A DNA stretch of 64,000 nucleotides from Piscirickettsiaceae bacterium (GTDB lineage Bacteria; Pseudomonadota; Gammaproteobacteria; Nitrosococcales; Methylophagaceae), in assembly GCA_024685995.1 (NCBI GenBank), contig JAIBDY010000004.1, forward strand, positions 1 to 64,000. The letters are read 5' to 3'. Each line of letters begins with the position of its first letter. Position 1 is the first letter of the stretch. Both the position numbers and the translations under genes were made by a program. Under the pieces are notes generated by a model, which ran no database searches, was not told the origin of the DNA, and saw only the letters and a list, made by a program, of their open reading frames with translations. Of this stretch, positions 1 to 64,000 are shown one piece after another.

Positions 1-87
1 ACTTTATTTGCAAAAACAGCAGGTCGCGTTCTTTTTGAAACAAAAGGCCCGAAGAACCGCACTTTTGTGAGTGTTGTTGCGGACTAA
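1..87 (+). CDS. rpmA: 50S ribosomal protein L27, C-terminal end (partial)
   Basis: The window opens inside this gene; 28 codons and a TAA stop at 85-87 are visible in frame 1. The translation contains FAKTAGRVLF and KGPKNRTFVSVVA, the characteristic C-terminal part of L27 of the large ribosomal subunit, which sits near the peptidyl-transferase centre. It is followed by a rho-independent terminator and then obgE, the usual rplU-rpmA-obgE order of gammaproteobacteria. Start and N-terminus lie outside the window. Confidence 0.93.
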   Translation, partial: TLFAKTAGRVLFETKGPKNRTFVSVVAD

Positions 88-126
88 AGCATTCGGTTAG
101 CCCGACCGAGGGCAAACTAACAGAAG

Positions 127-151
127 AGCCCTGCCGATGCGGGGCTTTTTT
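127..151 (+). terminator. rho-independent terminator after rpmA
   Basis: An 8-bp stem (AGCCCTGC / GCGGGGCT, one G-U pair) with a CGAT loop is followed by six T residues. It ends the ribosomal transcript ahead of obgE. Confidence 0.85.
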
Positions 152-195
152 GTTTCTGGACTTTACAATTAAAAGTGACTATTTTTAGGTGCTAG

Positions 196-1296
<1,101 letters not shown>

Positions 1297-1298
1297 TC

Positions 1299-2429
1299 GT
1301 GCCTAATTCACATCAACAGCTTGTGAATACAAAACGTTGGGTTATTAAGATTGGCAGTGCCTTATTGACGCGGGTGGGCGAGGGGTTAAATATTGAACGC
1401 GTGCAATGGCTCAGTGGTGAGATTGCCAAGTTACGCGCGCAAGGGAAAGAAGTTGTTTTGGTTACCTCGGGATCTGTGGCAGCAGGGATGCAACAACTCG
1501 GCTGGACTAAACGTCCCCATGCATTGCACCTATTACAGTCTGCTGCCAGTGTTGGCCAAATGGGACTAATTCAAGCCTATGCGACAGCCTGTAAGCAACA
1601 TAATATTCATACGGCTCAAATCCTACTGACACATTCAGACTTATCAGAACGGGGTCGTCACTTGAATGCGCGCAGTACGCTACATAGTTTGCTGAAGTTG
1701 CATGTGTTACCAGTGGTGAATGAAAATGACACCATCGCCACAGAGGAAATTCGTTTTGGTGACAACGATACATTAGCAGCGATGACGGCCAATTTAGTGG
1801 AAGCAGACGTACTGGTCATTTTAACGGATCAAGATGGCTTATTTGATAGCGACCCTCGCCAAAATACACAAGCGACAATGATCACGGCATCTGCAGCTAA
1901 TAATCCAGCATTAGATGCGATGGCTGGAGATAGTAAAGGCGAATTTGGGCGAGGTGGTATGGCGACTAAGTTACTTGCAGCGCGTCGTGCAGCACGCTCA
2001 GGCGCGACAACGATTATCTTATCAGGTATACAAGCCGATAATTTACAACGCTTAGCCAAAGGCGATGCTGTCGGTACTTTGCTGTGGGCTGATAACGAAC
2101 CGATGACCGCACGCCAACAATGGTTAGTTGGCCATTTAAGGCCAAAAGGAACAATTACCTTAGATGATGGCGCGGTAAATGTCGTCCAACAACAAGGCAA
2201 GAGTATTCTTGCTGTCGGCGTCAAGCGAGTTGAGGGTCAGTTTACTCGAGGTGAACTGGTCGTTTGTCATACCATGTCGGGCAAAGAAGTGGCTCGAGGC
2301 TTAGCGAATTACAACGTGGATGAAGCAAGAAGGATCCAAGGGAAACCCAGTAGCGAAATTGAAGCTATATTGGGTTATATTGATGAACCCGAACTCATTC
2401 ACCGCGATAATTTGGTGGTGACTGGCTAA
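1299..2429 (+). CDS. proB: Glutamate 5-kinase
   Basis: First step of proline synthesis: ATP-dependent phosphorylation of glutamate to gamma-glutamyl phosphate in the cytoplasm. The amino-acid kinase domain begins WVIKIGSALLT and contains VTSGSVAAGM, VVNENDTIAT and FGDNDTLAA, which are substrate- and feedback-binding segments. A C-terminal PUA domain (about 280-370) matches the two-domain architecture of E. coli ProB; 376 aa is normal. It starts with GTG at 1299, 6 nt downstream of AGAGGA, which overlaps the obgE stop, so translation is likely coupled. The obgE-proB order is conserved in Pseudomonas-like genomes. Confidence 0.95.
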   Translation: MPNSHQQLVNTKRWVIKIGSALLTRVGEGLNIERVQWLSGEIAKLRAQGKEVVLVTSGSVAAGMQQLGWTKRPHALHLLQSAASVGQMGLIQAYATACKQHNIHTAQILLTHSDLSERGRHLNARSTLHSLLKLHVLPVVNENDTIATEEIRFGDNDTLAAMTANLVEADVLVILTDQDGLFDSDPRQNTQATMITASAANNPALDAMAGDSKGEFGRGGMATKLLAARRAARSGATTIILSGIQADNLQRLAKGDAVGTLLWADNEPMTARQQWLVGHLRPKGTITLDDGAVNVVQQQGKSILAVGVKRVEGQFTRGELVVCHTMSGKEVARGLANYNVDEARRIQGKPSSEIEAILGYIDEPELIHRDNLVVTG

Positions 2430-2430
2430 T

Positions 2431-2466
2431 AAAAAAGGGGATAACGTCGTTACCCCCTTTTCGTTT
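2431..2466. terminator. bidirectional terminator between proB and the cytochrome operon
   Basis: A near-perfect inverted repeat (AAAAGGGGATAACG / CGTTACCCCCTTTT, one mismatch) has A and T tracts on both sides. It lies between the convergent proB (+) and the cytochrome gene ending at 2485 (-), so it can stop transcription from either side. Confidence 0.88.
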
Positions 2467-2484
2467 TAAAACCAGATGACAAGG

Positions 2485-2886
2485 TTATTTTTTCCCCGGC
2501 GCTAACGCCACGCCTCGACGTTCATAATGGATGTAGGCTTGGATGGCGGTCATATCAGGATCATCGGCATCCAACTCCATTCCTTCTAATGGATTGCGAA
2601 TACACCAGTTAATCATCTGCCACATTGGCACAACCTGACCCAATTGTTTTTGGAACTTTGGATAGGTTTCAGGATGGGTATTGGCGCCGTTTGGGTGACA
2701 TTGGGCGCACACCACGCCATTTTCGCCTAAGTTAGGATCAACAAATAGACCGCGACCCTTTTCCACCACGCTCATAAATTCGGCATGCGCTTCATCAACG
2801 ATATCTTGAGAGAATTCATCGGCCAGCACGACGTTCATCCCTAGGATAAGACAGCCAGCGAGTGACAGTTTAGTCAGTAATTTCAT
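2485..2886 (-). CDS. Periplasmic monoheme c-type cytochrome
   Basis: A 133-aa secreted cytochrome. A signal peptide (about 1-22, cleavage after VLA) is followed by one heme-attachment motif, CAQCH, at 60-64. Met residues at 103 and 112 are candidate axial ligands. The C-terminal half, with MINWCIRNPLEG and AYIHYERRG, resembles the cytochrome fold of SoxA/TsdA-type proteins, where a cysteine can ligate heme iron; Cys95 would be the candidate here, which is inference. It is last of a three-gene minus-strand operon; its AAGGAG overlaps the stop of the phosphoesterase gene 10 nt upstream. Probably an electron carrier or partner of the diheme peroxidase. No specific name is justified. Confidence 0.8.
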   Translation of the reverse strand: MKLLTKLSLAGCLILGMNVVLADEFSQDIVDEAHAEFMSVVEKGRGLFVDPNLGENGVVCAQCHPNGANTHPETYPKFQKQLGQVVPMWQMINWCIRNPLEGMELDADDPDMTAIQAYIHYERRGVALAPGKK

Positions 2887-2896
2887 CTGATACTCC

Positions 2897-3952
2897 TTAA
2901 TAATGCTTCTGTGAGGCTTTTTGTTGGGTTTGATATTGGGTATCTTCAGGACGCCCGCTCTCTTTGTTATAAATCAGTTTTCTACCGTCATTTTCAGGCA
3001 AGATATATTCAATATCGGCTTTACCAGTGTGAATATCGATAAACTGCCATCCTGTTGCATCACGCTCAAAAAAAGGATCGGCTCGATTCATAGGTACAGT
3101 GAGCTTGGGCATATAGTTAGTGGCTTGTGCATAGCTTGTCGGGTAAGGCCACGGCCAAGCGGTTGCCATCGCAGAATGGAATTTGATATTGCCGATTTGG
3201 TTATATTGAATTTGATGGACATGACCGTAGAACACGTTCACATCATTGAAGCGGCCCAAAATAGCCTGTATTTGCTCTGCATCATCGGTCCAAAAGTTCC
3301 AGTTCTTAAATAACTTCTGAAGTGGAGAGTGAGAAAAGACAACTACAGGGGTCGTGTTATCAACCGCTTTCAAATCAAGCTCTAACCAAGCACGTTGACT
3401 GGCACCAACCATAAATGGGGAACCACGCGGATCATCAAGGCCGGCCATCACACCCATGCGTTCCTTGCCACTGCTCCACTTATGCGTCCAGTCATCATGG
3501 GTGAGAATGCTATTGAGGACAACGAAGTGCACACCTTTATGATCAAAGCTATAGTATTGATCTCCCAAGCGTTTTGACCAATGTTCACCTAAATCAAGAT
3601 AATAATCATGCTCCCCCATGACAAAATGCGTGTTGCCGCGTAAGCCTGATAGAATTTCTAAACCATGGTCAATTTCTGCTGCGGTACCGATTTGCGCAAT
3701 ATCGCCACCATACATAATGAAGTCAGGTTTGGGATCGAGTAAGTTTGCTTCTGCGACAGCGCGCTGTAAGCCGCGATCCCAGTTCTGTACGAATTGATTA
3801 CCTTTGATTTGTTGAATATGTGAATCAGAAATAAAGGCAAAGGTAAAGTTATCAGCACTATTGGCATGGCTTAACTCCACAAGACTCAATGGTAATGCAC
3901 TACCCGCTGCCAGTACACCGGCTTTTTTTATAAAGTTACGTCTACTACTCAT
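2897..3952 (-). CDS. Tat-exported calcineurin-like metallophosphoesterase
   Basis: A 351-aa protein with a twin-arginine signal (SRRNFIKKAG, then a hydrophobic stretch ending near SHA), so it should reach the periplasm folded with its metals. The dinuclear phosphoesterase motifs occur in order: DSHIQ (D-x-H), GGDIAQ (GD), GEHDYY, FSHSPL and GHVHQ (GHxH). The third motif is normally GNHD/E; here the metal-bridging Asn is Glu. It sits between a diheme peroxidase gene (upstream) and a monoheme cytochrome gene (downstream) with about 10-nt gaps. The substrate is unknown; phosphodiesters or phosphorylated periplasmic molecules are possible. Confidence 0.82.
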   Translation of the reverse strand: MSSRRNFIKKAGVLAAGSALPLSLVELSHANSADNFTFAFISDSHIQQIKGNQFVQNWDRGLQRAVAEANLLDPKPDFIMYGGDIAQIGTAAEIDHGLEILSGLRGNTHFVMGEHDYYLDLGEHWSKRLGDQYYSFDHKGVHFVVLNSILTHDDWTHKWSSGKERMGVMAGLDDPRGSPFMVGASQRAWLELDLKAVDNTTPVVVFSHSPLQKLFKNWNFWTDDAEQIQAILGRFNDVNVFYGHVHQIQYNQIGNIKFHSAMATAWPWPYPTSYAQATNYMPKLTVPMNRADPFFERDATGWQFIDIHTGKADIEYILPENDGRKLIYNKESGRPEDTQYQTQQKASQKHY

Positions 3953-3961
3953 GGTGTTCTC

Positions 3962-5068
3962 CTATTGTTGGGCCGACTGTGCAAATTCAGGGCTGGTTAA
4001 GGCTTTTAAAAAGTTAACCAAATCTAGTTTTTGTTGATCATCCAGGTTGAGCGGCCTGATACCGCCACTGGTGAATGGGCTCACAGGATCTGACTTGTCA
4101 ACAACCCCGCCGTTATTATAAAAATCAACAACGTCTTCCAATGTTTCAAGACTGCCATCGTGCATATAAGGGCCAGTGATAGCGACATTACGTAAGGTCG
4201 CGGTTTTGAAAGCACCTAATTCAGTGACTTTATCGGTGACAACATAACGACCTAACTCAGATACATTAGCCTTTGTTAATACGGTGACATCAAGATCTTC
4301 TCCGGCTTTTTGAGCGCGTTGATGGGCTTGAACGATAGAAGGGACGTCATGGGTAATACTGGCAAAACCAATACCAATATTGTGGAAGCGATTATCAGTA
4401 AAAAGGGCATGGTTTTGATTAATGGTGTGACACGAAACACAACGACCTTGCTCAAGAAAGACTTGAAAACCTCGAATCTCAGACGCAGTGAGTGCGTTTT
4501 GGTCGCCGCCAAAATAGTACTGATCAAACGGTGAGTCTCCGGCGATAATCGTACGCTCAAAACTTGCAATAGCTTGTTTGACTTCTTTCATGGTGATGGC
4601 GTTGGCTTGCTTGCCAAAAGCAGCTTGGAAAGCGGCAACATAATCAGGATCGGTCCGTACTATATCAATAATGGGTTGGTGATCTGGTAAGCCCATCTCA
4701 ACGGGGTTTATAAAAGGCCCTGCAGACTGACCTTCCAAATCGGGTTCGCGACCATCCCAAAATAGGCTGGTCATATAAGCGCTATTAATCACAGTTGGGG
4801 CATTACGTGTGCCCTCCATGCTTGCGATACCTTGTGAGACAGCAAGCGGACTGTCAGTGAAGCCTTTTTTGGCATCATGGCAGGTTGCACAACTGACATT
4901 ACCGGTACTGCTAAAACGCGTATCATGAAATAGTTTATCCCCGAGTAAAATTTTCGCTTCGCTTTGAGAGTTATCGGCGGGGACAGGTACGTCAGGTAAA
5001 CCAAGCGGCGCCGCGAGCAAGTGCGTGCTCGTTAAAAGTAGCGAGATAAGTAGTAATTTACATCGCAT
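3962..5068 (-). CDS. Diheme cytochrome c peroxidase / MauG family protein
   Basis: Periplasmic diheme protein of the bacterial cytochrome c peroxidase superfamily, which reduces H2O2 with electrons from small cytochromes or, in MauG, oxidises a partner protein. A signal peptide (about 1-20) precedes two CxxCH motifs: CATCH at 60-64 and CVSCH near 210. LGDKLFHDTRFS, GTRNAPT and FKTATLRNVA are family signatures, and 368 aa is typical. I chose the ATG at 5068 because AGGAG lies 7 nt before it; an in-frame TTG two codons upstream overlaps this site. It is first gene of the operon with the phosphoesterase and the small cytochrome. Tryptophylquinone maturation (MauG role) is not supported by any neighbour. 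Confidence 0.87.
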   Translation of the reverse strand: MRCKLLLISLLLTSTHLLAAPLGLPDVPVPADNSQSEAKILLGDKLFHDTRFSSTGNVSCATCHDAKKGFTDSPLAVSQGIASMEGTRNAPTVINSAYMTSLFWDGREPDLEGQSAGPFINPVEMGLPDHQPIIDIVRTDPDYVAAFQAAFGKQANAITMKEVKQAIASFERTIIAGDSPFDQYYFGGDQNALTASEIRGFQVFLEQGRCVSCHTINQNHALFTDNRFHNIGIGFASITHDVPSIVQAHQRAQKAGEDLDVTVLTKANVSELGRYVVTDKVTELGAFKTATLRNVAITGPYMHDGSLETLEDVVDFYNNGGVVDKSDPVSPFTSGGIRPLNLDDQQKLDLVNFLKALTSPEFAQSAQQ

Positions 5069-5461
5069 AATCAATCTCCTATTGTCGTTACATACCCTCT
5101 GGTTAATCAGATGATGTGTGGGCGGATAAAGAATTAATGGGATGCGCGAAAGTGAGAAATGGCGTTATAGAATCGATCAATAATGTACAGCCGTCATTCA
5201 AAGATTTTGTCCATTTAATCTTAAGCGGTGTTCTATCCCTAAAAATAAATCCTTTATTATTGGAATGTCGTTATAAAACGCTATTAACGATAAAGTGCGT
5301 TGTCAAAGTTAATTAGTTGAGCTCTATGGCAACGAGAGGTGAATCATAATCTGGTTAGGAAGGACTGTATAATTGATTATTTATATCGTATCGATTTATA
5401 AAAACGATTGGTTCTAGCGGTAGAATGTGGCGAAGAGGAAGCGTGCGGTCAGAGATTAAAA
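5069..5461. other. 393-bp intergenic region upstream of the peroxidase operon
   Basis: No convincing gene. The minus strand carries AGGAG for the peroxidase gene (about 5076-5080) and a TTGACA (5301-5306) followed 17 nt later by a poor -10 (TAGCGT, 5278-5283), a possible but weak promoter for the operon. A 66-codon plus-strand reading frame (5116-5316) has no recognisable content. I saw no strong terminator for the transporter gene ending at 5462. Confidence 0.4.
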
Positions 5462-6631
5462 TTAAGCGATGCTTAAAACCAGCCTTTTGTGAAAGTACAG
5501 CACGACCGTAATTGCAAACAGTACAACAGGAATACAAATTAAATTCATCGTATGCCATCCCAAGGTAGCTTCAAGCCAGCCTGATGCTAAAGCAGATATT
5601 GTGACCATGCTGAAAACCAAAAATTCGTTGGCTGCTTGCGCCTTAGGCTTTTCAGCTTCAGAGTATGCATCGGTGACAAGGTGGGTCGCACTGACGAACA
5701 TAAAGTTCCAGCCCAGTCCCAACATAAATAGCGACACAGAAAAATGAAGTTCAGTTTCACCGCTTAGATTGACGCCAATACAGGTCAGCATGATCATCGC
5801 ACCAAGAAGTAAAATACGAAGGGTACCGAAGCGCTTGATTAAATCGCCGGTGAAAAACCCGGGTAAAAACATGCCCAGCGCATGGAGCTCAATAACAAAA
5901 GCAGATTGGGCAAAATGATAACCGTGATGGTGCATGGCGAGGGGTGTGGCTGTCATCAATAAATTCATTACCACATAACTGACCATGGCAGCGACGACAG
6001 ACACCATAAAAATCGGTTGTAGAATAATATCCATCACAGGACGCGTCGTCACATTGGGTTCCTGTTGCGGTTGCGGCGGAAATTTCACAACAGCTAAAAC
6101 TAGCATCGCAGCGATATAGAGTATCAGTAAGCCCCAGAACGCACCGACGAAAGGGATGTCTTGAACCAAATCTTGGCTAAAAATAGCGAGGTTGGGCCCT
6201 GCAATCGCGGCCAAAACACCGCCTGCCATAATGATAGATATAGCCCGAGCGCGTTGTGGTTTATCGCACATTTCAACCGCTGCAAAGCGGTAGAGCGTCC
6301 CAAATCCGATGCCAATGCCTAAGAAAAATGTCCCCGCACAAAACAGCCAGAAGGAAGCAGAGTAAAGCGCTTGAATACACAATAGAGCGCCGACAATACC
6401 GAGGGCATTACCGAGATAAAAGCCGTTTTTTCGGCCAATCTTTTCCATAATCAATGAGGCGGGGATAGTGGCGCACATTAATCCGATGAATTGAAATGCG
6501 ACAGGTAAGGTGACCCAAGCTGGATCGGGTGACATTGTTTGGCCGATCAGTGCCGTGACAGCGACCAGTAAGACATTGCCTGTACTGAGTAAGGCTTTAC
6601 AAAAGGAGAGCGCAAGGACACCAAAATTCAT
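5462..6631 (-). CDS. Major facilitator superfamily transporter
   Basis: A 389-aa integral inner-membrane protein with about 12 hydrophobic segments. The loop between segments 2 and 3 contains MEKIGRKNGF, the MFS motif A region (G-x-x-x-D-R-x-G-R-[RK] type), and a long central cytoplasmic loop (PPQPQQEPNV) separates the two six-helix halves. The start ATG at 6631 gives MNFGVLALSF, leading straight into the first helix. No residues identify the substrate, and the neighbours (peroxidase operon, rpsT) give no clue. It lies downstream of rpsT on the same strand but beyond a strong terminator, so it probably has its own promoter. Confidence 0.8.
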   Translation of the reverse strand: MNFGVLALSFCKALLSTGNVLLVAVTALIGQTMSPDPAWVTLPVAFQFIGLMCATIPASLIMEKIGRKNGFYLGNALGIVGALLCIQALYSASFWLFCAGTFFLGIGIGFGTLYRFAAVEMCDKPQRARAISIIMAGGVLAAIAGPNLAIFSQDLVQDIPFVGAFWGLLILYIAAMLVLAVVKFPPQPQQEPNVTTRPVMDIILQPIFMVSVVAAMVSYVVMNLLMTATPLAMHHHGYHFAQSAFVIELHALGMFLPGFFTGDLIKRFGTLRILLLGAMIMLTCIGVNLSGETELHFSVSLFMLGLGWNFMFVSATHLVTDAYSEAEKPKAQAANEFLVFSMVTISALASGWLEATLGWHTMNLICIPVVLFAITVVLYFHKRLVLSIA

Positions 6632-6706
6632 AATGACAATGACCGATGGTTGACTAACAACAATTTTTTAACCTGACAACATAAGGTGTGTTGCTAGGCT
6701 TGATAC

Positions 6707-6734
6707 AAAAAAACCGACATGATGTCGGTTTTTT
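6707..6734 (-). terminator. rho-independent terminator of rpsT
   Basis: CCGACA / TGTCGG with a 3-nt loop, extended by a run of seven A on one side and six T on the other. Read on the minus strand it ends in a T tract about 25 nt after the rpsT stop. Confidence 0.9.
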
Positions 6735-6760
6735 ATATTGTGCTTAGTATTGGCGAAATT

Positions 6761-7021
6761 TTAAAGTGCGCGAATAGCCTTGTTTAAACGGCTTTTGCTA
6801 CGTGCGGCAGCATTTTTATGAACGAGGCCTTTGCGTGCCATGCGATCTAAAACAGGGACAGCAGCTTTGTAAGCAGCGGATGCTTGTTCTTTATCACCGG
6901 CATCAATTGCTTTTTGCAGCGTTTTTACGCTGGTACGCATTGCTGAACGTTGACTTGCGTTACGTTGGCGGCTATCTTCCGCTTGACGTGCGCGTTTTTT
7001 TGCTTGTGCTGAGTTTGCCAA
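6761..7021 (-). CDS. rpsT: 30S ribosomal protein S20
   Basis: An 86-aa highly basic protein beginning [15 protein letters not shown] and containing [16 protein letters not shown], diagnostic of S20 of the small ribosomal subunit. The start codon is TTG at 7021, placed 7 nt after AGGAG; no ATG lies nearby. E. coli rpsT also starts with UUG, and there the weak initiation codon takes part in autoregulation, so the rare start is probably functional and not an annotation artefact. The gene is monocistronic between a good sigma70 promoter and a strong terminator. Confidence 0.96.
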
Positions 7022-7064
7022 AGTGCTTCTCCTAAAAACCAGCTATATATGTAAAGAACAGAGC

Positions 7065-7093
7065 ATTATCCTGATTTCAAATGCATTTGTAAA
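7065..7093 (-). promoter_or_regulatory. sigma70 promoter of rpsT
   Basis: On the minus strand, TTTACA (7088-7093) and GATAAT (7065-7070) are separated by exactly 17 nt, each one base from consensus. Predicted transcription start is near 7058, giving a leader of about 37 nt before the TTG start. Confidence 0.75.
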
Positions 7094-7172
7094 GGACTAT
7101 TTCTGTCAACAGTTTTTCATTGCCTGTGTCTAGCGGTACGGGCGTATCTTGTCAGACGTTGTGCTTATTCCT

Positions 7173-7181
7173 TGATATGAT
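7173..7181 (+). promoter_or_regulatory. extended -10 promoter of xthA
   Basis: TGATATGAT matches the extended -10 pattern TGnTATAAT with one mismatch. There is no good -35 at the standard distance. The predicted start is about 20 nt before the xthA ATG. Confidence 0.45.
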
Positions 7182-7209
7182 AGCGAAAATTATTAACTAG
7201 GTAAAAGGT

Positions 7210-7992
7210 ATGAAAATAGTGACGGCGAATGTCAATGGCATTCGGGCAGCAGGACGGAAAGGTTTTTTTGATTGGGTAGTTAAAACACAGCCTTGCGTGG
7301 TCTGTATCCAAGAAACCAAAGCACAAATCGATCAATTAACGGACGCGCTTTATCATCCTGAGGGTTACCACTGTTTTTATCATGATGCCGAAAAGAAAGG
7401 CTACAGCGGTGTTGCTTTATATAGCCGCCAACAACCCGATGAAATTGTAGTTGGAATGGGCGATGAGGAGTTTGATGCTGAAGGGCGCTATATCGAAGCT
7501 AAGTTCGGCAACTTAAGCGTGATTTCTCTTTATATGCCATCGGGGTCGTCAAAAGAAGAGCGTCAATTAGCCAAATATCGCTGTATGGATCATATGATGG
7601 CGAAGTTATTGGAGATGAAAGCGTCAGGTCGTGATTATATCGTCTGTGGTGATTGGAATATTGCACATAAAAATGCAGATATTCGAAACTGGAAAGGCAA
7701 CTTGAAAAACTCGGGGTTCTTGCCAGAAGAGCGGGCTTGGTTAGACACCTTGTTTGACGAGGTGGGGTTCGTCGATGCTTTTCGTGAATTAGAACAAGAA
7801 GAACATCAATACACTTGGTGGTCAAACCGCGGCCAAGCTCGAGCCAATAATGTTGGGTGGCGGATTGATTATCATATTTTATCGCCGAGTTTAAAGGGCA
7901 AGGTGAAGGCGACAGAAATCTATCGCGATGAAAGTTTTTCGGATCATGCCCCGCTAATCATTGATTACGACTATGTTAAACCTGACGAATGA
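7210..7992 (+). CDS. xthA: Exodeoxyribonuclease III (AP endonuclease family)
   Basis: A 260-aa enzyme of the Mg2+-dependent ExoIII/APE1 family that cuts DNA at abasic sites and removes 3' blocking groups in base-excision repair. Visible catalytic motifs are TANVNGIRAA (Asn), QETK (metal-binding Glu), GYSGVALYS, GDWNIAH (Asp/Asn) and SDHAPL (catalytic Asp-His). All are present, so it is probably an active nuclease, unlike the related catalytically dead Crc regulator. The ATG follows AAAGG. Its last 4 nt overlap the ampG-like gene, suggesting one transcript. Confidence 0.92.
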   Translation: MKIVTANVNGIRAAGRKGFFDWVVKTQPCVVCIQETKAQIDQLTDALYHPEGYHCFYHDAEKKGYSGVALYSRQQPDEIVVGMGDEEFDAEGRYIEAKFGNLSVISLYMPSGSSKEERQLAKYRCMDHMMAKLLEMKASGRDYIVCGDWNIAHKNADIRNWKGNLKNSGFLPEERAWLDTLFDEVGFVDAFRELEQEEHQYTWWSNRGQARANNVGWRIDYHILSPSLKGKVKATEIYRDESFSDHAPLIIDYDYVKPDE

Positions 7993-9536
7993 CGACAGAA
8001 TTATGGTCTGACACGATTAAGGCATTCTGCCACCGTCGGGTGATCACGATGCTGTTTTTAGGGATAGCCGCCGGCATTCCCTTATTGCTGATTTTTTCGT
8101 CGTTAAGCTTGTGGTTACGAGAAGCAGACGTTGAGCGTTCTGCCGTTACTTATTTTAGTTGGGCTGCCTTAGGCTACTCGTTTAAATTTGTTTGGGCACC
8201 ATTGGTTGACAAACTACCACTACCGCTATTAAGCAAGCGACTCGGCCGACGCCGTGCTTGGTTATTGTTGTCACAATTGATGATCATGCTAGCGATTAGC
8301 ATGATGGCGTTGATTGACCCTGCAACGGGCGCTTTAAGCGCAATGGGCTGGGCTGCGGTATTTTTAGGTTTTTCTGCTGCTACACAAGATATTGTCATCG
8401 ATGCCTACCGCATTGAATCCGCCGACACTGACTTACAAACATTAATGGCTTCGAGCTATATTGCGGGGTATCGGATTGGTATGTTGCTGGCGGGTGCTGG
8501 TGCGTTATATTTGGCGAGTTACCTTGGCTCGACGAAAACGCTTTATAGTTATCAAGCATGGCAATCGACTTATTTCATCATGGCAGGCGCCATGTTGATC
8601 GGTGTCGTGACGACATTAGTGATTGCTGAACCCGATGAAAGACAGAACAATGAGTTGGTACACTCGACTCAAGACTATCTGTCTTTTCTATTGCTATTTG
8701 CTTTGGCAGTAACAGCGTTTATCGCTGCTTTCTATACCAGTGCTGAACCAGCCCAAACGGCAAAATTGGCATTAGACGCCCTAGTGGCCAATCACAATTT
8801 AGCCAGCTTTATCGTTGAGTTGATCCGGTTAGTGTTGGCTTTGGCTTTTGCAGGCTTAGTGGCAAAACTATTGGTGATGATCGGGCTTGTACAGCAGCAG
8901 CAAGTTTCTCAAACATATATCGCGCCAGTAAAAGATTTTTTTGATCGTTATGGGCTGTCGCTAGCGCTTCTCCTTTTGGCTTTGGTGGGGTTATATCGTA
9001 TTTCTGACATCGTGTTGGGTGTGATCGCGAATGTATTTTACCAAGACTTAGGTTTTAGCAAACCGGTGATTGCTAGCGTTGTCAAAAGCTTCGGGCTAGC
9101 AATGACGATTTTAGGTGGCTTTCTAGGCGGCTTATTGGCCGTTCGCTTTGGGGTGATGCGGATCTTATTTTTGGGCGGTGTATTGTCAGCATTAACGAAT
9201 ATCTTGTTTATGTTGCTAGCGCAGATGGGGCAAGATATCACGATGCTTTATATTGTGATTGCAGCCGATAACTTGTCTGCGGGGCTAGCCAGCGCTGCCT
9301 TTATTGCTTTCTTATCAAGTTTAACCAATATTTCATTCACGGCGATGCAGTACGCTATTTTCAGTTCTTTAATGACGTTATTCCCAAAAGTATTGGGAGG
9401 GTACTCTGGATCTATGGTTGAGACTTTAGGTTATGAACAGTTTTTTTTGATGACAGCATTAATGGGCATTCCGGTGCTAGTGCTGATTGTCTGGGCAAAT
9501 AGGTATTTTGATATCAAACACGTTCTAGATAAATGA
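7989..9536 (+). CDS. AmpG-like MFS permease
   Basis: A 515-aa multi-pass inner-membrane protein. The sequence FKFVWAPLVDKLPLP and the following LGRRRAWLLLSQ match the AmpG family signature (FLWAPLMD... GRRR), and QDIVIDAYRIE is also typical. AmpG imports anhydro-muropeptides released during peptidoglycan turnover, feeding wall recycling and in some bacteria beta-lactamase induction. The length and about 14 hydrophobic segments agree with E. coli AmpG (about 490 aa). It starts within the last codons of xthA (ATGA overlap) and ends overlapping the next gene in the same way, making a tight three-gene operon. Substrate assignment rests on family resemblance. Confidence 0.75.
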   Translation: MTTELWSDTIKAFCHRRVITMLFLGIAAGIPLLLIFSSLSLWLREADVERSAVTYFSWAALGYSFKFVWAPLVDKLPLPLLSKRLGRRRAWLLLSQLMIMLAISMMALIDPATGALSAMGWAAVFLGFSAATQDIVIDAYRIESADTDLQTLMASSYIAGYRIGMLLAGAGALYLASYLGSTKTLYSYQAWQSTYFIMAGAMLIGVVTTLVIAEPDERQNNELVHSTQDYLSFLLLFALAVTAFIAAFYTSAEPAQTAKLALDALVANHNLASFIVELIRLVLALAFAGLVAKLLVMIGLVQQQQVSQTYIAPVKDFFDRYGLSLALLLLALVGLYRISDIVLGVIANVFYQDLGFSKPVIASVVKSFGLAMTILGGFLGGLLAVRFGVMRILFLGGVLSALTNILFMLLAQMGQDITMLYIVIAADNLSAGLASAAFIAFLSSLTNISFTAMQYAIFSSLMTLFPKVLGGYSGSMVETLGYEQFFLMTALMGIPVLVLIVWANRYFDIKHVLDK

Positions 9537-10126
9537 AAAGGCTTATCCTCATCGGTTTTATACTTCTTGCGCTGTGGAAGTTGACCGAAAGCAGTGATTA
9601 CATCGTGTTAAGCCCAGGCGTTAAAGTGAATGAAGCGCCATTACAACAAGACATCATACAAGCCGTGCCTTTCGCGTTTAAGAACCATACGATTAGCCCG
9701 TTGGCGCGCTTTTCATTACAGGCCAAAGTGCTCGCAAAACAACATTATTATTTAGGACCGGAGAGTCAGTTATCACCGGTTGATTTGGCTTTGGGCTGGG
9801 GACCGATGTCGGATCAAGCGATTGTCGATGAGATACAGTTTTCACAATCGGGCCGTTGGTATCGTTGGTCAGTTCAAGCGTTTCCTATTCCTAAACGGGC
9901 CATTGAAGTACACAGTGCCAATATGCACATAATGCCATCCGCTGATTGGATAACTAATAAACTGCAACAGGTTAAACAGGGACAGATTATTGCTTTGGCA
10001 GGCTATTTAGTTCGCGCTGATGCAGATGAAGGCAATTGGCACTGGCAGAGTTCACTGACCCGAGAGGATGTCGGTGCTGGTGCGTGTGAATTATTCTATA
10101 TCACCGACCTTGAAATTATCGAGTAA
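9533..10126 (+). CDS. Hypothetical protein with N-terminal membrane anchor
   Basis: A 197-aa protein that I do not recognise by function. It begins with one hydrophobic helix (LILIGFILLALWKL) and continues as a soluble, probably periplasmic domain of about 175 aa. Conspicuous segments are DLALGWGPMSD, SGRWYRWSVQAFP and a stretch near the C-terminus, GACELFYITDLE; the many aromatic residues look like a compact beta-rich fold. It overlaps the ampG-like gene by 4 nt, so translation is coupled and a role linked to that permease or the envelope is possible but unproven. Confidence 0.72.
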   Translation: MKRLILIGFILLALWKLTESSDYIVLSPGVKVNEAPLQQDIIQAVPFAFKNHTISPLARFSLQAKVLAKQHYYLGPESQLSPVDLALGWGPMSDQAIVDEIQFSQSGRWYRWSVQAFPIPKRAIEVHSANMHIMPSADWITNKLQQVKQGQIIALAGYLVRADADEGNWHWQSSLTREDVGAGACELFYITDLEIIE

Positions 10127-10155
10127 TGGCTAATGAGATATATTCTGACGTCCAT

Positions 10156-10386
10156 TTAAGTTGACGGCGGGAGTGGCCGGATAATGACTTTTTGAGAGTC
10201 GATATCTTTTTCGACGATGTAATGTGTACGACGCAGATCAGATTGTACGATATCATCGCGGCCTAACCGCTTTTGAGCTTCAACAATACTCTCGACATCC
10301 GTATAGGTCGTTAGGAACTCAGTTTCTGCAAATGCAATTTGAGACATCAATAAAAGTGCTAGTGGGACTAATCGTGTTAACAACAT
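10156..10386 (-). CDS. Small secreted hypothetical protein
   Basis: A 76-aa protein. I chose the ATG at 10386 because AAGGAG precedes it at normal spacing; an in-frame GTG 7 codons upstream has none. A clear signal peptide (LVPLALLLMSQIAFA, cleavage near AFA-ETE) leaves a mature part of about 56 aa without cysteines, rich in charged residues, ending IIRPLPPST. No family is recognised. It is convergent with the preceding operon, and its upstream region carries a TATAGT -10 and a CRP/FNR-like palindrome, so expression may be conditional. Confidence 0.6.
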   Translation of the reverse strand: MLLTRLVPLALLLMSQIAFAETEFLTTYTDVESIVEAQKRLGRDDIVQSDLRRTHYIVEKDIDSQKVIIRPLPPST

Positions 10387-10442
10387 GCCGTGTCTCCTTA
10401 TGGCCACTATAAAGCCTGATTAGGATCCAATTTAGTGCGAAA

Positions 10443-10458
10443 TGTGACGCAGATCAAG
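10443..10458. promoter_or_regulatory. candidate CRP/FNR-family binding site
   Basis: TGTGA-6-TCAAG matches 8 of 10 positions of the CRP palindrome; read on the other strand it begins CTTGAT, an FNR-like half. It is centred about 50 nt upstream of a predicted transcription start (-10 TATAGT, 10406-10411, minus) for the 76-aa secreted protein. Confidence 0.3.
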
Positions 10459-10639
10459 TTTTTACGCTGTCATTCAAACTCGCTTCTACGGGCAAATACG
10501 TAGGTGATGTGGTATATATGTGACAAAGTGGGTCGTGAATACGCAAAGGCTGGAGCGCGTTTGTCCTAAGTGGCGTTAGCGACGGATGAGTAGCAGGGCG
10601 TAAGAGTCTACTTTCGACTGTTTATTTATAAAGAGAGTC

Positions 10640-11848
10640 TTAGTTCGATGATTGATGTAATGTGGTGTTTCGCCCGCTGGCTAAACCACACAAAGCACAC
10701 AAGATACCGGCAATAGCGCATAACCATAATGACGCATTCCAGCTCCCCGTTACTGTGTGCAGTGCACCGGCAATTATAGGGCCAACAGCAGCCAACAAAT
10801 AACCAACGCTTTGCGACATGCCCGACAGCGAAGCCGCTTGTTGTGATTCATTGGTACGTAAAGCAATAAATGACAACCCCAGAATGAAGCAAGCTCCATT
10901 GCTAAATCCCAGCATCAGCGTCCAGAGTAAAGCAAAATCAGACAAATAGAGTAGACCAAGGGCGCTGACACTGCTCAAGAATGCGAGCAGAAAACTAAGT
11001 GCGCGTTGATCCCGTAATGTCGCTAATAAGGGTATTAATATTAATCCAGGCAGTGCCGTAGCCAACTGAAAGGCCCCATGATAGGCGCCTGCTTGTATTG
11101 CGGAATGGCCAGTGTCAGTGAGGATGTTTGGCAACCATGCAATCATTATATAATTTAAAAAAGAGTTTAAACCTAACATTAGCGTTATCTGCCAAGCTAA
11201 TAAGTAATGCCAGACATTTTTCGAGGATGAAGCGGGTTGTGCGATATTGATGAGTTTAGTGTGTTTGCCGAGTTGGGCTAGCCATACTATCAGGCTGATT
11301 AAGGTGATGATGGCTGTTGAACCCAGTGCAACTTGCCATCCCATGTCGTTGAGTTGACTGAGCGGAAACACCAAGGCTGAAAAACCACCGGAAGCCATGC
11401 CCATTGTGAGCACGTAGCATGAAGTCATGAGTGCCACTCTCGTTGCAAAATCACGCTTAATTAGGCTTGGTAAGAGTACATTCGCAATAGCGATACCGAC
11501 ACCGATAATTCCGGTACCAATAAAGAGCATGGCTGATGAATTGACTAGTCGAGCCGTAATCCCAAGCATAATTAAGGCTAATGCGATAAACAAGGCATGT
11601 TCTAGCCCTTGTTTTTTAGCAAGCGTGACGGCCATCGGTGAAATCACAGCAAATGCGATTAATGGCAAAGTCGTTAAAAAGCCGGCTTGCGAGACAGTCA
11701 GCGCAAAGTGGCTGATAACTTGATCCAGCACCGGTGCAATACTGGTGAAAGGGGCGCGTAAATTAGCTGCAATGAGTAAAATACCCGCCACCAATAATAT
11801 GCCCGAAAAACGAGATTGCGGTTTGTTGCTGAGCTTAAACGGAACCAT
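10640..11848 (-). CDS. CynX/NimT-type MFS transporter
   Basis: A 402-aa inner-membrane protein with about 12 hydrophobic segments. The N-terminal pattern ILLIAANLRAPFTSIAPVL is characteristic of the CynX/NimT (cyanate/2-nitroimidazole/YeaN) branch of the MFS, and the C-terminal MSQSVGYLLAAVGPIIAGAL supports this. Substrates in this branch vary and none can be assigned; no cyanase gene is nearby. The ATG at 11848 has no obvious ribosome binding site, so expression may be low or the start slightly different. It lies alone between a small secreted-protein gene and the ssb terminator. Confidence 0.8.
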   Translation of the reverse strand: MVPFKLSNKPQSRFSGILLVAGILLIAANLRAPFTSIAPVLDQVISHFALTVSQAGFLTTLPLIAFAVISPMAVTLAKKQGLEHALFIALALIMLGITARLVNSSAMLFIGTGIIGVGIAIANVLLPSLIKRDFATRVALMTSCYVLTMGMASGGFSALVFPLSQLNDMGWQVALGSTAIITLISLIVWLAQLGKHTKLINIAQPASSSKNVWHYLLAWQITLMLGLNSFLNYIMIAWLPNILTDTGHSAIQAGAYHGAFQLATALPGLILIPLLATLRDQRALSFLLAFLSSVSALGLLYLSDFALLWTLMLGFSNGACFILGLSFIALRTNESQQAASLSGMSQSVGYLLAAVGPIIAGALHTVTGSWNASLWLCAIAGILCALCGLASGRNTTLHQSSN

Positions 11849-11984
11849 AAGATGTTTTTTGCTATGCCATCAGAACGACAATAAGTATAAATTTTGAAAG
11901 CAGGTTGTCAGTTAGCTCACCATGAGAGAGTTGTGTAGATCGTTTTAATAGCATCACAAGGGGAGAATTATCGTGAGAATGAAT

Positions 11985-12013
11985 ATAAAAAAGACCCATA
12001 TTTAATGGGCCTT
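11985..12013 (-). terminator. rho-independent terminator of ssb
   Basis: On the minus strand AAGGCCCAT / ATGGGTCTT (one G-U pair) with a 5-nt loop is followed by a T run. It lies about 50 nt downstream of the ssb stop. Confidence 0.85.
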
Positions 12014-12060
12014 CACTATATTTTACAGTTTAGGTCTCACAACTAGCTCTATGGTAAGTC

Positions 12061-12546
12061 TCAGAATGGAATATCATCATCCAAATAATCGGTACCGCCT
12101 GAAGGAGCACCATAATCAGGTCCAGCAGAAGGCGAGGCCGGCTGAGGCTTAGAACCCATTGAGCCGCCTTGAGATGGCGCTTGATCATAGCCCGCATTAC
12201 CGCCACTGCCAGATCCGCGACTATCTAACATGGTCATGCTGTCGCCGACAATATCTGTCGAATAGCGGTCTTGGCCATTTTGGTCTTGCCATTTACGGGT
12301 TTGGATGCGGCCTTCGATATAGATTTGAGAACCTTTATGTAGATATTGTTGAGCGACTTCTCCAAGGCGGTTACGTAACACAACGCGGTGCCATTCAGTA
12401 CGCTCTTTACGCTCACCAGTCTGTCTATCTTTCCATGATTCAGAAGTCGCTAAGCGTAAGTTGCAGATGGAGCCACCATCAGGAAAGGCACGGCTTTCTG
12501 GTTCGGCACCGAGTCTTCCTACAAGTATGACTTTATTGACTGACAT
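12061..12546 (-). CDS. ssb: Single-stranded DNA-binding protein
   Basis: A 161-aa SSB. The OB-fold domain (about 1-110) begins [17 protein letters not shown] and includes [16 protein letters not shown] and [21 protein letters not shown] disordered Gly/Pro/Ser-rich linker leads to the acidic tip DDDIPF, which recruits replication and repair proteins. The ATG follows CAGGAGC. The ssb-MFS-uvrA arrangement matches Pseudomonas. I could not find a clear LexA box in front of it. Confidence 0.96.
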
Positions 12547-12587
12547 GGTTTGCTCCTGAATCTGGTTTGAATTTAAAAATAGTTATT

Positions 12588-13973
12588 TTACGATGATGAA
12601 ACACGAAATGCATCTAATTGGGCGGTATCAATTTCTTCAGGTACAAATTTAACATAGGCAACTTGTTCATTGGTAACAATCATCGTTTCAACAACGCCTT
12701 TAATCGCATTGAGCTCACGGGCAATGTCGCTTGCATTGTGATCTGAGACATTGACCAACTCAAGAATACGGGTCGATAAATGCCGTGGCGGGCGCATAGG
12801 AATGATAAGGAGTAGCCAAACAAGGGTAATACAAGCGCCGGCAATGAAAACGCCCGATAGGTCAAAGTGGCCATAGAGGAAGCCCCCTGCGGCACCACCA
12901 ATAAACGCCCCTAAAAATTGGGCTGTGGAATAAATACCTAAGGCTGTGCCTTTATTCTCCAAAGGACTGAGTTTAGACATTAATGACGGTAAACTGGCCT
13001 CGAGGATATTAAACGCAGTAAAGAAGAACCAGAGCCCAATTAAAACCCCAGTAGCAGAGTTGCTTAATAAGGCCCAGGCGACTTGCACAAGACCCAATGT
13101 CACCACGGCGCCAATAAAAACCGGGCGCATTTTACGATGTTTTTCAGCAATGATGATAAACGGCACCATAGCAATAAATGCCAATATCAATACCGGTAAA
13201 TAAGCCATGGCGTGTTGTTCTTTAGCCAAACCTTGCTCAAATAGGCTGATAGGGAGAGCATAAAAGCTAATGGTGAGCAGTAAGTGGAGCATCATAATGC
13301 TTAATACGAGGCGCATTATGTCTGGGTTACGTATGACTTTGATGAACTGTTGTGGCACCGGCTCCATATCCCGATGATGAAGGCAACGTGTTGGCGTCGG
13401 GACCCAAAGGTGTAGAACGGCAATGCCCACTAAGGCAAATGCAGCGGTGGCCCAAAAGATGCCTGATAGCCCAACCCAATGCTCTAACGCGGCGCCCGAG
13501 GCCAGCGCAACCGAAAATGATAAACCGATGCTGATACCAATACTGGCCATTGCTTTGGTGCGGTGCTCATCGCGAGTGAGGTCGGCGGTCAAGGCCATGA
13601 CGGCCGCCGAAATAGCACCACTCCCTTGTAATAAGCGCCCTAAAATGACCATTTCAATACTGTCTGCAATGGCAGCAACGACGCTACCGGCTGCAAACAA
13701 TAATAAGCCGGCGGTAATAACCCTTTTTCTGCCAATCCGGTCGGATAACATGCCAAAAGGAATCTGGAATAAGGCTTGTGTTAAGCCATAGGCACCGATG
13801 GCGAGGCCGATTAATAAAGGCGTTGAGCCGGAATATTGGTCGGCGGCTAAAGAGAATACTGGCAGAATCATAAATAAACCCAGCATTCGAAGCGCATAAA
13901 TACTGGCTAGTCCGGTGATACTACGTTTCTCAAGTGAGGTCATGCTGGAGGCGGTGTTTTGCTTTTGCGTCAT
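12588..13973 (-). CDS. YajR-like MFS transporter with C-terminal YAM-type domain
   Basis: A 461-aa transporter. The first about 390 residues hold 12 transmembrane segments with motif A, GMLSDRIGRKRVI, and the conserved GRLLQGSGAI in the fourth helix region. After the last helix a soluble tail of about 65 aa (RILELVNVSDHNASDIA to the C-terminus, with VVETMIVTNEQVAYVKF) looks like the small ferredoxin-like YAM domain of E. coli YajR. The substrate is unknown. It is divergent from uvrA, with only about 55 bp between starts, and ends 41 bp before ssb, the arrangement seen between uvrA and ssb in pseudomonads. Confidence 0.85.
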   Translation of the reverse strand: MTQKQNTASSMTSLEKRSITGLASIYALRMLGLFMILPVFSLAADQYSGSTPLLIGLAIGAYGLTQALFQIPFGMLSDRIGRKRVITAGLLLFAAGSVVAAIADSIEMVILGRLLQGSGAISAAVMALTADLTRDEHRTKAMASIGISIGLSFSVALASGAALEHWVGLSGIFWATAAFALVGIAVLHLWVPTPTRCLHHRDMEPVPQQFIKVIRNPDIMRLVLSIMMLHLLLTISFYALPISLFEQGLAKEQHAMAYLPVLILAFIAMVPFIIIAEKHRKMRPVFIGAVVTLGLVQVAWALLSNSATGVLIGLWFFFTAFNILEASLPSLMSKLSPLENKGTALGIYSTAQFLGAFIGGAAGGFLYGHFDLSGVFIAGACITLVWLLLIIPMRPPRHLSTRILELVNVSDHNASDIARELNAIKGVVETMIVTNEQVAYVKFVPEEIDTAQLDAFRVSSS

Positions 13974-14027
13974 TGTAGTGAGTAGATGTATATTTATGGG
14001 TTCGGCCTTATTCTATACGGAAGCCCA

Positions 14028-16847
14028 ATGAAAAGCATAAGTATTCGTGGTGCACGCACGCATAATTTGAAAAATATCAATATCGACCTACCGCGTGATG
14101 CCCTGATTGTGATCACCGGTTTATCGGGTTCCGGTAAGTCATCATTAGCTTTTGATACTTTGTATGCTGAAGGGCAACGCCGTTACGTCGAATCATTATC
14201 GGCTTACGCTCGGCAATTCTTATCCATGATGGAAAAGCCGGACGTGGATCATATCGAAGGCTTGTCTCCTGCCATTTCGATTGAACAAAAATCGACGTCA
14301 CATAACCCGCGCTCGACGGTCGGTACGATCACAGAAATCTATGATTATTTGCGCTTATTGTTCGCTAGAGCGGGTGAGCCACGTTGCCCAACCCATGGCG
14401 AACCTTTAGCGGCACAAACGGTAAGTCAGATGGTCGATGCCGTGTTAGCGATGCCAGAAGGTGAGCGCATGATGCTGCTGGCACCAGTGATACAAGACCG
14501 TAAAGGTGAGCATAAAGAGGTGTTGGAAAATCTGCGTGCACAAGGCTTTGTTAGAGCGCGTGTTAACGGCCATGTTATCGAGTTAGAGAACCCACCTGAG
14601 TTGGAGCTAAGAAAGAAACACACCATCGAAGCGGTAGTCGATCGCTTTAAAGTACGGCCGGATATGCAACAACGACTGGCAGAATCCTTTGAAACTGCCT
14701 TGCAGATGGCCGATGGCATTGCACGTGTGGCCTCGATGGATGATAGTGACAATGCGGTGTTACTTTCATCGCATTTTTCATGTCCGAGCTGCGGGTATTC
14801 CATTGCCGAACTTGAGCCGAGAATGTTCTCATTCAATAATCCAGCGGGCGCATGTGGGACTTGTGACGGTTTGGGTGTTAAGCAGTTTGTCGATCCAGAA
14901 CGTATTGTTGCTCACCCTGAAATGAGCTTATCTGCCGGGGCAGTCAGAGGTTGGGATCGCCGCAATGCTTATTATTTTCAACTAATGAAGTCTTTAGCGG
15001 CCCATTATGACTTTGATTTGGATACCCCTTTTGAAGCGTTACCGGAAGCCATTAAAAAAGTTGTGTTGTACGGCAGTGGTAAAACAAAAATTGATTTTGA
15101 TTATCTCAGTGATCGTGGTCGTAGTGTTAAGCGCAGCCATCCTTTTGAAGGTGTGATTCCGAATATGCAGCGCCGTTATCATGAAACGGAGTCGAATAGT
15201 GTTCGTGATGAGTTGGCCAAATATCATACCGTACGGGCTTGTCCTGACTGTGACGGCGCACGATTAACTGAAAGTGCTCGCCATGTATTTATCGGCCCAA
15301 CTAATTTACCGACGGTCACCGATATGCCTGTGGGTGAGGTTAAACAGTTCTTTGATGCATTGACATTGCCCGGCAAGCAAGGTGAAATTGCCAGTAAAAT
15401 TGTGACGGAAATTGCACAACGACTGACGTTTCTGGTCAATGTTGGGTTGGATTATTTAACCTTAGCCCGAAGCGCCGATACCTTATCCGGTGGTGAAGCT
15501 CAACGCATTCGATTGGCCAGCCAAATCGGTGCAGGTTTAGTTGGGGTGATGTATATTCTTGATGAGCCATCAATTGGTTTACATCAACGCGATAATGATC
15601 GTCTATTAGCCACGTTGACCCGCCTTCGCGATATGGGTAATAGCGTGATCGTGGTCGAACATGATGAAGATGCTATTCGCGCGGCAGACTATGTTTTAGA
15701 TATCGGTCCCGGAGCGGGAGTCCATGGCGGCGAGATTGTGGCCCATGGCACGCCCGAAGAGATTATGAATACGGAGGCCTCACTCACAGGGCAGTACTTG
15801 TCTGGTCGTAAGAAAATCGCATTACCTGAGGCGCGTAAGCCCTTTGAACAAAATCGGTTGATTAGCTTACGTGGCGCATCAGGCAATAATCTACGGCATG
15901 TCGATGTCGATCTTCCTCTTGGTTTAATGACCTGCGTTACAGGTGTGTCTGGCTCGGGCAAATCAACGTTGATTAATGATACCTTACTGAAATTGACCTC
16001 AAAAACACTCAATAACGCCTCGGATGAGCCAGCACCTTACGATGACGTTGTCGGCTTAAACCAGCTCGATAAAGTGATAGCGATTAATCAGAGTCCAATC
16101 GGGCGTACACCGCGATCAAATCCGGCAACCTATACGGGTATTTTTACTCCGGTACGTGAATTATTTGCCAATACACCCGAAGCAAGGGCGCGTGGTTATA
16201 CGCCGGGTCGTTTTAGCTTTAATGTCAAAGGCGGGCGCTGTGAGGCGTGTCAGGGTGACGGCTTAATCAAGGTCGAAATGCATTTCTTACCGGATATCTA
16301 TGTGCCTTGCGATGTGTGCAAAGGCCAGCGCTATAATCGAGAAACACTGGATATCCGTTACAAAGGAAAAAACATTACTGACGTACTGGATATGACGATA
16401 GAAGAGGCGAATGAGTTCTTTACCAATATTCCGGTTGTCGCTAAAAAGCTAGAGACCTTAATCGATGTCGGGTTGACCTATATCAAATTGGGACAAAATG
16501 CGACCACACTGTCTGGGGGCGAGGCACAACGGGTGAAGTTGGCCAAGGAATTATCTAAACGAGACACGGGTAAAACATTGTATATCCTAGATGAGCCAAC
16601 GACAGGCTTGCATTTCTTTGATATTGAGCAGTTATTGAAAGTCCTGCATCGTTTACGAGATCACGGCAATACGATCATTGTGATAGAGCATAACTTAGAT
16701 GTGATTAAAACCGCAGACTGGCTGATTGATATGGGACCAGAAGGCGGTTCTGGCGGGGGAATGGTGGTCGCTACTGGAACGCCGGAGCAAGTGGCGAATA
16801 ACCCGCAATCGCATACCGGCCATTATTTAAAACCGTTGTTGCAATAG
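14028..16847 (+). CDS. uvrA: UvrABC excinuclease subunit A
   Basis: A 939-aa damage-recognition ATPase of nucleotide excision repair. Both ABC modules are complete: Walker [13 protein letters not shown] and [13 protein letters not shown], signature [12 protein letters not shown] and [12 protein letters not shown], and Walker B with DEPSIGLHQ and DEPTTGLHF. The zinc modules CPSCGY...CGTC and CEACQGDG...CDVC are intact. I selected the ATG at 14028 ([14 protein letters not shown]), preceded by GGAAG, instead of an upstream ATG at 13986, because UvrA proteins begin a few residues before [10 protein letters not shown]. No CTG-N10-CAG LexA box is visible in the 55 bp upstream, so SOS control is uncertain. 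Confidence 0.97.
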
Positions 16848-16851
16848 TCGT

Positions 16852-17469
16852 ATGGCCTTAGAACAAGAAATAAAACTGGTGGTGACGCGTGAACAGCCGC
16901 TTGCGTTTTCTGCATTGCCATTGGCATCGATTTATCAACAAGGGGAAGTGCAAAACAAACACTTGATCACGACCTACTTTGATACGCCGCATTTTGATTT
17001 AATGACGCACGGCTATGGCTTACGCCTTCGCTTCGATGGTGAAAACTGGTTGCAAACGGTCAAAGAATCCGGACACGTTGCCAATGGCTTGCATCAACGG
17101 CAAGAGTGGGAGCATGTTTTACTAGATCAAGCTTTTGATTTGACCTTATTGCAACAAACACCGTTACAAAAGTGGGTCGATGATCCCGACTTCTGGACCA
17201 CATTATCGCCCGTATTTACCACTGAGTTTGACCGTCAATATTGCGTATTAGAGACTGTCGATCAAACGACGATAGAATTAGCCTATGATCGAGGGCGTGT
17301 TTATACGGCAGTGTTAGAGGCACCGATTCATGAGGTCGAGTTGGAATTGAAATCAGGCCAGTTGCACTATTTAACAACATTGGCACAAGACTTATGCGCC
17401 TCCGGATATCTACAAGCCAACGACCGGAGTAAAGCGCAGCAAGGCTATGAATTAGCAAGTCGAAAATAA
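16852..17469 (+). CDS. CYTH domain protein (inorganic triphosphatase-like)
   Basis: A 205-aa protein consisting of a single CYTH domain. The N-terminal EQEIKL is the ExExK motif that binds triphosphate and divalent metal inside the tunnel fold; further family features are TTYFDTPHFDLMTHGYGLRLR, ELAYDRGRV and HEVELELKSG. The related E. coli YgiF hydrolyses inorganic triphosphate but has a CHAD domain, which is missing here. It starts 5 nt after the uvrA stop, so it is probably co-transcribed, without an obvious functional link. Thiamine-triphosphatase activity is another possibility for this fold. Confidence 0.8.
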   Translation: MALEQEIKLVVTREQPLAFSALPLASIYQQGEVQNKHLITTYFDTPHFDLMTHGYGLRLRFDGENWLQTVKESGHVANGLHQRQEWEHVLLDQAFDLTLLQQTPLQKWVDDPDFWTTLSPVFTTEFDRQYCVLETVDQTTIELAYDRGRVYTAVLEAPIHEVELELKSGQLHYLTTLAQDLCASGYLQANDRSKAQQGYELASRK

Positions 17470-17487
17470 CACTGTCATCGTCATCAT

Positions 17488-18408
17488 TTATCTTGCTTGT
17501 AGGCCTGAATCGGTTTCAAACTTCCAAGTACGAATAATGGTGATGCGATCATAGTCTTGCAGTACCTCTTCGGGAATAGGGGCATATGGTGCACCAAGAC
17601 GAACAATTTTAATCGCGGCATCGTCAAGTATTTTATGTCCCGATGGACGTGACAGCACAATACCATCAACCGGAACGCTACCGTCAGGGTTAATATCTAC
17701 GGAAAGTATTAAGGTACCGTTGATACGTTGACGTTTGGCTTCATAAGGGTAATTTAAATTACCAATCCGTTCGACTTTCTTACGCCAAGCTTCATGATAA
17801 GCAGCCGCAGCATATTGTTTGGTTCTGCTATGTAGTTTTCGGCTCTTAGGCTTTTTGCTCAAAGCTTGGGTTGAACGGTCTAACTTTTGTTCAAGTCGTT
17901 TGATTTCATTCTTAGTTTGCATAATCAGCTGACTGGCGGTTAACTGTGGAGGGACCAGTGGTGTTGGCTCTGTTATAGGTTTGGGCGTTGCTGTTGTTTT
18001 TTGAGTAGTTTGTATTTTGCGTTCCGCGGCTACTTGCGTAATGACTTTGGTGGATTCCTCAACAACTTTAGCAGGAGGCTGAGGAATGACAGCGTGTGCT
18101 GGTGGCGTGAATTCCATGGTCGCAGCTTTACTTGATTCAATATCAGGTTTAGCCTCGTTGGCTGACGGGTCAGGGGCTTTCTTGTCTGCTTCACCGCCGC
18201 CTTCGTTATTAGCCTGGGCTAAAAAATCGGCTTTTTCAGGGGCGACCTCGGTTTGTTGTTTAACGAGCGTGATATCAAGGCTGGTGAGCGGTGGATTATT
18301 GGGTGGAGAGGAAACCGTAAACCCTACGCCGAGTATAATCACCAGATGAATAATCATCGAGAAAAGCAGCGTGAAATTGAGCCTTGCAGCCGATGCGGTC
18401 GTGTCCAT
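17488..18408 (-). CDS. TonB-like energy transducer
   Basis: A 306-aa protein with TonB architecture. A short cytoplasmic start leads to one inner-membrane helix (LLFSMIIHLVIILGVGF), then a periplasmic linker rich in Pro, Lys, Glu and Thr (about 45-200). The C-terminal TonB domain contains YPYEAKRQRINGTLILSVDI, PDGSV and RTWKFE. It passes proton-motive force from ExbB/ExbD to outer-membrane receptors; no exbBD or receptor gene is in the window. It lies 8 nt after apbE and downstream of gshB on the same strand. A TonB-like gene beside gshB also occurs in Pseudomonas, but the inserted apbE is less usual. Confidence 0.85.
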   Translation of the reverse strand: MDTTASAARLNFTLLFSMIIHLVIILGVGFTVSSPPNNPPLTSLDITLVKQQTEVAPEKADFLAQANNEGGGEADKKAPDPSANEAKPDIESSKAATMEFTPPAHAVIPQPPAKVVEESTKVITQVAAERKIQTTQKTTATPKPITEPTPLVPPQLTASQLIMQTKNEIKRLEQKLDRSTQALSKKPKSRKLHSRTKQYAAAAYHEAWRKKVERIGNLNYPYEAKRQRINGTLILSVDINPDGSVPVDGIVLSRPSGHKILDDAAIKIVRLGAPYAPIPEEVLQDYDRITIIRTWKFETDSGLQAR

Positions 18409-18416
18409 AAGTGTAG

Positions 18417-19451
18417 TTATTCGAGTGTCCGAGTCACGACCGGAAGGTCGTTATCGAGAAGCAGAATACGTTGATGCATATCGGGACTAAGCTCTATCTC
18501 ACCACTAGGTTTAACTAGCATAACATGACTTACGCCCATGGCCACAGCGACGCGAGGCCAGTCCTCCCCAGCGACAAATAGCGCGGTGGCTGCAGCGTCA
18601 GCGGTCGCGGCATCATGGTGTAAGACCGTCACAGAGATGGCTTGATTCGCAGGCCAACCGGTACGAGGATCTAAAATATGAGGATAGCGGGTGCCTTGGT
18701 ATTCAAAAAAGCGTTCGTAATCGCCCGAGGTGAATACACTTTCACCTGTTTGTAAAGCCAGCGATGCGAGCATGCCATCTTGACGTGGGTGGCGAATACC
18801 AATGACCCATGGTCGTTTACCGTGCATGCCTATCGCCCGCAGATCGCCACCAATATTGACCAAGGCATTTTGAATACCCAAATTTTGTAAAGAGGCAATG
18901 GCATTATCAACAGCAAAGCCCTTTGCAAAGCCACCAAAGCCGAGTTTGACGGCGTTATTTTGGCTACTGAGGATGCCGTTCTGGATCGTGATATCGGCCA
19001 TGCTTGGCGGGGATTGTAGATAATGATCGATCTCGGCTTGACTAGGCGGTGGGCGAGAGTTAAACCAATCATCTTGATGAAAGCCCCAGAGCGCGAATAA
19101 GTTACCCGCCGCAGGATTGAATAAATGATCGCTTTGCTCGGCTAAATTCTGGGCCAAAGTGATGAGGTCAGCGACCTCCGTTGAAATAGCAATGGACTCG
19201 CCTTGACGGATAGCTTGATTAATTTGATTGAGCACACTGGGTCGCCAAGCGTGCCAAGTGTTGTCGACGTGGGAGAAGCTGTTTTCTAATGCGGTGATGG
19301 TGCCATTGGCTGTGTCAGTATCGACGCCATATAAGCTAACCGCTATTTCTGTCCCAAAGGCATAGAACTTGGCTTGTTTTTCCCCCGGTTCATTGTCGCA
19401 TCCTGCTAAAAGTAGCGTAGACAACAGTACTAGCGTAGCGAAAAACCTCAT
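18417..19451 (-). CDS. apbE: FAD:protein FMN transferase (lipoprotein)
   Basis: A 344-aa ApbE-family enzyme that covalently attaches FMN from FAD to threonine of flavoproteins such as RnfG/NqrC-type subunits in the periplasm. An N-terminal lipobox, LLLAGC, indicates an inner-membrane lipoprotein. Family segments visible are DLGG-like LGGFAKGFAVDNA, NIGGDLRAIG and HILDPRTGWPA. The start overlaps the gshB stop by 4 nt and tonB follows by 8 nt. No FMN acceptor protein is encoded in the window, so its target is unknown. Confidence 0.9.
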   Translation of the reverse strand: MRFFATLVLLSTLLLAGCDNEPGEKQAKFYAFGTEIAVSLYGVDTDTANGTITALENSFSHVDNTWHAWRPSVLNQINQAIRQGESIAISTEVADLITLAQNLAEQSDHLFNPAAGNLFALWGFHQDDWFNSRPPPSQAEIDHYLQSPPSMADITIQNGILSSQNNAVKLGFGGFAKGFAVDNAIASLQNLGIQNALVNIGGDLRAIGMHGKRPWVIGIRHPRQDGMLASLALQTGESVFTSGDYERFFEYQGTRYPHILDPRTGWPANQAISVTVLHHDAATADAAATALFVAGEDWPRVAVAMGVSHVMLVKPSGEIELSPDMHQRILLLDNDLPVVTRTLE

Positions 19452-20398
19452 GCTAAATACCGTTCAATGCAATCCATTAAGTCGTCAGCGATATGGAGAT
19501 TAAATTGAACGTCTAATTCTTTAATACAGGTTGGACTGGTGACATTAATTTCAGTCAGATAGTCGCCAATCACATCCAACCCGACGAAAATAAGCCCTTT
19601 TTCACGTAATTTAGGCCCTACTTGCTGACAAATCCACCGATCACGGTCTGTTAACGGTCGGCCTTCTGCTCGACCGCCGGCCGCTAAGTTACCCCGTGTT
19701 TCGCCTTGAGCAGGAATACGTGCGAGGGCATACGGTACGGGTTCGCCATTGATCATGAGGATGCGTTTATCGCCATCGCTAATCTCGGGGATGAATTGCT
19801 GTGCCATAATCGACTTTTTGCCATGCTCGGTCAGCGTTTCGATGATGACGCTGGTATTAGGATCGTCTTGTTTGACTCTGAATATAGAGGCCCCCCCCAT
19901 ACCGTCTAAAGGCTTGAGAATAATATCACCATGGGCTTTTTGGAAATTGCGTAGTAATTGGTTTTGGCGGGTCACGAGTGTGTCAGGGCAGCATTCTGGA
20001 AACCAGGCCGTGAACAGTTTTTCATTGGCATCGCGTAAACTTTGCGGATCATTGACCACCAGCACGCCCGTTGCTTGCGCTTGTTCAAGCAAATAAGTGC
20101 TGTAGATATATTCCATATCAAACGGCGGGTCTTTGCGCATTAATATGACATCGAGCTCGCTGACGTCGATGATCTCAGTGTCGCCTAGTTGATACCATTG
20201 AGCAGGGTTATCAAAGACCTGTAACGGCTTGATCGATGCGGACACAGTGCCTTGAGATAGAAATAAATCTTTTTGTTCCATATAAAATAAGGTCCAGCCT
20301 TTTGCTTGCGCCGCGAGCAACATTGCAAAACTGCTGTCTTTTTTTATATTGATGGCTGAGATGGGATCCATCACAATCCCGAGGCGATATTGCGTCAT
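19448..20398 (-). CDS. gshB: Glutathione synthetase
   Basis: ATP-dependent ligase of gamma-glutamylcysteine and glycine, the last step of glutathione synthesis in the cytoplasm. The N-terminal LGIVMDPISAINIKKDSSF is the GshB signature; the ATP-grasp region shows LKPLDGMGGASIF, MINGEPVPYALARIP and VGLDVIGDYLTEINVTSP. I chose the ATG at 20398 (AAGG seven nt upstream) over one at 20410; 316 aa matches the E. coli enzyme. Glutathione is needed for formaldehyde handling in many bacteria, but this one also has the H4MPT route. First gene of the gshB-apbE-tonB unit. Confidence 0.95.
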   Translation of the reverse strand: MTQYRLGIVMDPISAINIKKDSSFAMLLAAQAKGWTLFYMEQKDLFLSQGTVSASIKPLQVFDNPAQWYQLGDTEIIDVSELDVILMRKDPPFDMEYIYSTYLLEQAQATGVLVVNDPQSLRDANEKLFTAWFPECCPDTLVTRQNQLLRNFQKAHGDIILKPLDGMGGASIFRVKQDDPNTSVIIETLTEHGKKSIMAQQFIPEISDGDKRILMINGEPVPYALARIPAQGETRGNLAAGGRAEGRPLTDRDRWICQQVGPKLREKGLIFVGLDVIGDYLTEINVTSPTCIKELDVQFNLHIADDLMDCIERYLA

Positions 20399-20525
20399 GT
20401 TTACCTTCATTCAACTTACTCGATAATTGACCGATTTTACCTGAATTTAGTTTTCCACAGTTCTGATTCCGGTTAAATTCAGTGTAAATCAGTGCTGTGG
20501 AGCGGCATAGCTTGCAGATATTCGA

Positions 20526-20531
20526 TATAAT
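20526..20531 (+). promoter_or_regulatory. -10 element of the glyQ promoter
   Basis: A perfect TATAAT 37 nt before the glyQ ATG; no good -35 hexamer is seen at 16-18 nt. The predicted leader is about 30 nt and contains no clear ribosome binding site. Confidence 0.45.
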
Positions 20532-20567
20532 CGACGAGTTTTGATAATAGATTGTGATTTTTAACTG

Positions 20568-21503
20568 ATGACGACAACAGCACCAGTGGCAGAAACGCCA
20601 AAGACTTTTCAGGACCTGATTTTAAGGTTGCAACAATATTGGGCTGAGCAAGGCTGTGTCTTGTTACAACCATATGACATGGAAGTGGGCGCAGGGACGT
20701 TTCACCCCGCAACATTCCTACGGGCGATTGGCCCAGAACCCTGGAGTGCGGCCTATGTGCAACCATCACGACGCCCCACAGATGGACGCTACGGCGAGAA
20801 CCCCAACCGCCTACAACATTATTATCAATTCCAAGTTGTTTTAAAACCCTCTCCGGCTAATATTCAAGAGCTCTATTTAGGTTCGTTGAAAATGTTGGGC
20901 TTAGACACCCGTATTCATGATATCCGTTTTGTTGAAGACAATTGGGAGTCGCCCACGTTAGGGGCATGGGGATTGGGCTGGGCAATTTGGCTCAATGGCA
21001 TGGAAGTGACTCAGTTTACCTATTTTCAACAAGTCGGTGGGCTAGAGTGTAGCCCCGTGACAGGTGAAATCACTTACGGCTTAGAACGTATCGCGATGTA
21101 TCTGCAAGGAGTGAGCAGTGTCTACGATCTTGTCTGGTCGGATGGCCCGATGGGTAAAGTCACTTATGGTGATGTGTTTTTACAAAATGAAGTCGAAATG
21201 TCGGAATATAATTTTGATCATGCCCAAGTTGAAAGCTTGTTCACGACTTTTGACACTTGCGAACGTGAAAGTGAACGTATGATCGAAGCCGGATTACCTT
21301 TACCCGCTTATGAATTGGTATTAAAAGCGTCGCATACTTTTAATTTATTAGATGCGCGTAAAGCGATTTCGGTCACAGAGAGGCAGCGCTTCATTCTGCG
21401 AGTACGGACATTAGCGCGGGCGGTTGCCCAAGCTTATTACGACCGCCGAGAATCTTTAGGCTTTCCGATGTTAGCGCGTCAAGCGAAGGAGGAACAGTCA
21501 TGA
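20568..21503 (+). CDS. glyQ: Glycyl-tRNA synthetase alpha subunit
   Basis: Catalytic subunit of the bacterial alpha2-beta2 glycyl-tRNA synthetase. Class II features are visible: [20 protein letters not shown] (motif-1 region), [20 protein letters not shown] (motif 2) and [13 protein letters not shown] (motif 3). The length of 311 aa is normal. The ATG at 20568 is followed by [16 protein letters not shown]; the leader AT-rich segment before it lacks a Shine-Dalgarno sequence, so the short N-terminal extension should be taken as likely, not certain. The stop overlaps the glyS start (ATGA). Confidence 0.97.
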
Positions 21504-23575
21504 GTGATGTGCGTGATTTATTGATTGAACTCGGTACCGAAGAGCTGCCCCCGAAAGCGCTAGATAAACTCAGAATGGCTTTTGAAGCAGGAATCAAGTC
21601 AGGTTTAGCTGAAGCTGAACTCGGCTTCAAATCGATTCGCACTTATGCAACCCCCAGACGCTTAGCGGTGGTGGTTGAAGACTTAGACACCTGTCAACAA
21701 GATCGTTTAATCGAACGACGAGGGCCAGCAACAACGGCGGCATTTGATGAAGCGGGGCAAGCGACAAAGGCTTTACAAGGTTTTGCCCGTTCATGTGGCG
21801 TAGAGGTCGATGCACTCGAGACCATGGAAACCGACAAAGGGGCCTGGCTGGTCTTTAAACAACAACAAGCTGGAGTTGAAACCCGTAATCTCATTGGCGA
21901 TATTTTACAAAAAACCTTACAAGCTTTACCGATCCCTAAGCGTATGCGTTGGGGCAGTCTACCTGGTGAATTTGTCAGACCAGTGCATTGGTTAGTGTTA
22001 TTGTTCGGCGATGAAGTGATTCCTATGGCGCTCCTTGGCGTGTCATCAGGTAGAGATTCACGAGGTCACCGTTTTCATCATCCAGAAGCTATCAAGATTC
22101 AATCCGCGCAAAGCTATCTTGATCAACTAAAAAAAGGCTTTGTGCTAGCCGATATAGCTGAAAGAAAAAAGGCCATTCGGCAACAAGTCACAGCATTAGG
22201 TGAAGCGTTAGGCGGCCAAGCCGTGATCAACGAAGACCTATTAAACGAAGTAACTGGCTTAGTTGAATGGCCTGTCGCGCTATCTGGCAAATATGATCGT
22301 CGTTTCTTAGAGTTGCCTGCTGAAGCCTTGATTTCTTCGATGGAAGAGCATCAAAAATATTTTGCAGTTAGGGACAATGCCGGGGTGTTACTACCCTATT
22401 TTATTACGATTTGTAATATTGAAAGCCAAGACCCTACACAAGTGGTGGCAGGCAATGAGCGCGTTATTCTGCCGCGATTAAGTGATGCGGCGTTCTTCTG
22501 GGACACCGATCGCAAACAACCGTTAGCCAATCGTTTAGAACAGCTAAAAACCATCGTTTTCCAAAATAAACTGGGCTCGGTTTACGATAAATCTACTCGT
22601 GTGGCCAAGCTTGCGGCCATGATCGCGGGCCAGATTGGTGGCGACGAACAAAATGCTGAAAGAGCGGCCTTACTTGCCAAATGTGACTTAGTAACGGAAA
22701 TGGTTGGTGAGTTTCCGGATTTACAAGGAATTATGGGTCGATATTATGCAAGACTCGATGGTGAGGAACACGACGTTTGTGAAGCGTTAGACGAACAATA
22801 TTTACCGCGTTTTGCTGGCGATAAATTAGCCCAGACCAAAACAGGTCAAGCACTGAGTTTGGCTGAAAAATTAGATACCCTTGTCGGGTTATTTGGGATC
22901 GGTCAGCCACCGACGGGAGTGAAAGATCCTTTTGCATTACGCCGTGCGGCATTGGGTGTATTGCGGATTGTGATTGAAAATGAACTCGATTTGGATCTCA
23001 AGCTGTTACTAGAACAAGCCTTAATGGGGCTCGGTGACATTGTGACTAAACCTGACTGTGTTCAAGATGTGATGACATATTTGTTTGAACGTCTACGCGG
23101 TTATGCCAGTGAACAAGGTTACCAGAGCGATGTGTTTGAGGCGGTGTTGGCAACAACACCCACCAAACCAGTCGACTTTATGCTGCGACTGGCTGCAGTG
23201 GCCGGATTCCGACAGCTGGAGCAAGCGGAATCGCTGGCGGCAGCGAATAAGCGCATCGGTAATATTTTACGTAAAAATGCCTCAAGAGAAGGTGCTGACA
23301 CCATTAATGATGCGTTGTTAACCGACGCAACCGAGCAAGCCTTAGCTAAAAAGGTCGCATCGGTCAAACTCGCCATCATGCCATTATTAGCAAATGCAGA
23401 TTATGCTGGTGTGTTAAAACAGTTAGCCGAGATGCGTGAAGCGGTGGATGCATTTTTTGATCAAGTCATGGTGATGGTCGACGATTTAGCGGTGAGGCAA
23501 AACCGTTTGGCTTTACTGAATGAAACCCGCGCTTTATTCTTAGAAGTGGCTGATATTTCATATTTACAAGCTTGA
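21500..23575 (+). CDS. glyS: Glycyl-tRNA synthetase beta subunit
   Basis: A 691-aa tRNA-recognition subunit partnering GlyQ. It begins [16 protein letters not shown], the usual GlyS N-terminus, and contains [44 protein letters not shown] and [15 protein letters not shown], all conserved in the family. The C-terminal part (about 560-691) is the anticodon-binding-like DALR region. Translation starts at ATG 21500 within the glyQ stop and has a strong AAGGAGG upstream, keeping the two subunits balanced. The order glyQ-glyS-gmhB-plsC matches Pseudomonas. Confidence 0.97.
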
Positions 23576-23689
23576 AAAGGGCACTCATCGAGTTTGCATT
23601 GATTCTGAAGCGGAATCGAAATGATTGCATCACTTAATTAAGTTAGTATTCATACCTCTGAGCATCAACATTTAGTTGGAGAAAAGGCA

Positions 23690-24232
23690 ATGTCATTGAT
23701 AATTCTAGATCGCGATGGTGTTATTAATCATGACTCGGATGATTTTATTAAAACCCCAGCCGAATGGGAGCCTATCGAAGGGAGTCTAGAGGCGATTGCT
23801 AAACTCAATCATGCGGGTTATCGCGTGGTTGTTATCACTAATCAATCTGGCATTGCTCGCGGTTTCTTGGATGTGGATACGTTGACGCGAATTCATAGCA
23901 AAATGCGCCGAATGATCTCGCAAGTAGGTGGTAAATTAGAAGCGATTTTATACTGTCCTCATGGGCCAGAGGATGGTTGCGATTGTCGAAAACCGCTAGA
24001 TGGCGCTTATAATGAATTGGCTCACCGCTTACGGATAAACTTACGCGATATCCCTGCTGTGGGTGATTCATTGCGAGATATTCAAGCTGCACAAGCGGTC
24101 GGTGCCAGACCTATCTTAGTCAGAACAGGGAAAGGTGAAAAAACATTAGCCGATCCCGCCTTGCCAAAAGATATCGCCGTTTATGATGACCTCGCTGCTG
24201 TCGCAGATGCTTTACTAGAGACCAGTTTTTAA
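23690..24232 (+). CDS. gmhB: D-glycero-beta-D-manno-heptose-1,7-bisphosphate 7-phosphatase
   Basis: A 180-aa HAD-superfamily phosphatase of ADP-heptose synthesis for the LPS inner core. HAD motifs are LDRDGVIN (nucleophile and acid Asp), TNQSG and GDSLRDIQAA; the zinc loop CPHGPEDGCDCRKP is specific to GmhB and histidinol-phosphatase relatives. GGAG precedes the ATG. Its pathway partner hldE lies at 57182 and the heptosyltransferase waaC at 56095, so the window holds three heptose genes. It overlaps plsC by one base. Confidence 0.93.
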   Translation: MSLIILDRDGVINHDSDDFIKTPAEWEPIEGSLEAIAKLNHAGYRVVVITNQSGIARGFLDVDTLTRIHSKMRRMISQVGGKLEAILYCPHGPEDGCDCRKPLDGAYNELAHRLRINLRDIPAVGDSLRDIQAAQAVGARPILVRTGKGEKTLADPALPKDIAVYDDLAAVADALLETSF

Positions 24233-24984
24233 TGCTGTTTATACGATCTTTACTGTTTTCTATATGTCATGTTCTGACAGCCGTCCTATTTTCAATAGTG
24301 GCGGTGGTATTATGGCCTCTGCCTTTTAAAATACGTTATAAATTAGTGAGCCAATGGGCAATATTAAACCTATGGTTATTAAAGGTGATTTGCGGCGTTC
24401 GTTATGAAGTAGAAGGGGCAGAAAATATTCCCGATGAACCCTGTGTGATTATGTGTAAACACCAATCATCATGGGAAACTCTGGCATTACAGGCGATATT
24501 TCCACCGCAAGTGTGGGTGCTTAAACGCGAACTATTATGGATCCCTTTCTTCGGTTGGGGCTTAGCGTCATTAAACCCGATTGCGATTGATCGCGCGGCG
24601 GGCAGAAAGGCATTAAATCAGGTCGTCGAACAAGGCCAAGCGCGTCTTGATTCAGGGGCTTGGGTTGTGATATTCCCAGAAGGTACGCGGGTGCCAACGG
24701 GGCAAATGGCGAAGTTTGGTATGGGCGGCGCTTTTTTGGCTTCTGAGACAGGGTATGCGGTTATTCCAGTTGCCCATAATGCAGGTAAAGCTTGGCCAAA
24801 ACATGGCTTTCTCAAGTATCCAGGGGTGATTAAATTAGTGATAGGCGATAAGATAGCGATAGCTGATAATGCCCAAAAAGTATCTGATATTAACAAACAA
24901 GTTTATCAGTGGATGGAGAGTCAAATGACTCGTTTGGAAGGACGTAAACCTGAAGTAGCACTATTGATGAAGGAAGAAAAATAA
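24232..24984 (+). CDS. plsC: 1-acyl-sn-glycerol-3-phosphate acyltransferase
   Basis: A 250-aa inner-membrane enzyme that acylates lysophosphatidic acid to phosphatidic acid. Two N-terminal hydrophobic segments precede the acyltransferase motifs: KHQSSWET (block I, H-x4-E type), NPIAIDRAAGRKAL (block II region) and FPEGTRVP (block III). TAATG overlap with gmhB and direct abutment with the following GTG of the FimX-like gene indicate one transcript with glyQS-gmhB. A lysophospholipid acyltransferase with other acceptor preference remains possible. Confidence 0.9.
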   Translation: MLFIRSLLFSICHVLTAVLFSIVAVVLWPLPFKIRYKLVSQWAILNLWLLKVICGVRYEVEGAENIPDEPCVIMCKHQSSWETLALQAIFPPQVWVLKRELLWIPFFGWGLASLNPIAIDRAAGRKALNQVVEQGQARLDSGAWVVIFPEGTRVPTGQMAKFGMGGAFLASETGYAVIPVAHNAGKAWPKHGFLKYPGVIKLVIGDKIAIADNAQKVSDINKQVYQWMESQMTRLEGRKPEVALLMKEEK

Positions 24985-27090
24985 GTGACTAAACCTGACG
25001 GAATGCTAAGACTACTATTAGTGGATGATTCTTTAACAGAAGCGGATAACGTGATCAATACCCTACGTAGTACAGGGCATGCGGTAAGGGCATCAAGAGA
25101 AGATTCCTTGTCCGGTATTGAGCAAGCTTTAACCAATCAAACTTGGGATTTAGTGATCTGCCGAGCGTCCTTGATGAGCGTGCCGCCACGAGAATTAATC
25201 AACTTTGTACACCGTTTAGGTCGGGATTTACCTTGTATTGTGCTGATATCTAAACAAGACGAAGCGGAAGACTATTACGATATTGGGGTGCAAGATGTCA
25301 TTCTTAGTCAGGATAGTCGGCGATTACAGTTTGCGGTGCAGCGCGAATTACAAAGTTTATTTAATCGACGCGCTGCGCGTCGAAACGAACGGGCCTTAAG
25401 AGAGAGTGAAAAGCGCTCACGATTACTATTAGAGAGCTCAAAAGATGCGGTTGCCTATATGCACGAAGGGATGCATATCTACGTTAATACAGCCTATTTA
25501 ACCTTGTTTGGCTATGACGAAGCAGAAGATGTTGATGGTTTACCAATCTTGGATTTAATTACTGTTGATGACCAAGCCCATTTTAAATCCGTTTTTAGAC
25601 AATTCTCGGAACGAGTCGATGCCGAACCTGAACACGTCTCCGTCCACTGTGTTCGAGCAGATGGCACAGGTTTTCAAGCCAATATCGAGTTTAGTCATGC
25701 GGAAATAGAAGGCGAAAACTGTACCCAAGTTGTGATTACCGATGGCAATGAGCAGCAAAAAGAAGTGGACTCAGGGCAATTACAACTATTACGCGATCAT
25801 GATTTCTTAACGGGTTTATATAACCGTGTTCGTTTCGTAGATGAACTTGAAAAAGTAGCGGGTAAGGCTGGTGATAGTCAAGGAGATGCAGCGCTACTCT
25901 ATATTGTTATTAATGGCTTTCAAACCACAAAAGAACAGCTCGGCTTAGCCATGAGTGAAATGGTGTTGAAAGAGTTAGCAGAGTTATTGCGAAAGGGATT
26001 GGTGGACGGCGATATTTTGGGCCATTACGCCGACCAAGTGTTTACGGTTATCGTCAATAGCGATGATGATAACTATGTTGATATGCGAGCAAAATCCTAT
26101 TGTGACATCATTGATAATTATGTATCTCATGTGAGTGGTAAACCGCTTGATTTACGGTGCAGTATTGGTATCAGTCGTATTTCAGAAACCAGTTTCACCG
26201 TAGAAACCATTCTGAATAATGCCGATAAAGCCTGTGTTCAAGCACAACAGGCGGGCGAGAGTAAAATCATGCGCTATCAAGCTCAGGCCCCGGTTCTTGA
26301 ACTAGAAGAGGCCGAACATGACGAGTCGTTGGCATGGAAACCCCGACTTGAAGCGGCTATTGAGAACGAAGATTTCGATTTACACTACCAACCGATTGTC
26401 AGCCTTCATGGTAAAGAACAAGAGCTCTACGAGGTCCTGTTAAGAATGATCAGCGCCGAAGATGGTGCAGTGATAGGCGCGGGTGCCTTTATCCAGTATG
26501 CAGTGCAATATGAGTTGATGGATGTTATTGATAAATGGGTTATTTCTACCGCGCTCAAGAGCTTGGCTCAGCATCAAAAGCGTTTTCCAAAAACCCGCTT
26601 TTTCATCAAACTATCAAAACAAACGTTATGCGATGAAAATTTTGTAGATTGGCTAGTTGTGGTATTGAACGAAAATCAAATCCAAGGAGAATGTTTTACG
26701 TTCGAAGTCAGCGAAACAGATGCTATTGCCAACATTGATGAAACCAAAAATACCATTACCAAACTGAAAAATATCGGTTGTGAATTTGGCTTAGAACACT
26801 TTGGCTCGGGTCTCGACTTCTCATCAAGTCTAGAACGACTTGATGTCGATTATTTAAAGATCAATGGCAGATTTGTTGAGAACATGGCTAAAGACGCCGA
26901 AAATCAAGCCGCGGTAAAAGCGATCATTGAGATGTGTAAAAGTGCCGGGAAAAGCAGTATCGCCGAGTTCGTATCCGATGCAAATAGCCTCGCATTGCTC
27001 TGGCGTCTAGGTGTTGATTATGCACAAGGCTATTATATTCACGAACCTTCTGGTGAGTTGAACTACAACTTCTTAGATGATGACTTATAG
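24985..27090 (+). CDS. fimX: FimX-like REC-PAS-degenerate GGDEF-degenerate EAL protein
   Basis: A 701-aa cytoplasmic signalling protein. Domains in order: receiver-like (about 5-125), PAS (about 140-250), GGDEF (about 265-430) and EAL (about 445-695). The receiver has DD near its start (LLVDDS) but the phosphoacceptor Asp is replaced (DLVICRASLM). The GGDEF site reads GHYADQ, so no cyclase activity is expected. The EAL motif is EVLLRM, later sites read FEVSETDA and LEHFGSG, so phosphodiesterase activity is unlikely. This combination matches Pseudomonas FimX, a c-di-GMP receptor controlling type IV pilus assembly. It starts with GTG after AAGGAAG, directly after plsC. pilB, pilC and pilD lie 18 kb away. 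Confidence 0.8.
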   Translation: MTKPDGMLRLLLVDDSLTEADNVINTLRSTGHAVRASREDSLSGIEQALTNQTWDLVICRASLMSVPPRELINFVHRLGRDLPCIVLISKQDEAEDYYDIGVQDVILSQDSRRLQFAVQRELQSLFNRRAARRNERALRESEKRSRLLLESSKDAVAYMHEGMHIYVNTAYLTLFGYDEAEDVDGLPILDLITVDDQAHFKSVFRQFSERVDAEPEHVSVHCVRADGTGFQANIEFSHAEIEGENCTQVVITDGNEQQKEVDSGQLQLLRDHDFLTGLYNRVRFVDELEKVAGKAGDSQGDAALLYIVINGFQTTKEQLGLAMSEMVLKELAELLRKGLVDGDILGHYADQVFTVIVNSDDDNYVDMRAKSYCDIIDNYVSHVSGKPLDLRCSIGISRISETSFTVETILNNADKACVQAQQAGESKIMRYQAQAPVLELEEAEHDESLAWKPRLEAAIENEDFDLHYQPIVSLHGKEQELYEVLLRMISAEDGAVIGAGAFIQYAVQYELMDVIDKWVISTALKSLAQHQKRFPKTRFFIKLSKQTLCDENFVDWLVVVLNENQIQGECFTFEVSETDAIANIDETKNTITKLKNIGCEFGLEHFGSGLDFSSSLERLDVDYLKINGRFVENMAKDAENQAAVKAIIEMCKSAGKSSIAEFVSDANSLALLWRLGVDYAQGYYIHEPSGELNYNFLDDDL

Positions 27091-27137
27091 CAACATATGA
27101 CAACAATTAGCAGTAAATAGTAACAATATTTAGAGGC

Positions 27138-28013
27138 TTATCTGTTTTGCAAGGCAGCTATCCGGTCCTGTATCGGTGGGTGCGTCATGAATAAGCGACT
27201 AAACGACATTTTGTCACCCGAAATGCCTAATGCGCTGAGTTGGTCGGGTAATGCTGTGGTGGCACTGCCGGACAAGCGTTGTAATGCCGCAATCATTTTG
27301 TGCGCGCCAACCAATTGCGCAGCACCGGCATCGGCCCGGTACTCACGTTGTCGACTAAACCAGCGCACGATAATACTGGCTAGAATGCCCAGAACGACTT
27401 CGGCAATAATGGAGGTTATCCAAAAAGCGGGACCATGACCCCGTTCGGTTTTAAATACCGTGCGATCAATAAGGTGGCCAACCACGCGAGATAAGACAAT
27501 GACAAAGGTATTGACCACACCCTGTATTAGGGCCAAGGTAACCATATCACCATTAGCGACATGGCTGATTTCATGTGCAAGCACAGCTTCTACTTCGTCC
27601 CGAGTCATCGATTGTAATAGGCCCGTACTGACAGCTACCAACGCGTTATTCTTATTCATACCGGTCGCAAAAGCATTAGGTTCAGCTGCATTATAAACAG
27701 CCACTTCAGGCATACCGATACCGGCCTGTTGGGCTTGGGTTTTGACAGTATTCACTAACCAACGTTCAGTTTCATTAACGGGGTCGTCAATGACTTTTGC
27801 ACCGGTCATTCGTTTGGCTGTCCATTTAGAAATCACAAGCGAAATAAAAGAGCCACTGAAACCGATTACCCCAGCATAGATGAGTAGGGCGTTCATATTG
27901 AGGTCGACGCCTTGCTGATCGAGCAAGTTTTCGAACCCAAATAACCGCATGGTCAGGCTCAATACAGCTAAGACAGCGATGTTGGTTCCAATGTACAGTA
28001 AAATTCGTGACAT
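27138..28013 (-). CDS. htpX: Membrane protease HtpX
   Basis: A 291-aa inner-membrane zinc metalloprotease for quality control of membrane proteins. Two hydrophobic segments at the start ([17 protein letters not shown] and about 40-62), the catalytic HEISH motif in [15 protein letters not shown], two more hydrophobic segments (about 155-175 and 190-215) and the glutamate-containing [12 protein letters not shown] region follow the M48B pattern. PNAFATG is also characteristic. It is last of the minus-strand genes that begin with the mtdA-like gene, 58 bp after the ATP-grasp gene; it may have its own promoter there. Confidence 0.94.
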
Positions 28014-28071
28014 AATTCGTACTCGTTGAATATAAAAAACTAAGCTTAAGATGGATGCTAAAAGGCTTTTT

Positions 28072-29166
28072 TCAAGCGCCCATTAATAAATGATGAAGAT
28101 CTTTTTCAAGTCTATCGCGTGACTGAATAAAAGTCCCCGCGCTATCGACAATAGCGCTGCAAATAGGTTCACCTTTTAAGATAAACTGGCCCGCAGCGGG
28201 AATGTCGTGGCAGTGTAGGGGCCAAGCAATACCGTTAGCGATGAGAATATCATGCGCAGCAAAAATATAATGTAGATACATTGGCTTGCTACGACATGGT
28301 AGGGGATGAGTGGGTAATATGCCTTGGCAAGCGGCCAAGTGTAGATCAAATAGTTTTGGAATATGTACCAGTAGTTCTGCGGCAGCACTGGGTCTCGGAT
28401 TCACTTCCAGAACCAGAACCTCATTGGCTTCATTGATCACGAAGTCGAGGCTGTTGAGGCCATACAACTCAAAGTGGTTGGTCAAAGCAGCAACAATGTC
28501 TCGTAAAGTATCTTGATAACAAGCGATCGAATCAACCGGTGATGCTAAGCCGCTGAATAGAAAAGGCCGATCAGCATCGTTAGTTGAGAACTGTTGATTG
28601 AGACTCAGTAATTGGCTATCCGAGCCATTGGCCAAGAATAAAGCAGAACCGCTGAGGCCAGGGATGTGACGTTGATAATAAGTTTCTGGATTCTGGGCTG
28701 CAATTGGGTTGGACTGAATATGACCACCACCAAGTCCGCGTGACGATTTTGATAACCAACCAGATGATGCTTGCGGAGGATGCGAGCGAGTGGCTGGGTA
28801 TGCGATTGCTAACTGATCTAAACCGTCAAAAAAACGCGTTGGATTTTGAACGGCCTCGATAGTGTGCTGCTGATTACCCAGTAAGCTAATATGCTTGGGT
28901 AACTGGTCGAGCATGTCATAAAAAAGTTCGACACCACCGCCACAGACTAGACTACAGCGCTGGCCTTGACTGAGGGCAATGACCGAGTTTAAGACCGCAT
29001 CCGGATCGTTCAATTCAGAGATAAACTGCCAGCGAGCGGTGACAGCGCGAGTCTCGCTGTCTCCAAAGCAGTCAGCCACCCAAATTGGGTGGTAGCCAGC
29101 ATCAGCCGCTATCTGAGCCAGAAAGCGGCCACTTTGCGCAACAATCAGTATCGCTTGTTGTTGCAC
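28072..29166 (-). CDS. ATP-grasp protein linked to H4MPT/methanofuran cofactor genes
   Basis: A 364-aa protein. The ATP-grasp core can be traced: [17 protein letters not shown] (phosphate-binding loop with Lys and Gly run), then [25 protein letters not shown], with acidic metal ligands at Asp, Glu and Asn. Such ligases form acid-amine or acid-thiol bonds through acyl phosphates. Its place 16 nt after mtdB and downstream of RFAP synthase resembles the ATP-grasp ORF5 of methylotroph C1 clusters. By analogy with the archaeal tyramine-glutamate ligase MfnD it might serve methanofuran-type cofactor synthesis; that is inference. The start is GTG at 29166. Confidence 0.7.
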
Positions 29167-29182
29167 CTGTCGTTATGCTTAT

Positions 29183-30088
29183 TTAGACAAGTTTACGTGC
29201 ATTTTTAAAGGCGTCACGGAAGTCTAAGTAAACAGGAGAGTCACTCTCTAAAGTCTGACGTAAGAGCTCGTGCTGTAGATGGTATTTCACATTACCTACG
29301 GCAAGTGCACCGACAGCGACAGCGTCGTTTGCTTGGCTAGCATGGAGCAATGGTGCGCCAGAATCCATGAGCTTGATACCTTCGATACCTAACGGCGGCA
29401 CAGCGTTAACATCACCGGCGACTTTCAGTTTTTTTGCATCGAATAATACAGAGGCGTTGAGCACTTGAATACCAGCTTTAGCAGCACAAAAAACGACATC
29501 TGCATCTGAGATGAGACGCGCCTTATCGGCATCAGAGGCTGCCGTGGTTGCGGTTAAATCTACGCCATAGCGACGTTTCGCTTCCGCGGCGAAATCTAGT
29601 GCTGTATCGAGTGAGAAGTGATCAACAATGGTTGTATCGGCGCCTTGCTCAGCGGCGATAACGGCTGTGGCTAAACCGACAGGGCCCGTGCCGCCGAAGA
29701 CGATAGCTTTCATTCCTTTAAAGCCGTGTTGCGTTTTATTCATGAGCTCACGTTCAACACAGGCGACTAAAGCGGCAGCCGTGGTAAATGCACCGCTTGG
29801 ATCGGCAAAGACAGAAACTTCAAAGGGGGGAACCATCGCTTTTTTAGCGGCAGTTAACATATCCATCGCGAGGCCAATATCGCGCCCGCCGATAAAGATG
29901 CCCGTCTTTTTCACGCCAGAGGGACCACGAGAAAAAATAACATCTTGTGTCATGTCCGTGATTTCATTCAGTTGAACATTTTGGTAGTGGAATGCCATAT
30001 CATAGCCGGCATCGACAGCCATGTTGATATCAAATGGACTGGTATGGCTTCTCGGGGTGAACATGTGCATGATAGAACGTTTAGACAT
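29183..30088 (-). CDS. mtdB: NAD(P)-dependent methylene-H4MPT dehydrogenase
   Basis: A 301-aa cytoplasmic enzyme oxidising methylene-H4MPT to methenyl-H4MPT in formaldehyde oxidation. N-terminal features SPFDINMAVDAGYD, IFSRGP, GGRDIGLAMDML and DPSGAFTTAAALVACVE match MtdB; the nucleotide-binding loop is FGGTGPVGLATA. The second beta strand ends IVDHF, an acidic residue compatible with NAD binding. AAGGA precedes the ATG. It lies between RFAP synthase (42 nt upstream) and the ATP-grasp gene. fae, mch and the formyltransferase genes are not in the window. Confidence 0.92.
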   Translation of the reverse strand: MSKRSIMHMFTPRSHTSPFDINMAVDAGYDMAFHYQNVQLNEITDMTQDVIFSRGPSGVKKTGIFIGGRDIGLAMDMLTAAKKAMVPPFEVSVFADPSGAFTTAAALVACVERELMNKTQHGFKGMKAIVFGGTGPVGLATAVIAAEQGADTTIVDHFSLDTALDFAAEAKRRYGVDLTATTAASDADKARLISDADVVFCAAKAGIQVLNASVLFDAKKLKVAGDVNAVPPLGIEGIKLMDSGAPLLHASQANDAVAVGALAVGNVKYHLQHELLRQTLESDSPVYLDFRDAFKNARKLV

Positions 30089-30130
30089 GATTTTTCCTTA
30101 TAAGATAATAGTGTTGTATTCGAGTTATGA

Positions 30131-31159
30131 CTACGATACGACTTCAGACTCAACAGTGGCGCCTGTCGAATTTGCATCGGTCATTAAAATAGTAAGTCGA
30201 TTATCTGTTTCAAGATGATGGTCAGCATAATCGTTTAATGTATCAATTAATGTGAGGGCTGTCTGTTCATTATCGACAAAAATACAGCCTGTTGGACCCC
30301 ACGAGCTTTGTGCTATACCGCGATGACCCAATTGCACAGCATATTTGAGCAGTGTCGCTACATTTTGACTGGTATATCGACCACCTTGTACGGGGGCAAA
30401 ATGGTCGCCGATGAGGTTTTGAATGTCGGTAATAGACTCACCAAAAGCATCAATATTTTGCTCGACTAATGACGGTAGTAGCTTCATCAGTGTTAAGTGA
30501 CAAATGGCTTGGGAATGTGCCAGCGGGAAAGGTGGTAAAGTCTTGAAGGCATCGCGTTCTGCTGAGCCGTGCACGCCTTGACGTTGGGTTTCCATGATTA
30601 ACACAATGCGCCAGTGACTAGGGTAGGTATAACGCGCCAGTAAAGGCGGGGTGATCGATTGCGCACCTAGGCCACCATCGACTAAGAAGCCTCCATGGTC
30701 GAATGCCGCTATGCCAATACCAGAGCGAGCACCACGCGCCAGAGCAGCAGCGATGTCGCGTGTGGAAGCATCGATATTGAAAAGTCGGCATAAGGCGGTG
30801 CCAATAGCAATAGCAAGCTGAGTGCCAGACCCTAAGCCAGCATGCTCTGGGATGCATTCCTTGATAGTAAGCTTAATGTGGTAATGTGGTTGTGAAACTT
30901 GCTCAGAAAAGGCATCAAAAAATGCCGTCGTAAGTTGCTTGAGTTTATGCTGCATGGCCTGCGGCGCATCATGCAGGGTTTCCACATCTGAAAATTGTGC
31001 TTCTATCGTTGTGCGATGGCTGTTAATTGCCATACCGATACTGCCAAATTTGCGCCCTGTACTACCATTTATATCTAAGAACCCCACATGAAGTCGGGCT
31101 GGTGTACATACAGAGACACGGGTATTCAACAGTATTTCATTCGGTTGTAAAGCGGACAT
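30131..31159 (-). CDS. Beta-ribofuranosylaminobenzene 5'-phosphate (RFAP) synthase
   Basis: A 342-aa enzyme that joins p-aminobenzoate (or a derivative) to phosphoribosyl pyrophosphate with loss of CO2 and PPi, the committed step of H4MPT synthesis. It has a GHMP-kinase-like fold: TPARLHVGFLDING at the N-terminus and the glycine-rich PEHAGLGSGTQLAIAIG, followed by GIGIAAFDHGGFLVDGG and SSWGPTGCIF near the end. Its start overlaps the stop of the mtdA-like gene (TAATG) and mtdB follows by 42 nt, so the cofactor enzyme and its dehydrogenases are made together. Confidence 0.9.
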   Translation of the reverse strand: MSALQPNEILLNTRVSVCTPARLHVGFLDINGSTGRKFGSIGMAINSHRTTIEAQFSDVETLHDAPQAMQHKLKQLTTAFFDAFSEQVSQPHYHIKLTIKECIPEHAGLGSGTQLAIAIGTALCRLFNIDASTRDIAAALARGARSGIGIAAFDHGGFLVDGGLGAQSITPPLLARYTYPSHWRIVLIMETQRQGVHGSAERDAFKTLPPFPLAHSQAICHLTLMKLLPSLVEQNIDAFGESITDIQNLIGDHFAPVQGGRYTSQNVATLLKYAVQLGHRGIAQSSWGPTGCIFVDNEQTALTLIDTLNDYADHHLETDNRLTILMTDANSTGATVESEVVS

Positions 31160-32022
31160 TATGTATTATCAATTTGTTTAGCAATAGCGTAAATCGTCGT
31201 TTCATCAAGAAACTGGTCATGGCTATCATACAATGACTGGATAGCTTTTCGGTGTATTTTCATTTTAAAGTTACCAATCGCAATGGCGCCATAGAAGCGA
31301 ATGCCGTTTTTTTCGATACCATCGTCCATCACTTCTAGATCTGCTACCCCTAGCGGGGGAAGGGCATTTACATCCGCGATGACTTGCAAATTGTCGTTGT
31401 TAATCCATGTCTGCTTTGGCATCACGCAAACACTGGCGGGACCGCAGGCGATGGCGACATGAGCGTCTATTAATAAAGCGGCAACCGATTCATCGCTGCG
31501 AGATTCAGCGGCTATCACCTCAATGCCATAGCTTTGTTTCATTTGACGGACGATGTTTTTTGAGCGGGTAATATCACGACTAGTGATAATGACTTCACTC
31601 GCGCCTTCTTTGACTAAAAATAAGGCTGCCCGTTGTCCTACTGGGCCAGAACCAATAATAACGACTTTTCTGTTGGTAATATCGTAATTGGTCAATACTT
31701 TTCGAACGAGTGCAGCAGCCGTGGTATTGGATCCATTGGGGTCGAGCATCACAGAGACACGGGTCTGACCAAAAAAAGCGTTTTTGACAGCTTGGCCCAC
31801 ACTTTCGCTAGCGGTAACATTTGAGCCGCCAATAAAAATGGCATTATTTTTTAAATTTTTACTTGTTCGCGTAAATATCAGGCCTTGGACATGAGGCGTG
31901 ACGTTATCACGTGTAATACCGCCATAAGCGATGATATTGTCGACACCGGCATCATAGGCTACGACTTGATCAAAGGTGCTTGGTATCGCATCAGTATCAA
32001 GATGTAGTAGAAGCTTTTTCAT
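31159..32022 (-). CDS. mtdA: MtdA-like NADP-dependent methylene-tetrahydropterin dehydrogenase
   Basis: A 287-aa protein, the second dehydrogenase in this cluster. From memory of the Methylobacterium extorquens enzyme, its N-terminus (LDTDAIPSTFDQVVAYDAG), RDNVTPHVQGLIFTR and DPNGSNTTAAALV resemble MtdA more than MtdB. The Rossmann loop is GSGPVGQRAA and the second strand ends ITSRD with Arg and Lys following, which favours NADP. MtdA acts on methylene-H4MPT and methylene-H4folate. The ATG at 32022 has GGAGA upstream and is preferred to a TTG at 32049. A paralogue of unproven activity is the alternative. Confidence 0.72.
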   Translation of the reverse strand: MKKLLLHLDTDAIPSTFDQVVAYDAGVDNIIAYGGITRDNVTPHVQGLIFTRTSKNLKNNAIFIGGSNVTASESVGQAVKNAFFGQTRVSVMLDPNGSNTTAAALVRKVLTNYDITNRKVVIIGSGPVGQRAALFLVKEGASEVIITSRDITRSKNIVRQMKQSYGIEVIAAESRSDESVAALLIDAHVAIACGPASVCVMPKQTWINNDNLQVIADVNALPPLGVADLEVMDDGIEKNGIRFYGAIAIGNFKMKIHRKAIQSLYDSHDQFLDETTIYAIAKQIDNT

Positions 32023-32069
32023 TATCAGGCTGTCTCCAGACTCTTTCAAGGTGCGTTAAATCATAATTG

Positions 32070-32085
32070 AAATCTGATTAGATTT
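32070..32085. promoter_or_regulatory. inverted repeat at the probable mtdA-like promoter
   Basis: AAATCT-GATT-AGATTT is a perfect 6-bp inverted repeat about 50 nt upstream of the mtdA-like ATG. It overlaps a minus-strand TAAAAT (32082-32087) that could be the -10, so it may be an operator; this is only a candidate. Confidence 0.3.
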
Positions 32086-32239
32086 TACCTTAAGTTGATG
32101 TTCTACGGCTAATCATGTCGGATGACGACGCTGAAAGCGTGCATGCCAACCGCGAACATTTTGAGACTAAGGCGGGGATAGATTTTAAGGTTTATTGGTG
32201 AGCGGCACACATTAATTTGCCCTGATTTATACGTGCTGC

Positions 32240-32248
32240 TGGTACAAT
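32240..32248 (+). promoter_or_regulatory. extended -10 promoter of gltX
   Basis: TGGTACAAT fits TGnTATAAT with one mismatch; the -35 is weak. The predicted leader is about 34 nt. Confidence 0.45.
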
Positions 32249-32288
32249 AGCCGCTATTTTCAGAAATAGAGAGTTCGAGACCGAGATC

Positions 32289-33689
32289 ATGACAGTTCGT
32301 ACCCGATTTGCCCCGAGTCCAACAGGTTATTTACATGTTGGTGGTGCCCGCACAGCCTTATTTTCTTGGTTATACGCACGAAAGCATGGGGGCCAATTTA
32401 TATTAAGAATTGAAGATACCGATCTTGAACGTTCTACAGCAGAATCTGTCAACGCGATTTTAGAAGGGATGACTTGGTTGGGATTGACTTATGATGAAGG
32501 TCCGTTTTATCAAACACAGCGCTTTGACCGCTACAAAGAAATCATCGCTCAGTTATTAGAACAAGGTGACGCCTATTATTGTTATTGTTCTAAAGCGTCG
32601 CTTGAAGAAATGCGAGAGCAGCAACGAGTCAATAAAGAAAAACCACGTTACGATGGACGCTGCCGACATTTAAAAGTGATTCCAGAAGGTGTCGAACCGG
32701 TGATTCGGTTTAAAAACCCAACCGAGGGTGTTGTGACAGTGAAAGATAATATCCGAGGTGATGTTGTCTTCCAAAACGCCGAGTTAGACGATTTAATTAT
32801 TGCCCGCTCTGACGGTTCGCCTACCTACAACTTGACGGTGGTGGTCGATGATATGGATATGGCGTTGACCCATGTTATTCGTGGTGATGATCATTTAAAT
32901 AACTCGCCTAGACAGATCAATATTTTCAAAGCGCTCAATGCCGATGTCCCTGTTTTTTCTCACGTACCCATGATTTTGGGGGATGATGGTGCTCGCTTAT
33001 CTAAGAGGCATGGTGCTGTGAGTGTGATGAGCTATCGGGATGAAGGCTACCTCCCTGAAGCCTTATTAAATTATTTGGTCCGTTTAGGCTGGTCTCATGG
33101 CGATCAAGAAATTTTCTCATTAGATGAAATGATTCAATTATTTGATATCACCGATGTCAATAAAGCGGCCTCAAGTTTTAATACCGATAAATTATTATGG
33201 TTAAACCAACATTATATTAAGACCAGCACGCCAGAACACATAGCACAACACTTGAGCTGGCATATGGGGCAGCACGGTATTGATCCATCAGTGGGGCCAG
33301 CATTAGTTGAGGTTGTCAAATTACAACAAGAAAGAGCCAAAACCTTAGTCGAAATGGCGACAAATAGTGTGTTCTTTTATCGTGCAGCAGAGACTTATGA
33401 TGACAAGGCCGCCAAGAAAAACTTAACGGCTAATAGTCTAACTTTATTAACTGAGATGGGACAAAGGTTATCTACCCTAGCCGATTGGCAAGCCGAGCCT
33501 ATTCACGATGAGATCAAAGCATGCTCGGTCGAGAACGAAGTCGGAATGGGAAAAGTCGCCCAACCGATCAGAGTTGCCGTAACGGGCACCACCATTTCGC
33601 CGCCATTGGATACGACATTAGCGATACTTGGACGCGAGCGGACACTGAGCGCTATCCAGAAAGCAATAGATTGGATTCAAAGCCAGTAG
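32289..33689 (+). CDS. gltX: Glutamyl-tRNA synthetase
   Basis: A 466-aa class I aminoacyl-tRNA synthetase charging tRNA-Glu. The ATP site motifs are [19 protein letters not shown] (HIGH equivalent HVGG) and [11 protein letters not shown] (KMSKS equivalent). [20 protein letters not shown] and [15 protein letters not shown] are further family signatures; the C-terminal helical anticodon-binding region extends from about 325. The length is normal for the bacterial enzyme. It stands alone, divergent from the C1 genes and convergent with sspB. Confidence 0.96.
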
Positions 33690-33702
33690 ACAGTATAAGG
33701 GA

Positions 33703-34086
33703 CTATTTGACGATTTTTAAGCTAGGCCGGTTTTTAGTCGAGGCCGTGGAGTCGGGTTTATTCGGCGGGGGAGGCACTTCATCTTCCGTAAAGAACATAC
33801 CTTGGTTATTCTCTTTACCATAAATGCCTAATACCGCTTCAATCGGTATAAATAGCTCCATGGGCTTGCCCGAGAAGCGGGCGGAAAAACTGATCCATTG
33901 ATTGTCTGCTTGAAAGTGTTGTACAGCATCAGGCAGAATATTTAAGACAATTTTATTATCATTAATATAATCTTCAGGGACTTTGACACCCGGGTAGCTG
34001 GTATTGACTAATAAATACGGTGTTGCCGTATTATCGAGCAGCCACTCATAAATAGCGCGGATAAGGTAAGGTTTTTGAGATGTCAT
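33703..34086 (-). CDS. sspB: ClpXP protease specificity-enhancing factor SspB
   Basis: A 127-aa adaptor that binds ssrA-tagged proteins and delivers them to ClpXP. The substrate-binding domain (about 1-105) begins MTSQKPYLIRAIYEW and includes VNTSYPGVKVPEDY and ISFSARFSGKP. A flexible Pro/Ser-rich linker ends in RPSLKIVK, the ClpX-binding tail. It lies 7 nt after sspA, the universal sspA-sspB pairing of gammaproteobacteria. Confidence 0.95.
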   Translation of the reverse strand: MTSQKPYLIRAIYEWLLDNTATPYLLVNTSYPGVKVPEDYINDNKIVLNILPDAVQHFQADNQWISFSARFSGKPMELFIPIEAVLGIYGKENNQGMFFTEDEVPPPPNKPDSTASTKNRPSLKIVK

Positions 34087-34093
34087 GCTATTA

Positions 34094-34723
34094 TTATCTC
34101 ATTGCTCGTTCAGAATCACTTAAACTGGCTTGAAAACCAGGCCGAGCAAAAAGGCGTTCAGCATAATCTTCGACAGCCTTTGCTTTAGCTGGAAGTTTAA
34201 TATTAAGCATAGGAAGACGCCAAAGCAAGGGAGCAAGGCTACAGTCCAATAAGGACGGCGTTTGGCTCATAAAGAAGGGCGTCGACTCAAAAAGCGGGGT
34301 TAACACAGTGAGGTCATCCCGAATAGTCTGTCTTGCTTGGGTCATTTGCCCTCTTTTATTACCAAGTAAAGCTTCCCAAAGTGAGTACCAATCATAATCA
34401 ATACGATGCAACATGAGTCGCATTTGCGCTCTAGAGGCTGGATCCGACGGTGTCAAGGGCTGTTGCAAAAAACGTTCTTCTAAGTAAGCAATAATAATAT
34501 TGGCATCAAATAAAATCAGCTCTCTATCCACCAACACAGGGCTCTTACCGTAAGGAAGCGCGGCGGCTACCTCTTCGGGCCAGTCTTCAGTTGTAATATC
34601 TTGGATATGAGTGGCAATCGCCTTTTCTTTGATAACCATACGCGTTCGATGACATAACGGGCATGTTGGATCCGAGTAGAGGGTCATCATATCGATACGC
34701 TCGCCATACAGCCCGTAGGACAC
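34094..34723 (-). CDS. sspA: Stringent starvation protein A
   Basis: A 209-aa glutathione-S-transferase-fold protein that binds RNA polymerase during stress. It shows MTLYSDPT, SPVLVDRELILFDANIIIAYLEERF and CSLAPLLWRLPMLNIKLP, typical for SspA. Unlike E. coli SspA it keeps a CPLC pair (residues 21-24) in the glutaredoxin active-site position. The GTG at 34723 gives an N-terminal length like the E. coli protein; ATG codons at 34690 and 34687 are alternatives. It follows petC and precedes sspB, as in Pseudomonas. Confidence 0.9.
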   Translation of the reverse strand: MSYGLYGERIDMMTLYSDPTCPLCHRTRMVIKEKAIATHIQDITTEDWPEEVAAALPYGKSPVLVDRELILFDANIIIAYLEERFLQQPLTPSDPASRAQMRLMLHRIDYDWYSLWEALLGNKRGQMTQARQTIRDDLTVLTPLFESTPFFMSQTPSLLDCSLAPLLWRLPMLNIKLPAKAKAVEDYAERLFARPGFQASLSDSERAMR

Positions 34724-34788
34724 AAAGGAATGCGATGTTTGTGCAACATTCTTAAATTAAGCCTGATTATTATAAGGTGGAACAGGGC

Positions 34789-34794
34789 ATTATA
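34789..34794 (-). promoter_or_regulatory. candidate -10 element for sspAB
   Basis: TATAAT on the minus strand between petC and sspA, about 65 nt before the GTG; no convincing -35. It could allow sspAB expression independent of petABC. Confidence 0.35.
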
Positions 34795-34810
34795 CTGACG
34801 TATGCTTTGC

Positions 34811-35527
34811 TCAGCGAATATCTTCCCAAAATACTTTTTTCATTGGGTAAGCAACCATGAAAAAGACAGCGAGATAGATCAATACCCATTTTCCTAAGGT
34901 CAATCGTTGGATTTTAGAGGGTTCACCAACATAGGCGATGAAATTGACTAAATCACGGATCATGGCATCGTATCGTTCAGCGGTTTGTTGTTGTTCCGGT
35001 GTTGGGACTAAATGTCCTTCAGTATCTTGTTGCAGATAGCCTTGTTGTTGCCATAAGACATGCGGCATGCTGGCATCTTTAAAAACGAGATTATTTGTGC
35101 CCATTATTTTGGCGTCATCGACATAAAACTGTCGAAAATAACTATAAAGCCAATCAGGGCCGCGGGCCCGCGAAATAACAGATAAATCCGGCGGCACGAC
35201 ACCAAACCAATTTTTAGCGTCTTCATCACGCATAGCAATGGTCATCGTTTCACCTACTTTTTCTGAGGCGAACATTAAGCTTTCTTTGACTTGTTCATCG
35301 CTTAAACCTAAATCTTTACCCATACGGTTATAGCGCATGTAAGACGCCGAATGGCAACTGATGCAGTAGTTCATAAAAAGTCGGGCGCCACGTTGTAGTG
35401 AGGCTTTATCAAATAAATCGATTTCAACCGGATCAAGCGAGAGTTTATCTCCAGCAGCATAGGCTGGTTGATAAAGTAAGCCGCTTAACAAAAAGCTAAA
35501 AAAGACTGCGATGATATTTAGGTTCAT
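34811..35527 (-). CDS. petC: Cytochrome c1 of the bc1 complex
   Basis: A 238-aa membrane-anchored cytochrome of ubiquinol-cytochrome c reductase. A signal peptide (about 1-24) is followed by the heme motif CISCH (in NYCISCHSASYMRYNRM), GVVPPDLSVISRARGPDWLY in the middle and a single C-terminal membrane helix (WVLIYLAVFFMVAYPM). Electrons pass from the Rieske protein through this heme to soluble cytochrome c. The start overlaps the petB stop by 4 nt. A normal single-heme c1 with no odd features. Confidence 0.95.
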   Translation of the reverse strand: MNLNIIAVFFSFLLSGLLYQPAYAAGDKLSLDPVEIDLFDKASLQRGARLFMNYCISCHSASYMRYNRMGKDLGLSDEQVKESLMFASEKVGETMTIAMRDEDAKNWFGVVPPDLSVISRARGPDWLYSYFRQFYVDDAKIMGTNNLVFKDASMPHVLWQQQGYLQQDTEGHLVPTPEQQQTAERYDAMIRDLVNFIAYVGEPSKIQRLTLGKWVLIYLAVFFMVAYPMKKVFWEDIR

Positions 35528-36729
35528 GTCACTCGATCCGGTACGGGCTTATCTTTATCTAAAGAGGTGTAAATGGGCATCAAAAGGAAAAAAGAAAAAT
35601 AAAGTATAGAAAAAATCTGCGCCAATAAGGTGTAGAGCCCCGTTGCGGGTTGTGTGCCAAGATAACCTAAAGCAAGGAAGCTAAGTGTAAACAATGTTAA
35701 CGCAATGCGAAATAGCGGGCCACGGTAACGAACGGATTTCACTCGGCTACGATCCAACCACGGAATGAGGAAAAGTACGATAATCGCGCCGCCCATCGCC
35801 AGTACACCAAATAGTTTATCCGGTACCGCGCGTAAAATCGCGTAGAACGGGGTGAAATACCAGACAGGTACGATATGCTCAGGAGTCTGGAGTGGGTTAG
35901 CTGGAATAAAGTTATCTTTTTCCAAAAACCAACCGCCAAATTCAGGCATATAAAATAGAATGATTGAAAAAATGAATAGAAAGACAATAATGCCGACCAG
36001 ATCTTTGACCGAATAATACGGGTGAAAGGCGATACCATCGAGCGGAATGCCCTTGTCATCTTTGGTTTTCTTAATTTCGACGCCATCAGGGTTGTTCGAC
36101 CCGACTTCGTGTAGCGCCATAATGTGGGCAACGACTAAGCCAAGTAATACCAGTGGCAGAGCGATGACATGGAAAGCAAAAAAGCGGTTTAAGGTTGCAT
36201 CTGCGACCACAAAATCGCCCCGAATCCACAAGGCGAGGCCTTCTCCTATATAAGGTATGGCACCGAATAAAGAGGTAATAACTTGAGCGCCCCAATAAGA
36301 CATCTGCCCCCACGGTAATAAATACCCCATAAAGGCTTCGGCCATTAATGCCAGATAGATCAGCATCCCAAAAATCCAAACCAGCTCGCGAGGCTGTTTA
36401 TACGAACCGTAAAGCAAGCCACGGAACATATGAAGGTAGACCACAACAAAAAATGCGGAGGCCCCTGTTGAATGCAGATAGCGAATAAGCCAACCCCATT
36501 CTACATCACGCATAATATATTCAACCGACGCAAAAGCGAGCTCTGCATCAGGTTTGTAATGCATGGTTAAAAAAATGCCTGTGACAATCTGTAAGACGAG
36601 AATAAATAGCGCGAGAGAGCCAAAAAAGTACCAAAAGTTGAAGTTTTTTGGCGCATAGTACTCAGATAAATGTTCTTTCACCAGAGAGCTTAAAGGAAAC
36701 CGGGCATCTACCCATTCAATCAATCGCAT
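35524..36729 (-). CDS. petB: Cytochrome b of the bc1 complex
   Basis: A 401-aa integral membrane subunit holding hemes bL and bH and both quinone sites. Visible landmarks are HYKPDAELAFASVEYIMRDV, the first His ligand pair region (RYLHSTGASAFFVVVYLHMF), GYLLPWGQMSYWGAQV, RFFAFHVIALP with the second His pair, and PEHIVPVWYFTPFYAILRA, which includes a PEW-like PVW site. Eight membrane helices fit the full-length bacterial cytochrome b. TAATG overlap with petA and ATGA overlap with petC indicate a strict operon. Confidence 0.96.
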   Translation of the reverse strand: MRLIEWVDARFPLSSLVKEHLSEYYAPKNFNFWYFFGSLALFILVLQIVTGIFLTMHYKPDAELAFASVEYIMRDVEWGWLIRYLHSTGASAFFVVVYLHMFRGLLYGSYKQPRELVWIFGMLIYLALMAEAFMGYLLPWGQMSYWGAQVITSLFGAIPYIGEGLALWIRGDFVVADATLNRFFAFHVIALPLVLLGLVVAHIMALHEVGSNNPDGVEIKKTKDDKGIPLDGIAFHPYYSVKDLVGIIVFLFIFSIILFYMPEFGGWFLEKDNFIPANPLQTPEHIVPVWYFTPFYAILRAVPDKLFGVLAMGGAIIVLFLIPWLDRSRVKSVRYRGPLFRIALTLFTLSFLALGYLGTQPATGLYTLLAQIFSILYFSFFLLMPIYTSLDKDKPVPDRVT

Positions 36730-37325
36730 TAAGCTGTCTCCTTGGCTTCTTCGCCAATGAGTAATTGATAATCATTGATAAAATAATAGGGTGGAACAAC
36801 TAAGTTAGTAGGCGCAGGGACGCTTTTATACACACGACCGGCAAGATCAAACTTGGACCCATGGCATGGGCAAAAGAAGCCGCCTTGCCAATCCGTTCCC
36901 AAATCTGCAGGTGCTAAGTCGGGACGATAAGTGGGTGAACAGCCCAAGTGAGTACAAATACCGACGAGCACCATCAGGTCATCACGGATAGCGCGCGTGG
37001 TATTTTTACAACAGTTTGGCTGTTGTGCTTGTTCGTCACTGTGCGGATCACGTAGCTGGTCTTCTAAGGTCGCTAGTGTTGATAGCGATTCTTGTGAGCG
37101 ACGAAAGATCCAAACTGGCTTACCACGCCATTCAATAGTCAGCAATTGACCTATGTCGAGTTTACTAATATCAACCTCAACCGGTGCACCAGCAGCTTCT
37201 GCTTTGGCACTGGGCGACATTGATGAAATAAAAGGGATGGCAACAGCGACAGCACCAATACTACCGACAACAGTCGTGGCATTAGTTAGAAATCGGCGTT
37301 TATCAGTATCAACCGTATTCGTCAT
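36729..37325 (-). CDS. petA: Rieske iron-sulfur subunit of the bc1 complex
   Basis: A 198-aa protein with an N-terminal membrane anchor and twin-arginine-like start (DKRRFLTNATTVVGSIGAVA), then the soluble [2Fe-2S] domain. The cluster ligands lie in CTHLGC and CPCHGS. A Cys pair in NCCKNTT is in the region that gammaproteobacterial Rieske proteins carry between strands. It accepts electrons from ubiquinol at the Qo site and passes them to cytochrome c1. First gene of petABC, with a weak GAGAGG about 14 nt upstream. Confidence 0.95.
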   Translation of the reverse strand: MTNTVDTDKRRFLTNATTVVGSIGAVAVAIPFISSMSPSAKAEAAGAPVEVDISKLDIGQLLTIEWRGKPVWIFRRSQESLSTLATLEDQLRDPHSDEQAQQPNCCKNTTRAIRDDLMVLVGICTHLGCSPTYRPDLAPADLGTDWQGGFFCPCHGSKFDLAGRVYKSVPAPTNLVVPPYYFINDYQLLIGEEAKETA

Positions 37326-37416
37326 TTTAAATTTAGTAACCTCTCACGATCTGACGTTGAAAAACCATTACAGTGTCGTACGAAAGCTATAGTTATAGCC
37401 ATAATTAACGGGAATA

Positions 37417-37425
37417 ATCTTATCA
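37417..37425 (-). promoter_or_regulatory. extended -10 candidate promoter of petABC
   Basis: Minus strand TGATAAGAT fits TGnTATAAT with one mismatch. The -35 is poor. The predicted leader would be about 85 nt. Confidence 0.35.
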
Positions 37426-37731
37426 CAGAGATCTAAGCTTAGCGCAAAAATGCAACGCATAGTTAAAGAAAATAGGGTTCAATAAAGTGGAAAAGGCTAA
37501 AAGTCGATGACGACAATAAGGGCTTACCTTAGGCCACGTCTGGGATAGTCGACCACACTGGACTTTATAGTAATAAAGCAACCAATCTAGGAGTGTGTTG
37601 CTGTTTTACAACAAACGGAGCGATGGATTGACGTTTGTTTGCTGTGATGATGTACACCGTTAAAATGTGCGACAACAATCAGCACACGGCGCGTTACTCG
37701 TTAAAAAGCGGCGATAAAACTATTTGTTAGG

Positions 37732-37737
37732 TATAAT
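37732..37737 (+). promoter_or_regulatory. -10 element of the fmdB-DUF502 promoter
   Basis: A perfect TATAAT about 50 nt upstream of the tiny ORF at 37789 and 86 nt upstream of fmdB; the -35 is not convincing. Confidence 0.4.
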
Positions 37738-37788
37738 TAAGCAGTTATAACGTGAGCGTTACTATATTGCAGTTAGGTTAATTGAAAC

Positions 37789-37836
37789 ATGGCAGCAGCA
37801 AAAAAGAAAAAGGTAAAAGATAATGCCATTATATGA
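37789..37836 (+). CDS. possible 15-aa leader peptide overlapping fmdB
   Basis: The ATG at 37789 opens a 15-codon frame reading MAAAKKKKVKDNAII and a TGA at 37834-37836. It overlaps the first 14 nt of fmdB in another frame. AGG at 37774-37776 is a distant ribosome-binding candidate. Ribosomes finishing this frame would stop just after the fmdB ATG, which could couple translation. Chance cannot be excluded for so short a frame. Confidence 0.3.
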   Translation: MAAAKKKKVKDNAII

Positions 37837-38068
37837 ATATCGTTGTGATGCCTGCGGGCATGAGTTTGAAGCATTACAAAAAATGAGCGATGAGCCTTTG
37901 ATTCATTGCCCTGCTTGTGATGACGCGACATTAAGAAAACTGGTGTCGGCAGCTGGGTTTAGGCTGAAAGGGGATGGCTGGTATGAAACAGATTTTAAAA
38001 GTGGTAAAAAGCGGAACTTAGCAGAAAGTGGCAATGGTTCGTCAAAATCGTCCGAGCAGTCTTCTTAA
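37823..38068 (+). CDS. FmdB-family zinc ribbon protein
   Basis: An 81-aa protein. The first about 45 residues form a zinc ribbon, MPLYEYRCDACGHEFE with CPAC further on, giving four cysteines for one zinc; the rest is a low-complexity Ser/Lys tail. The family is named after a regulator of formamide and amide genes, but most members upstream of aspS have no proven function. The next genes, DUF502 and aspS, follow on the same strand, a conserved gammaproteobacterial order. AAGG lies about 10 nt before the ATG. Confidence 0.88.
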   Translation: MPLYEYRCDACGHEFEALQKMSDEPLIHCPACDDATLRKLVSAAGFRLKGDGWYETDFKSGKKRNLAESGNGSSKSSEQSS

Positions 38069-38110
38069 ACATGGTTCAACTATGGAATCATAGCTTGCCG
38101 AGTCGCTGTC

Positions 38111-38737
38111 ATGCGTAAGTATGTCATAGCTGGTCTACTGGTCTGGATGCCATTAGGTATTACCTTTTTGGTGATACGTGCGATCGTCGGCTTATTAGAT
38201 CGGACATTATTACTATTACCGAAGATGTATCAGCCCGATGTGTTGTTAGGTGTCCATATTCCCGGTTTGGGTGTCGTATTAGCGGCGATATTGGTATTGG
38301 CAACGGGTATGATCGTCGCCAATTTCCTAGGTAAGCGAATAATCGTAGCTTGGGAACATTTTTTAGCTCGGATTCCTTTGGTTCGCTCTTTATATGCGGG
38401 CATTAAACAAATTATGGAAGCGGTATTAGCTACCGATGCAAAATCGTTCCGTAAGGTCTTGTTGATAGAGTATCCGCGTAAAGGGGTATGGAGTTTGGCC
38501 TTCATGACATCTGAGAGTTTAGGTGAAGTGCAAGCGAAAACAAGTGACGATGTCATTAGTGTGTTTATTCCAACGACACCGAATCCAACATCTGGCTTTG
38601 TTATTATGGTGCCAAGAAAAGACGTGATAGAGCTTGATATGGCTGTTGAAGATGGTCTTAAGATGATTATTTCTTTGGGCGTAGCAGTGCCGCCTTGGCA
38701 AAAAACGGCATTAATGGGTGAGCAGGCTGAGTCGTGA
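38111..38737 (+). CDS. DUF502 family membrane protein
   Basis: A 208-aa protein beginning with two hydrophobic helices (VIAGLLVWMPLGITFLVIRAI and VVLAAILVLATGMIVANFL), then a soluble domain containing RIPLVRSLYAGIKQIMEAV, PRKGVWSLAFMT and FIPTTPNPTSGFVIMVPRKDV, all typical of DUF502. The function in bacteria is unestablished; its constant position beside aspS and fmdB does not identify a role. The stop codon lies inside an 8-bp inverted repeat (38733-38767). Confidence 0.88.
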   Translation: MRKYVIAGLLVWMPLGITFLVIRAIVGLLDRTLLLLPKMYQPDVLLGVHIPGLGVVLAAILVLATGMIVANFLGKRIIVAWEHFLARIPLVRSLYAGIKQIMEAVLATDAKSFRKVLLIEYPRKGVWSLAFMTSESLGEVQAKTSDDVISVFIPTTPNPTSGFVIMVPRKDVIELDMAVEDGLKMIISLGVAVPPWQKTALMGEQAES

Positions 38738-38812
38738 GCCATCAGCGTCATCACGTTAAGGCTCACGTCACCTAACAAAAAAAATTAAAGTAATATTAAA
38801 GATATGTTTTGG

Positions 38813-38829
38813 TGCTGCTTTCAGCAGCA
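38813..38829 (+). repeat. 7-bp hairpin in the aspS leader
   Basis: TGCTGCT-TTC-AGCAGCA forms a perfect stem with a 3-nt loop, 38-54 nt before the aspS ATG. No T tract follows, so it is not a terminator; a leader structure is possible. Confidence 0.4.
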
Positions 38830-38866
38830 TTGAATGGGATTAATTTAAGATAAATTAGGAAAGATC

Positions 38867-40663
38867 ATGCGTAGCCATTATTGCGGCGATGTTAACGAAA
38901 CACTAGAAGGCCAAACAGTCACAGTTGCGGGTTGGATGCACCGCCGTCGCGATCATGGTGGCGTTATTTTCATTGATTTAAGAGATCGTGAAGGTTTAGT
39001 ACAAGTGGTTTGTAACCCAGAAGATGCAGACAGTTTTGCGGTTGCAGAGCGCGTACGTAGTGAATATGTTCTACAAATCGAAGGCCAAGTGCAACTTCGC
39101 CCTGCGGGTAGCGATAATGAAGATTTAAGAAGCGGTAAAATTGAAATTATCGCTAAAAAGTTAGAGATATTAAATAGTTCCGAAACACCGCCATTCCCAC
39201 TCAATGAGCAAGCCGAAGTCAGTGAGGATGTCCGTTTACGTCATCGTTACATTGATTTACGTCGCCCTGAGATGCTACAAAAATTACGTTTTCGGTCACA
39301 AATTACGAGCCGTTTACGTAGCTTTTTAGATGACAATGGTTTTTTGGATATTGAAACGCCTATTTTAACGAAAGCAACACCAGAAGGTGCCCGTGATTAC
39401 TTAGTACCAAGCCGGACCCATGAAGGCAGTTTCTTCGCACTACCACAATCCCCACAATTGTTTAAGCAATTGTTAATGGTGTCAGGCATGGATCGCTATT
39501 ACCAAGTGGTTCGTTGTTTCCGTGACGAAGATTTGCGGGCAGATAGGCAACCGGAATTTACCCAACTTGATATTGAGACTTCTTTTGTAGAAGAAGAGGA
39601 TTTGATGTCGATGATGGAAGAGATGATTCGGGATTTATTCGATAAAGTGTTAAATACCAGTCTACCAAACCCATTTCCACGCATGACTTATCAAGATGCA
39701 ATGACCCGGTTTGGCAGTGATAAGCCGGATCTGCGGATTGCGCTTGAACTGGTTGATGTCAATGATCTTATGAAGACTGTCGATTTCAAAGTGTTCTCGG
39801 GACCGGCAAATGATGATAAAGGCCGTGTCGCTGCCTTAAAAGTACCCAATGGCGCCTCATTAAGCCGTAAAGAGATCGATGACTACACTAAGTATGTCAG
39901 TATTTATGGGGCGAAAGGGCTCGCATATATTAAAGTTAACGATATTGATGCTGGAATTGAGGGGTTACAATCTCCAATATTGAAGTTTCTACCAGATGAT
40001 GTGGTGATGTCTATCATGCAAAGAACAAAAGCCAAGACTGGTGATCTTGTGTTCTTTGGAGCCGATAAGGCCAATATCGTGAACGAAGCCTTGGGTGCAT
40101 TGAGGGTGAAGTTGGGCCACGATCTTGGTTTGGTATCGAGTGATTGGAAACCGCTCTGGGTGGTAGCTTTCCCAATGTTTGAATGGGATGAGAAGTCTGA
40201 TCGTTGGACGGCTTTACATCATCCATTCACCGCGCCACGAGAAGCAGATTTGGAACGTCTGGATACTAATCCAGGTGAATGCTTATCACGCGCTTATGAC
40301 ATGGTATTAAATGGGACTGAATTGGGCGGTGGTTCGATGCGTATTCACCGAGCCAATGTGCAAAGTAAAGTCTTTGAATTATTAGGTATTAGTGCAGCCG
40401 AAGCGGATGATAAATTCGGCTTTTTACTCGAAGCGCTAAAATATGGTTGTCCACCACATGGTGGCTTGGCATTTGGTCTCGACCGTCTCGCCATGTTAAT
40501 GACGGGCTCATCTTCTATTCGCGATGTGATGGCCTTTCCAAAAACACAGTCAGCTAGCTGTCTTTTAACGAATGCACCGAGTGCCGTTGATGAAAAGCAA
40601 TTAAAAGAATTGAATATTCGTCTGCGAAAAGTGCCAACTGTGTTGGACGGGACAACTAACTAA
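38867..40663 (+). CDS. aspS: Aspartyl-tRNA synthetase
   Basis: A 598-aa class II synthetase charging tRNA-Asp. The N-terminal OB-fold anticodon domain includes [22 protein letters not shown]. Motif 2 is visible as [20 protein letters not shown] and motif 3 as [15 protein letters not shown]; the GAD insertion domain typical of bacterial enzymes lies around 290-420. The length agrees with E. coli AspRS. AGGAAAG precedes the ATG. It heads a run with the zinc-finger gene, mutT and nadA. Whether it also charges tRNA-Asn cannot be decided here. Confidence 0.97.
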
Positions 40664-40695
40664 CGCAAACGATGAAATAGTCTGAAGGTGAAAAT

Positions 40696-40893
40696 ATGAG
40701 TAAATCGACAACGAATACGCCAGCGGAACGGCGCTATGAAATACATCGATCAGATCTACCTTTGAGTTGTCCTACGGCCTCCATGTCTGCATGGGATGCG
40801 CATCCACGCGTTTTTTTGGATATCGAACGAACCGGTGAGGTTTTGTGTCCATATTGTGGTGCGGTCTATGTATTGATAGATGACAAAGCGTAG
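40696..40893 (+). CDS. CHCC-type zinc finger protein
   Basis: A 65-aa protein with the zf-CHCC pattern: Cys in LSCPTA, His in AHPRVFLDI, and two Cys in VLCPYCGAVYVL. The family shares its fold with the NDUFS6 subunit of mitochondrial complex I, but in gammaproteobacteria it occurs as a free small protein without established function. AAGGTG precedes the ATG. It lies 32 nt after aspS and 11 nt before mutT. Confidence 0.85.
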   Translation: MSKSTTNTPAERRYEIHRSDLPLSCPTASMSAWDAHPRVFLDIERTGEVLCPYCGAVYVLIDDKA

Positions 40894-40904
40894 CCCAAGT
40901 TGAG

Positions 40905-41300
40905 ATGAACAATCTGCATGTCGCGGTGGCCGTGATTATGAATGCGCAACACGAAGTATTAATTGCGTTGCGTCAATCTCATCAAGATCTAGGCGGCTTA
41001 TGGGAATTTCCTGGCGGTAAAGTGGAACAAGGTGAGACAACGCAAGATGCCTTGAGACGTGAAGTGCAAGAAGAGCTTGCACTCACCGTGATAACGGCGA
41101 TGCCGCTGTTAAAGGTGGCGCACGACTATGGCGAAAAGTCTGTCTTGTTAGATGTCTGGTATGTCAGCGACTATGCCGGACAAGCACAAGGTGCAGAAGG
41201 ACAAAAAATACGTTGGTGTGCAAGGCATGATTTAGGAAAAGTTAATTTTCCAGACGCCAACAAGACGATCATTGATGCGATCAACGCATTGGCTATTTAA
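40905..41300 (+). CDS. mutT: Nudix hydrolase, MutT-like 8-oxo-dGTP diphosphatase
   Basis: A 131-aa single-domain Nudix protein. The Nudix box GGKVEQGETTQDALRREVQE with the following EL gives the complete GX5EX7REUXEEXGU pattern, and LWEFPGGK precedes it as in MutT. MutT removes oxidised dGTP from the nucleotide pool and prevents A-to-C transversions. The length and the FPDANKTIIDAINAL tail fit MutT rather than a fused or ADP-ribose-type Nudix protein. It sits between the CHCC protein and nadA; the neighbours do not share a pathway. Confidence 0.85.
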   Translation: MNNLHVAVAVIMNAQHEVLIALRQSHQDLGGLWEFPGGKVEQGETTQDALRREVQEELALTVITAMPLLKVAHDYGEKSVLLDVWYVSDYAGQAQGAEGQKIRWCARHDLGKVNFPDANKTIIDAINALAI

Positions 41301-41333
41301 TATGACCATGAAGATTTTAAGGGTAAAACAAGC

Positions 41334-42410
41334 ATGAGTTTAGCTGAAAAAGTGCCTCAAGCATTGCAAGCAAAAATCGATAAGATTATTGATAATGTGA
41401 CCCCTTCGCCTTGGTTGAACCAGGTGGAAAAAGCAGACTATATTGCCAAGATAAAGGCGTTATTAATTGAAAAAAATGCTGTTTTAATTGCACATTATTA
41501 TGTTGATGATGATATTCAAGCCTTGGCCGAGACAACGGGCGGCTACGTATCGGATTCTCTTGATATGGCGAACTTTGGGGCTCAGCACAAAGCTGAGAAG
41601 CTCGTTGTTTGCGGCGTTCGTTTTATGGGCGAAACAGCTAAAATATTGAGTCCTGAAAAGACAGTGATCATGCCAACATTAGAGGCTGAGTGTTCTTTAG
41701 ATTTAGGCTGCCCCATCGATGAATTCAGTGCTTTTTGTGATCAATACCCCGATCATGAAGTGGTGGTGTATGCCAATACCAGTGTTGAAGTGAAAGCGCG
41801 TGCGGATTGGATCGTGACCTCAAGTAATGCCATTCAAATCATTGAACATTTAATGGCCGAAGGCAAAAAGATCATTTGGGGCCCAGACCGTCATTTGGGA
41901 CAATATATTAACAATCAAACGGGTGCAAACATGGTACTCTGGCAGGGCTATTGTGTTGTGCATGATGAGTTCAAGTTAAATGAACTTGAGCTCTTAATGG
42001 CACAATATCCCGACGCCGAAGTCTTGGTGCATCCAGAATCACCCGAAGGGGTAATTGCAAAAGCAGACTTTGTCGGCTCAACGAAGCAAATCATTGCGGC
42101 TGGACAGCGCTCCGAAGCGAAGACATTGATTATTGCGACCGATCACGGGCTGTTTTATAAAATGAGCCAAGTGGTGCCGGATAAGCGTTTGATTCCGGCG
42201 CCGACGGGAGATAAGAGCGCGACGTGTAAAAGTTGTGCCCATTGTCCGTGGATGGCGATGAATACGTTAATTAACCTCTATGAAGCGCTTCGTGATGAAA
42301 GTAGTGTCATTGAGGTCAATGAAGCGGTCAGACAAAAAGCCTTAATCCCTCTAAATAGAATGCTGACATTTTCCCATCAGCAAGGCATTCTAACAGCGGG
42401 TGATGCTTAA
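41334..42410 (+). CDS. nadA: Quinolinate synthase
   Basis: A 358-aa [4Fe-4S] enzyme condensing iminoaspartate with dihydroxyacetone phosphate to quinolinate, the precursor of NAD. The three cluster cysteines occur in [22 protein letters not shown] and [28 protein letters not shown] and [15 protein letters not shown] are family signatures, as is [11 protein letters not shown]. The family length is met. It ends 1 nt from the convergent yacG stop. The partner nadB is outside the window. Confidence 0.96.
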
Positions 42411-42411
42411 T

Positions 42412-42609
42412 TTAGTGATATTCCGAATAGTCGTCTAAGTCATCGGGGTTATTACTGGGTGAAGTGTGGCCTACAATTTTATGATTGCCCTCAGCCCAGT
42501 CACCCAAATCAATTAATTTACAACGTTCGCTACAGAAAGGTTTCCACTTGGCCTGAGCATTCCAAGTGACCGGTTTATGGCATTGTGGACAGTTGACGGT
42601 TGTAACCAT
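42412..42609 (-). CDS. yacG: DNA gyrase inhibitor YacG
   Basis: A 65-aa zinc protein with CPQCHKPV and [17 protein letters not shown], the two cysteine pairs and the DLG-W pattern of YacG. The E. coli protein binds GyrB and inhibits gyrase. The acidic tail DDLDDYSEY is normal. It ends the pilB-pilC-pilD-coaE-zapD-yacG block, an order widely conserved in gammaproteobacteria. Confidence 0.93.
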
Positions 42610-42623
42610 TGTAGCTGGAGTGA

Positions 42624-43439
42624 TTACATTAAACAGCAGCTAAGAGCGAAGTGGATATCTTCACTGGCCTGCTGTGCTCGGTTATTGATGTTAAAGTGCA
42701 TAAAACGCACAGTAAATCGGTGTTTACCACCACTTATTTCGGGATAATAAGTGAGCTGCCTTGGGATTTGGATGCGAATTAATTGGATAGCTTGCTGACT
42801 GTCTAAGGTATGTTGATAAAACCCTGAAACAGCGGAGGCCGGACTAAAGTGGGTGCTGTCGCGAATCAACCTCAAGGTGGTTTTAATGGCTGCATTCACA
42901 TTAGAAAATTGCTCAAACCATGTTAAGAGCTGTTGTTGTCTGACCTCGTTGTCTGTGTGTTGTAACCAGAAGTGGTAACTCGGCAAATCAAAATCACACG
43001 TGCCGCCAGGGATACTAGACCGTTGACGGATACTATACAAGAAATCGTTATCACGTAATGGCTGGCCAATCGCTGATTTGTTGAGATGCAGACTATCTAA
43101 TACCTGATCTAATTCTGATAATAAGGCTTCAAGCGCTCTACTATCAACACCGGGGCTATTTTCCAGTGCCGATAACGCAGTAATCAGGCGTTCTAATTCT
43201 TTAATAATTTCAGATTTGAGGTCACTACGTTCGAAGACCGAAAGAATATTGATCAAGTTATCAATGGCATCTCTATTATGTTGTTCACTATTACCCCGCA
43301 TAGCATTCTCTACACGCGAGAATAGGAATTCAAGCCTGAGAAAAGTGCGTATTCGCTCGTTGAGCGGTTGTTCGTAGATAATATGGTCAGTCACAGTGTT
43401 TAAATAAGTAGATGTATTTGCAAATTGTCTATTCTCCAT
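42624..43439 (-). CDS. zapD: Cell division protein ZapD
   Basis: A 271-aa protein that bundles FtsZ filaments at midcell. It shows the family pattern [19 protein letters not shown] near the N-terminus, [16 protein letters not shown] in the middle and a beta-rich C-terminal half with RFMHFNI. I chose the ATG at 43439, which overlaps the coaE stop by 11 nt; another ATG at 43463 would extend it by eight residues deep into coaE. It sits between coaE and yacG as in E. coli. Confidence 0.92.
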
Positions 43440-44064
43440 GACAATGTACTGGCTGGCAACCATCTGATGTGGAATTAGCTAAGCGAAGGTATTTTTCATG
43501 AAGTTGTAACACTCTATCTTTGAGGTGTTGAATATTAGAATCATTTATGATGACGTCTGATGCCATCGCTAAACGCTGAGCTTTGCTCGCTTGTTGATTG
43601 ATGATACTTTCAGCTAATGTCAAAGACATGCCCTCGCGTTCGCACAAACGCTGTAGTTGATTTTGTTTGGACAGATCGATAACCAGTGTACGATCAACAC
43701 GATGGGTCATTTTAGTCTCAATGAGTAAGGGGACAACCAATAAGCAATAGGGCGATTGCGCATGGTCACTTTGTGTGATTAATTGTTGTCGAATAGGCGG
43801 GTGTAAAATAGCTTCCAACTGGCGTTTAGCAAGCGAGTCTGAGAAAATCAATTGGCGTAGTTTAGCGCGATCAAGTTGCCGATCAGCTTGCAAGAAAGTG
43901 CTGCCGAAAGCTTTGATAATCTCAAGATAGCAAGGCGCATCAACTTGGACCAAAGCGCGCGCAATTTGATCCGCATCAATCACCGTGATACCGCGTTGCG
44001 CGAATAAGTGGCTCACCGTGGATTTGCCACTCGCGATGCCGCCTGTTAGTCCTATTTTCAACAT
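43429..44064 (-). CDS. coaE: Dephospho-CoA kinase
   Basis: A 211-aa P-loop kinase performing the last step of coenzyme A synthesis. Walker A is GLTGGIASGKST at residues 6-17, followed by GITVIDADQIARALV with the substrate-binding Asp and LIFSDSLAKRQLEAILHPPI, typical for CoaE. VVPLLIET and ASDVIINDS also match. It lies 4 nt after pilD and overlaps zapD. Confidence 0.95.
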   Translation of the reverse strand: MLKIGLTGGIASGKSTVSHLFAQRGITVIDADQIARALVQVDAPCYLEIIKAFGSTFLQADRQLDRAKLRQLIFSDSLAKRQLEAILHPPIRQQLITQSDHAQSPYCLLVVPLLIETKMTHRVDRTLVIDLSKQNQLQRLCEREGMSLTLAESIINQQASKAQRLAMASDVIINDSNIQHLKDRVLQLHEKYLRLANSTSDGCQPVHCHGE

Positions 44065-44068
44065 ACTC

Positions 44069-44941
44069 TTATGCCAAGCCTGCCCAGTTGAGATAAGCCA
44101 TTTGAATCGGATCTCCCCAAATCAATGCAATCCAGCCTGCCAGGGCTAAATAAGGGCCGAATGGAATAGGGATATCACGTTCGTGGCGACGAATAAGCAC
44201 AAGGCTGATACCAACAACTGCACCGACTAAAGACGACAATAAAATAATAGCCGGTAATGACGACCAACCCAGCCATGCGCCTAAGGCGGCCAATAATTTG
44301 AAATCACCATAGCCCATACCTTCCTTACCCGTGGTGACTTTAAAGAGCTGATAGACGATCCAAAGCGATAAATAGCCCGCCAAGGCACCGATAACACTGG
44401 TTTCTAGAGTGGTAAATTGCTCAAATAAGTTAAAGCTGATGCCAAGCCATAATAAAGGCAAAGTAATAGAGTCAGGTAATAATTGGTGATCAACGTCGAT
44501 AAAGGTCAGCGTGACGAGAGACCAAGTTAGTAGCAAAGCACCGACACACGGCCAGCCAAAGCCAAAGTGATAAGCCACAATGCCAGAGAGTAGCCCTGTT
44601 AGGGCTTCAACAAGAGGATAACGTATGGATATAGGGGTTTTACAAGCGCGGCATTTCCCACCAAGGAACAGATAACTCAGCACGGGAATGTTTTCGAGCG
44701 CACTAATGGCATGTTGGCATTGCGGACAGGCCGAGCGGGGTTTACTTAATGTCAGCGTGGGTAATACAGCACTGTCTCGACCATTGAGCTCATTGCATTG
44801 TGAACGCCAGTCGCGCTCCATCATGAGTGGCAGTCGATAAATCACGACATTTAAAAAACTACCAACCAATAAGCCCAGTACGATAGTCATACTGACAAAA
44901 ATAGGATCGGAAGATTGTAAGAGTTCTATAACAGACATCAT
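44069..44941 (-). CDS. pilD: Type IV prepilin peptidase / N-methyltransferase
   Basis: A 290-aa inner-membrane aspartic protease that cleaves prepilin and pseudopilin leaders and methylates the new N-terminus. The cytoplasmic loop has the two zinc-binding pairs CPQC and CRAC; the catalytic aspartates lie in FIDVDHQLLPDSIT and GYGDFKLLAALG. About eight membrane segments. Two adjacent ATG codons (44941, 44938) can serve; both follow a short GGA. The gene is separated by 88 nt from pilC and followed closely by coaE. Confidence 0.95.
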   Translation of the reverse strand: MMSVIELLQSSDPIFVSMTIVLGLLVGSFLNVVIYRLPLMMERDWRSQCNELNGRDSAVLPTLTLSKPRSACPQCQHAISALENIPVLSYLFLGGKCRACKTPISIRYPLVEALTGLLSGIVAYHFGFGWPCVGALLLTWSLVTLTFIDVDHQLLPDSITLPLLWLGISFNLFEQFTTLETSVIGALAGYLSLWIVYQLFKVTTGKEGMGYGDFKLLAALGAWLGWSSLPAIILLSSLVGAVVGISLVLIRRHERDIPIPFGPYLALAGWIALIWGDPIQMAYLNWAGLA

Positions 44942-45029
44942 TATCCATAAAGCGTGCCGAGTGAAGCGTTATCAGACGTATTTGTGGTATATAACTGACC
45001 AGCAGTGCCGATAACCGCGTCGTCGATAA

Positions 45030-46265
45030 TTAAACCACGGCACCCATTTTGAAAATAGGCAGATACATAGCAATGACCAATGTACCGATAAGGCCGCCTA
45101 GGATAACCATAATCATTGGTTCCATTAATGCGGTCATATTATCAACAGCATCATCAACCTCTGCTTCATAAAAATCAGCGACTTTGGCTAACATTGAGTC
45201 TAAAGCCCCGGATTCTTCACCTATCGCGACCATTTGCACGGGCATATTAGGAAATAGTTCGCTGCTTCGCATCGCGACATTTAATTGGGTACCTGTTGCC
45301 ACATCGTCACGCATGATCAAAGTGGCTTCACTAAATACGATATTACCAGTTGCACCAGCAACAGAAACCATCGCTTCAACCATCGGGACCCCAGCTTTGA
45401 ACATGGTAGAAAATGTACGGGCAAAACGGGCAATAGCCCCTTTTTCAATCACGATGCCAATAACAGGAATTTTAAGCAGTAGACGGTCTAAGAAATGTTG
45501 TACTTTTCGAGACCGCTTTTTAGCCTGCATAATACCAACGACGATAGCGATAATAGTGCCGAAAATAAGCCACCATTTTTCTTGGAAGACTTCTGATACC
45601 GTAATCACAAACTTGGTTAGTGCCGGCAAATCAGCACCAAAACCAGTGAAGAGTGCTTCAAATTGTGGAATAACAAAAATCATTAATATCGCGGTGACAA
45701 CAAAGGCCACAACCAAAATTGACGCGGGATAAACCATCGCTTTTTTAATTTTTGCTTTTAATGCCTCGGTTTTTTCCTTATATATGGCAATTTCATGGAG
45801 CAAGGATTCTAAGGTACCCGACTGTTCCCCTGCATTGACGAGGCTGACATAAAGATCGTCAAAATGGTGTGGAAACTTTGCTAGGGACTCGGTCAAGCTT
45901 GTGCCAGATTCGACATCAGCCTTAATAGATAAAATCATCTCCTGCATACTGGCATTTTCATGACCTTCGCCAATAATTTGCATAGATTGCATTAGCGGTA
46001 CACCAGATGACATCATCGTCGCGAGCATTCGGCTGAATACAGCAATGTCGGCGGGTTTAATTGCCGGTTTTCTGGGGGAAAATAGATCTTTTGGTTTTTT
46101 CTTAACCTTAATCGGGGTGATGCCTTGACGGCGAAGATCAGCTTTAACGGCGTTCAAAGTGGTGCCTGATTGTTCACCTTTCAGACGTCGACCTTGTTTG
46201 TTAGTCCCTTGCCATTGAAACATCGGATCAACTTGTGGTTTGATTGCTTTAGTTGCTTGCGCCAC
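45030..46265 (-). CDS. pilC: Type IV pilus inner-membrane platform protein PilC
   Basis: A 411-aa GspF/PilC family protein that anchors the assembly ATPase to the membrane. After an N-terminal basic segment (FQWQGTNKQGRRLKGEQ) come two repeated T2SSF domains (about 75-200 and 280-400), each with LARMLATM- or FARTFSTM-like starts, and three membrane helices. It starts with GTG at 46265, placed 7 nt after AAGGAG, which lies at the end of pilB; the gap between the genes is 3 nt. Confidence 0.93.
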   Translation of the reverse strand: MAQATKAIKPQVDPMFQWQGTNKQGRRLKGEQSGTTLNAVKADLRRQGITPIKVKKKPKDLFSPRKPAIKPADIAVFSRMLATMMSSGVPLMQSMQIIGEGHENASMQEMILSIKADVESGTSLTESLAKFPHHFDDLYVSLVNAGEQSGTLESLLHEIAIYKEKTEALKAKIKKAMVYPASILVVAFVVTAILMIFVIPQFEALFTGFGADLPALTKFVITVSEVFQEKWWLIFGTIIAIVVGIMQAKKRSRKVQHFLDRLLLKIPVIGIVIEKGAIARFARTFSTMFKAGVPMVEAMVSVAGATGNIVFSEATLIMRDDVATGTQLNVAMRSSELFPNMPVQMVAIGEESGALDSMLAKVADFYEAEVDDAVDNMTALMEPMIMVILGGLIGTLVIAMYLPIFKMGAVV

Positions 46266-46268
46266 ACA

Positions 46269-47978
46269 TTACTCCTTGATTACACGGTTAATTTCTTCGA
46301 GGCTGGTTAAGCCCGCAGCTACTTTCTTGAGGCCTGATGCCCGTAGATCGGCAATCCCTTCTTTCTTAGCTTGATCAGCTAATTGCATCGAATTACCTCC
46401 TTCCATAATAATTCGGCCCATCGCTTCGGAAACGGGCATGACTTGGTAAACCCCTAAACGGCCTTTATAGCCTTCTGTGCAATTATCGCAACCCACGGCC
46501 TTAAAAACTGTGACACCTTCCTCAATCTGTTGTGGGGTAAAGCCCTCATTTTCTAAGGTTTCACGCGGGATGTCTTCTGGAGCTTTACAGTTATTACATA
46601 GCCTTCTTGCAAGGCGTTGGGCAATAATCAAGGTGACTGCGGAAGCGATATTGAATGGCGGAACACCCATATTCATCAGGCGTGTTAAGGTTTGCGGAGC
46701 ATCATTAGTGTGCAATGTGGACAGCACCATATGGCCTGTTTGGGCTGCTTTAATCGCAATTTCTGCTGTTTCTAAATCACGAATCTCACCGACCATAATC
46801 ACATCAGGATCTTGTCGTAAGAAGGCGCGTAGCGCATCGGAAAAATTTAATCCAACAGCGGGGTTTACATTGACCTGGTTAATACCAGCGAGGCTAATTT
46901 CAGCAGGATCTTCAGCGGTGGAAATATTACGGTCATCGGTGTTGAGAATATTTAAAGCGGTATAGAGCGAGACGGTTTTACCACTCCCAGTCGGGCCTGT
47001 GACCAAGATCATGCCATAGGGGTTATGCATGGTTTGGAGGAAAATCTCTTTTTGCTCAGGTTCATAGCCCAATGCATCAATACCTAATTGTGCGCTGGTC
47101 GGGTCAAGGATACGTAATACGATTTTCTCGCCGAACAAGGTTGGACATGTGTTCACCCTGAAATCAATGGCTTTGGTTTTGGATAATTTAAGCCGCATTC
47201 GACCATCTTGCGGGACACGACGTTCAGCAATATTTAAGCGAGATAATACTTTCAAGCGGGCAGAAATTCGGCCTGCTAAGGCGACGGGCGCGGTTTTATT
47301 TTCATGCAAGATTCCGTCAATTCGTGTTCTGACGCGGTATTTTTTCTCGTAAGGTTCAAAGTGAATATCAGAAGCGCCAGCTTTGATGGCTGATGTGAGG
47401 ATACCATTGATAAAGCGTACGACTGGTGTGTCATCAATATTGACATCGGCATCATCTTCTTTAATGACTTCATCGCTGCCTAAATCAATATCATCTAAGT
47501 CAGCATCGCCAAAGTCATCAAGTTGCTCTTCGCTTTTATCAAGGGCTTTTTCGATAGCAGCGGTTAGCTGTTGCTCTTCAACCAAGACCGGGTAAGTATT
47601 GAAACCGGTATTAAACTGGAATTCATCTAAACCTTGTAGGTTTGTCGGATCGGATACGGCGACATACAGACGCTTGCCGCGTTGATATAAAGGTAAAGCA
47701 TTGTGTTGTCGAATGAGCTTTTCTTGGATCAGTTTGGTCGCCGACAGTTCCAAGTTCATGGTGTTTATATTGAAGAGTGGGACACCAAACTCCTGCGAAG
47801 CAATCGCAGCGACGCTTTGGCTGGAAACAATCTTATGGGCAACAAGGTAACTGACAAAGGCCAAGTTAGCTTTTTTAGCGGCTAATTGAGCTGTTTCGGC
47901 TTCTTCTTCAGACAGTAAACCATCATTAATAAGTCGTTGGGCCAAGCCACTCAGTTTAATAGATGTTGCATATGCCAT
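46269..47978 (-). CDS. pilB: Type IV pilus assembly ATPase PilB
   Basis: A 569-aa hexameric motor powering pilus extension. An N-terminal MshEN-type domain (about 1-150) is followed by the ATPase core: Walker A GPTGSGKTVSLYTAL, Asp and His boxes in VNPAVGLNFSDALRAFLRQD and GHMVLSTLHTNDA, and Walker B VIMVGEIRDLETAEIA. A tetracysteine zinc site is formed by CNNC and CDNC. MshEN domains in this family can bind c-di-GMP, which is notable beside a FimX-like gene; whether this one does is inference. pilA is not adjacent on either side. Confidence 0.94.
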   Translation of the reverse strand: MAYATSIKLSGLAQRLINDGLLSEEEAETAQLAAKKANLAFVSYLVAHKIVSSQSVAAIASQEFGVPLFNINTMNLELSATKLIQEKLIRQHNALPLYQRGKRLYVAVSDPTNLQGLDEFQFNTGFNTYPVLVEEQQLTAAIEKALDKSEEQLDDFGDADLDDIDLGSDEVIKEDDADVNIDDTPVVRFINGILTSAIKAGASDIHFEPYEKKYRVRTRIDGILHENKTAPVALAGRISARLKVLSRLNIAERRVPQDGRMRLKLSKTKAIDFRVNTCPTLFGEKIVLRILDPTSAQLGIDALGYEPEQKEIFLQTMHNPYGMILVTGPTGSGKTVSLYTALNILNTDDRNISTAEDPAEISLAGINQVNVNPAVGLNFSDALRAFLRQDPDVIMVGEIRDLETAEIAIKAAQTGHMVLSTLHTNDAPQTLTRLMNMGVPPFNIASAVTLIIAQRLARRLCNNCKAPEDIPRETLENEGFTPQQIEEGVTVFKAVGCDNCTEGYKGRLGVYQVMPVSEAMGRIIMEGGNSMQLADQAKKEGIADLRASGLKKVAAGLTSLEEINRVIKE

Positions 47979-48091
47979 TATTCGGTAGCCACCTTGCAGA
48001 AGCGAAATTTACAAAATCAAAGGGTTATAGTATTAAAGTTAAAGCAGAATTTCTAGTATGTCTATGAATGGCGTCTCAAACCATTAATCGC

Positions 48092-48097
48092 TATACT
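48092..48097 (+). promoter_or_regulatory. -10 element of the lptM-lysA-dapF promoter
   Basis: TATACT, one base from consensus, about 32 nt before the lptM ATG; a poor -35 (TGGCGT) lies 17 nt upstream. Confidence 0.4.
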
Positions 48098-48128
48098 GCT
48101 CTGCGAATTACTTATAGGAACAAAACGA

Positions 48129-48263
48129 ATGCAAAAACTCAATTATTGCGCACGGTTAGTCACCATTATATGCCTATTTAGCTTGATGGGTGCTTGTGGG
48201 CAAAAAGGTGATTTATATTTGCCGGAGAATACGGTTGTTGATGGCGGTGACAGGGTAAATTAA
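48129..48263 (+). CDS. lptM: LPS translocon maturation chaperone-like lipoprotein LptM
   Basis: A 44-aa lipoprotein. AGGAAC precedes the ATG. The signal peptide ends in the lipobox LMGAC, and the mature part starts CGQKGDLYLPEN, matching the short conserved CG-KG-LY-P motif of LptM (YifL). In E. coli LptM binds LptD and helps correct disulfide formation in the LPS export channel. It lies 2 nt before lysA, the conserved position at the head of the lysA-dapF-DUF484-xerC operon. Confidence 0.88.
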   Translation: MQKLNYCARLVTIICLFSLMGACGQKGDLYLPENTVVDGGDRVN

Positions 48264-48265
48264 GC

Positions 48266-49513
48266 ATGGATTATTTCGATTACCGAGCAGATGAATTGTT
48301 TGCTGAAGATGTCGCCTTATCTGAGGTTGCCAATCAGTTTGGTACGCCAAGCTATGTCTATTCAAGAGCTACGATCGAGCGTCATTGGCGCGCTTTTGAT
48401 GAGGCATTTTCTGCCATGCCGCACTGTATATGCTATGCCGTTAAAGCGAACTCTAATCTTGCTGTGCTCAATGTCTTAGCGCGTCTCGGTTCTGGATTCG
48501 ATATTGTCTCAGGGGGAGAATTAGCACGCGTGCTTGCCGCGGGTGGACGGGCAGATAAAATCGTCTTTTCTGGTGTGGGCAAAACGGTCATTGAAATCAA
48601 TGATGCGATAGAAAAAGGCATTCGCTGTTTTAATGTCGAGTCTGTGGCGGAATTGATACGCATTAATGATGTGGCGACATTACATAACTGCCAAGCGCCA
48701 ATTTCTATTCGTGTTAATCCCGATGTTGATGCGCAAACACATCCTTATATTTCAACTGGGCTGAAAGAAAATAAATTCGGCATTGCGATTGAAGAAGCGG
48801 AAGCGATTTACCTGCAAGCGCAACAAATGGCCCATATTGATATTAAGGGGGTTGATTGTCATATCGGCTCACAACTCACGTCGGTGACGCCGTTTGTTGA
48901 TGCATTACAGCGAGTGTTAGCCTTGGTCGATAGGTTAGCCGATGTCGGCATTCAGCTCAGTCATTTGGATATTGGAGGCGGTTTGGGTATCACTTATCAA
49001 AATGAGACACCGCCTAGCCCAGCGGAGTATGCCGCCGCACTGAAAACGTTGCTGGTGGGTAGAGACTTAGAGATCTTATTAGAACCTGGTAGGGCAATTG
49101 TCGGTAATGCTGGCGTGTTATTGACGCGAGTTGAATATTTAAAACCGACAGAAGATCGCCTGTTTGCTATTGTCGATGCGGCGATGAATGACTTATTACG
49201 TCCTGCTTTATATCAATCATGGCAAGCTATTCAAGCTGTCAAAATTGATAGTCGCATCGTTTCTCAACAATACGATATCGTGGGGCCGGTATGTGAAACA
49301 GGAGATTTCTTGGGCAAAGAACGCGACTTGGCTATCGAGCAGGGTGATTTATTGGCAATCAAATCTGCGGGTGCCTATGGCTTTACCATGAGTTCGAACT
49401 ATAATTCGCGTCCACGCGTCGCAGAAATTATGGTAGATGGCGAGGCTATGCATTGTATTCGTGAGCGTGAAACTGTGGCCTCGTTATATGCGGGTGAACA
49501 GGTATTGCCATAA
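48266..49513 (+). CDS. lysA: Diaminopimelate decarboxylase
   Basis: A 415-aa PLP enzyme that decarboxylates meso-diaminopimelate to lysine. The PLP lysine lies in CYAVKANSN; HIGSQLT, LDIGGGLGITYQ and EPGRAIVG bind cofactor phosphate and substrate, and VGPVCETGDFLGKER gives the Cys-Glu-Thr-Gly-Asp of the neighbouring subunit. Full length. The stop shares one base with the dapF start. Confidence 0.97.
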   Translation: MDYFDYRADELFAEDVALSEVANQFGTPSYVYSRATIERHWRAFDEAFSAMPHCICYAVKANSNLAVLNVLARLGSGFDIVSGGELARVLAAGGRADKIVFSGVGKTVIEINDAIEKGIRCFNVESVAELIRINDVATLHNCQAPISIRVNPDVDAQTHPYISTGLKENKFGIAIEEAEAIYLQAQQMAHIDIKGVDCHIGSQLTSVTPFVDALQRVLALVDRLADVGIQLSHLDIGGGLGITYQNETPPSPAEYAAALKTLLVGRDLEILLEPGRAIVGNAGVLLTRVEYLKPTEDRLFAIVDAAMNDLLRPALYQSWQAIQAVKIDSRIVSQQYDIVGPVCETGDFLGKERDLAIEQGDLLAIKSAGAYGFTMSSNYNSRPRVAEIMVDGEAMHCIRERETVASLYAGEQVLP

Positions 49514-50376
49514 TGATTGAGATGCTGACATTTAGCAAAATGCATGGTTTGGGCAATGACTTCGTCGTCATCGATTGCATCAGTCAAGCGTGTCGCGAGT
49601 TAACACTATCGCAACGTCGTTTTATTGCGGATCGCCAAAGAGGTATTGGCTGTGATCAATTGTTATTGGTCGAAACAGCGACCCAAGCGAATGTTGACTT
49701 TAAATATCGTATTTTTAATGCCGATGGTGGCGAAGTTAATCAATGTGGCAATGGCGCACGTTGTTTTGCGCGCTATGTTTATCAGAATGGACTGACGGAT
49801 AAGAAAGAGATTGTTGTTGAAACCGCTTCAGGTATTATCGTTCTGACGGTGAAAAATGACGGAGACATTATTACGGTCAATATGGGGGCGCCGCAGTTTG
49901 AGCCCAAACAAGTACCATTCGACGTGTCGCAACAGGCTGAACAATATGACTTAGTGCTGGCCGATGGCCGTACGGTGTCGGTGGGCGTGCTATCGATGGG
50001 AAACCCACATGCTGTTATGCTGGTCGAGGATATCAATGCTGCCGATGTGTCGACTTTGGGGCAGATGATTGAAAGCCATGACCAATTTCCAGAGCGTGTT
50101 AACGCTGGCTTTATGCAAATCGTCAATCGCGGGGAGGTTAAAGTGCGAGTTTATGAGCGTGGGAGCGGAGAAACCCAAGCCTGTGGTACTGGGGCCTGTG
50201 CCGCCGCAGTTGTCGGCATGCAGCGTGGATTATTAGACCAAGATGTAAAAGTTAGTTTAACTGGCGGCGAGCTTGATATAGTGTGGCAAGGACAGCATTC
50301 ACCGGTATGGATGACGGGATCAGCAACGCATGTATTTGATGGGGAAATCGCATGGGCGACAATATACAACCATTAG
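49513..50376 (+). CDS. dapF: Diaminopimelate epimerase
   Basis: A 287-aa enzyme converting LL- to meso-diaminopimelate for lysine and peptidoglycan. The two catalytic cysteines lie in QCGNGARCF and ACGTGACAA; KMHGLGNDFVVID is the usual N-terminus. The ATG at 49513 overlaps the lysA stop; a second ATG at 49522 would remove three residues. It overlaps the DUF484 gene by 25 nt. Confidence 0.97.
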   Translation: MIEMLTFSKMHGLGNDFVVIDCISQACRELTLSQRRFIADRQRGIGCDQLLLVETATQANVDFKYRIFNADGGEVNQCGNGARCFARYVYQNGLTDKKEIVVETASGIIVLTVKNDGDIITVNMGAPQFEPKQVPFDVSQQAEQYDLVLADGRTVSVGVLSMGNPHAVMLVEDINAADVSTLGQMIESHDQFPERVNAGFMQIVNRGEVKVRVYERGSGETQACGTGACAAAVVGMQRGLLDQDVKVSLTGGELDIVWQGQHSPVWMTGSATHVFDGEIAWATIYNH

Positions 50377-51059
50377 CAATAGAAGATGTCATAGCCTATT
50401 TAGAAGCCAATCCTGAGTTTTTTTTAGACTATCCAGAAGCCCTAGAAAATCTGGTATTATCTGCCGCGCCGGCTGGGACGATTTCCCTAGCGCAGCGCCA
50501 AGCAGCACGCTTACAGACCAAAAATAACCAACTGCAAGAACAACTACTCAGCCTGATCGAGACCGCTCGCCAAAATAATATGTTGCAAGCTAGGGTTCAT
50601 GAATTGTGTTTAAAACTCATGGATTCACCTAATCTGACGGCACTACTACCCGTGTTGATGACCGAGCTGAAACAACAATTTAATGCCGATGAAATTGCAC
50701 TTAGGCTGTTTTATCATGATGGTGAACATGCCTTACCTGACAATATGGAAAACATCACGCAATGTCATATTGATGACGTCAGTTTGAATGTTTTTGATAA
50801 AGTATTGAGTAAACAAGAACCGGTCTGCGGCCGCCTGTCCAATGCACAAAAAGCGGTGTTATTTGGCGAAGAGAAAGATAAAGTTGCTTCGATCGCTTGT
50901 TTACCCATCGGGCACGATCCGTGTTGTGGTTTATTAGCGATTGCCAGCTACGATCAACATCGTTTTGACGCCAATATGGCGACAGATTATCTTGCCTACT
51001 TGGGCGAGGTATTGATGCGTCTCTTCAGAATGCATTTCCATAACCACAATGGCCAATGA
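50352..51059 (+). CDS. DUF484 family protein
   Basis: A 235-aa cytoplasmic protein between dapF and xerC, a position held across gammaproteobacteria (YigA in E. coli). The N-terminus DVIAYLEANPEFFLDYPEAL is characteristic; a coiled-coil stretch (about 45-80) leads to a GAF-like domain (about 85-225). The biochemical role is unknown. It overlaps both neighbours (25 and 11 nt). Confidence 0.9.
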   Translation: MGDNIQPLAIEDVIAYLEANPEFFLDYPEALENLVLSAAPAGTISLAQRQAARLQTKNNQLQEQLLSLIETARQNNMLQARVHELCLKLMDSPNLTALLPVLMTELKQQFNADEIALRLFYHDGEHALPDNMENITQCHIDDVSLNVFDKVLSKQEPVCGRLSNAQKAVLFGEEKDKVASIACLPIGHDPCCGLLAIASYDQHRFDANMATDYLAYLGEVLMRLFRMHFHNHNGQ

Positions 51060-51951
51060 GTTAATAGCAGAGGTAACAGCCTACTTACTGCATCTAGAGC
51101 AGGAGCGGCGCATGTCTAGCCATACTGTGTCAGCCTATCGGCGAGATTTAATGCAATGTCATGTTTTTTTATCTCAACAAGATATTTCGCACTGGTCATC
51201 ATTGAAACCTAAACAAGTACGCCAATTTATCGCCGACTTAAATCGTGAACAATTATCGGGCCGATCGATTCAACGACACTTGTCGTCATTACGGAGTTTT
51301 TTTCGCTACTTGATGCGAGAAGGTAAAGTCTCCAGTAACCCCGCCCAAGCTGTGCAAGCCCCAAAAGCCGAAAAACGCCTACCCGCAACGCTCGACGTCG
51401 ACCAAGTGAGCGGCCTGTTAGACTATATTGAGCAAGATACCTTCATCGGGTGTCGAGATCGGGCCATGATGGAGTTGTTTTATTCATCGGGGCTGCGGCT
51501 GGCAGAATTGGCGCAGCTAGATTGTCGAGACCTCGATTTTGCCGATCAGCTTGTTTATGTCACCGGTAAAGGCAATAAACAAAGAGTCGTCCCCATTGGT
51601 GGTCAAGCTTTAAAAGCCCTTCAGCTTTGGTTGGCGTGCCGAGATGAGCTTGGGTTTTTTGACCAAACCGCATTATTTATCAGTAAACGAGGTGGGCGGT
51701 TAGGCGTCAGATCCATTCAGAAGCGGCTACATTTTTGGGGTAAGAAGCAAGGCATTTCAGATCATGTTCACCCGCACCGGCTCAGGCATGCGTTTGCATC
51801 TCATATGCTTGAATCCAGTGGTGATTTACGTGCCGTACAAGAATTACTGGGTCATGCGGATATCTCGACAACGCAGGTCTATACCCATGTTGATTTCCAA
51901 CACCTAGCCAAGGTTTATGATGCTGCGCATCCTAGGGCAAAGAATAAATAG
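51049..51951 (+). CDS. xerC: Site-specific tyrosine recombinase XerC
   Basis: A 300-aa recombinase that with XerD resolves chromosome dimers at dif. The N-terminal SAM-like DNA-binding domain includes SSHTVSAYRRDL. The catalytic residues are visible in SSGLRLAELAQL (first Arg), HPHRLRHAFASHML (His and Arg), LGHADISTTQVYTHV (His and nucleophile Tyr). Its place after dapF-DUF484 marks it as XerC and not a phage integrase. Confidence 0.95.
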   Translation: MANELIAEVTAYLLHLEQERRMSSHTVSAYRRDLMQCHVFLSQQDISHWSSLKPKQVRQFIADLNREQLSGRSIQRHLSSLRSFFRYLMREGKVSSNPAQAVQAPKAEKRLPATLDVDQVSGLLDYIEQDTFIGCRDRAMMELFYSSGLRLAELAQLDCRDLDFADQLVYVTGKGNKQRVVPIGGQALKALQLWLACRDELGFFDQTALFISKRGGRLGVRSIQKRLHFWGKKQGISDHVHPHRLRHAFASHMLESSGDLRAVQELLGHADISTTQVYTHVDFQHLAKVYDAAHPRAKNK

Positions 51952-51960
51952 ACGGATTCA

Positions 51961-54693
51961 TTAGTGTGCGACTTCCCAGTTTAACCCGGTACCCATTCCC
52001 ACTTCCAAAGGCACAGACAATTCAGCGGCATCGACCATGAATTTTTCGATTGTTTTTTGCGCTTCATCGAGTTGCTTTGTGGGTACTTCAAACACCAATT
52101 CATCATGGACTTGCATAATCATCCGGATATCGGTCGCTTTGCTATCTAGCCAACGTTGAATCGTAATCATTGCACACTTGATAATATCTGCTGCCGTGCC
52201 TTGCATTGGGGCATTAATCGCTGTTCTCTCCGCATATTGGCGACGCATACCATTGCTTGCATTAATTTCGGGTAAATATAAACGGCGACCAAATAAGGTT
52301 TCAACATAGCCATCAAGCTTGGCTTGATCGCGGGTGTTATTCATATACGTTTTCACGCCGGGGTAGCGTTCAAAATAGGTATTTATATACTCTGCGGCTT
52401 GACCGCGCTCAATGCCCAATTGTTTAGACAAGCCATGCGCAGACATGCCATAAATTAAGCCAAAATTAATGGCTTTGGCACTGCGCCGTTGATCATTGGT
52501 CACAGCATCCAGATTGACACCGAAAATTTCCGCCGCGGTATGACGGTGAATGTCTTCGCCCGCGGCAAAGGCGTTTAATAGCCCGGCATCTTGGGATAGA
52601 TGCGCCATGATCCGGAGCTCAATTTGGGAATAATCCGCGGCCAGAATGGTGTAACCGTCGGGTGCGACAAACGCTTCACGGATTTTACGACCCTCTTCGC
52701 TGCGAATCGGAATATTTTGTAAGTTAGGGTCTGAAGAGGATAAACGTCCGGTTGCAGTGACCGCTTGATGATAAGACGTGTGGACTCGACCAGTCGACTT
52801 ATTCACCTGCTCGGGTAGGCGATCGGTATAGGTCGATTTCAGTTTACTCATGCTTCGATATGCCATGATGACCTGCGGTAATTCATAGCCTTCATCGGCT
52901 AAATCTTGCAACACCGATTCGGCGGTAGAAGGTTGACCTTTAGGGGTTTTCTTTAAGATCGGAAGTGCGAGTTTCTCATACAAGATGGTGCCGAGCTGTT
53001 TTGGCGAGCCGAGGTTAAATTCTTCTTCGGCTATTGCCCAAGCTTGTTGTTCGAGGTTATCAATTTTTGTTGCTAACGCATCACTTTGTTGTTGTAGCAT
53101 CCAAATATCAATATTGACGCCATTACGCTCTAAGGTGTTGATGACAGGTAATAAAGGCATCTCCAAATTACGATACACCGATAATAAACTGGGTATGGCT
53201 TCTAATTGTGGCCATAGCGTTTGGTGCAGTTGTAATGTGATGTCGGCATCTTCGGCGGCATAGGGTGCGGCTTGTTCGATGTCAATGTCATTAAATGTCA
53301 GTTGTTTTTTGCCTTTACCAGCAATATCTTCAAAGTGAATGGTGGTGCGCCCAAGGTGTTTTTCAGCTAAGGAATCCATATCGTGACGGCTGGCGGTGCT
53401 GTCAAGCACATAAGACTCTAGCATCGTATCGTGTTCAATACCTTGTAAGTCGATGTCATGATTTAATAGGACATGACGGTCATACTTTAGGTTTTGGCCC
53501 ACTTTGGCTTGCTTTGGATCTTCTAACAGCGGTTTGAATAAGGCCATGACATGGTCAAAATCTAATTGTGCGGGTGCACCAATATAGTCGTGCTTAAGTG
53601 GAAGATAGGCCGCTGTACCGGCTTTGATGGCGAAAGATAAGCCGACAATGCGGGCATTGAGATAATTCAGACTGGTGGTTTCAGTATCAAAGGCGAAGAG
53701 GGGAGCGGCTTTTAACGCTTTGAGCCAATATTGTAAGCGCTCTTCGGTCAAAATCGTTTCGTAGTTTTTTTCAGCAACGGTCGAGTCGTGTGCTTGCACT
53801 GTTGGTGTCGCCGCCTCTATGGTTGCGGCATTGCCTTGCCGGACTAATTCAGCAGTCCATGTTTTGAATTCCATTTGTTGGAATAAATCTAACAGGACGT
53901 CGTGCTGGACACCCTGTGTGACAAGGCTGACTGGAGTGTCACCATTCAAATCAACATCTAACTTAATGGTGGCGAGCTCGTAAGACAGGGGTAAGTCAGG
54001 TAGCGCTGCGCGCAATTTTTCACCGAGTTTGCCTTTGACGTCATCTGCATGCGCAATGACGCCTTCCAAGCTGTCATATTGTTGCAAGAGTTTGGTCGCA
54101 GTTTTGGGGCCGACACTTGGCACCCCTGGAATATTATCGACTTTATCGCCCATCAAGGCTAAGTAATCAATAATGCGGTTGGGGGCAATGCCATATTTAT
54201 CATAGACTGCAGCCACATCGATCAGGGTATTGCTCATGGTGTTGATCAAGGTGACGTGCTCATTGACCAATTGCGCCATATCTTTGTCACCGGTCGAGAT
54301 GACGGTCTCAATACCTTGCTCGGTGGCTTGTTGGGCCAAGGTGCCGATGACATCATCGGCTTCAACACCATCAACCATCAATAACGGTAAGCCCATCGCT
54401 TTGACAATGGCGTGTATCGGTTCAATTTGCGCGCGCAAGTCATCCGGCATCGGTGGGCGGTTGGCTTTATAGTCTGGAAATAAATCATCACGAAAGGTTT
54501 TGCCTTTAGCATCAAACACCACGGCAATATGACTGGGGTCATAATCACGCAATAACTTACGTAACATATTAATCACGCCATACGTTGTTCCGGTGGCTAA
54601 TCCTTGACTATTGGTTAGCTCCGGCATCGCATGGTAGGCGCGATAAAGATACGATGAACCATCAACAAGGATAAAAGGACTAGATTGCGTCAT
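51961..54693 (-). CDS. polA: DNA polymerase I
   Basis: A 910-aa repair and Okazaki-fragment polymerase. The 5' nuclease domain begins DGSSYLYRAYHA and has VEADDVIGTLA and STGDKDMAQLV. The 3'-5' exonuclease domain keeps its metal ligands (FAFDTETTSLNYLNA), so proofreading is likely active. Polymerase motifs: DYSQIELRIMAH (A), RRSAKAINFGLIYGMSAHGL (B) and MQVHDELVFEV (C). Full length. It ends 9 nt from the convergent xerC and is divergent from the DUF2782 gene. Confidence 0.97.
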   Translation of the reverse strand: MTQSSPFILVDGSSYLYRAYHAMPELTNSQGLATGTTYGVINMLRKLLRDYDPSHIAVVFDAKGKTFRDDLFPDYKANRPPMPDDLRAQIEPIHAIVKAMGLPLLMVDGVEADDVIGTLAQQATEQGIETVISTGDKDMAQLVNEHVTLINTMSNTLIDVAAVYDKYGIAPNRIIDYLALMGDKVDNIPGVPSVGPKTATKLLQQYDSLEGVIAHADDVKGKLGEKLRAALPDLPLSYELATIKLDVDLNGDTPVSLVTQGVQHDVLLDLFQQMEFKTWTAELVRQGNAATIEAATPTVQAHDSTVAEKNYETILTEERLQYWLKALKAAPLFAFDTETTSLNYLNARIVGLSFAIKAGTAAYLPLKHDYIGAPAQLDFDHVMALFKPLLEDPKQAKVGQNLKYDRHVLLNHDIDLQGIEHDTMLESYVLDSTASRHDMDSLAEKHLGRTTIHFEDIAGKGKKQLTFNDIDIEQAAPYAAEDADITLQLHQTLWPQLEAIPSLLSVYRNLEMPLLPVINTLERNGVNIDIWMLQQQSDALATKIDNLEQQAWAIAEEEFNLGSPKQLGTILYEKLALPILKKTPKGQPSTAESVLQDLADEGYELPQVIMAYRSMSKLKSTYTDRLPEQVNKSTGRVHTSYHQAVTATGRLSSSDPNLQNIPIRSEEGRKIREAFVAPDGYTILAADYSQIELRIMAHLSQDAGLLNAFAAGEDIHRHTAAEIFGVNLDAVTNDQRRSAKAINFGLIYGMSAHGLSKQLGIERGQAAEYINTYFERYPGVKTYMNNTRDQAKLDGYVETLFGRRLYLPEINASNGMRRQYAERTAINAPMQGTAADIIKCAMITIQRWLDSKATDIRMIMQVHDELVFEVPTKQLDEAQKTIEKFMVDAAELSVPLEVGMGTGLNWEVAH

Positions 54694-54791
54694 AGGGTAA
54701 TGTCTTGAATGTCAGTGAGTATGAATAGGGTTTGCTTTAATCATCGTAATGGAAATGCTATCTTTATACGAAATAATATTGGAGCAATACT

Positions 54792-55121
54792 ATGTTTAAC
54801 AAGTCCGCTATTGTATGCGCAGTTGCGTTATTAATGTCGACGAATGTCTGGGCTGAGCCGGATTACATGAAATCACCTGTGATTCCAGAGCCTTTAAGAG
54901 ACGGTGAAAGCATTGAGCCTGAGATCAATATTATTCAGAAACAAGACCGCACGATTCAAGAATATCGCATGCACGGTAAGTTATATATGATTAAAGTGAC
55001 TCCTAATGTTGGCTTACCTTATTATTTAATGGACACCGATGGTGACGGGGCTTTAGAAACCAAACAACACGAACTCGACTCTGGCTTATTGATCCCAAGT
55101 TGGATCTTGTTTCAATGGTAA
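54792..55121 (+). CDS. DUF2782 family secreted protein
   Basis: A 109-aa protein with a signal peptide (cleavage near VWA-EPD), then PEPLRDGESIEPEINIIQKQ and the conserved YRMHGKLYMIKVTPNVGLPYY region of DUF2782, ending SWILFQW. The function is unknown; the family sits between polA and thrB in pseudomonad-like genomes, as here. The ribosome binding site TTGGAGC is well placed. It is 22 nt from thrB. Confidence 0.87.
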   Translation: MFNKSAIVCAVALLMSTNVWAEPDYMKSPVIPEPLRDGESIEPEINIIQKQDRTIQEYRMHGKLYMIKVTPNVGLPYYLMDTDGDGALETKQHELDSGLLIPSWILFQW

Positions 55122-55143
55122 AAATCTAAGACGCTAATCCCTT

Positions 55144-56091
55144 ATGTCAGTTTATACAGAAGTCAGGCGCACTGATTTAGTCGCGTTTTTAAGTGAGTAT
55201 GCCGTGGGTGAGTTATTGTCTTACGAAGGCATCAGTGACGGTATTGAAAACACCAATTATTTTGTCACAACCACGCAAAGTCAATTTGTATTGACCTTAT
55301 TTGAGCAGCATGAATTCGAAGAGATGGGCTATTTCCTCGATGTCATGACCTTCTTCTTTCAGCATAATATTCCCTCTGCGCATCCGGAAGCGGATAAGCA
55401 AGGCAATTACCTTAAAACGCTGTCTGGTAAACCCGCCGCGTTAGTCGCGCGCTTGAGTGGCCGTAATGTCAGTGGCATTGCCACTGTGGCACAATGTCAG
55501 GCTATCGGCGGAGTCTTGGGGCGAATGCATGTCGCGGGTCAACAATTTCAACAGCGACAGGTGACCCAGCGCGGCGCACTATGGCGTCAAGAAAAAGCAC
55601 AAAAGTTACTTCCGTTACTAGACGATGCTTCGGCAAAATTAATGCGTGAGGAGTTAGCGTTCCAGGCTAATTACGCAACATTGGACTTACCTTTTGGCCT
55701 GACCCATTCTGATTTATTCCGAGATAACGCGTTATTTGACGGCGATGAGTTAACAGGCATCATCGATTTTTATTATGCCTGTGACGAATACCTACTGTAT
55801 GACCTTGCCGTGACGGTCAACGATTGGTGTATAGACGAAACAGGGGTGTTGGATAACGCGCGTTATCAAGCCTTGATGTTGGCTTATACACAGCAACGGA
55901 CCTTATCGCCTAGCGAAACGACACATTGGAATTTAGTCTTGCGTGCGGCTGCGATGCGTTTCTGGTTATCTCGCCTGCAAGATAAGCATTTTCCACGCGA
56001 AGGTGAATTGACCCAAGTGAAAGATCCCAATGCCTTTTTAATGATATTACGTCAGCATCGAGAACAGCCTTTGCTTGTTTCAGCAGCCTAA
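55144..56091 (+). CDS. thrB: Homoserine kinase (ThrB2/APH-fold type)
   Basis: A 315-aa enzyme phosphorylating homoserine in threonine synthesis. It has the aminoglycoside-phosphotransferase-like fold: EGISDGIENTNYFV in the ATP lobe, the catalytic GLTHSDLFRDNALF (H-x-D-x4-N) and GIIDFYYACDEYLLYDLAV with the metal-binding Asp. This is the type found in Pseudomonas, unrelated to the GHMP-type ThrB of E. coli. It lies between DUF2782 and waaC, with only 3 nt to waaC. Confidence 0.93.
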   Translation: MSVYTEVRRTDLVAFLSEYAVGELLSYEGISDGIENTNYFVTTTQSQFVLTLFEQHEFEEMGYFLDVMTFFFQHNIPSAHPEADKQGNYLKTLSGKPAALVARLSGRNVSGIATVAQCQAIGGVLGRMHVAGQQFQQRQVTQRGALWRQEKAQKLLPLLDDASAKLMREELAFQANYATLDLPFGLTHSDLFRDNALFDGDELTGIIDFYYACDEYLLYDLAVTVNDWCIDETGVLDNARYQALMLAYTQQRTLSPSETTHWNLVLRAAAMRFWLSRLQDKHFPREGELTQVKDPNAFLMILRQHREQPLLVSAA

Positions 56092-56094
56092 ACG

Positions 56095-57132
56095 ATGCGG
56101 GTATTAATCATCAAACTCACCTCAATGGGTGATCTTATGCATGCCTTACCTGCGTTGACAGATGCCGCACAGGCAATCCCCGGGATTGAGTTTGATTGGG
56201 TAGCCGATAAAACGTTTTCAGAAGTGCCACTTTGGCATCCTGCTGTTCACCGCGTCATCACAACGGCGCATCGGCAATGGAAAAAAAACGTGATTCAATC
56301 TTGGCGTGATGGCTTGTTTAGTGAGTTTAATCGGCAATTAAACCAGCACGATTACGATCTAGTCATCGATCTTCAAAATAATATGAAAAGCGCCACGGTA
56401 TCTTGGTTTTACAAAGGCGATGTTCACGGCTTGGATAAAGGCTATTGCCGAGAGAAGTTTGCTTATAAAGCCTATAAACACCGTTATGCTATTCCAGCGA
56501 ATCAACACGCAATAGATAGAATGAGGCAAATTTTATCGCAAACGCTATCTTACCCCTTGCCCGATACTGCCCCTGACTATGGCATTGACTTTACGCAATA
56601 TGACTTACCGATATTAGACTTTGACTTACCTGAAAAATATTTAATCTTTGTCCATAATGCCAGCTGGTTAAGCAAGCTTTGGCCGCTCGCATCTTGGCAA
56701 GGCTTAGTGAATAAAGCGGTTGAACAAGGTTATTCGGTATTATTGCCTTGCGGTAATGATGAAGAATATCAACGCGCGCAACAGATAGCCGCTGTTAGTG
56801 AATACGCTTATGCCTTACCCCGACTCTCACTGAATGAGGTGGCGGCGTTAACACACCGTGCCCAAGGGGCGATGTGTAGCGACACCGGCTTGGCTCACCT
56901 TGCCGCTGTGGCGGGGATCCCTACACAAACGTTGTATGGTGCAACCGATACACATCTCATTGGCACGGTCGGGAAAAATCAACACCATATTGTGAGTGAT
57001 CTCATCTGTGCGCCTTGTTATAAGCGATCCTGCCCAAGACCGGAAGCGGTCAAGGGAGCCCCGGTTTGTATGGACCAGATATCAGTCGATATGGCTTGGC
57101 ATAGACTCGCCGAGATTTTACCCGCACAATAA
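56095..57132 (+). CDS. waaC: LPS heptosyltransferase I
   Basis: A 345-aa GT9 glycosyltransferase adding the first L-glycero-D-manno-heptose to Kdo2-lipid A at the inner membrane. MRVLIIKLTSMGDLMHALPA is the typical start (with the catalytic Asp region); HNASWLSKLWP and SDTGLAHLAAVAGIPTQTLYG bind ADP-heptose. CAPCYKRSCP near the C-terminus is common in WaaC. It precedes hldE, which makes its donor substrate. Confidence 0.93.
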   Translation: MRVLIIKLTSMGDLMHALPALTDAAQAIPGIEFDWVADKTFSEVPLWHPAVHRVITTAHRQWKKNVIQSWRDGLFSEFNRQLNQHDYDLVIDLQNNMKSATVSWFYKGDVHGLDKGYCREKFAYKAYKHRYAIPANQHAIDRMRQILSQTLSYPLPDTAPDYGIDFTQYDLPILDFDLPEKYLIFVHNASWLSKLWPLASWQGLVNKAVEQGYSVLLPCGNDEEYQRAQQIAAVSEYAYALPRLSLNEVAALTHRAQGAMCSDTGLAHLAAVAGIPTQTLYGATDTHLIGTVGKNQHHIVSDLICAPCYKRSCPRPEAVKGAPVCMDQISVDMAWHRLAEILPAQ

Positions 57133-57181
57133 ACTTTTTCAACTTTCTTATCATGTCCCGTCAGTGAGTAAACCAACCTTT

Positions 57182-58633
57182 ATGAAAACGACTTTTCCGA
57201 ATTTACAAGGTAAACAAGTACTGGTCATTGGCGACTTGATGTTAGACAGCTTTTATCATGGTAAAGCCAACCGTATTTCACCCGAAGCCCCGGTGCCAGT
57301 GGTGAATGTGGAGCGTGTCGAAGAATTGCCAGGTGGCGCTGCTAATGTTGCAATGAATATCGCTTCCTTGGGGGCACGTTGCAAGATTAGCGGTATTACA
57401 GGGCAAGACCATGCTGCAGAGATACTGCAGCAACGGCTTAATTCGGTTGGGGTTGATTGCGTATTTCATCGCTCGTCGACAACCGAAACTATCATCAAGC
57501 GACGTGTGATTAGTAATCATCAACAACTGCTGAGAATGGACTTTGAAACCCCATTTGAAACCGATGAGTGGCAAGCGTTAAAACCGATAGTCGATGTGGT
57601 GATGGCGGAGACAGCAGTTATGGTGCTGTCCGATTACAATAAAGGCACGCTAGCGGAACCACAATATTGGATTCAATTAGCCAAACAATACGGCATTCCG
57701 GTGTTGGTTGATCCGAAAGGCGATGATTTTACCAAATATCAAGGTGCAGACTTAATCACCCCGAATATGACGGAATTCGAAGCCATTGTCGGCAAGATCA
57801 CGTCAGAACAAGACCTAATAGACAAAGCGCAACAGCTGATTGCTAAGCTCGATATTGGTGCGTTATTGATCACGCGTAGCGAACACGGCATGTCGTTGAT
57901 TCGTCCGAATCAAGTAGCGTTCCACCTACCCGCCATAGCCAAGGAAGTATCTGATGTTACTGGTGCCGGGGATACGGTGATTTCGGCACTGGCGACAGTG
58001 TTGGCTGCGGGTGAAGATATTGAAACGGCAGTGACATTATCCAATGTAGCAGCCAGTATTGTGGTGAGCAAGCTAGGTACGGCGACGGTCAGTGAACCCG
58101 AACTGAAAGTGGAATACCAACGACACCAAGGGGACAATAATACCGACCACAGTATCGGTGGTGTTGTCACTGTCGACCAGCTTAAATTGGCTGTACAACA
58201 AGCCAAACAACGCGGCGAAAAAGTGGTGTTCACTAATGGTTGCTTTGATATTCTTCATGCAGGGCATGTCAGCTATTTAGCCCAAGCAAGAGCACAAGGT
58301 GATCGCCTTGTTTTAGCGATTAACTCTGATGAATCCGTCACTAAACTCAAAGGCCAAGGCCGTCCGATCAATTCCGTCGATCGTCGTCTAGCCGTCTTGG
58401 CGGGTTTATCTTCTGTCGATTGGGTGACAAGCTTTGAAGGCGATACGCCAGAAGCCCTATTAATCGAAATCCAGCCCGATGTGTTAGTGAAAGGTGGTGA
58501 CTACGATAAAACCGGCGTTGTGGGTTGGGAGATTGTTGAAGGGTATGGCGGTGAAGTTCGGGTCATGGGCTTGGTGGAAAATTGTTCGACGACAGCGATT
58601 GTGGAAAAAATTGAGCGGGATAAATCTGCCTGA
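57182..58633 (+). CDS. hldE: Bifunctional heptose-7-phosphate kinase / heptose-1-phosphate adenylyltransferase
   Basis: A 483-aa two-domain enzyme producing ADP-heptose. The N-terminal ribokinase-like domain (about 1-320) has GDLMLDSFYHG, PGGAANVAMNIASLGA and DVTGAGDTVISALA. The C-terminal nucleotidyltransferase (about 345-483) has VFTNGCFDILHAGHVSYL and ends with VENCSTTAIVEKI. I chose the ATG at 57182 (MKTTFPNLQGKQ); no ribosome binding site is clear, and an upstream reading frame runs into waaC. With gmhB at 23690 this completes the late heptose pathway except gmhA and hldD. Confidence 0.93.
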   Translation: MKTTFPNLQGKQVLVIGDLMLDSFYHGKANRISPEAPVPVVNVERVEELPGGAANVAMNIASLGARCKISGITGQDHAAEILQQRLNSVGVDCVFHRSSTTETIIKRRVISNHQQLLRMDFETPFETDEWQALKPIVDVVMAETAVMVLSDYNKGTLAEPQYWIQLAKQYGIPVLVDPKGDDFTKYQGADLITPNMTEFEAIVGKITSEQDLIDKAQQLIAKLDIGALLITRSEHGMSLIRPNQVAFHLPAIAKEVSDVTGAGDTVISALATVLAAGEDIETAVTLSNVAASIVVSKLGTATVSEPELKVEYQRHQGDNNTDHSIGGVVTVDQLKLAVQQAKQRGEKVVFTNGCFDILHAGHVSYLAQARAQGDRLVLAINSDESVTKLKGQGRPINSVDRRLAVLAGLSSVDWVTSFEGDTPEALLIEIQPDVLVKGGDYDKTGVVGWEIVEGYGGEVRVMGLVENCSTTAIVEKIERDKSA

Positions 58634-58754
58634 GTTTTAATCATCGCTTTCTGCATTTATGGGTCAATATCTATCAATCGGACATGACTGATCGATATAT
58701 AAAGCACAAATTGATTTTACTTCCGTCGAGTGAGTATGAGATTGGTTAGATGAC

Positions 58755-59177
58755 ATGAAGTTTAAACTTATACCTCAAAGGGATATGGCCGTCGTTGTAC
58801 CTCTGCTGCAAATTTTAAACCCTAAGATTGAAGAAGCGGTGTTAGTTCAGCGACTATCGGAAATGTGTGAGCAAGGTTATCAATGCGTCGGTGCATATGA
58901 CAATAAAAAGCTGGTCGCAATTTGCGGTTTATGGATTATTACGAAGTATTATATTGGTAAGCACATAGAACCAGATAACATGATTATAAGCCCTGAGTAC
59001 AGGTCGAAGGGGCTGGGGAAAGACATGATGAAGTGGGTTTATGAGTATGGTCAGTCTCAGGGATGTGTTGCAAGCGAATTGAATTGCTACCTCACGAATG
59101 AGGCAGCAAACAGATTTTGGGCTAATGAAGGCTATGAACGCATCGCCTATCATTATCAGAAACCCCTAAAACCGTAA
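58755..59177 (+). CDS. GNAT family N-acetyltransferase
   Basis: A 140-aa single GNAT domain. The acetyl-CoA pyrophosphate loop reads SPEYRSKGLGKDMMKW (Q/R-x-x-G-x-G/A pattern), preceded by the strand VAICGLWII and followed by ELNCYLTNEAANRFWANEGY, the usual final helix and strand. The acceptor is unknown: a small metabolite or protein N-terminus is possible. It lies 121 nt after hldE with an independent, weakly defined start, in a stretch where gene order looks less conserved than in the rest of the window. Confidence 0.85.
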   Translation: MKFKLIPQRDMAVVVPLLQILNPKIEEAVLVQRLSEMCEQGYQCVGAYDNKKLVAICGLWIITKYYIGKHIEPDNMIISPEYRSKGLGKDMMKWVYEYGQSQGCVASELNCYLTNEAANRFWANEGYERIAYHYQKPLKP

Positions 59178-59277
59178 TAATTGATGAACACCGCTTTAGG
59201 GTTTTGCGTAAAGCCTCAAGAGGTGATAAAAGCGTAGTAAACAGGTCGTTATCGTTTTCAGACAAGGGATGTTAAAT

Positions 59278-59565
59278 ATGAAAAGAGTCGTTATTCTCGC
59301 CCTTATAGGCTTTAGTGCGTGGAATTATTATGCCAACAATGTTATTGCTATGCCTAGTTCACCCTCATCGTCTGTGGTGGCTGGCGGCCCCGGTAGTAAA
59401 ACTGATGAGCCATCGCCACAAGCTAAATTTACCTGCGATGGGCGAGCGCATTGCAGTCAAATGAACTCAAGAACCGAAGCCGTTTTCTTTATCAACCATT
59501 GCCCAAATACCAAGATGGACGGTGATCGTGATGGAATCCCTTGTGAAAACGATTCTCGGTTTTGA
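59278..59565 (+). CDS. Secreted excalibur-domain protein
   Basis: A 95-aa protein with an N-terminal signal or anchor (VVILALIGFSAWNYYANNV), a Ser/Pro/Gly-rich linker and a C-terminal excalibur domain: CDGRAHCSQM, EAVFFINHCPN and KMDGDRDGIPCE. The last part is a DxDxDG-type calcium loop, and the cysteines can pair. I chose the ATG at 59278, with AAGGG 9 nt upstream, over one three codons earlier. The function of these small proteins is unknown; the domain is related to extracellular nuclease-like modules. Confidence 0.82.
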   Translation: MKRVVILALIGFSAWNYYANNVIAMPSSPSSSVVAGGPGSKTDEPSPQAKFTCDGRAHCSQMNSRTEAVFFINHCPNTKMDGDRDGIPCENDSRF

Positions 59566-59603
59566 CGTGTCGAAAAAGAGGATAGGTTAATTATTCCGTT
59601 TAC

Positions 59604-59637
59604 TCACGCTTAGTTGAAATAACGTCATTAGGCGTGA
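59604..59637. repeat. imperfect inverted repeat between convergent genes
   Basis: TCACGCTTA / TAGGCGTGA (one G-U in RNA) with a 16-nt loop lies between the excalibur gene and the convergent NAD(P)-binding gene. No T tract follows, so a terminator role is doubtful. Confidence 0.3.
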
Positions 59638-59652
59638 TGGTCACAAATTATC

Positions 59653-60378
59653 CTAAACATGCTTATTATAAATCACGGGCATCTGTCCTTGCCATTGCTG
59701 CCAAAGTTTATCGCTAGTTATTAACTCAGCCATAAAGTGGCCAACATTAATGCGACTCGTCTGACCGGTATCAAAAATAGCACTGCGTGTCGGTGAAGCG
59801 TGAAGCTGATACTCCGTCACTTCATTTTCATCAACAAGCCTATCTGGGCGGACAGCAATCCATTCGATGTACTTATGGGTTGGCCCTATTTCAGTCCGTA
59901 AAAAGTTAGCAGCTTGTTCATTATCAACATGGGGCGGCAGTAAGAATCGCAGTAAGCCAATCACGCAATGTTGTGCTAATGAAATGGGTTCAACCAAATT
60001 TCGATTACGGTTACCAGTGGTATTCATCAACACCAACTTAACGGTTTGATCGGGGGTGTTTGCTTCAATAGCTCGACACAAATTGCGAACCGCATCGGTC
60101 ACTAAGCGTCGAGGCTGACCATAAATACCCTGAAACGATAAAGTGTGACCTAAGCAGGATAATACGGCATCACAATCAACCAGATGCTGCTGCAAGTCAA
60201 GTAGCTTCATTTCTGAAATATTGCCGGTAATTAGTGACAATTTGGCGTCATTTAGTATGCTTTTTGGTAATTTACTGGTCGGTCTAACCAGCGCTTTAAC
60301 GTGAATATCTCGTGCTAGTAATTGGTGAATAAGGTGTATTCCTGTGGCGCCATTGGCGCCGACGATGAAGACAGTCAT
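59653..60378 (-). CDS. NAD(P)-binding atypical short-chain dehydrogenase (NmrA-like)
   Basis: A 241-aa Rossmann protein starting MTVFIVGANGATGIHLIHQL, the GxxGxxG dinucleotide loop of the atypical SDR group, and VKALVRPTSKLP, with Arg after strand 2 favouring NADP(H). DAVLSCLGHTLSFQGIYGQP and LVLMNTTGNRNRN continue the core. The Tyr-x3-Lys catalytic pair of classical SDRs is not obvious, so it may be a redox sensor or an isomerase/reductase of unknown substrate. It is convergent with the excalibur gene and divergent from the orphan ORF at 60520. Confidence 0.8.
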   Translation of the reverse strand: MTVFIVGANGATGIHLIHQLLARDIHVKALVRPTSKLPKSILNDAKLSLITGNISEMKLLDLQQHLVDCDAVLSCLGHTLSFQGIYGQPRRLVTDAVRNLCRAIEANTPDQTVKLVLMNTTGNRNRNLVEPISLAQHCVIGLLRFLLPPHVDNEQAANFLRTEIGPTHKYIEWIAVRPDRLVDENEVTEYQLHASPTRSAIFDTGQTSRINVGHFMAELITSDKLWQQWQGQMPVIYNKHV

Positions 60379-60519
60379 GGTGAAAACCTATGCGTTGGTA
60401 GGGTGAGAATGTTGCTACGGATTATTTTGATTGTTAAGGCGCTCTTAATAATCTGAGATTACAGTTCATAGCCTAATGATACTTAAAAGCGTGCACAGCG
60501 CCATCAATAAGGCTAGAAA

Positions 60520-60771
60520 ATGACTGAATTTAATCAAAAACATCCAACCCTATGGCTATTTTTCAATTTCATGCCAAATAGTGAGCTGATCATAAGACTG
60601 GCGCATGGCAGAGGTATCTTGATCGGCCAAGCCAGCTTGGCGGTGTTTATCCATACTTTGCCAGATATGAACGACATCACTTTTGATGAGGTGAATCGTT
60701 CCAAGAGCCTAATGTCCGAGAGTTTGATTACTCAACCGCGTTGGCTAGGGAGCGCTGACACGCCTAAATGA
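60520..60771 (+). CDS. possible small orphan protein
   Basis: An 83-codon frame with AAGG seven nt before its ATG. It starts MTEFNQKHPTLWLFFNFMP and has a moderately hydrophobic centre but no signal peptide or motif. I recognise no family. It could be a real small protein, or the remnant of a larger gene; codon use does not decide in so short a frame. The flanking 180 bp up to the fusion gene contain only a weak promoter. Confidence 0.3.
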   Translation: MTEFNQKHPTLWLFFNFMPNSELIIRLAHGRGILIGQASLAVFIHTLPDMNDITFDEVNRSKSLMSESLITQPRWLGSADTPK

Positions 60772-60951
60772 TTAGGTGATTTTAATCCGATTAAGTCAAA
60801 ACCTTAACAGGCGTCATCAGACCAAGATTTATCATTGTCGCCGTGAAAATTATGGGTTAACAGCGTCAGTAAAAGGGGTGAAGCAGTGTTTTACGGTGTT
60901 AAAAGCCATGATACACTCCGGGGTTGTCTTCATCATTAGGCTTGGTTTAAT

Positions 60952-63177
60952 TTGACTCCTCGATTCCATTATTATTTGCGTTCAGCAAAGCATATTACGC
61001 ATTCCCTTGTTAAGTCTAGGTTTTGGTCCGTGCATTCGCCTATGGTGCAACCGGGCGTGACCATTGACAATGACTTCTTTGGGATTAATATTGCGCCGTC
61101 TGCTGATCCTCAAGTTGATGATTTTATTATTGAACAGTTACAGGCATTGGGCTTGCAGCATGTTCGGATGAATTTCACTTATGATTCATTGGGCGGCTAC
61201 GCGGAAAGGTTATTGAAGCGCGTTATCGCCGCAGACTTTAAAGTGTTGTTGGACTTGATTCCCCCATTTCAAGATGCCAAGAAATTCACAGCCAGTGCAC
61301 AGCAGCGATGGGCAGATTTTTTGAATACCATTGCTGAAAAATATGGCGATAAATTGACGGCCATTGAGATAGGTTCAACCCCAAATCGCGGCCGTTGGTC
61401 TGGTTTTGAACCTGCAGATTATTTAATTGCCTGGCGTATCTCCAATGAGACTTTAAAGCCGTTAGGAATTATTTTAGCTGGCCCGAATGTGTCGGATTTT
61501 GAGCCTTTATGTAGTATTCAATTGCTCAGTGAGATGCAGTTGCAAGGCCATGCGCCCGATATTTACACCAACAATTTATTTGTCGAACGGGTGATTCAAC
61601 CAGAAGCCTATGACCATCGCGTATTAGGCAAAGCCATGACGTATATGATGCGAATTAACTTGGTTAAAAAATCGCGCATTATGGCGGCAATTGGCCGTGA
61701 CTATGGTGTTGACAAGACGATCTGTACTTATAAGTGTTGGTCGAGTAAACGCTTACGCCGTTGGTCAGTAAAACCTGAGCGAAAAAAGTCAGATTATTTA
61801 ATTCGTTATTTGGTGCTTGCCGCGACAGCAGGCGCCTTAAGTAAAGTGTACTGGGGACCGTTGATTTGTAGTCGAGATGGTTTAATCAGCGATGGTTCAA
61901 CAGGCTACCCAGTGATTGACAATGTCACTTTTTATAAGCAAGTTCGTGGTGATTTTGCCAACTTTGAAATCCGAGAAGCATTTTATGCCTATGCCAATCT
62001 GATCAAATTATTATCGGGTGCGTCCTGTATTCAAGCGGTGAATGCCGATAAGGGATTGCATCACTTTATTTTTAATACCGCAGACCAAAAACAGTTACAC
62101 ATTGTGTGGACCCAAGATCGTGGTTGTGTTGATGCAGAACAACTTTATAGCCGACAACAATTAGATAGTGGACATGTACTCGATGCGTTGGGTGAAGCAC
62201 AGCCGCAATCAGTATTGAGTTTTGGCGAACGGCCGACGTTTATTGTGTTTGAACAGCCAGAAACCTTAAAGCACAACGTACAACAACTTGCATACATAGC
62301 AGCGCAGCCGCATGGCGTTGCCTTTGGCATGATGGAAGAGATACGTTATCTACCTTGGACAGAAGGAAAGTGGCGCGGTGCGGTCGCAGTGAAGCCAGGC
62401 GAAGAGGCCAAGACCAAAGCACAAACCTTGTTACCGGGATCATTATTAACCGCGCCACAATTATCGGTCCATCGCGATCAACGTAACAAAGTATGGAGTA
62501 TTCAACACCCTTTAGATCCAACTGATACGATCGTGGTCAAAGAAAATCGGGCGCGGGGGATCAAAAAGTTTACCTATCGTTTTAAAGCCAGCAAAGGTCA
62601 ACGTCATTGGAATAATGCTTGGGAAATGTTGCGGCGGGGCGTCAAGAGCCCAACCCCAATCGCCTATTTTGAACAAACAGAAAACGCAGGCATTACGCAT
62701 AATTATTATGTTTGCGAGTACGTCGATGCCGCATTTTCAGTGCGTGATGCTTTCACCGCTTTCGGCGAAGGGCATGATAGTTACCAAGGTTTTAGTAAAG
62801 AAAGCATTATCAAAGCCGTCGCCGACTATAGCTGCAATATGCACGATGAAAAAATCATTCATCACGATCTGACTGGTGGTAATTTATTGGTTACAACCGA
62901 GAATAATGACATTAATATCACTGCCATTGATATTGGTAGAGCAACAATTTATATGACAAAACGCGTTAGCGAGCGTGAGCGTTTGCTCGATCTGATGCGT
63001 TGTTGTTATAAATTGAACTGGCCAAATCGTGAATTATTTATGGATTATTATTTTGAGGCTTATGGTGGCAAATTTGCCCAGCGCTGGAAGACATCATTGA
63101 GCTATTATGATTGGAAATTAAGGGCCAAGAAAAAATTAAAACGCATCTTAAAAGGCAAATGGAAAAATCTTAAATGA
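60952..63177 (+). CDS. Glycosidase-like / WaaP-InaA kinase fusion protein
   Basis: A 741-aa two-part protein. Residues about 35-440 resemble a clan GH-A TIM-barrel glycosidase: FFGINIAPS, LGLQHVRMNFTYD, KVLLDLIPPF and EIGSTPNRGRWSGFEPADY follow the strand order of GH39/GH5-like enzymes. At the usual acid/base site (NEP) it reads STP, so hydrolysis is doubtful. Residues about 505-735 form an LPS-kinase-like domain with Lys in TIVVKEN (about 530), HHDLTGGNLL (about 637-646) and DIGRA (about 660), all kinase essentials. The TTG at 60952 is the only start before an upstream stop; an ATG at 61042 is the alternative. The acyltransferase gene overlaps its stop. A role in surface glycan modification is inferred. 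Confidence 0.7.
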   Translation: MTPRFHYYLRSAKHITHSLVKSRFWSVHSPMVQPGVTIDNDFFGINIAPSADPQVDDFIIEQLQALGLQHVRMNFTYDSLGGYAERLLKRVIAADFKVLLDLIPPFQDAKKFTASAQQRWADFLNTIAEKYGDKLTAIEIGSTPNRGRWSGFEPADYLIAWRISNETLKPLGIILAGPNVSDFEPLCSIQLLSEMQLQGHAPDIYTNNLFVERVIQPEAYDHRVLGKAMTYMMRINLVKKSRIMAAIGRDYGVDKTICTYKCWSSKRLRRWSVKPERKKSDYLIRYLVLAATAGALSKVYWGPLICSRDGLISDGSTGYPVIDNVTFYKQVRGDFANFEIREAFYAYANLIKLLSGASCIQAVNADKGLHHFIFNTADQKQLHIVWTQDRGCVDAEQLYSRQQLDSGHVLDALGEAQPQSVLSFGERPTFIVFEQPETLKHNVQQLAYIAAQPHGVAFGMMEEIRYLPWTEGKWRGAVAVKPGEEAKTKAQTLLPGSLLTAPQLSVHRDQRNKVWSIQHPLDPTDTIVVKENRARGIKKFTYRFKASKGQRHWNNAWEMLRRGVKSPTPIAYFEQTENAGITHNYYVCEYVDAAFSVRDAFTAFGEGHDSYQGFSKESIIKAVADYSCNMHDEKIIHHDLTGGNLLVTTENNDINITAIDIGRATIYMTKRVSERERLLDLMRCCYKLNWPNRELFMDYYFEAYGGKFAQRWKTSLSYYDWKLRAKKKLKRILKGKWKNLK

Positions 63178-64000
63178 GAGATGATGGCATTGATATTCTC
63201 AGGGCCATAGGCTTATTGATGATTATCCTTGCACATGTTTCACCGCCCGATATAGTTTTCCAAATGCGTAACTTTGATGTACCTCTGATGGTTTTAGTCT
63301 CAGGCATGGCTTTTGGACTGAGTTATAAGAGGAGTGAAGCCTATCTCGCGTATCTATGGAAGCGGTTTCAAAGGCTCGCTTTCCCCGTTTGGATTTTCTT
63401 GACCGTATATTTTACATTTCAACTGGTTTTTGATTTTTTACCCAGTCCAGCTATCGTATTAAGCTCATACCTTTTTTCGGGCGGGATAGGGTTTGTATGG
63501 ATAATCAGGGTTTTTTTACTAGTCGCTTTGGTAGCGCCTCTGCTATATAACTATCATAAGGCAACAAAGTCACATACTCAGTATTTTACGGTTTTAGGCA
63601 TTTGTTTTATTTGTTACGAAAGTTTGCGTTATATTTCTATGCCTTATCTGGATAACGAGATAGCTGGAAAAGTCGGGCAAATAACGCATTATATTATCCC
63701 CTATTCAATCATATTTGCTGTCGGTTTGAGGTTGACAAGGCTAGAGAAGAAAAAAGTGGGCCAGCTCGCAACAGGCAGTTTTCTTATTTTTTCTTTAATA
63801 GCGGGGGCTTTGTGGCAAAGTACGGGTAGTTTTGTACCCACCCAAGCTTTCAAATACCCACCGTCGATATATTACTTTTCTTATGCTGTGTTCATGTCTT
63901 GTGTGTTGTGGCTTTACAGCGCGCGGATAGAAAGTTTGATGATTCAGCTGCAGATAAAAGAAAAAATTCTGTTTATAGCGCAAAACTCTATTTGGATGTA
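63174..64000 (+). CDS. Acyltransferase family 3 membrane protein (partial)
   Basis: The reading frame runs off the window after 275 codons. It begins with MRDDGIDILRAIGLLMIILA followed by HVSPP, the R/D...LRA...H pattern of Acyl_transf_3 (OafA/WecH-type) proteins, with the catalytic-type His in the first helix region. About eight to nine hydrophobic segments follow, and FIAQNSIWM at the edge corresponds to the conserved S-WIY segment near the end of the domain. These enzymes O-acylate surface polysaccharides or LPS from acyl-CoA. The ATG overlaps the stop of the fusion gene (ATGA), so the two are translationally coupled. Confidence 0.82.
   Translation, partial: MRDDGIDILRAIGLLMIILAHVSPPDIVFQMRNFDVPLMVLVSGMAFGLSYKRSEAYLAYLWKRFQRLAFPVWIFLTVYFTFQLVFDFLPSPAIVLSSYLFSGGIGFVWIIRVFLLVALVAPLLYNYHKATKSHTQYFTVLGICFICYESLRYISMPYLDNEIAGKVGQITHYIIPYSIIFAVGLRLTRLEKKKVGQLATGSFLIFSLIAGALWQSTGSFVPTQAFKYPPSIYYFSYAVFMSCVLWLYSARIESLMIQLQIKEKILFIAQNSIWM

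Follow-up and report, generated by a model that had tools for sequence, protein, structure and literature searches.

A heptose/LPS locus in the window, the 64,000-nucleotide stretch of DNA analysed here, ends with an open reading frame (60952..63177, + strand) in which a pseudo-GH39 domain is followed by an LPS-type kinase. It begins with TTG and runs for 741 codons without an internal stop, giving a protein of 741 amino acids. Upstream are genes that domain matches identify as a GT9 heptosyltransferase of the LPS core locus (56095..57132, +) and an HldE-type enzyme of ADP-heptose synthesis with PfkB and cytidylyltransferase domains (57182..58633, +). Downstream, an OafA-like acyltransferase_3 gene, also assigned by domain match, overlaps the fusion by 4 bp (63174..63998 in the window, continuing to contig position 64181, +). 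This gene adjoins the fusion in the window genome only and is not a core part of the arrangement. Past the window the contig carries genes for an aldo-keto reductase, an FAD oxidoreductase, a gmhA-like SIS protein, a triple-kinase ORF, a GT4 and GalE-like and YrbL-like proteins.

Homologues of 739–811 amino acids, the full length of the fusion, occur in 30 or more genomes. We therefore regard the fusion as a real gene; the same-length proteins exclude a chance ORF, a broken frame or a fusion created in assembly. The TTG start coincides with the ATG start of one homologue (L008). A sequence-only reading of this DNA had placed a glycosidase-type and an LPS-kinase-like domain in one ORF, and the intact frame and its homologues confirm this. 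The same reading supposed the layout to be undescribed, and we likewise found no described protein of this architecture in the open-access literature, to which the search was confined. The protein is best described as an LPS-type kinase carrying a retired GH39 domain.

Full or near-full fusions were detected in 35 of 95 sampled relatives (protein search, E < 1e-100): 14 belong to the same genus, one of them decayed, one to another genus and 20 to a third. Among 369 genomes sampled across the class there was one more fusion, from a different gammaproteobacterial family (G133, 811 amino acids), and a contig collection yielded another, from a metagenome-assembled genome labelled Halieaceae (L010, 43% identity). 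A phylum-level sample of 249 genomes contained no fusion besides that of the window; no relatives were found on viral contigs, and only distant kinases on plasmids. These genome samples show an architecture that is old and conserved and, within the range that they cover, confined to Gammaproteobacteria. A protein whose N-terminal half carries no domain annotation is thus shared by at least three genera of one uncultured, probably marine family, by a second family and by the Halieaceae-labelled genome. A small genome of the same genus, nearly complete, contains a decayed copy with several stop codons (L043:9544-11767, G018:C3).

The N-terminal half matched no family among the Pfam and NCBIfam models, and PDB sequence profiles gave nothing usable; LRR matches in the latter search were short, repeat-driven artefacts and were discarded. 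The full-length AlphaFold model was too poor (pLDDT 49.6), and residues 36–449 were folded alone instead, with a mean pLDDT of 62 and a pTM of 0.48. When this model was compared with the PDB using Foldseek, the first three ranks were all GH39 structures, namely PslG (9g17 and 4zn2) and 5jvk, with E values from 3.5e-12 (PslG, the best) to 2.9e-10 over about 450 alignment columns. GH5 and GH30 structures ranked lower, and 4F2hc was also among the fold matches. As a structural check on the glycosidase assignment this gave a mixed picture: GH39 held the leading ranks, but the second half of the barrel was poorly modelled and TM-scores to PslG were only about 0.33, a low value that we attribute to that half being unresolved in the model.

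Profile comparison bears on the same question. A GH39-like profile, built from GH39-like proteins of other gammaproteobacteria, matched the fused family with an hhalign probability of 95.8 (E 7.4e-9) and the fused family together with its standalone relatives with a probability of 98.1 (E 9.7e-14). The first member of this profile (L054) matches GH39 beta-xylosidases (E 7e-10) and PslG (8e-5), and by itself retrieves the standalone barrel relatives at E 5e-6. A control profile of the aldo-keto reductase barrel gave no match (probability 0.2–0.3), and GH113 was rejected as the parent family (2–20). The Foldseek, hhalign and negative-control results delimit a GH39/PslG-like TIM barrel at residues 36–345 (61057..61986, +), followed by a C-terminal beta-rich domain and linker at residues 346–499 (61987..62448, +), placed from the secondary structure of the model. 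These results support a clan GH-A barrel with a C-terminal beta-domain, probably closest to GH39/PslG, with low to moderate confidence in the model itself; the clan GH-A pattern proposed from sequence is upheld.

PslG, the GH39 endoglycosidase of the Pseudomonas aeruginosa exopolysaccharide Psl, resembles the N-terminal half in its fold, in its combination of barrel and C-terminal beta-domain and in the register of the beta4 motif. It is likewise a glycosidase tied to a polysaccharide biosynthesis locus. PslG retains both catalytic glutamates (acid/base Glu165 and nucleophile Glu276; PMC11912335), whereas the fused protein replaces both and continues into a kinase. The GH39 acid/base motif EIWNEPN aligns with EIGSTPN at residues 139–145 (61366..61386, +), placing Thr143 at the position of the glutamate, and in a joint alignment the motif reads E[IV]G-[SATN]-T-x-N across the fused family. 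All 30 fused homologues aligned have Thr here, and all 30 keep E139 and N145. The STP noticed earlier where NEP is expected is therefore a family-wide feature. Among PDB GH39 chains, 2bfg has Ala in the acid/base slot (WNAPN) and the others read WNEPN.

The change extends beyond this single motif, since the beta7 nucleophile glutamate is lost as well. With the register set through the standalone relatives, which retain TE, the TE of GH39 aligns with TY or PA in the fused proteins, the glutamate being replaced by Tyr in 15 of 30 homologues and by Ala in the other 15. In the window protein this position falls in Y260-K-C-W263 (61729..61740, +), of which W263 is invariant. The beta6 active-site H-x-Y of GH39 is also missing; just after its position lies E212-R213 (61585..61590, +), invariant in 30 of 30. 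Judged by the catalytic residues of GH39, of which the acid/base and the nucleophile are both replaced, the barrel is a pseudo-glycosidase, and we predict that it has no retaining glycosidase activity.

Other residues have been fixed in their place. In the beta5 loop, D182 and E184 of the DFE motif (residues 182–184; 61495..61503, +) are invariant in fused and standalone forms but not in GH39. Across the fused barrels D182, E184, E212, R213, D221, H222, R223, K239, K240, W263, R267, W301 and R308 are invariant. The basic invariant positions (R72, R146, R213, H222, R223, K239, K240, R267 and R308) are numerous, which would be compatible with an anionic ligand.

We read nine standalone relatives of the barrel, about 350 amino acids long with one longer. 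This family is homologous to the fused barrel (hhalign probability 99.5, E 7e-23) and has the D182/E184 motif in common with it, but carries no kinase domain and has lost only the acid/base: this residue is absent from all nine (GNA[VS]NR or GHAINR) while the beta7 glutamate is retained (TExNWP or SEMNWP). The counterpart of E212 is Asp or Asn. A living series therefore runs from GH39 with both glutamates, through standalone proteins with one, to fused proteins with none, and the losses may have occurred historically in the order acid/base, then nucleophile. The standalone GH39-like family is unannotated (L041:9423-10475, L042:1921-2976, L050-L053, L060-L062); in some families its genes have trmB or rpiA-like genes, and not glycan genes, as neighbours. 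In one genome of the same genus as the window (G028), in which no intact fusion was found, a standalone barrel gene and a separate PF06293 kinase gene share an LPS core locus that also carries two GT9 heptosyltransferase genes and genes for a GT2, an O-antigen ligase and a lipid A acyltransferase. This gene pair is the separate-gene counterpart of the fusion.

Selection on each part was estimated as dN/dS (Nei–Gojobori) on pairs with finite, unsaturated dS. The barrel gave values of about 0.01–0.04 in seven of eight pairs and 0.16 in the eighth, the kinase 0.04–0.07, and the beta-domain with linker 0.06–0.19. Purifying selection is thus stronger on the barrel than on any other part of the protein, and the beta-domain/linker evolves fastest. 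These values rule out a degenerating pseudogene, and the barrel is not decaying. Low dN/dS combined with the loss of both glutamates indicates that the barrel is kept by selection, yet not for GH39 hydrolysis. The series offers living intermediates of a glycosidase that loses catalysis in two steps and is still under strong selection.

Pfam assigns the C-terminal half to PF06293 (E 6.4e-11, 42.5 bits against a gathering score of 21.3), which places a WaaP/Kdo-type kinase domain at residues 500–735 (62449..63156, +), and it matches the WaaP structure 6dfl at E 5.2e-7. The catalytic Lys530 (62539..62541, +) was assigned by comparison with WaaP K51 (PMC6147952). The catalytic loop is HHDLTGGN at 637–644 (62860..62883, +), and the Mg-binding motif is D660-I-G-R663 (62929..62940, +). 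K530 is present in 29 of 30 homologues, E558 of alphaC in 28, and D639, N644, D660 and R663 in all 30, bearing out the earlier observation that the Lys, HxD, Asn and Asp of the kinase are kept. In WaaP the equivalents of E558, D639 and D660 are E78, D163 and D188, while N644 falls at H168 and R663 at the substrate-binding R191. Growth of P. aeruginosa stops when WaaP lacks K51, D163, D188, H168 or R191 (PMC6147952). With the WaaP catalytic residues retained, we expect an active kinase that handles its substrate in the manner of WaaP.

The fusion kinase is not WaaP itself. It shares with the WaaP/PF06293 heptose kinases the Lys, the Glu, the two Asp residues and the substrate Arg, but differs in having Asn644 for His168 and an additional N-terminal pseudo-GH39 domain, and it is not an ortholog. 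Assignment as the heptose I kinase sensu stricto was rejected (26 bits against an equivalog cut-off of 170), and the RfaP/WaaP equivalog is instead the first domain of the adjacent triple-kinase ORF (337.9 bits). The domain is only 22–23% identical to the heptose kinases of its own cluster, and this divergence, together with the Asn at His168, means that the substrate cannot be predicted from the kinase sequence. A basic C-terminal tail (YDWKLRAKKKLKRILKGKWKNLK; 63106..63174, +) could contact the membrane; hydropathy analysis predicted no transmembrane segment in the fusion protein.

In the group to which the window belongs, the fusion lies near genes for a gmhA-type SIS protein, a triple heptose-kinase ORF, a GT4 and a YrbL-like protein, and carbamoyltransferase genes stand beside the fusion in several LPS core-type loci. 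The window-group locus resembles the waaP-wapP-wapQ/wapO core locus of Pseudomonas, a cluster that also holds a carbamoyltransferase gene (PMC8005017). LPS core-type neighbours were present in seven of the 20 loci compared (the window, L007, L008, L009, L085, L076 and L090). Co-location with LPS core genes thus holds for the window subgroup and two more divergent copies; elsewhere, in the other genus as well as in the remaining sublineages, it fails, and we reject strict coupling as a general rule. The remaining loci have housekeeping neighbours, some with a 2OG-Fe(II) oxygenase gene. Such a gene lies at most about 1.2 kb from the fusion in 12 genomes of two genera; the pairing is not obligatory, since other fusion genomes lack the oxygenase. 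The oxygenase genes beside the fusion are small (L075:12041-12694, L076:9541-10161, L080:7832-8488, L083:12370-13047 and L090:637-1257). The oxygenase–fusion pairs of G015 and G019 each have a carbamoyltransferase gene next to them, and the G015 pair lies within an LPS core locus.

Little is understood of how kinases acting on LPS and other envelope glycans select a single hydroxyl within a branched structure. Our best explanation, to which we give about an even chance, is that the barrel recognizes a glycan in cis and guides a cytoplasmic, membrane-associated kinase of an envelope glycan, probably the LPS core. The sequence-only reading had suggested such a device for recognizing and phosphorylating a surface glycan, and we find that suggestion plausible. 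An ancestral PslG-like GH39 endoglycosidase would have lost its acid/base, as at the standalone stage, and then its nucleophile; the altered barrel would have been fused to a WaaP/InaA-type kinase and retained as a glycan-binding module. It would hold one segment of the LPS core under assembly, or of a comparable anionic glycan of the envelope, and so offer a sugar hydroxyl to the kinase, which would transfer the gamma-phosphate of ATP onto it. WaaP-type kinases work at the inner membrane face during core assembly, and the absence of a transmembrane segment together with the need for ATP suggests that the fusion should act there too. Glycan binding by the barrel, the LPS core as substrate and cooperation in cis are inferred parts of this proposal. 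The GH39 identity, the loss of both glutamates, the intact kinase residues, the constraint on the barrel and the separate genes of G028 speak for it, as do the many invariant basic residues of the barrel and the LPS core-type neighbours in the window group; the minority of loci with LPS-type neighbours and the divergent kinase speak against it. Klotho and 4F2hc/CD98hc are precedents as pseudo-glycosidases that retained the fold after catalysis was lost and were reused for recognition, although they belong to other GH families, are eukaryotic and lack a fused sugar kinase. A conserved kinase joined to a retired glycosidase domain is a naturally occurring system in which the idea of a substrate-reading module can be put to the test.

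The loss of both catalytic glutamates under strong conservation would fit a protein-docking or regulatory scaffold equally well, a role with precedents among pseudo-glycosidases such as Klotho; the barrel would either tether the kinase to a complex for glycan assembly or control it allosterically. The fusion gene is also often situated outside glycan loci. We nevertheless consider this rather unlikely, because the invariant residues, as read from the alignment, group at the C-terminal ends of beta4–beta8, the sugar cleft of GH39, and not to a surface patch. That cleft might instead house a new catalytic site (D182, E184, E212, R213 and H222), making the protein a bifunctional enzyme and kinase. 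The barrel is constrained as strictly as an enzyme, D182 and E184 are invariant in both forms though absent from GH39, and E212 is invariant in the fused proteins; against this, E212 is replaced in the standalone forms, beta7 accepts both Tyr and Ala, and we know of no clan GH-A chemistry that uses the positions of D182, E184 and E212. We judge a re-tooled site improbable; if true, one protein would remodel and phosphorylate an envelope glycan by chemistry that clan GH-A is not known to use.

A further alternative concerns the substrate, which could be another envelope or lipid-linked glycan made with the 2OG-Fe(II) oxygenase, the LPS location in the window group being secondary. The recurrence of the oxygenase gene close to the fusion and the absence of LPS neighbours from most of the second genus favour this idea. 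It seems doubtful to us all the same: the co-occurrence is not obligatory, the pairs in G015 and G019 adjoin a carbamoyltransferase gene, that of G015 within an LPS core locus, and G028 has the two halves as separate genes in such a locus.

The triple-kinase ORF that follows the window (L006:6877-9108, contig 66877-69108) encodes 743 amino acids and comprises three consecutive LPS-kinase-like domains. Its counterpart in L076 consists of two genes, one for WaaP and one for a double kinase, which suggests that a waaP-wapP-wapQ-like fusion arose stepwise.
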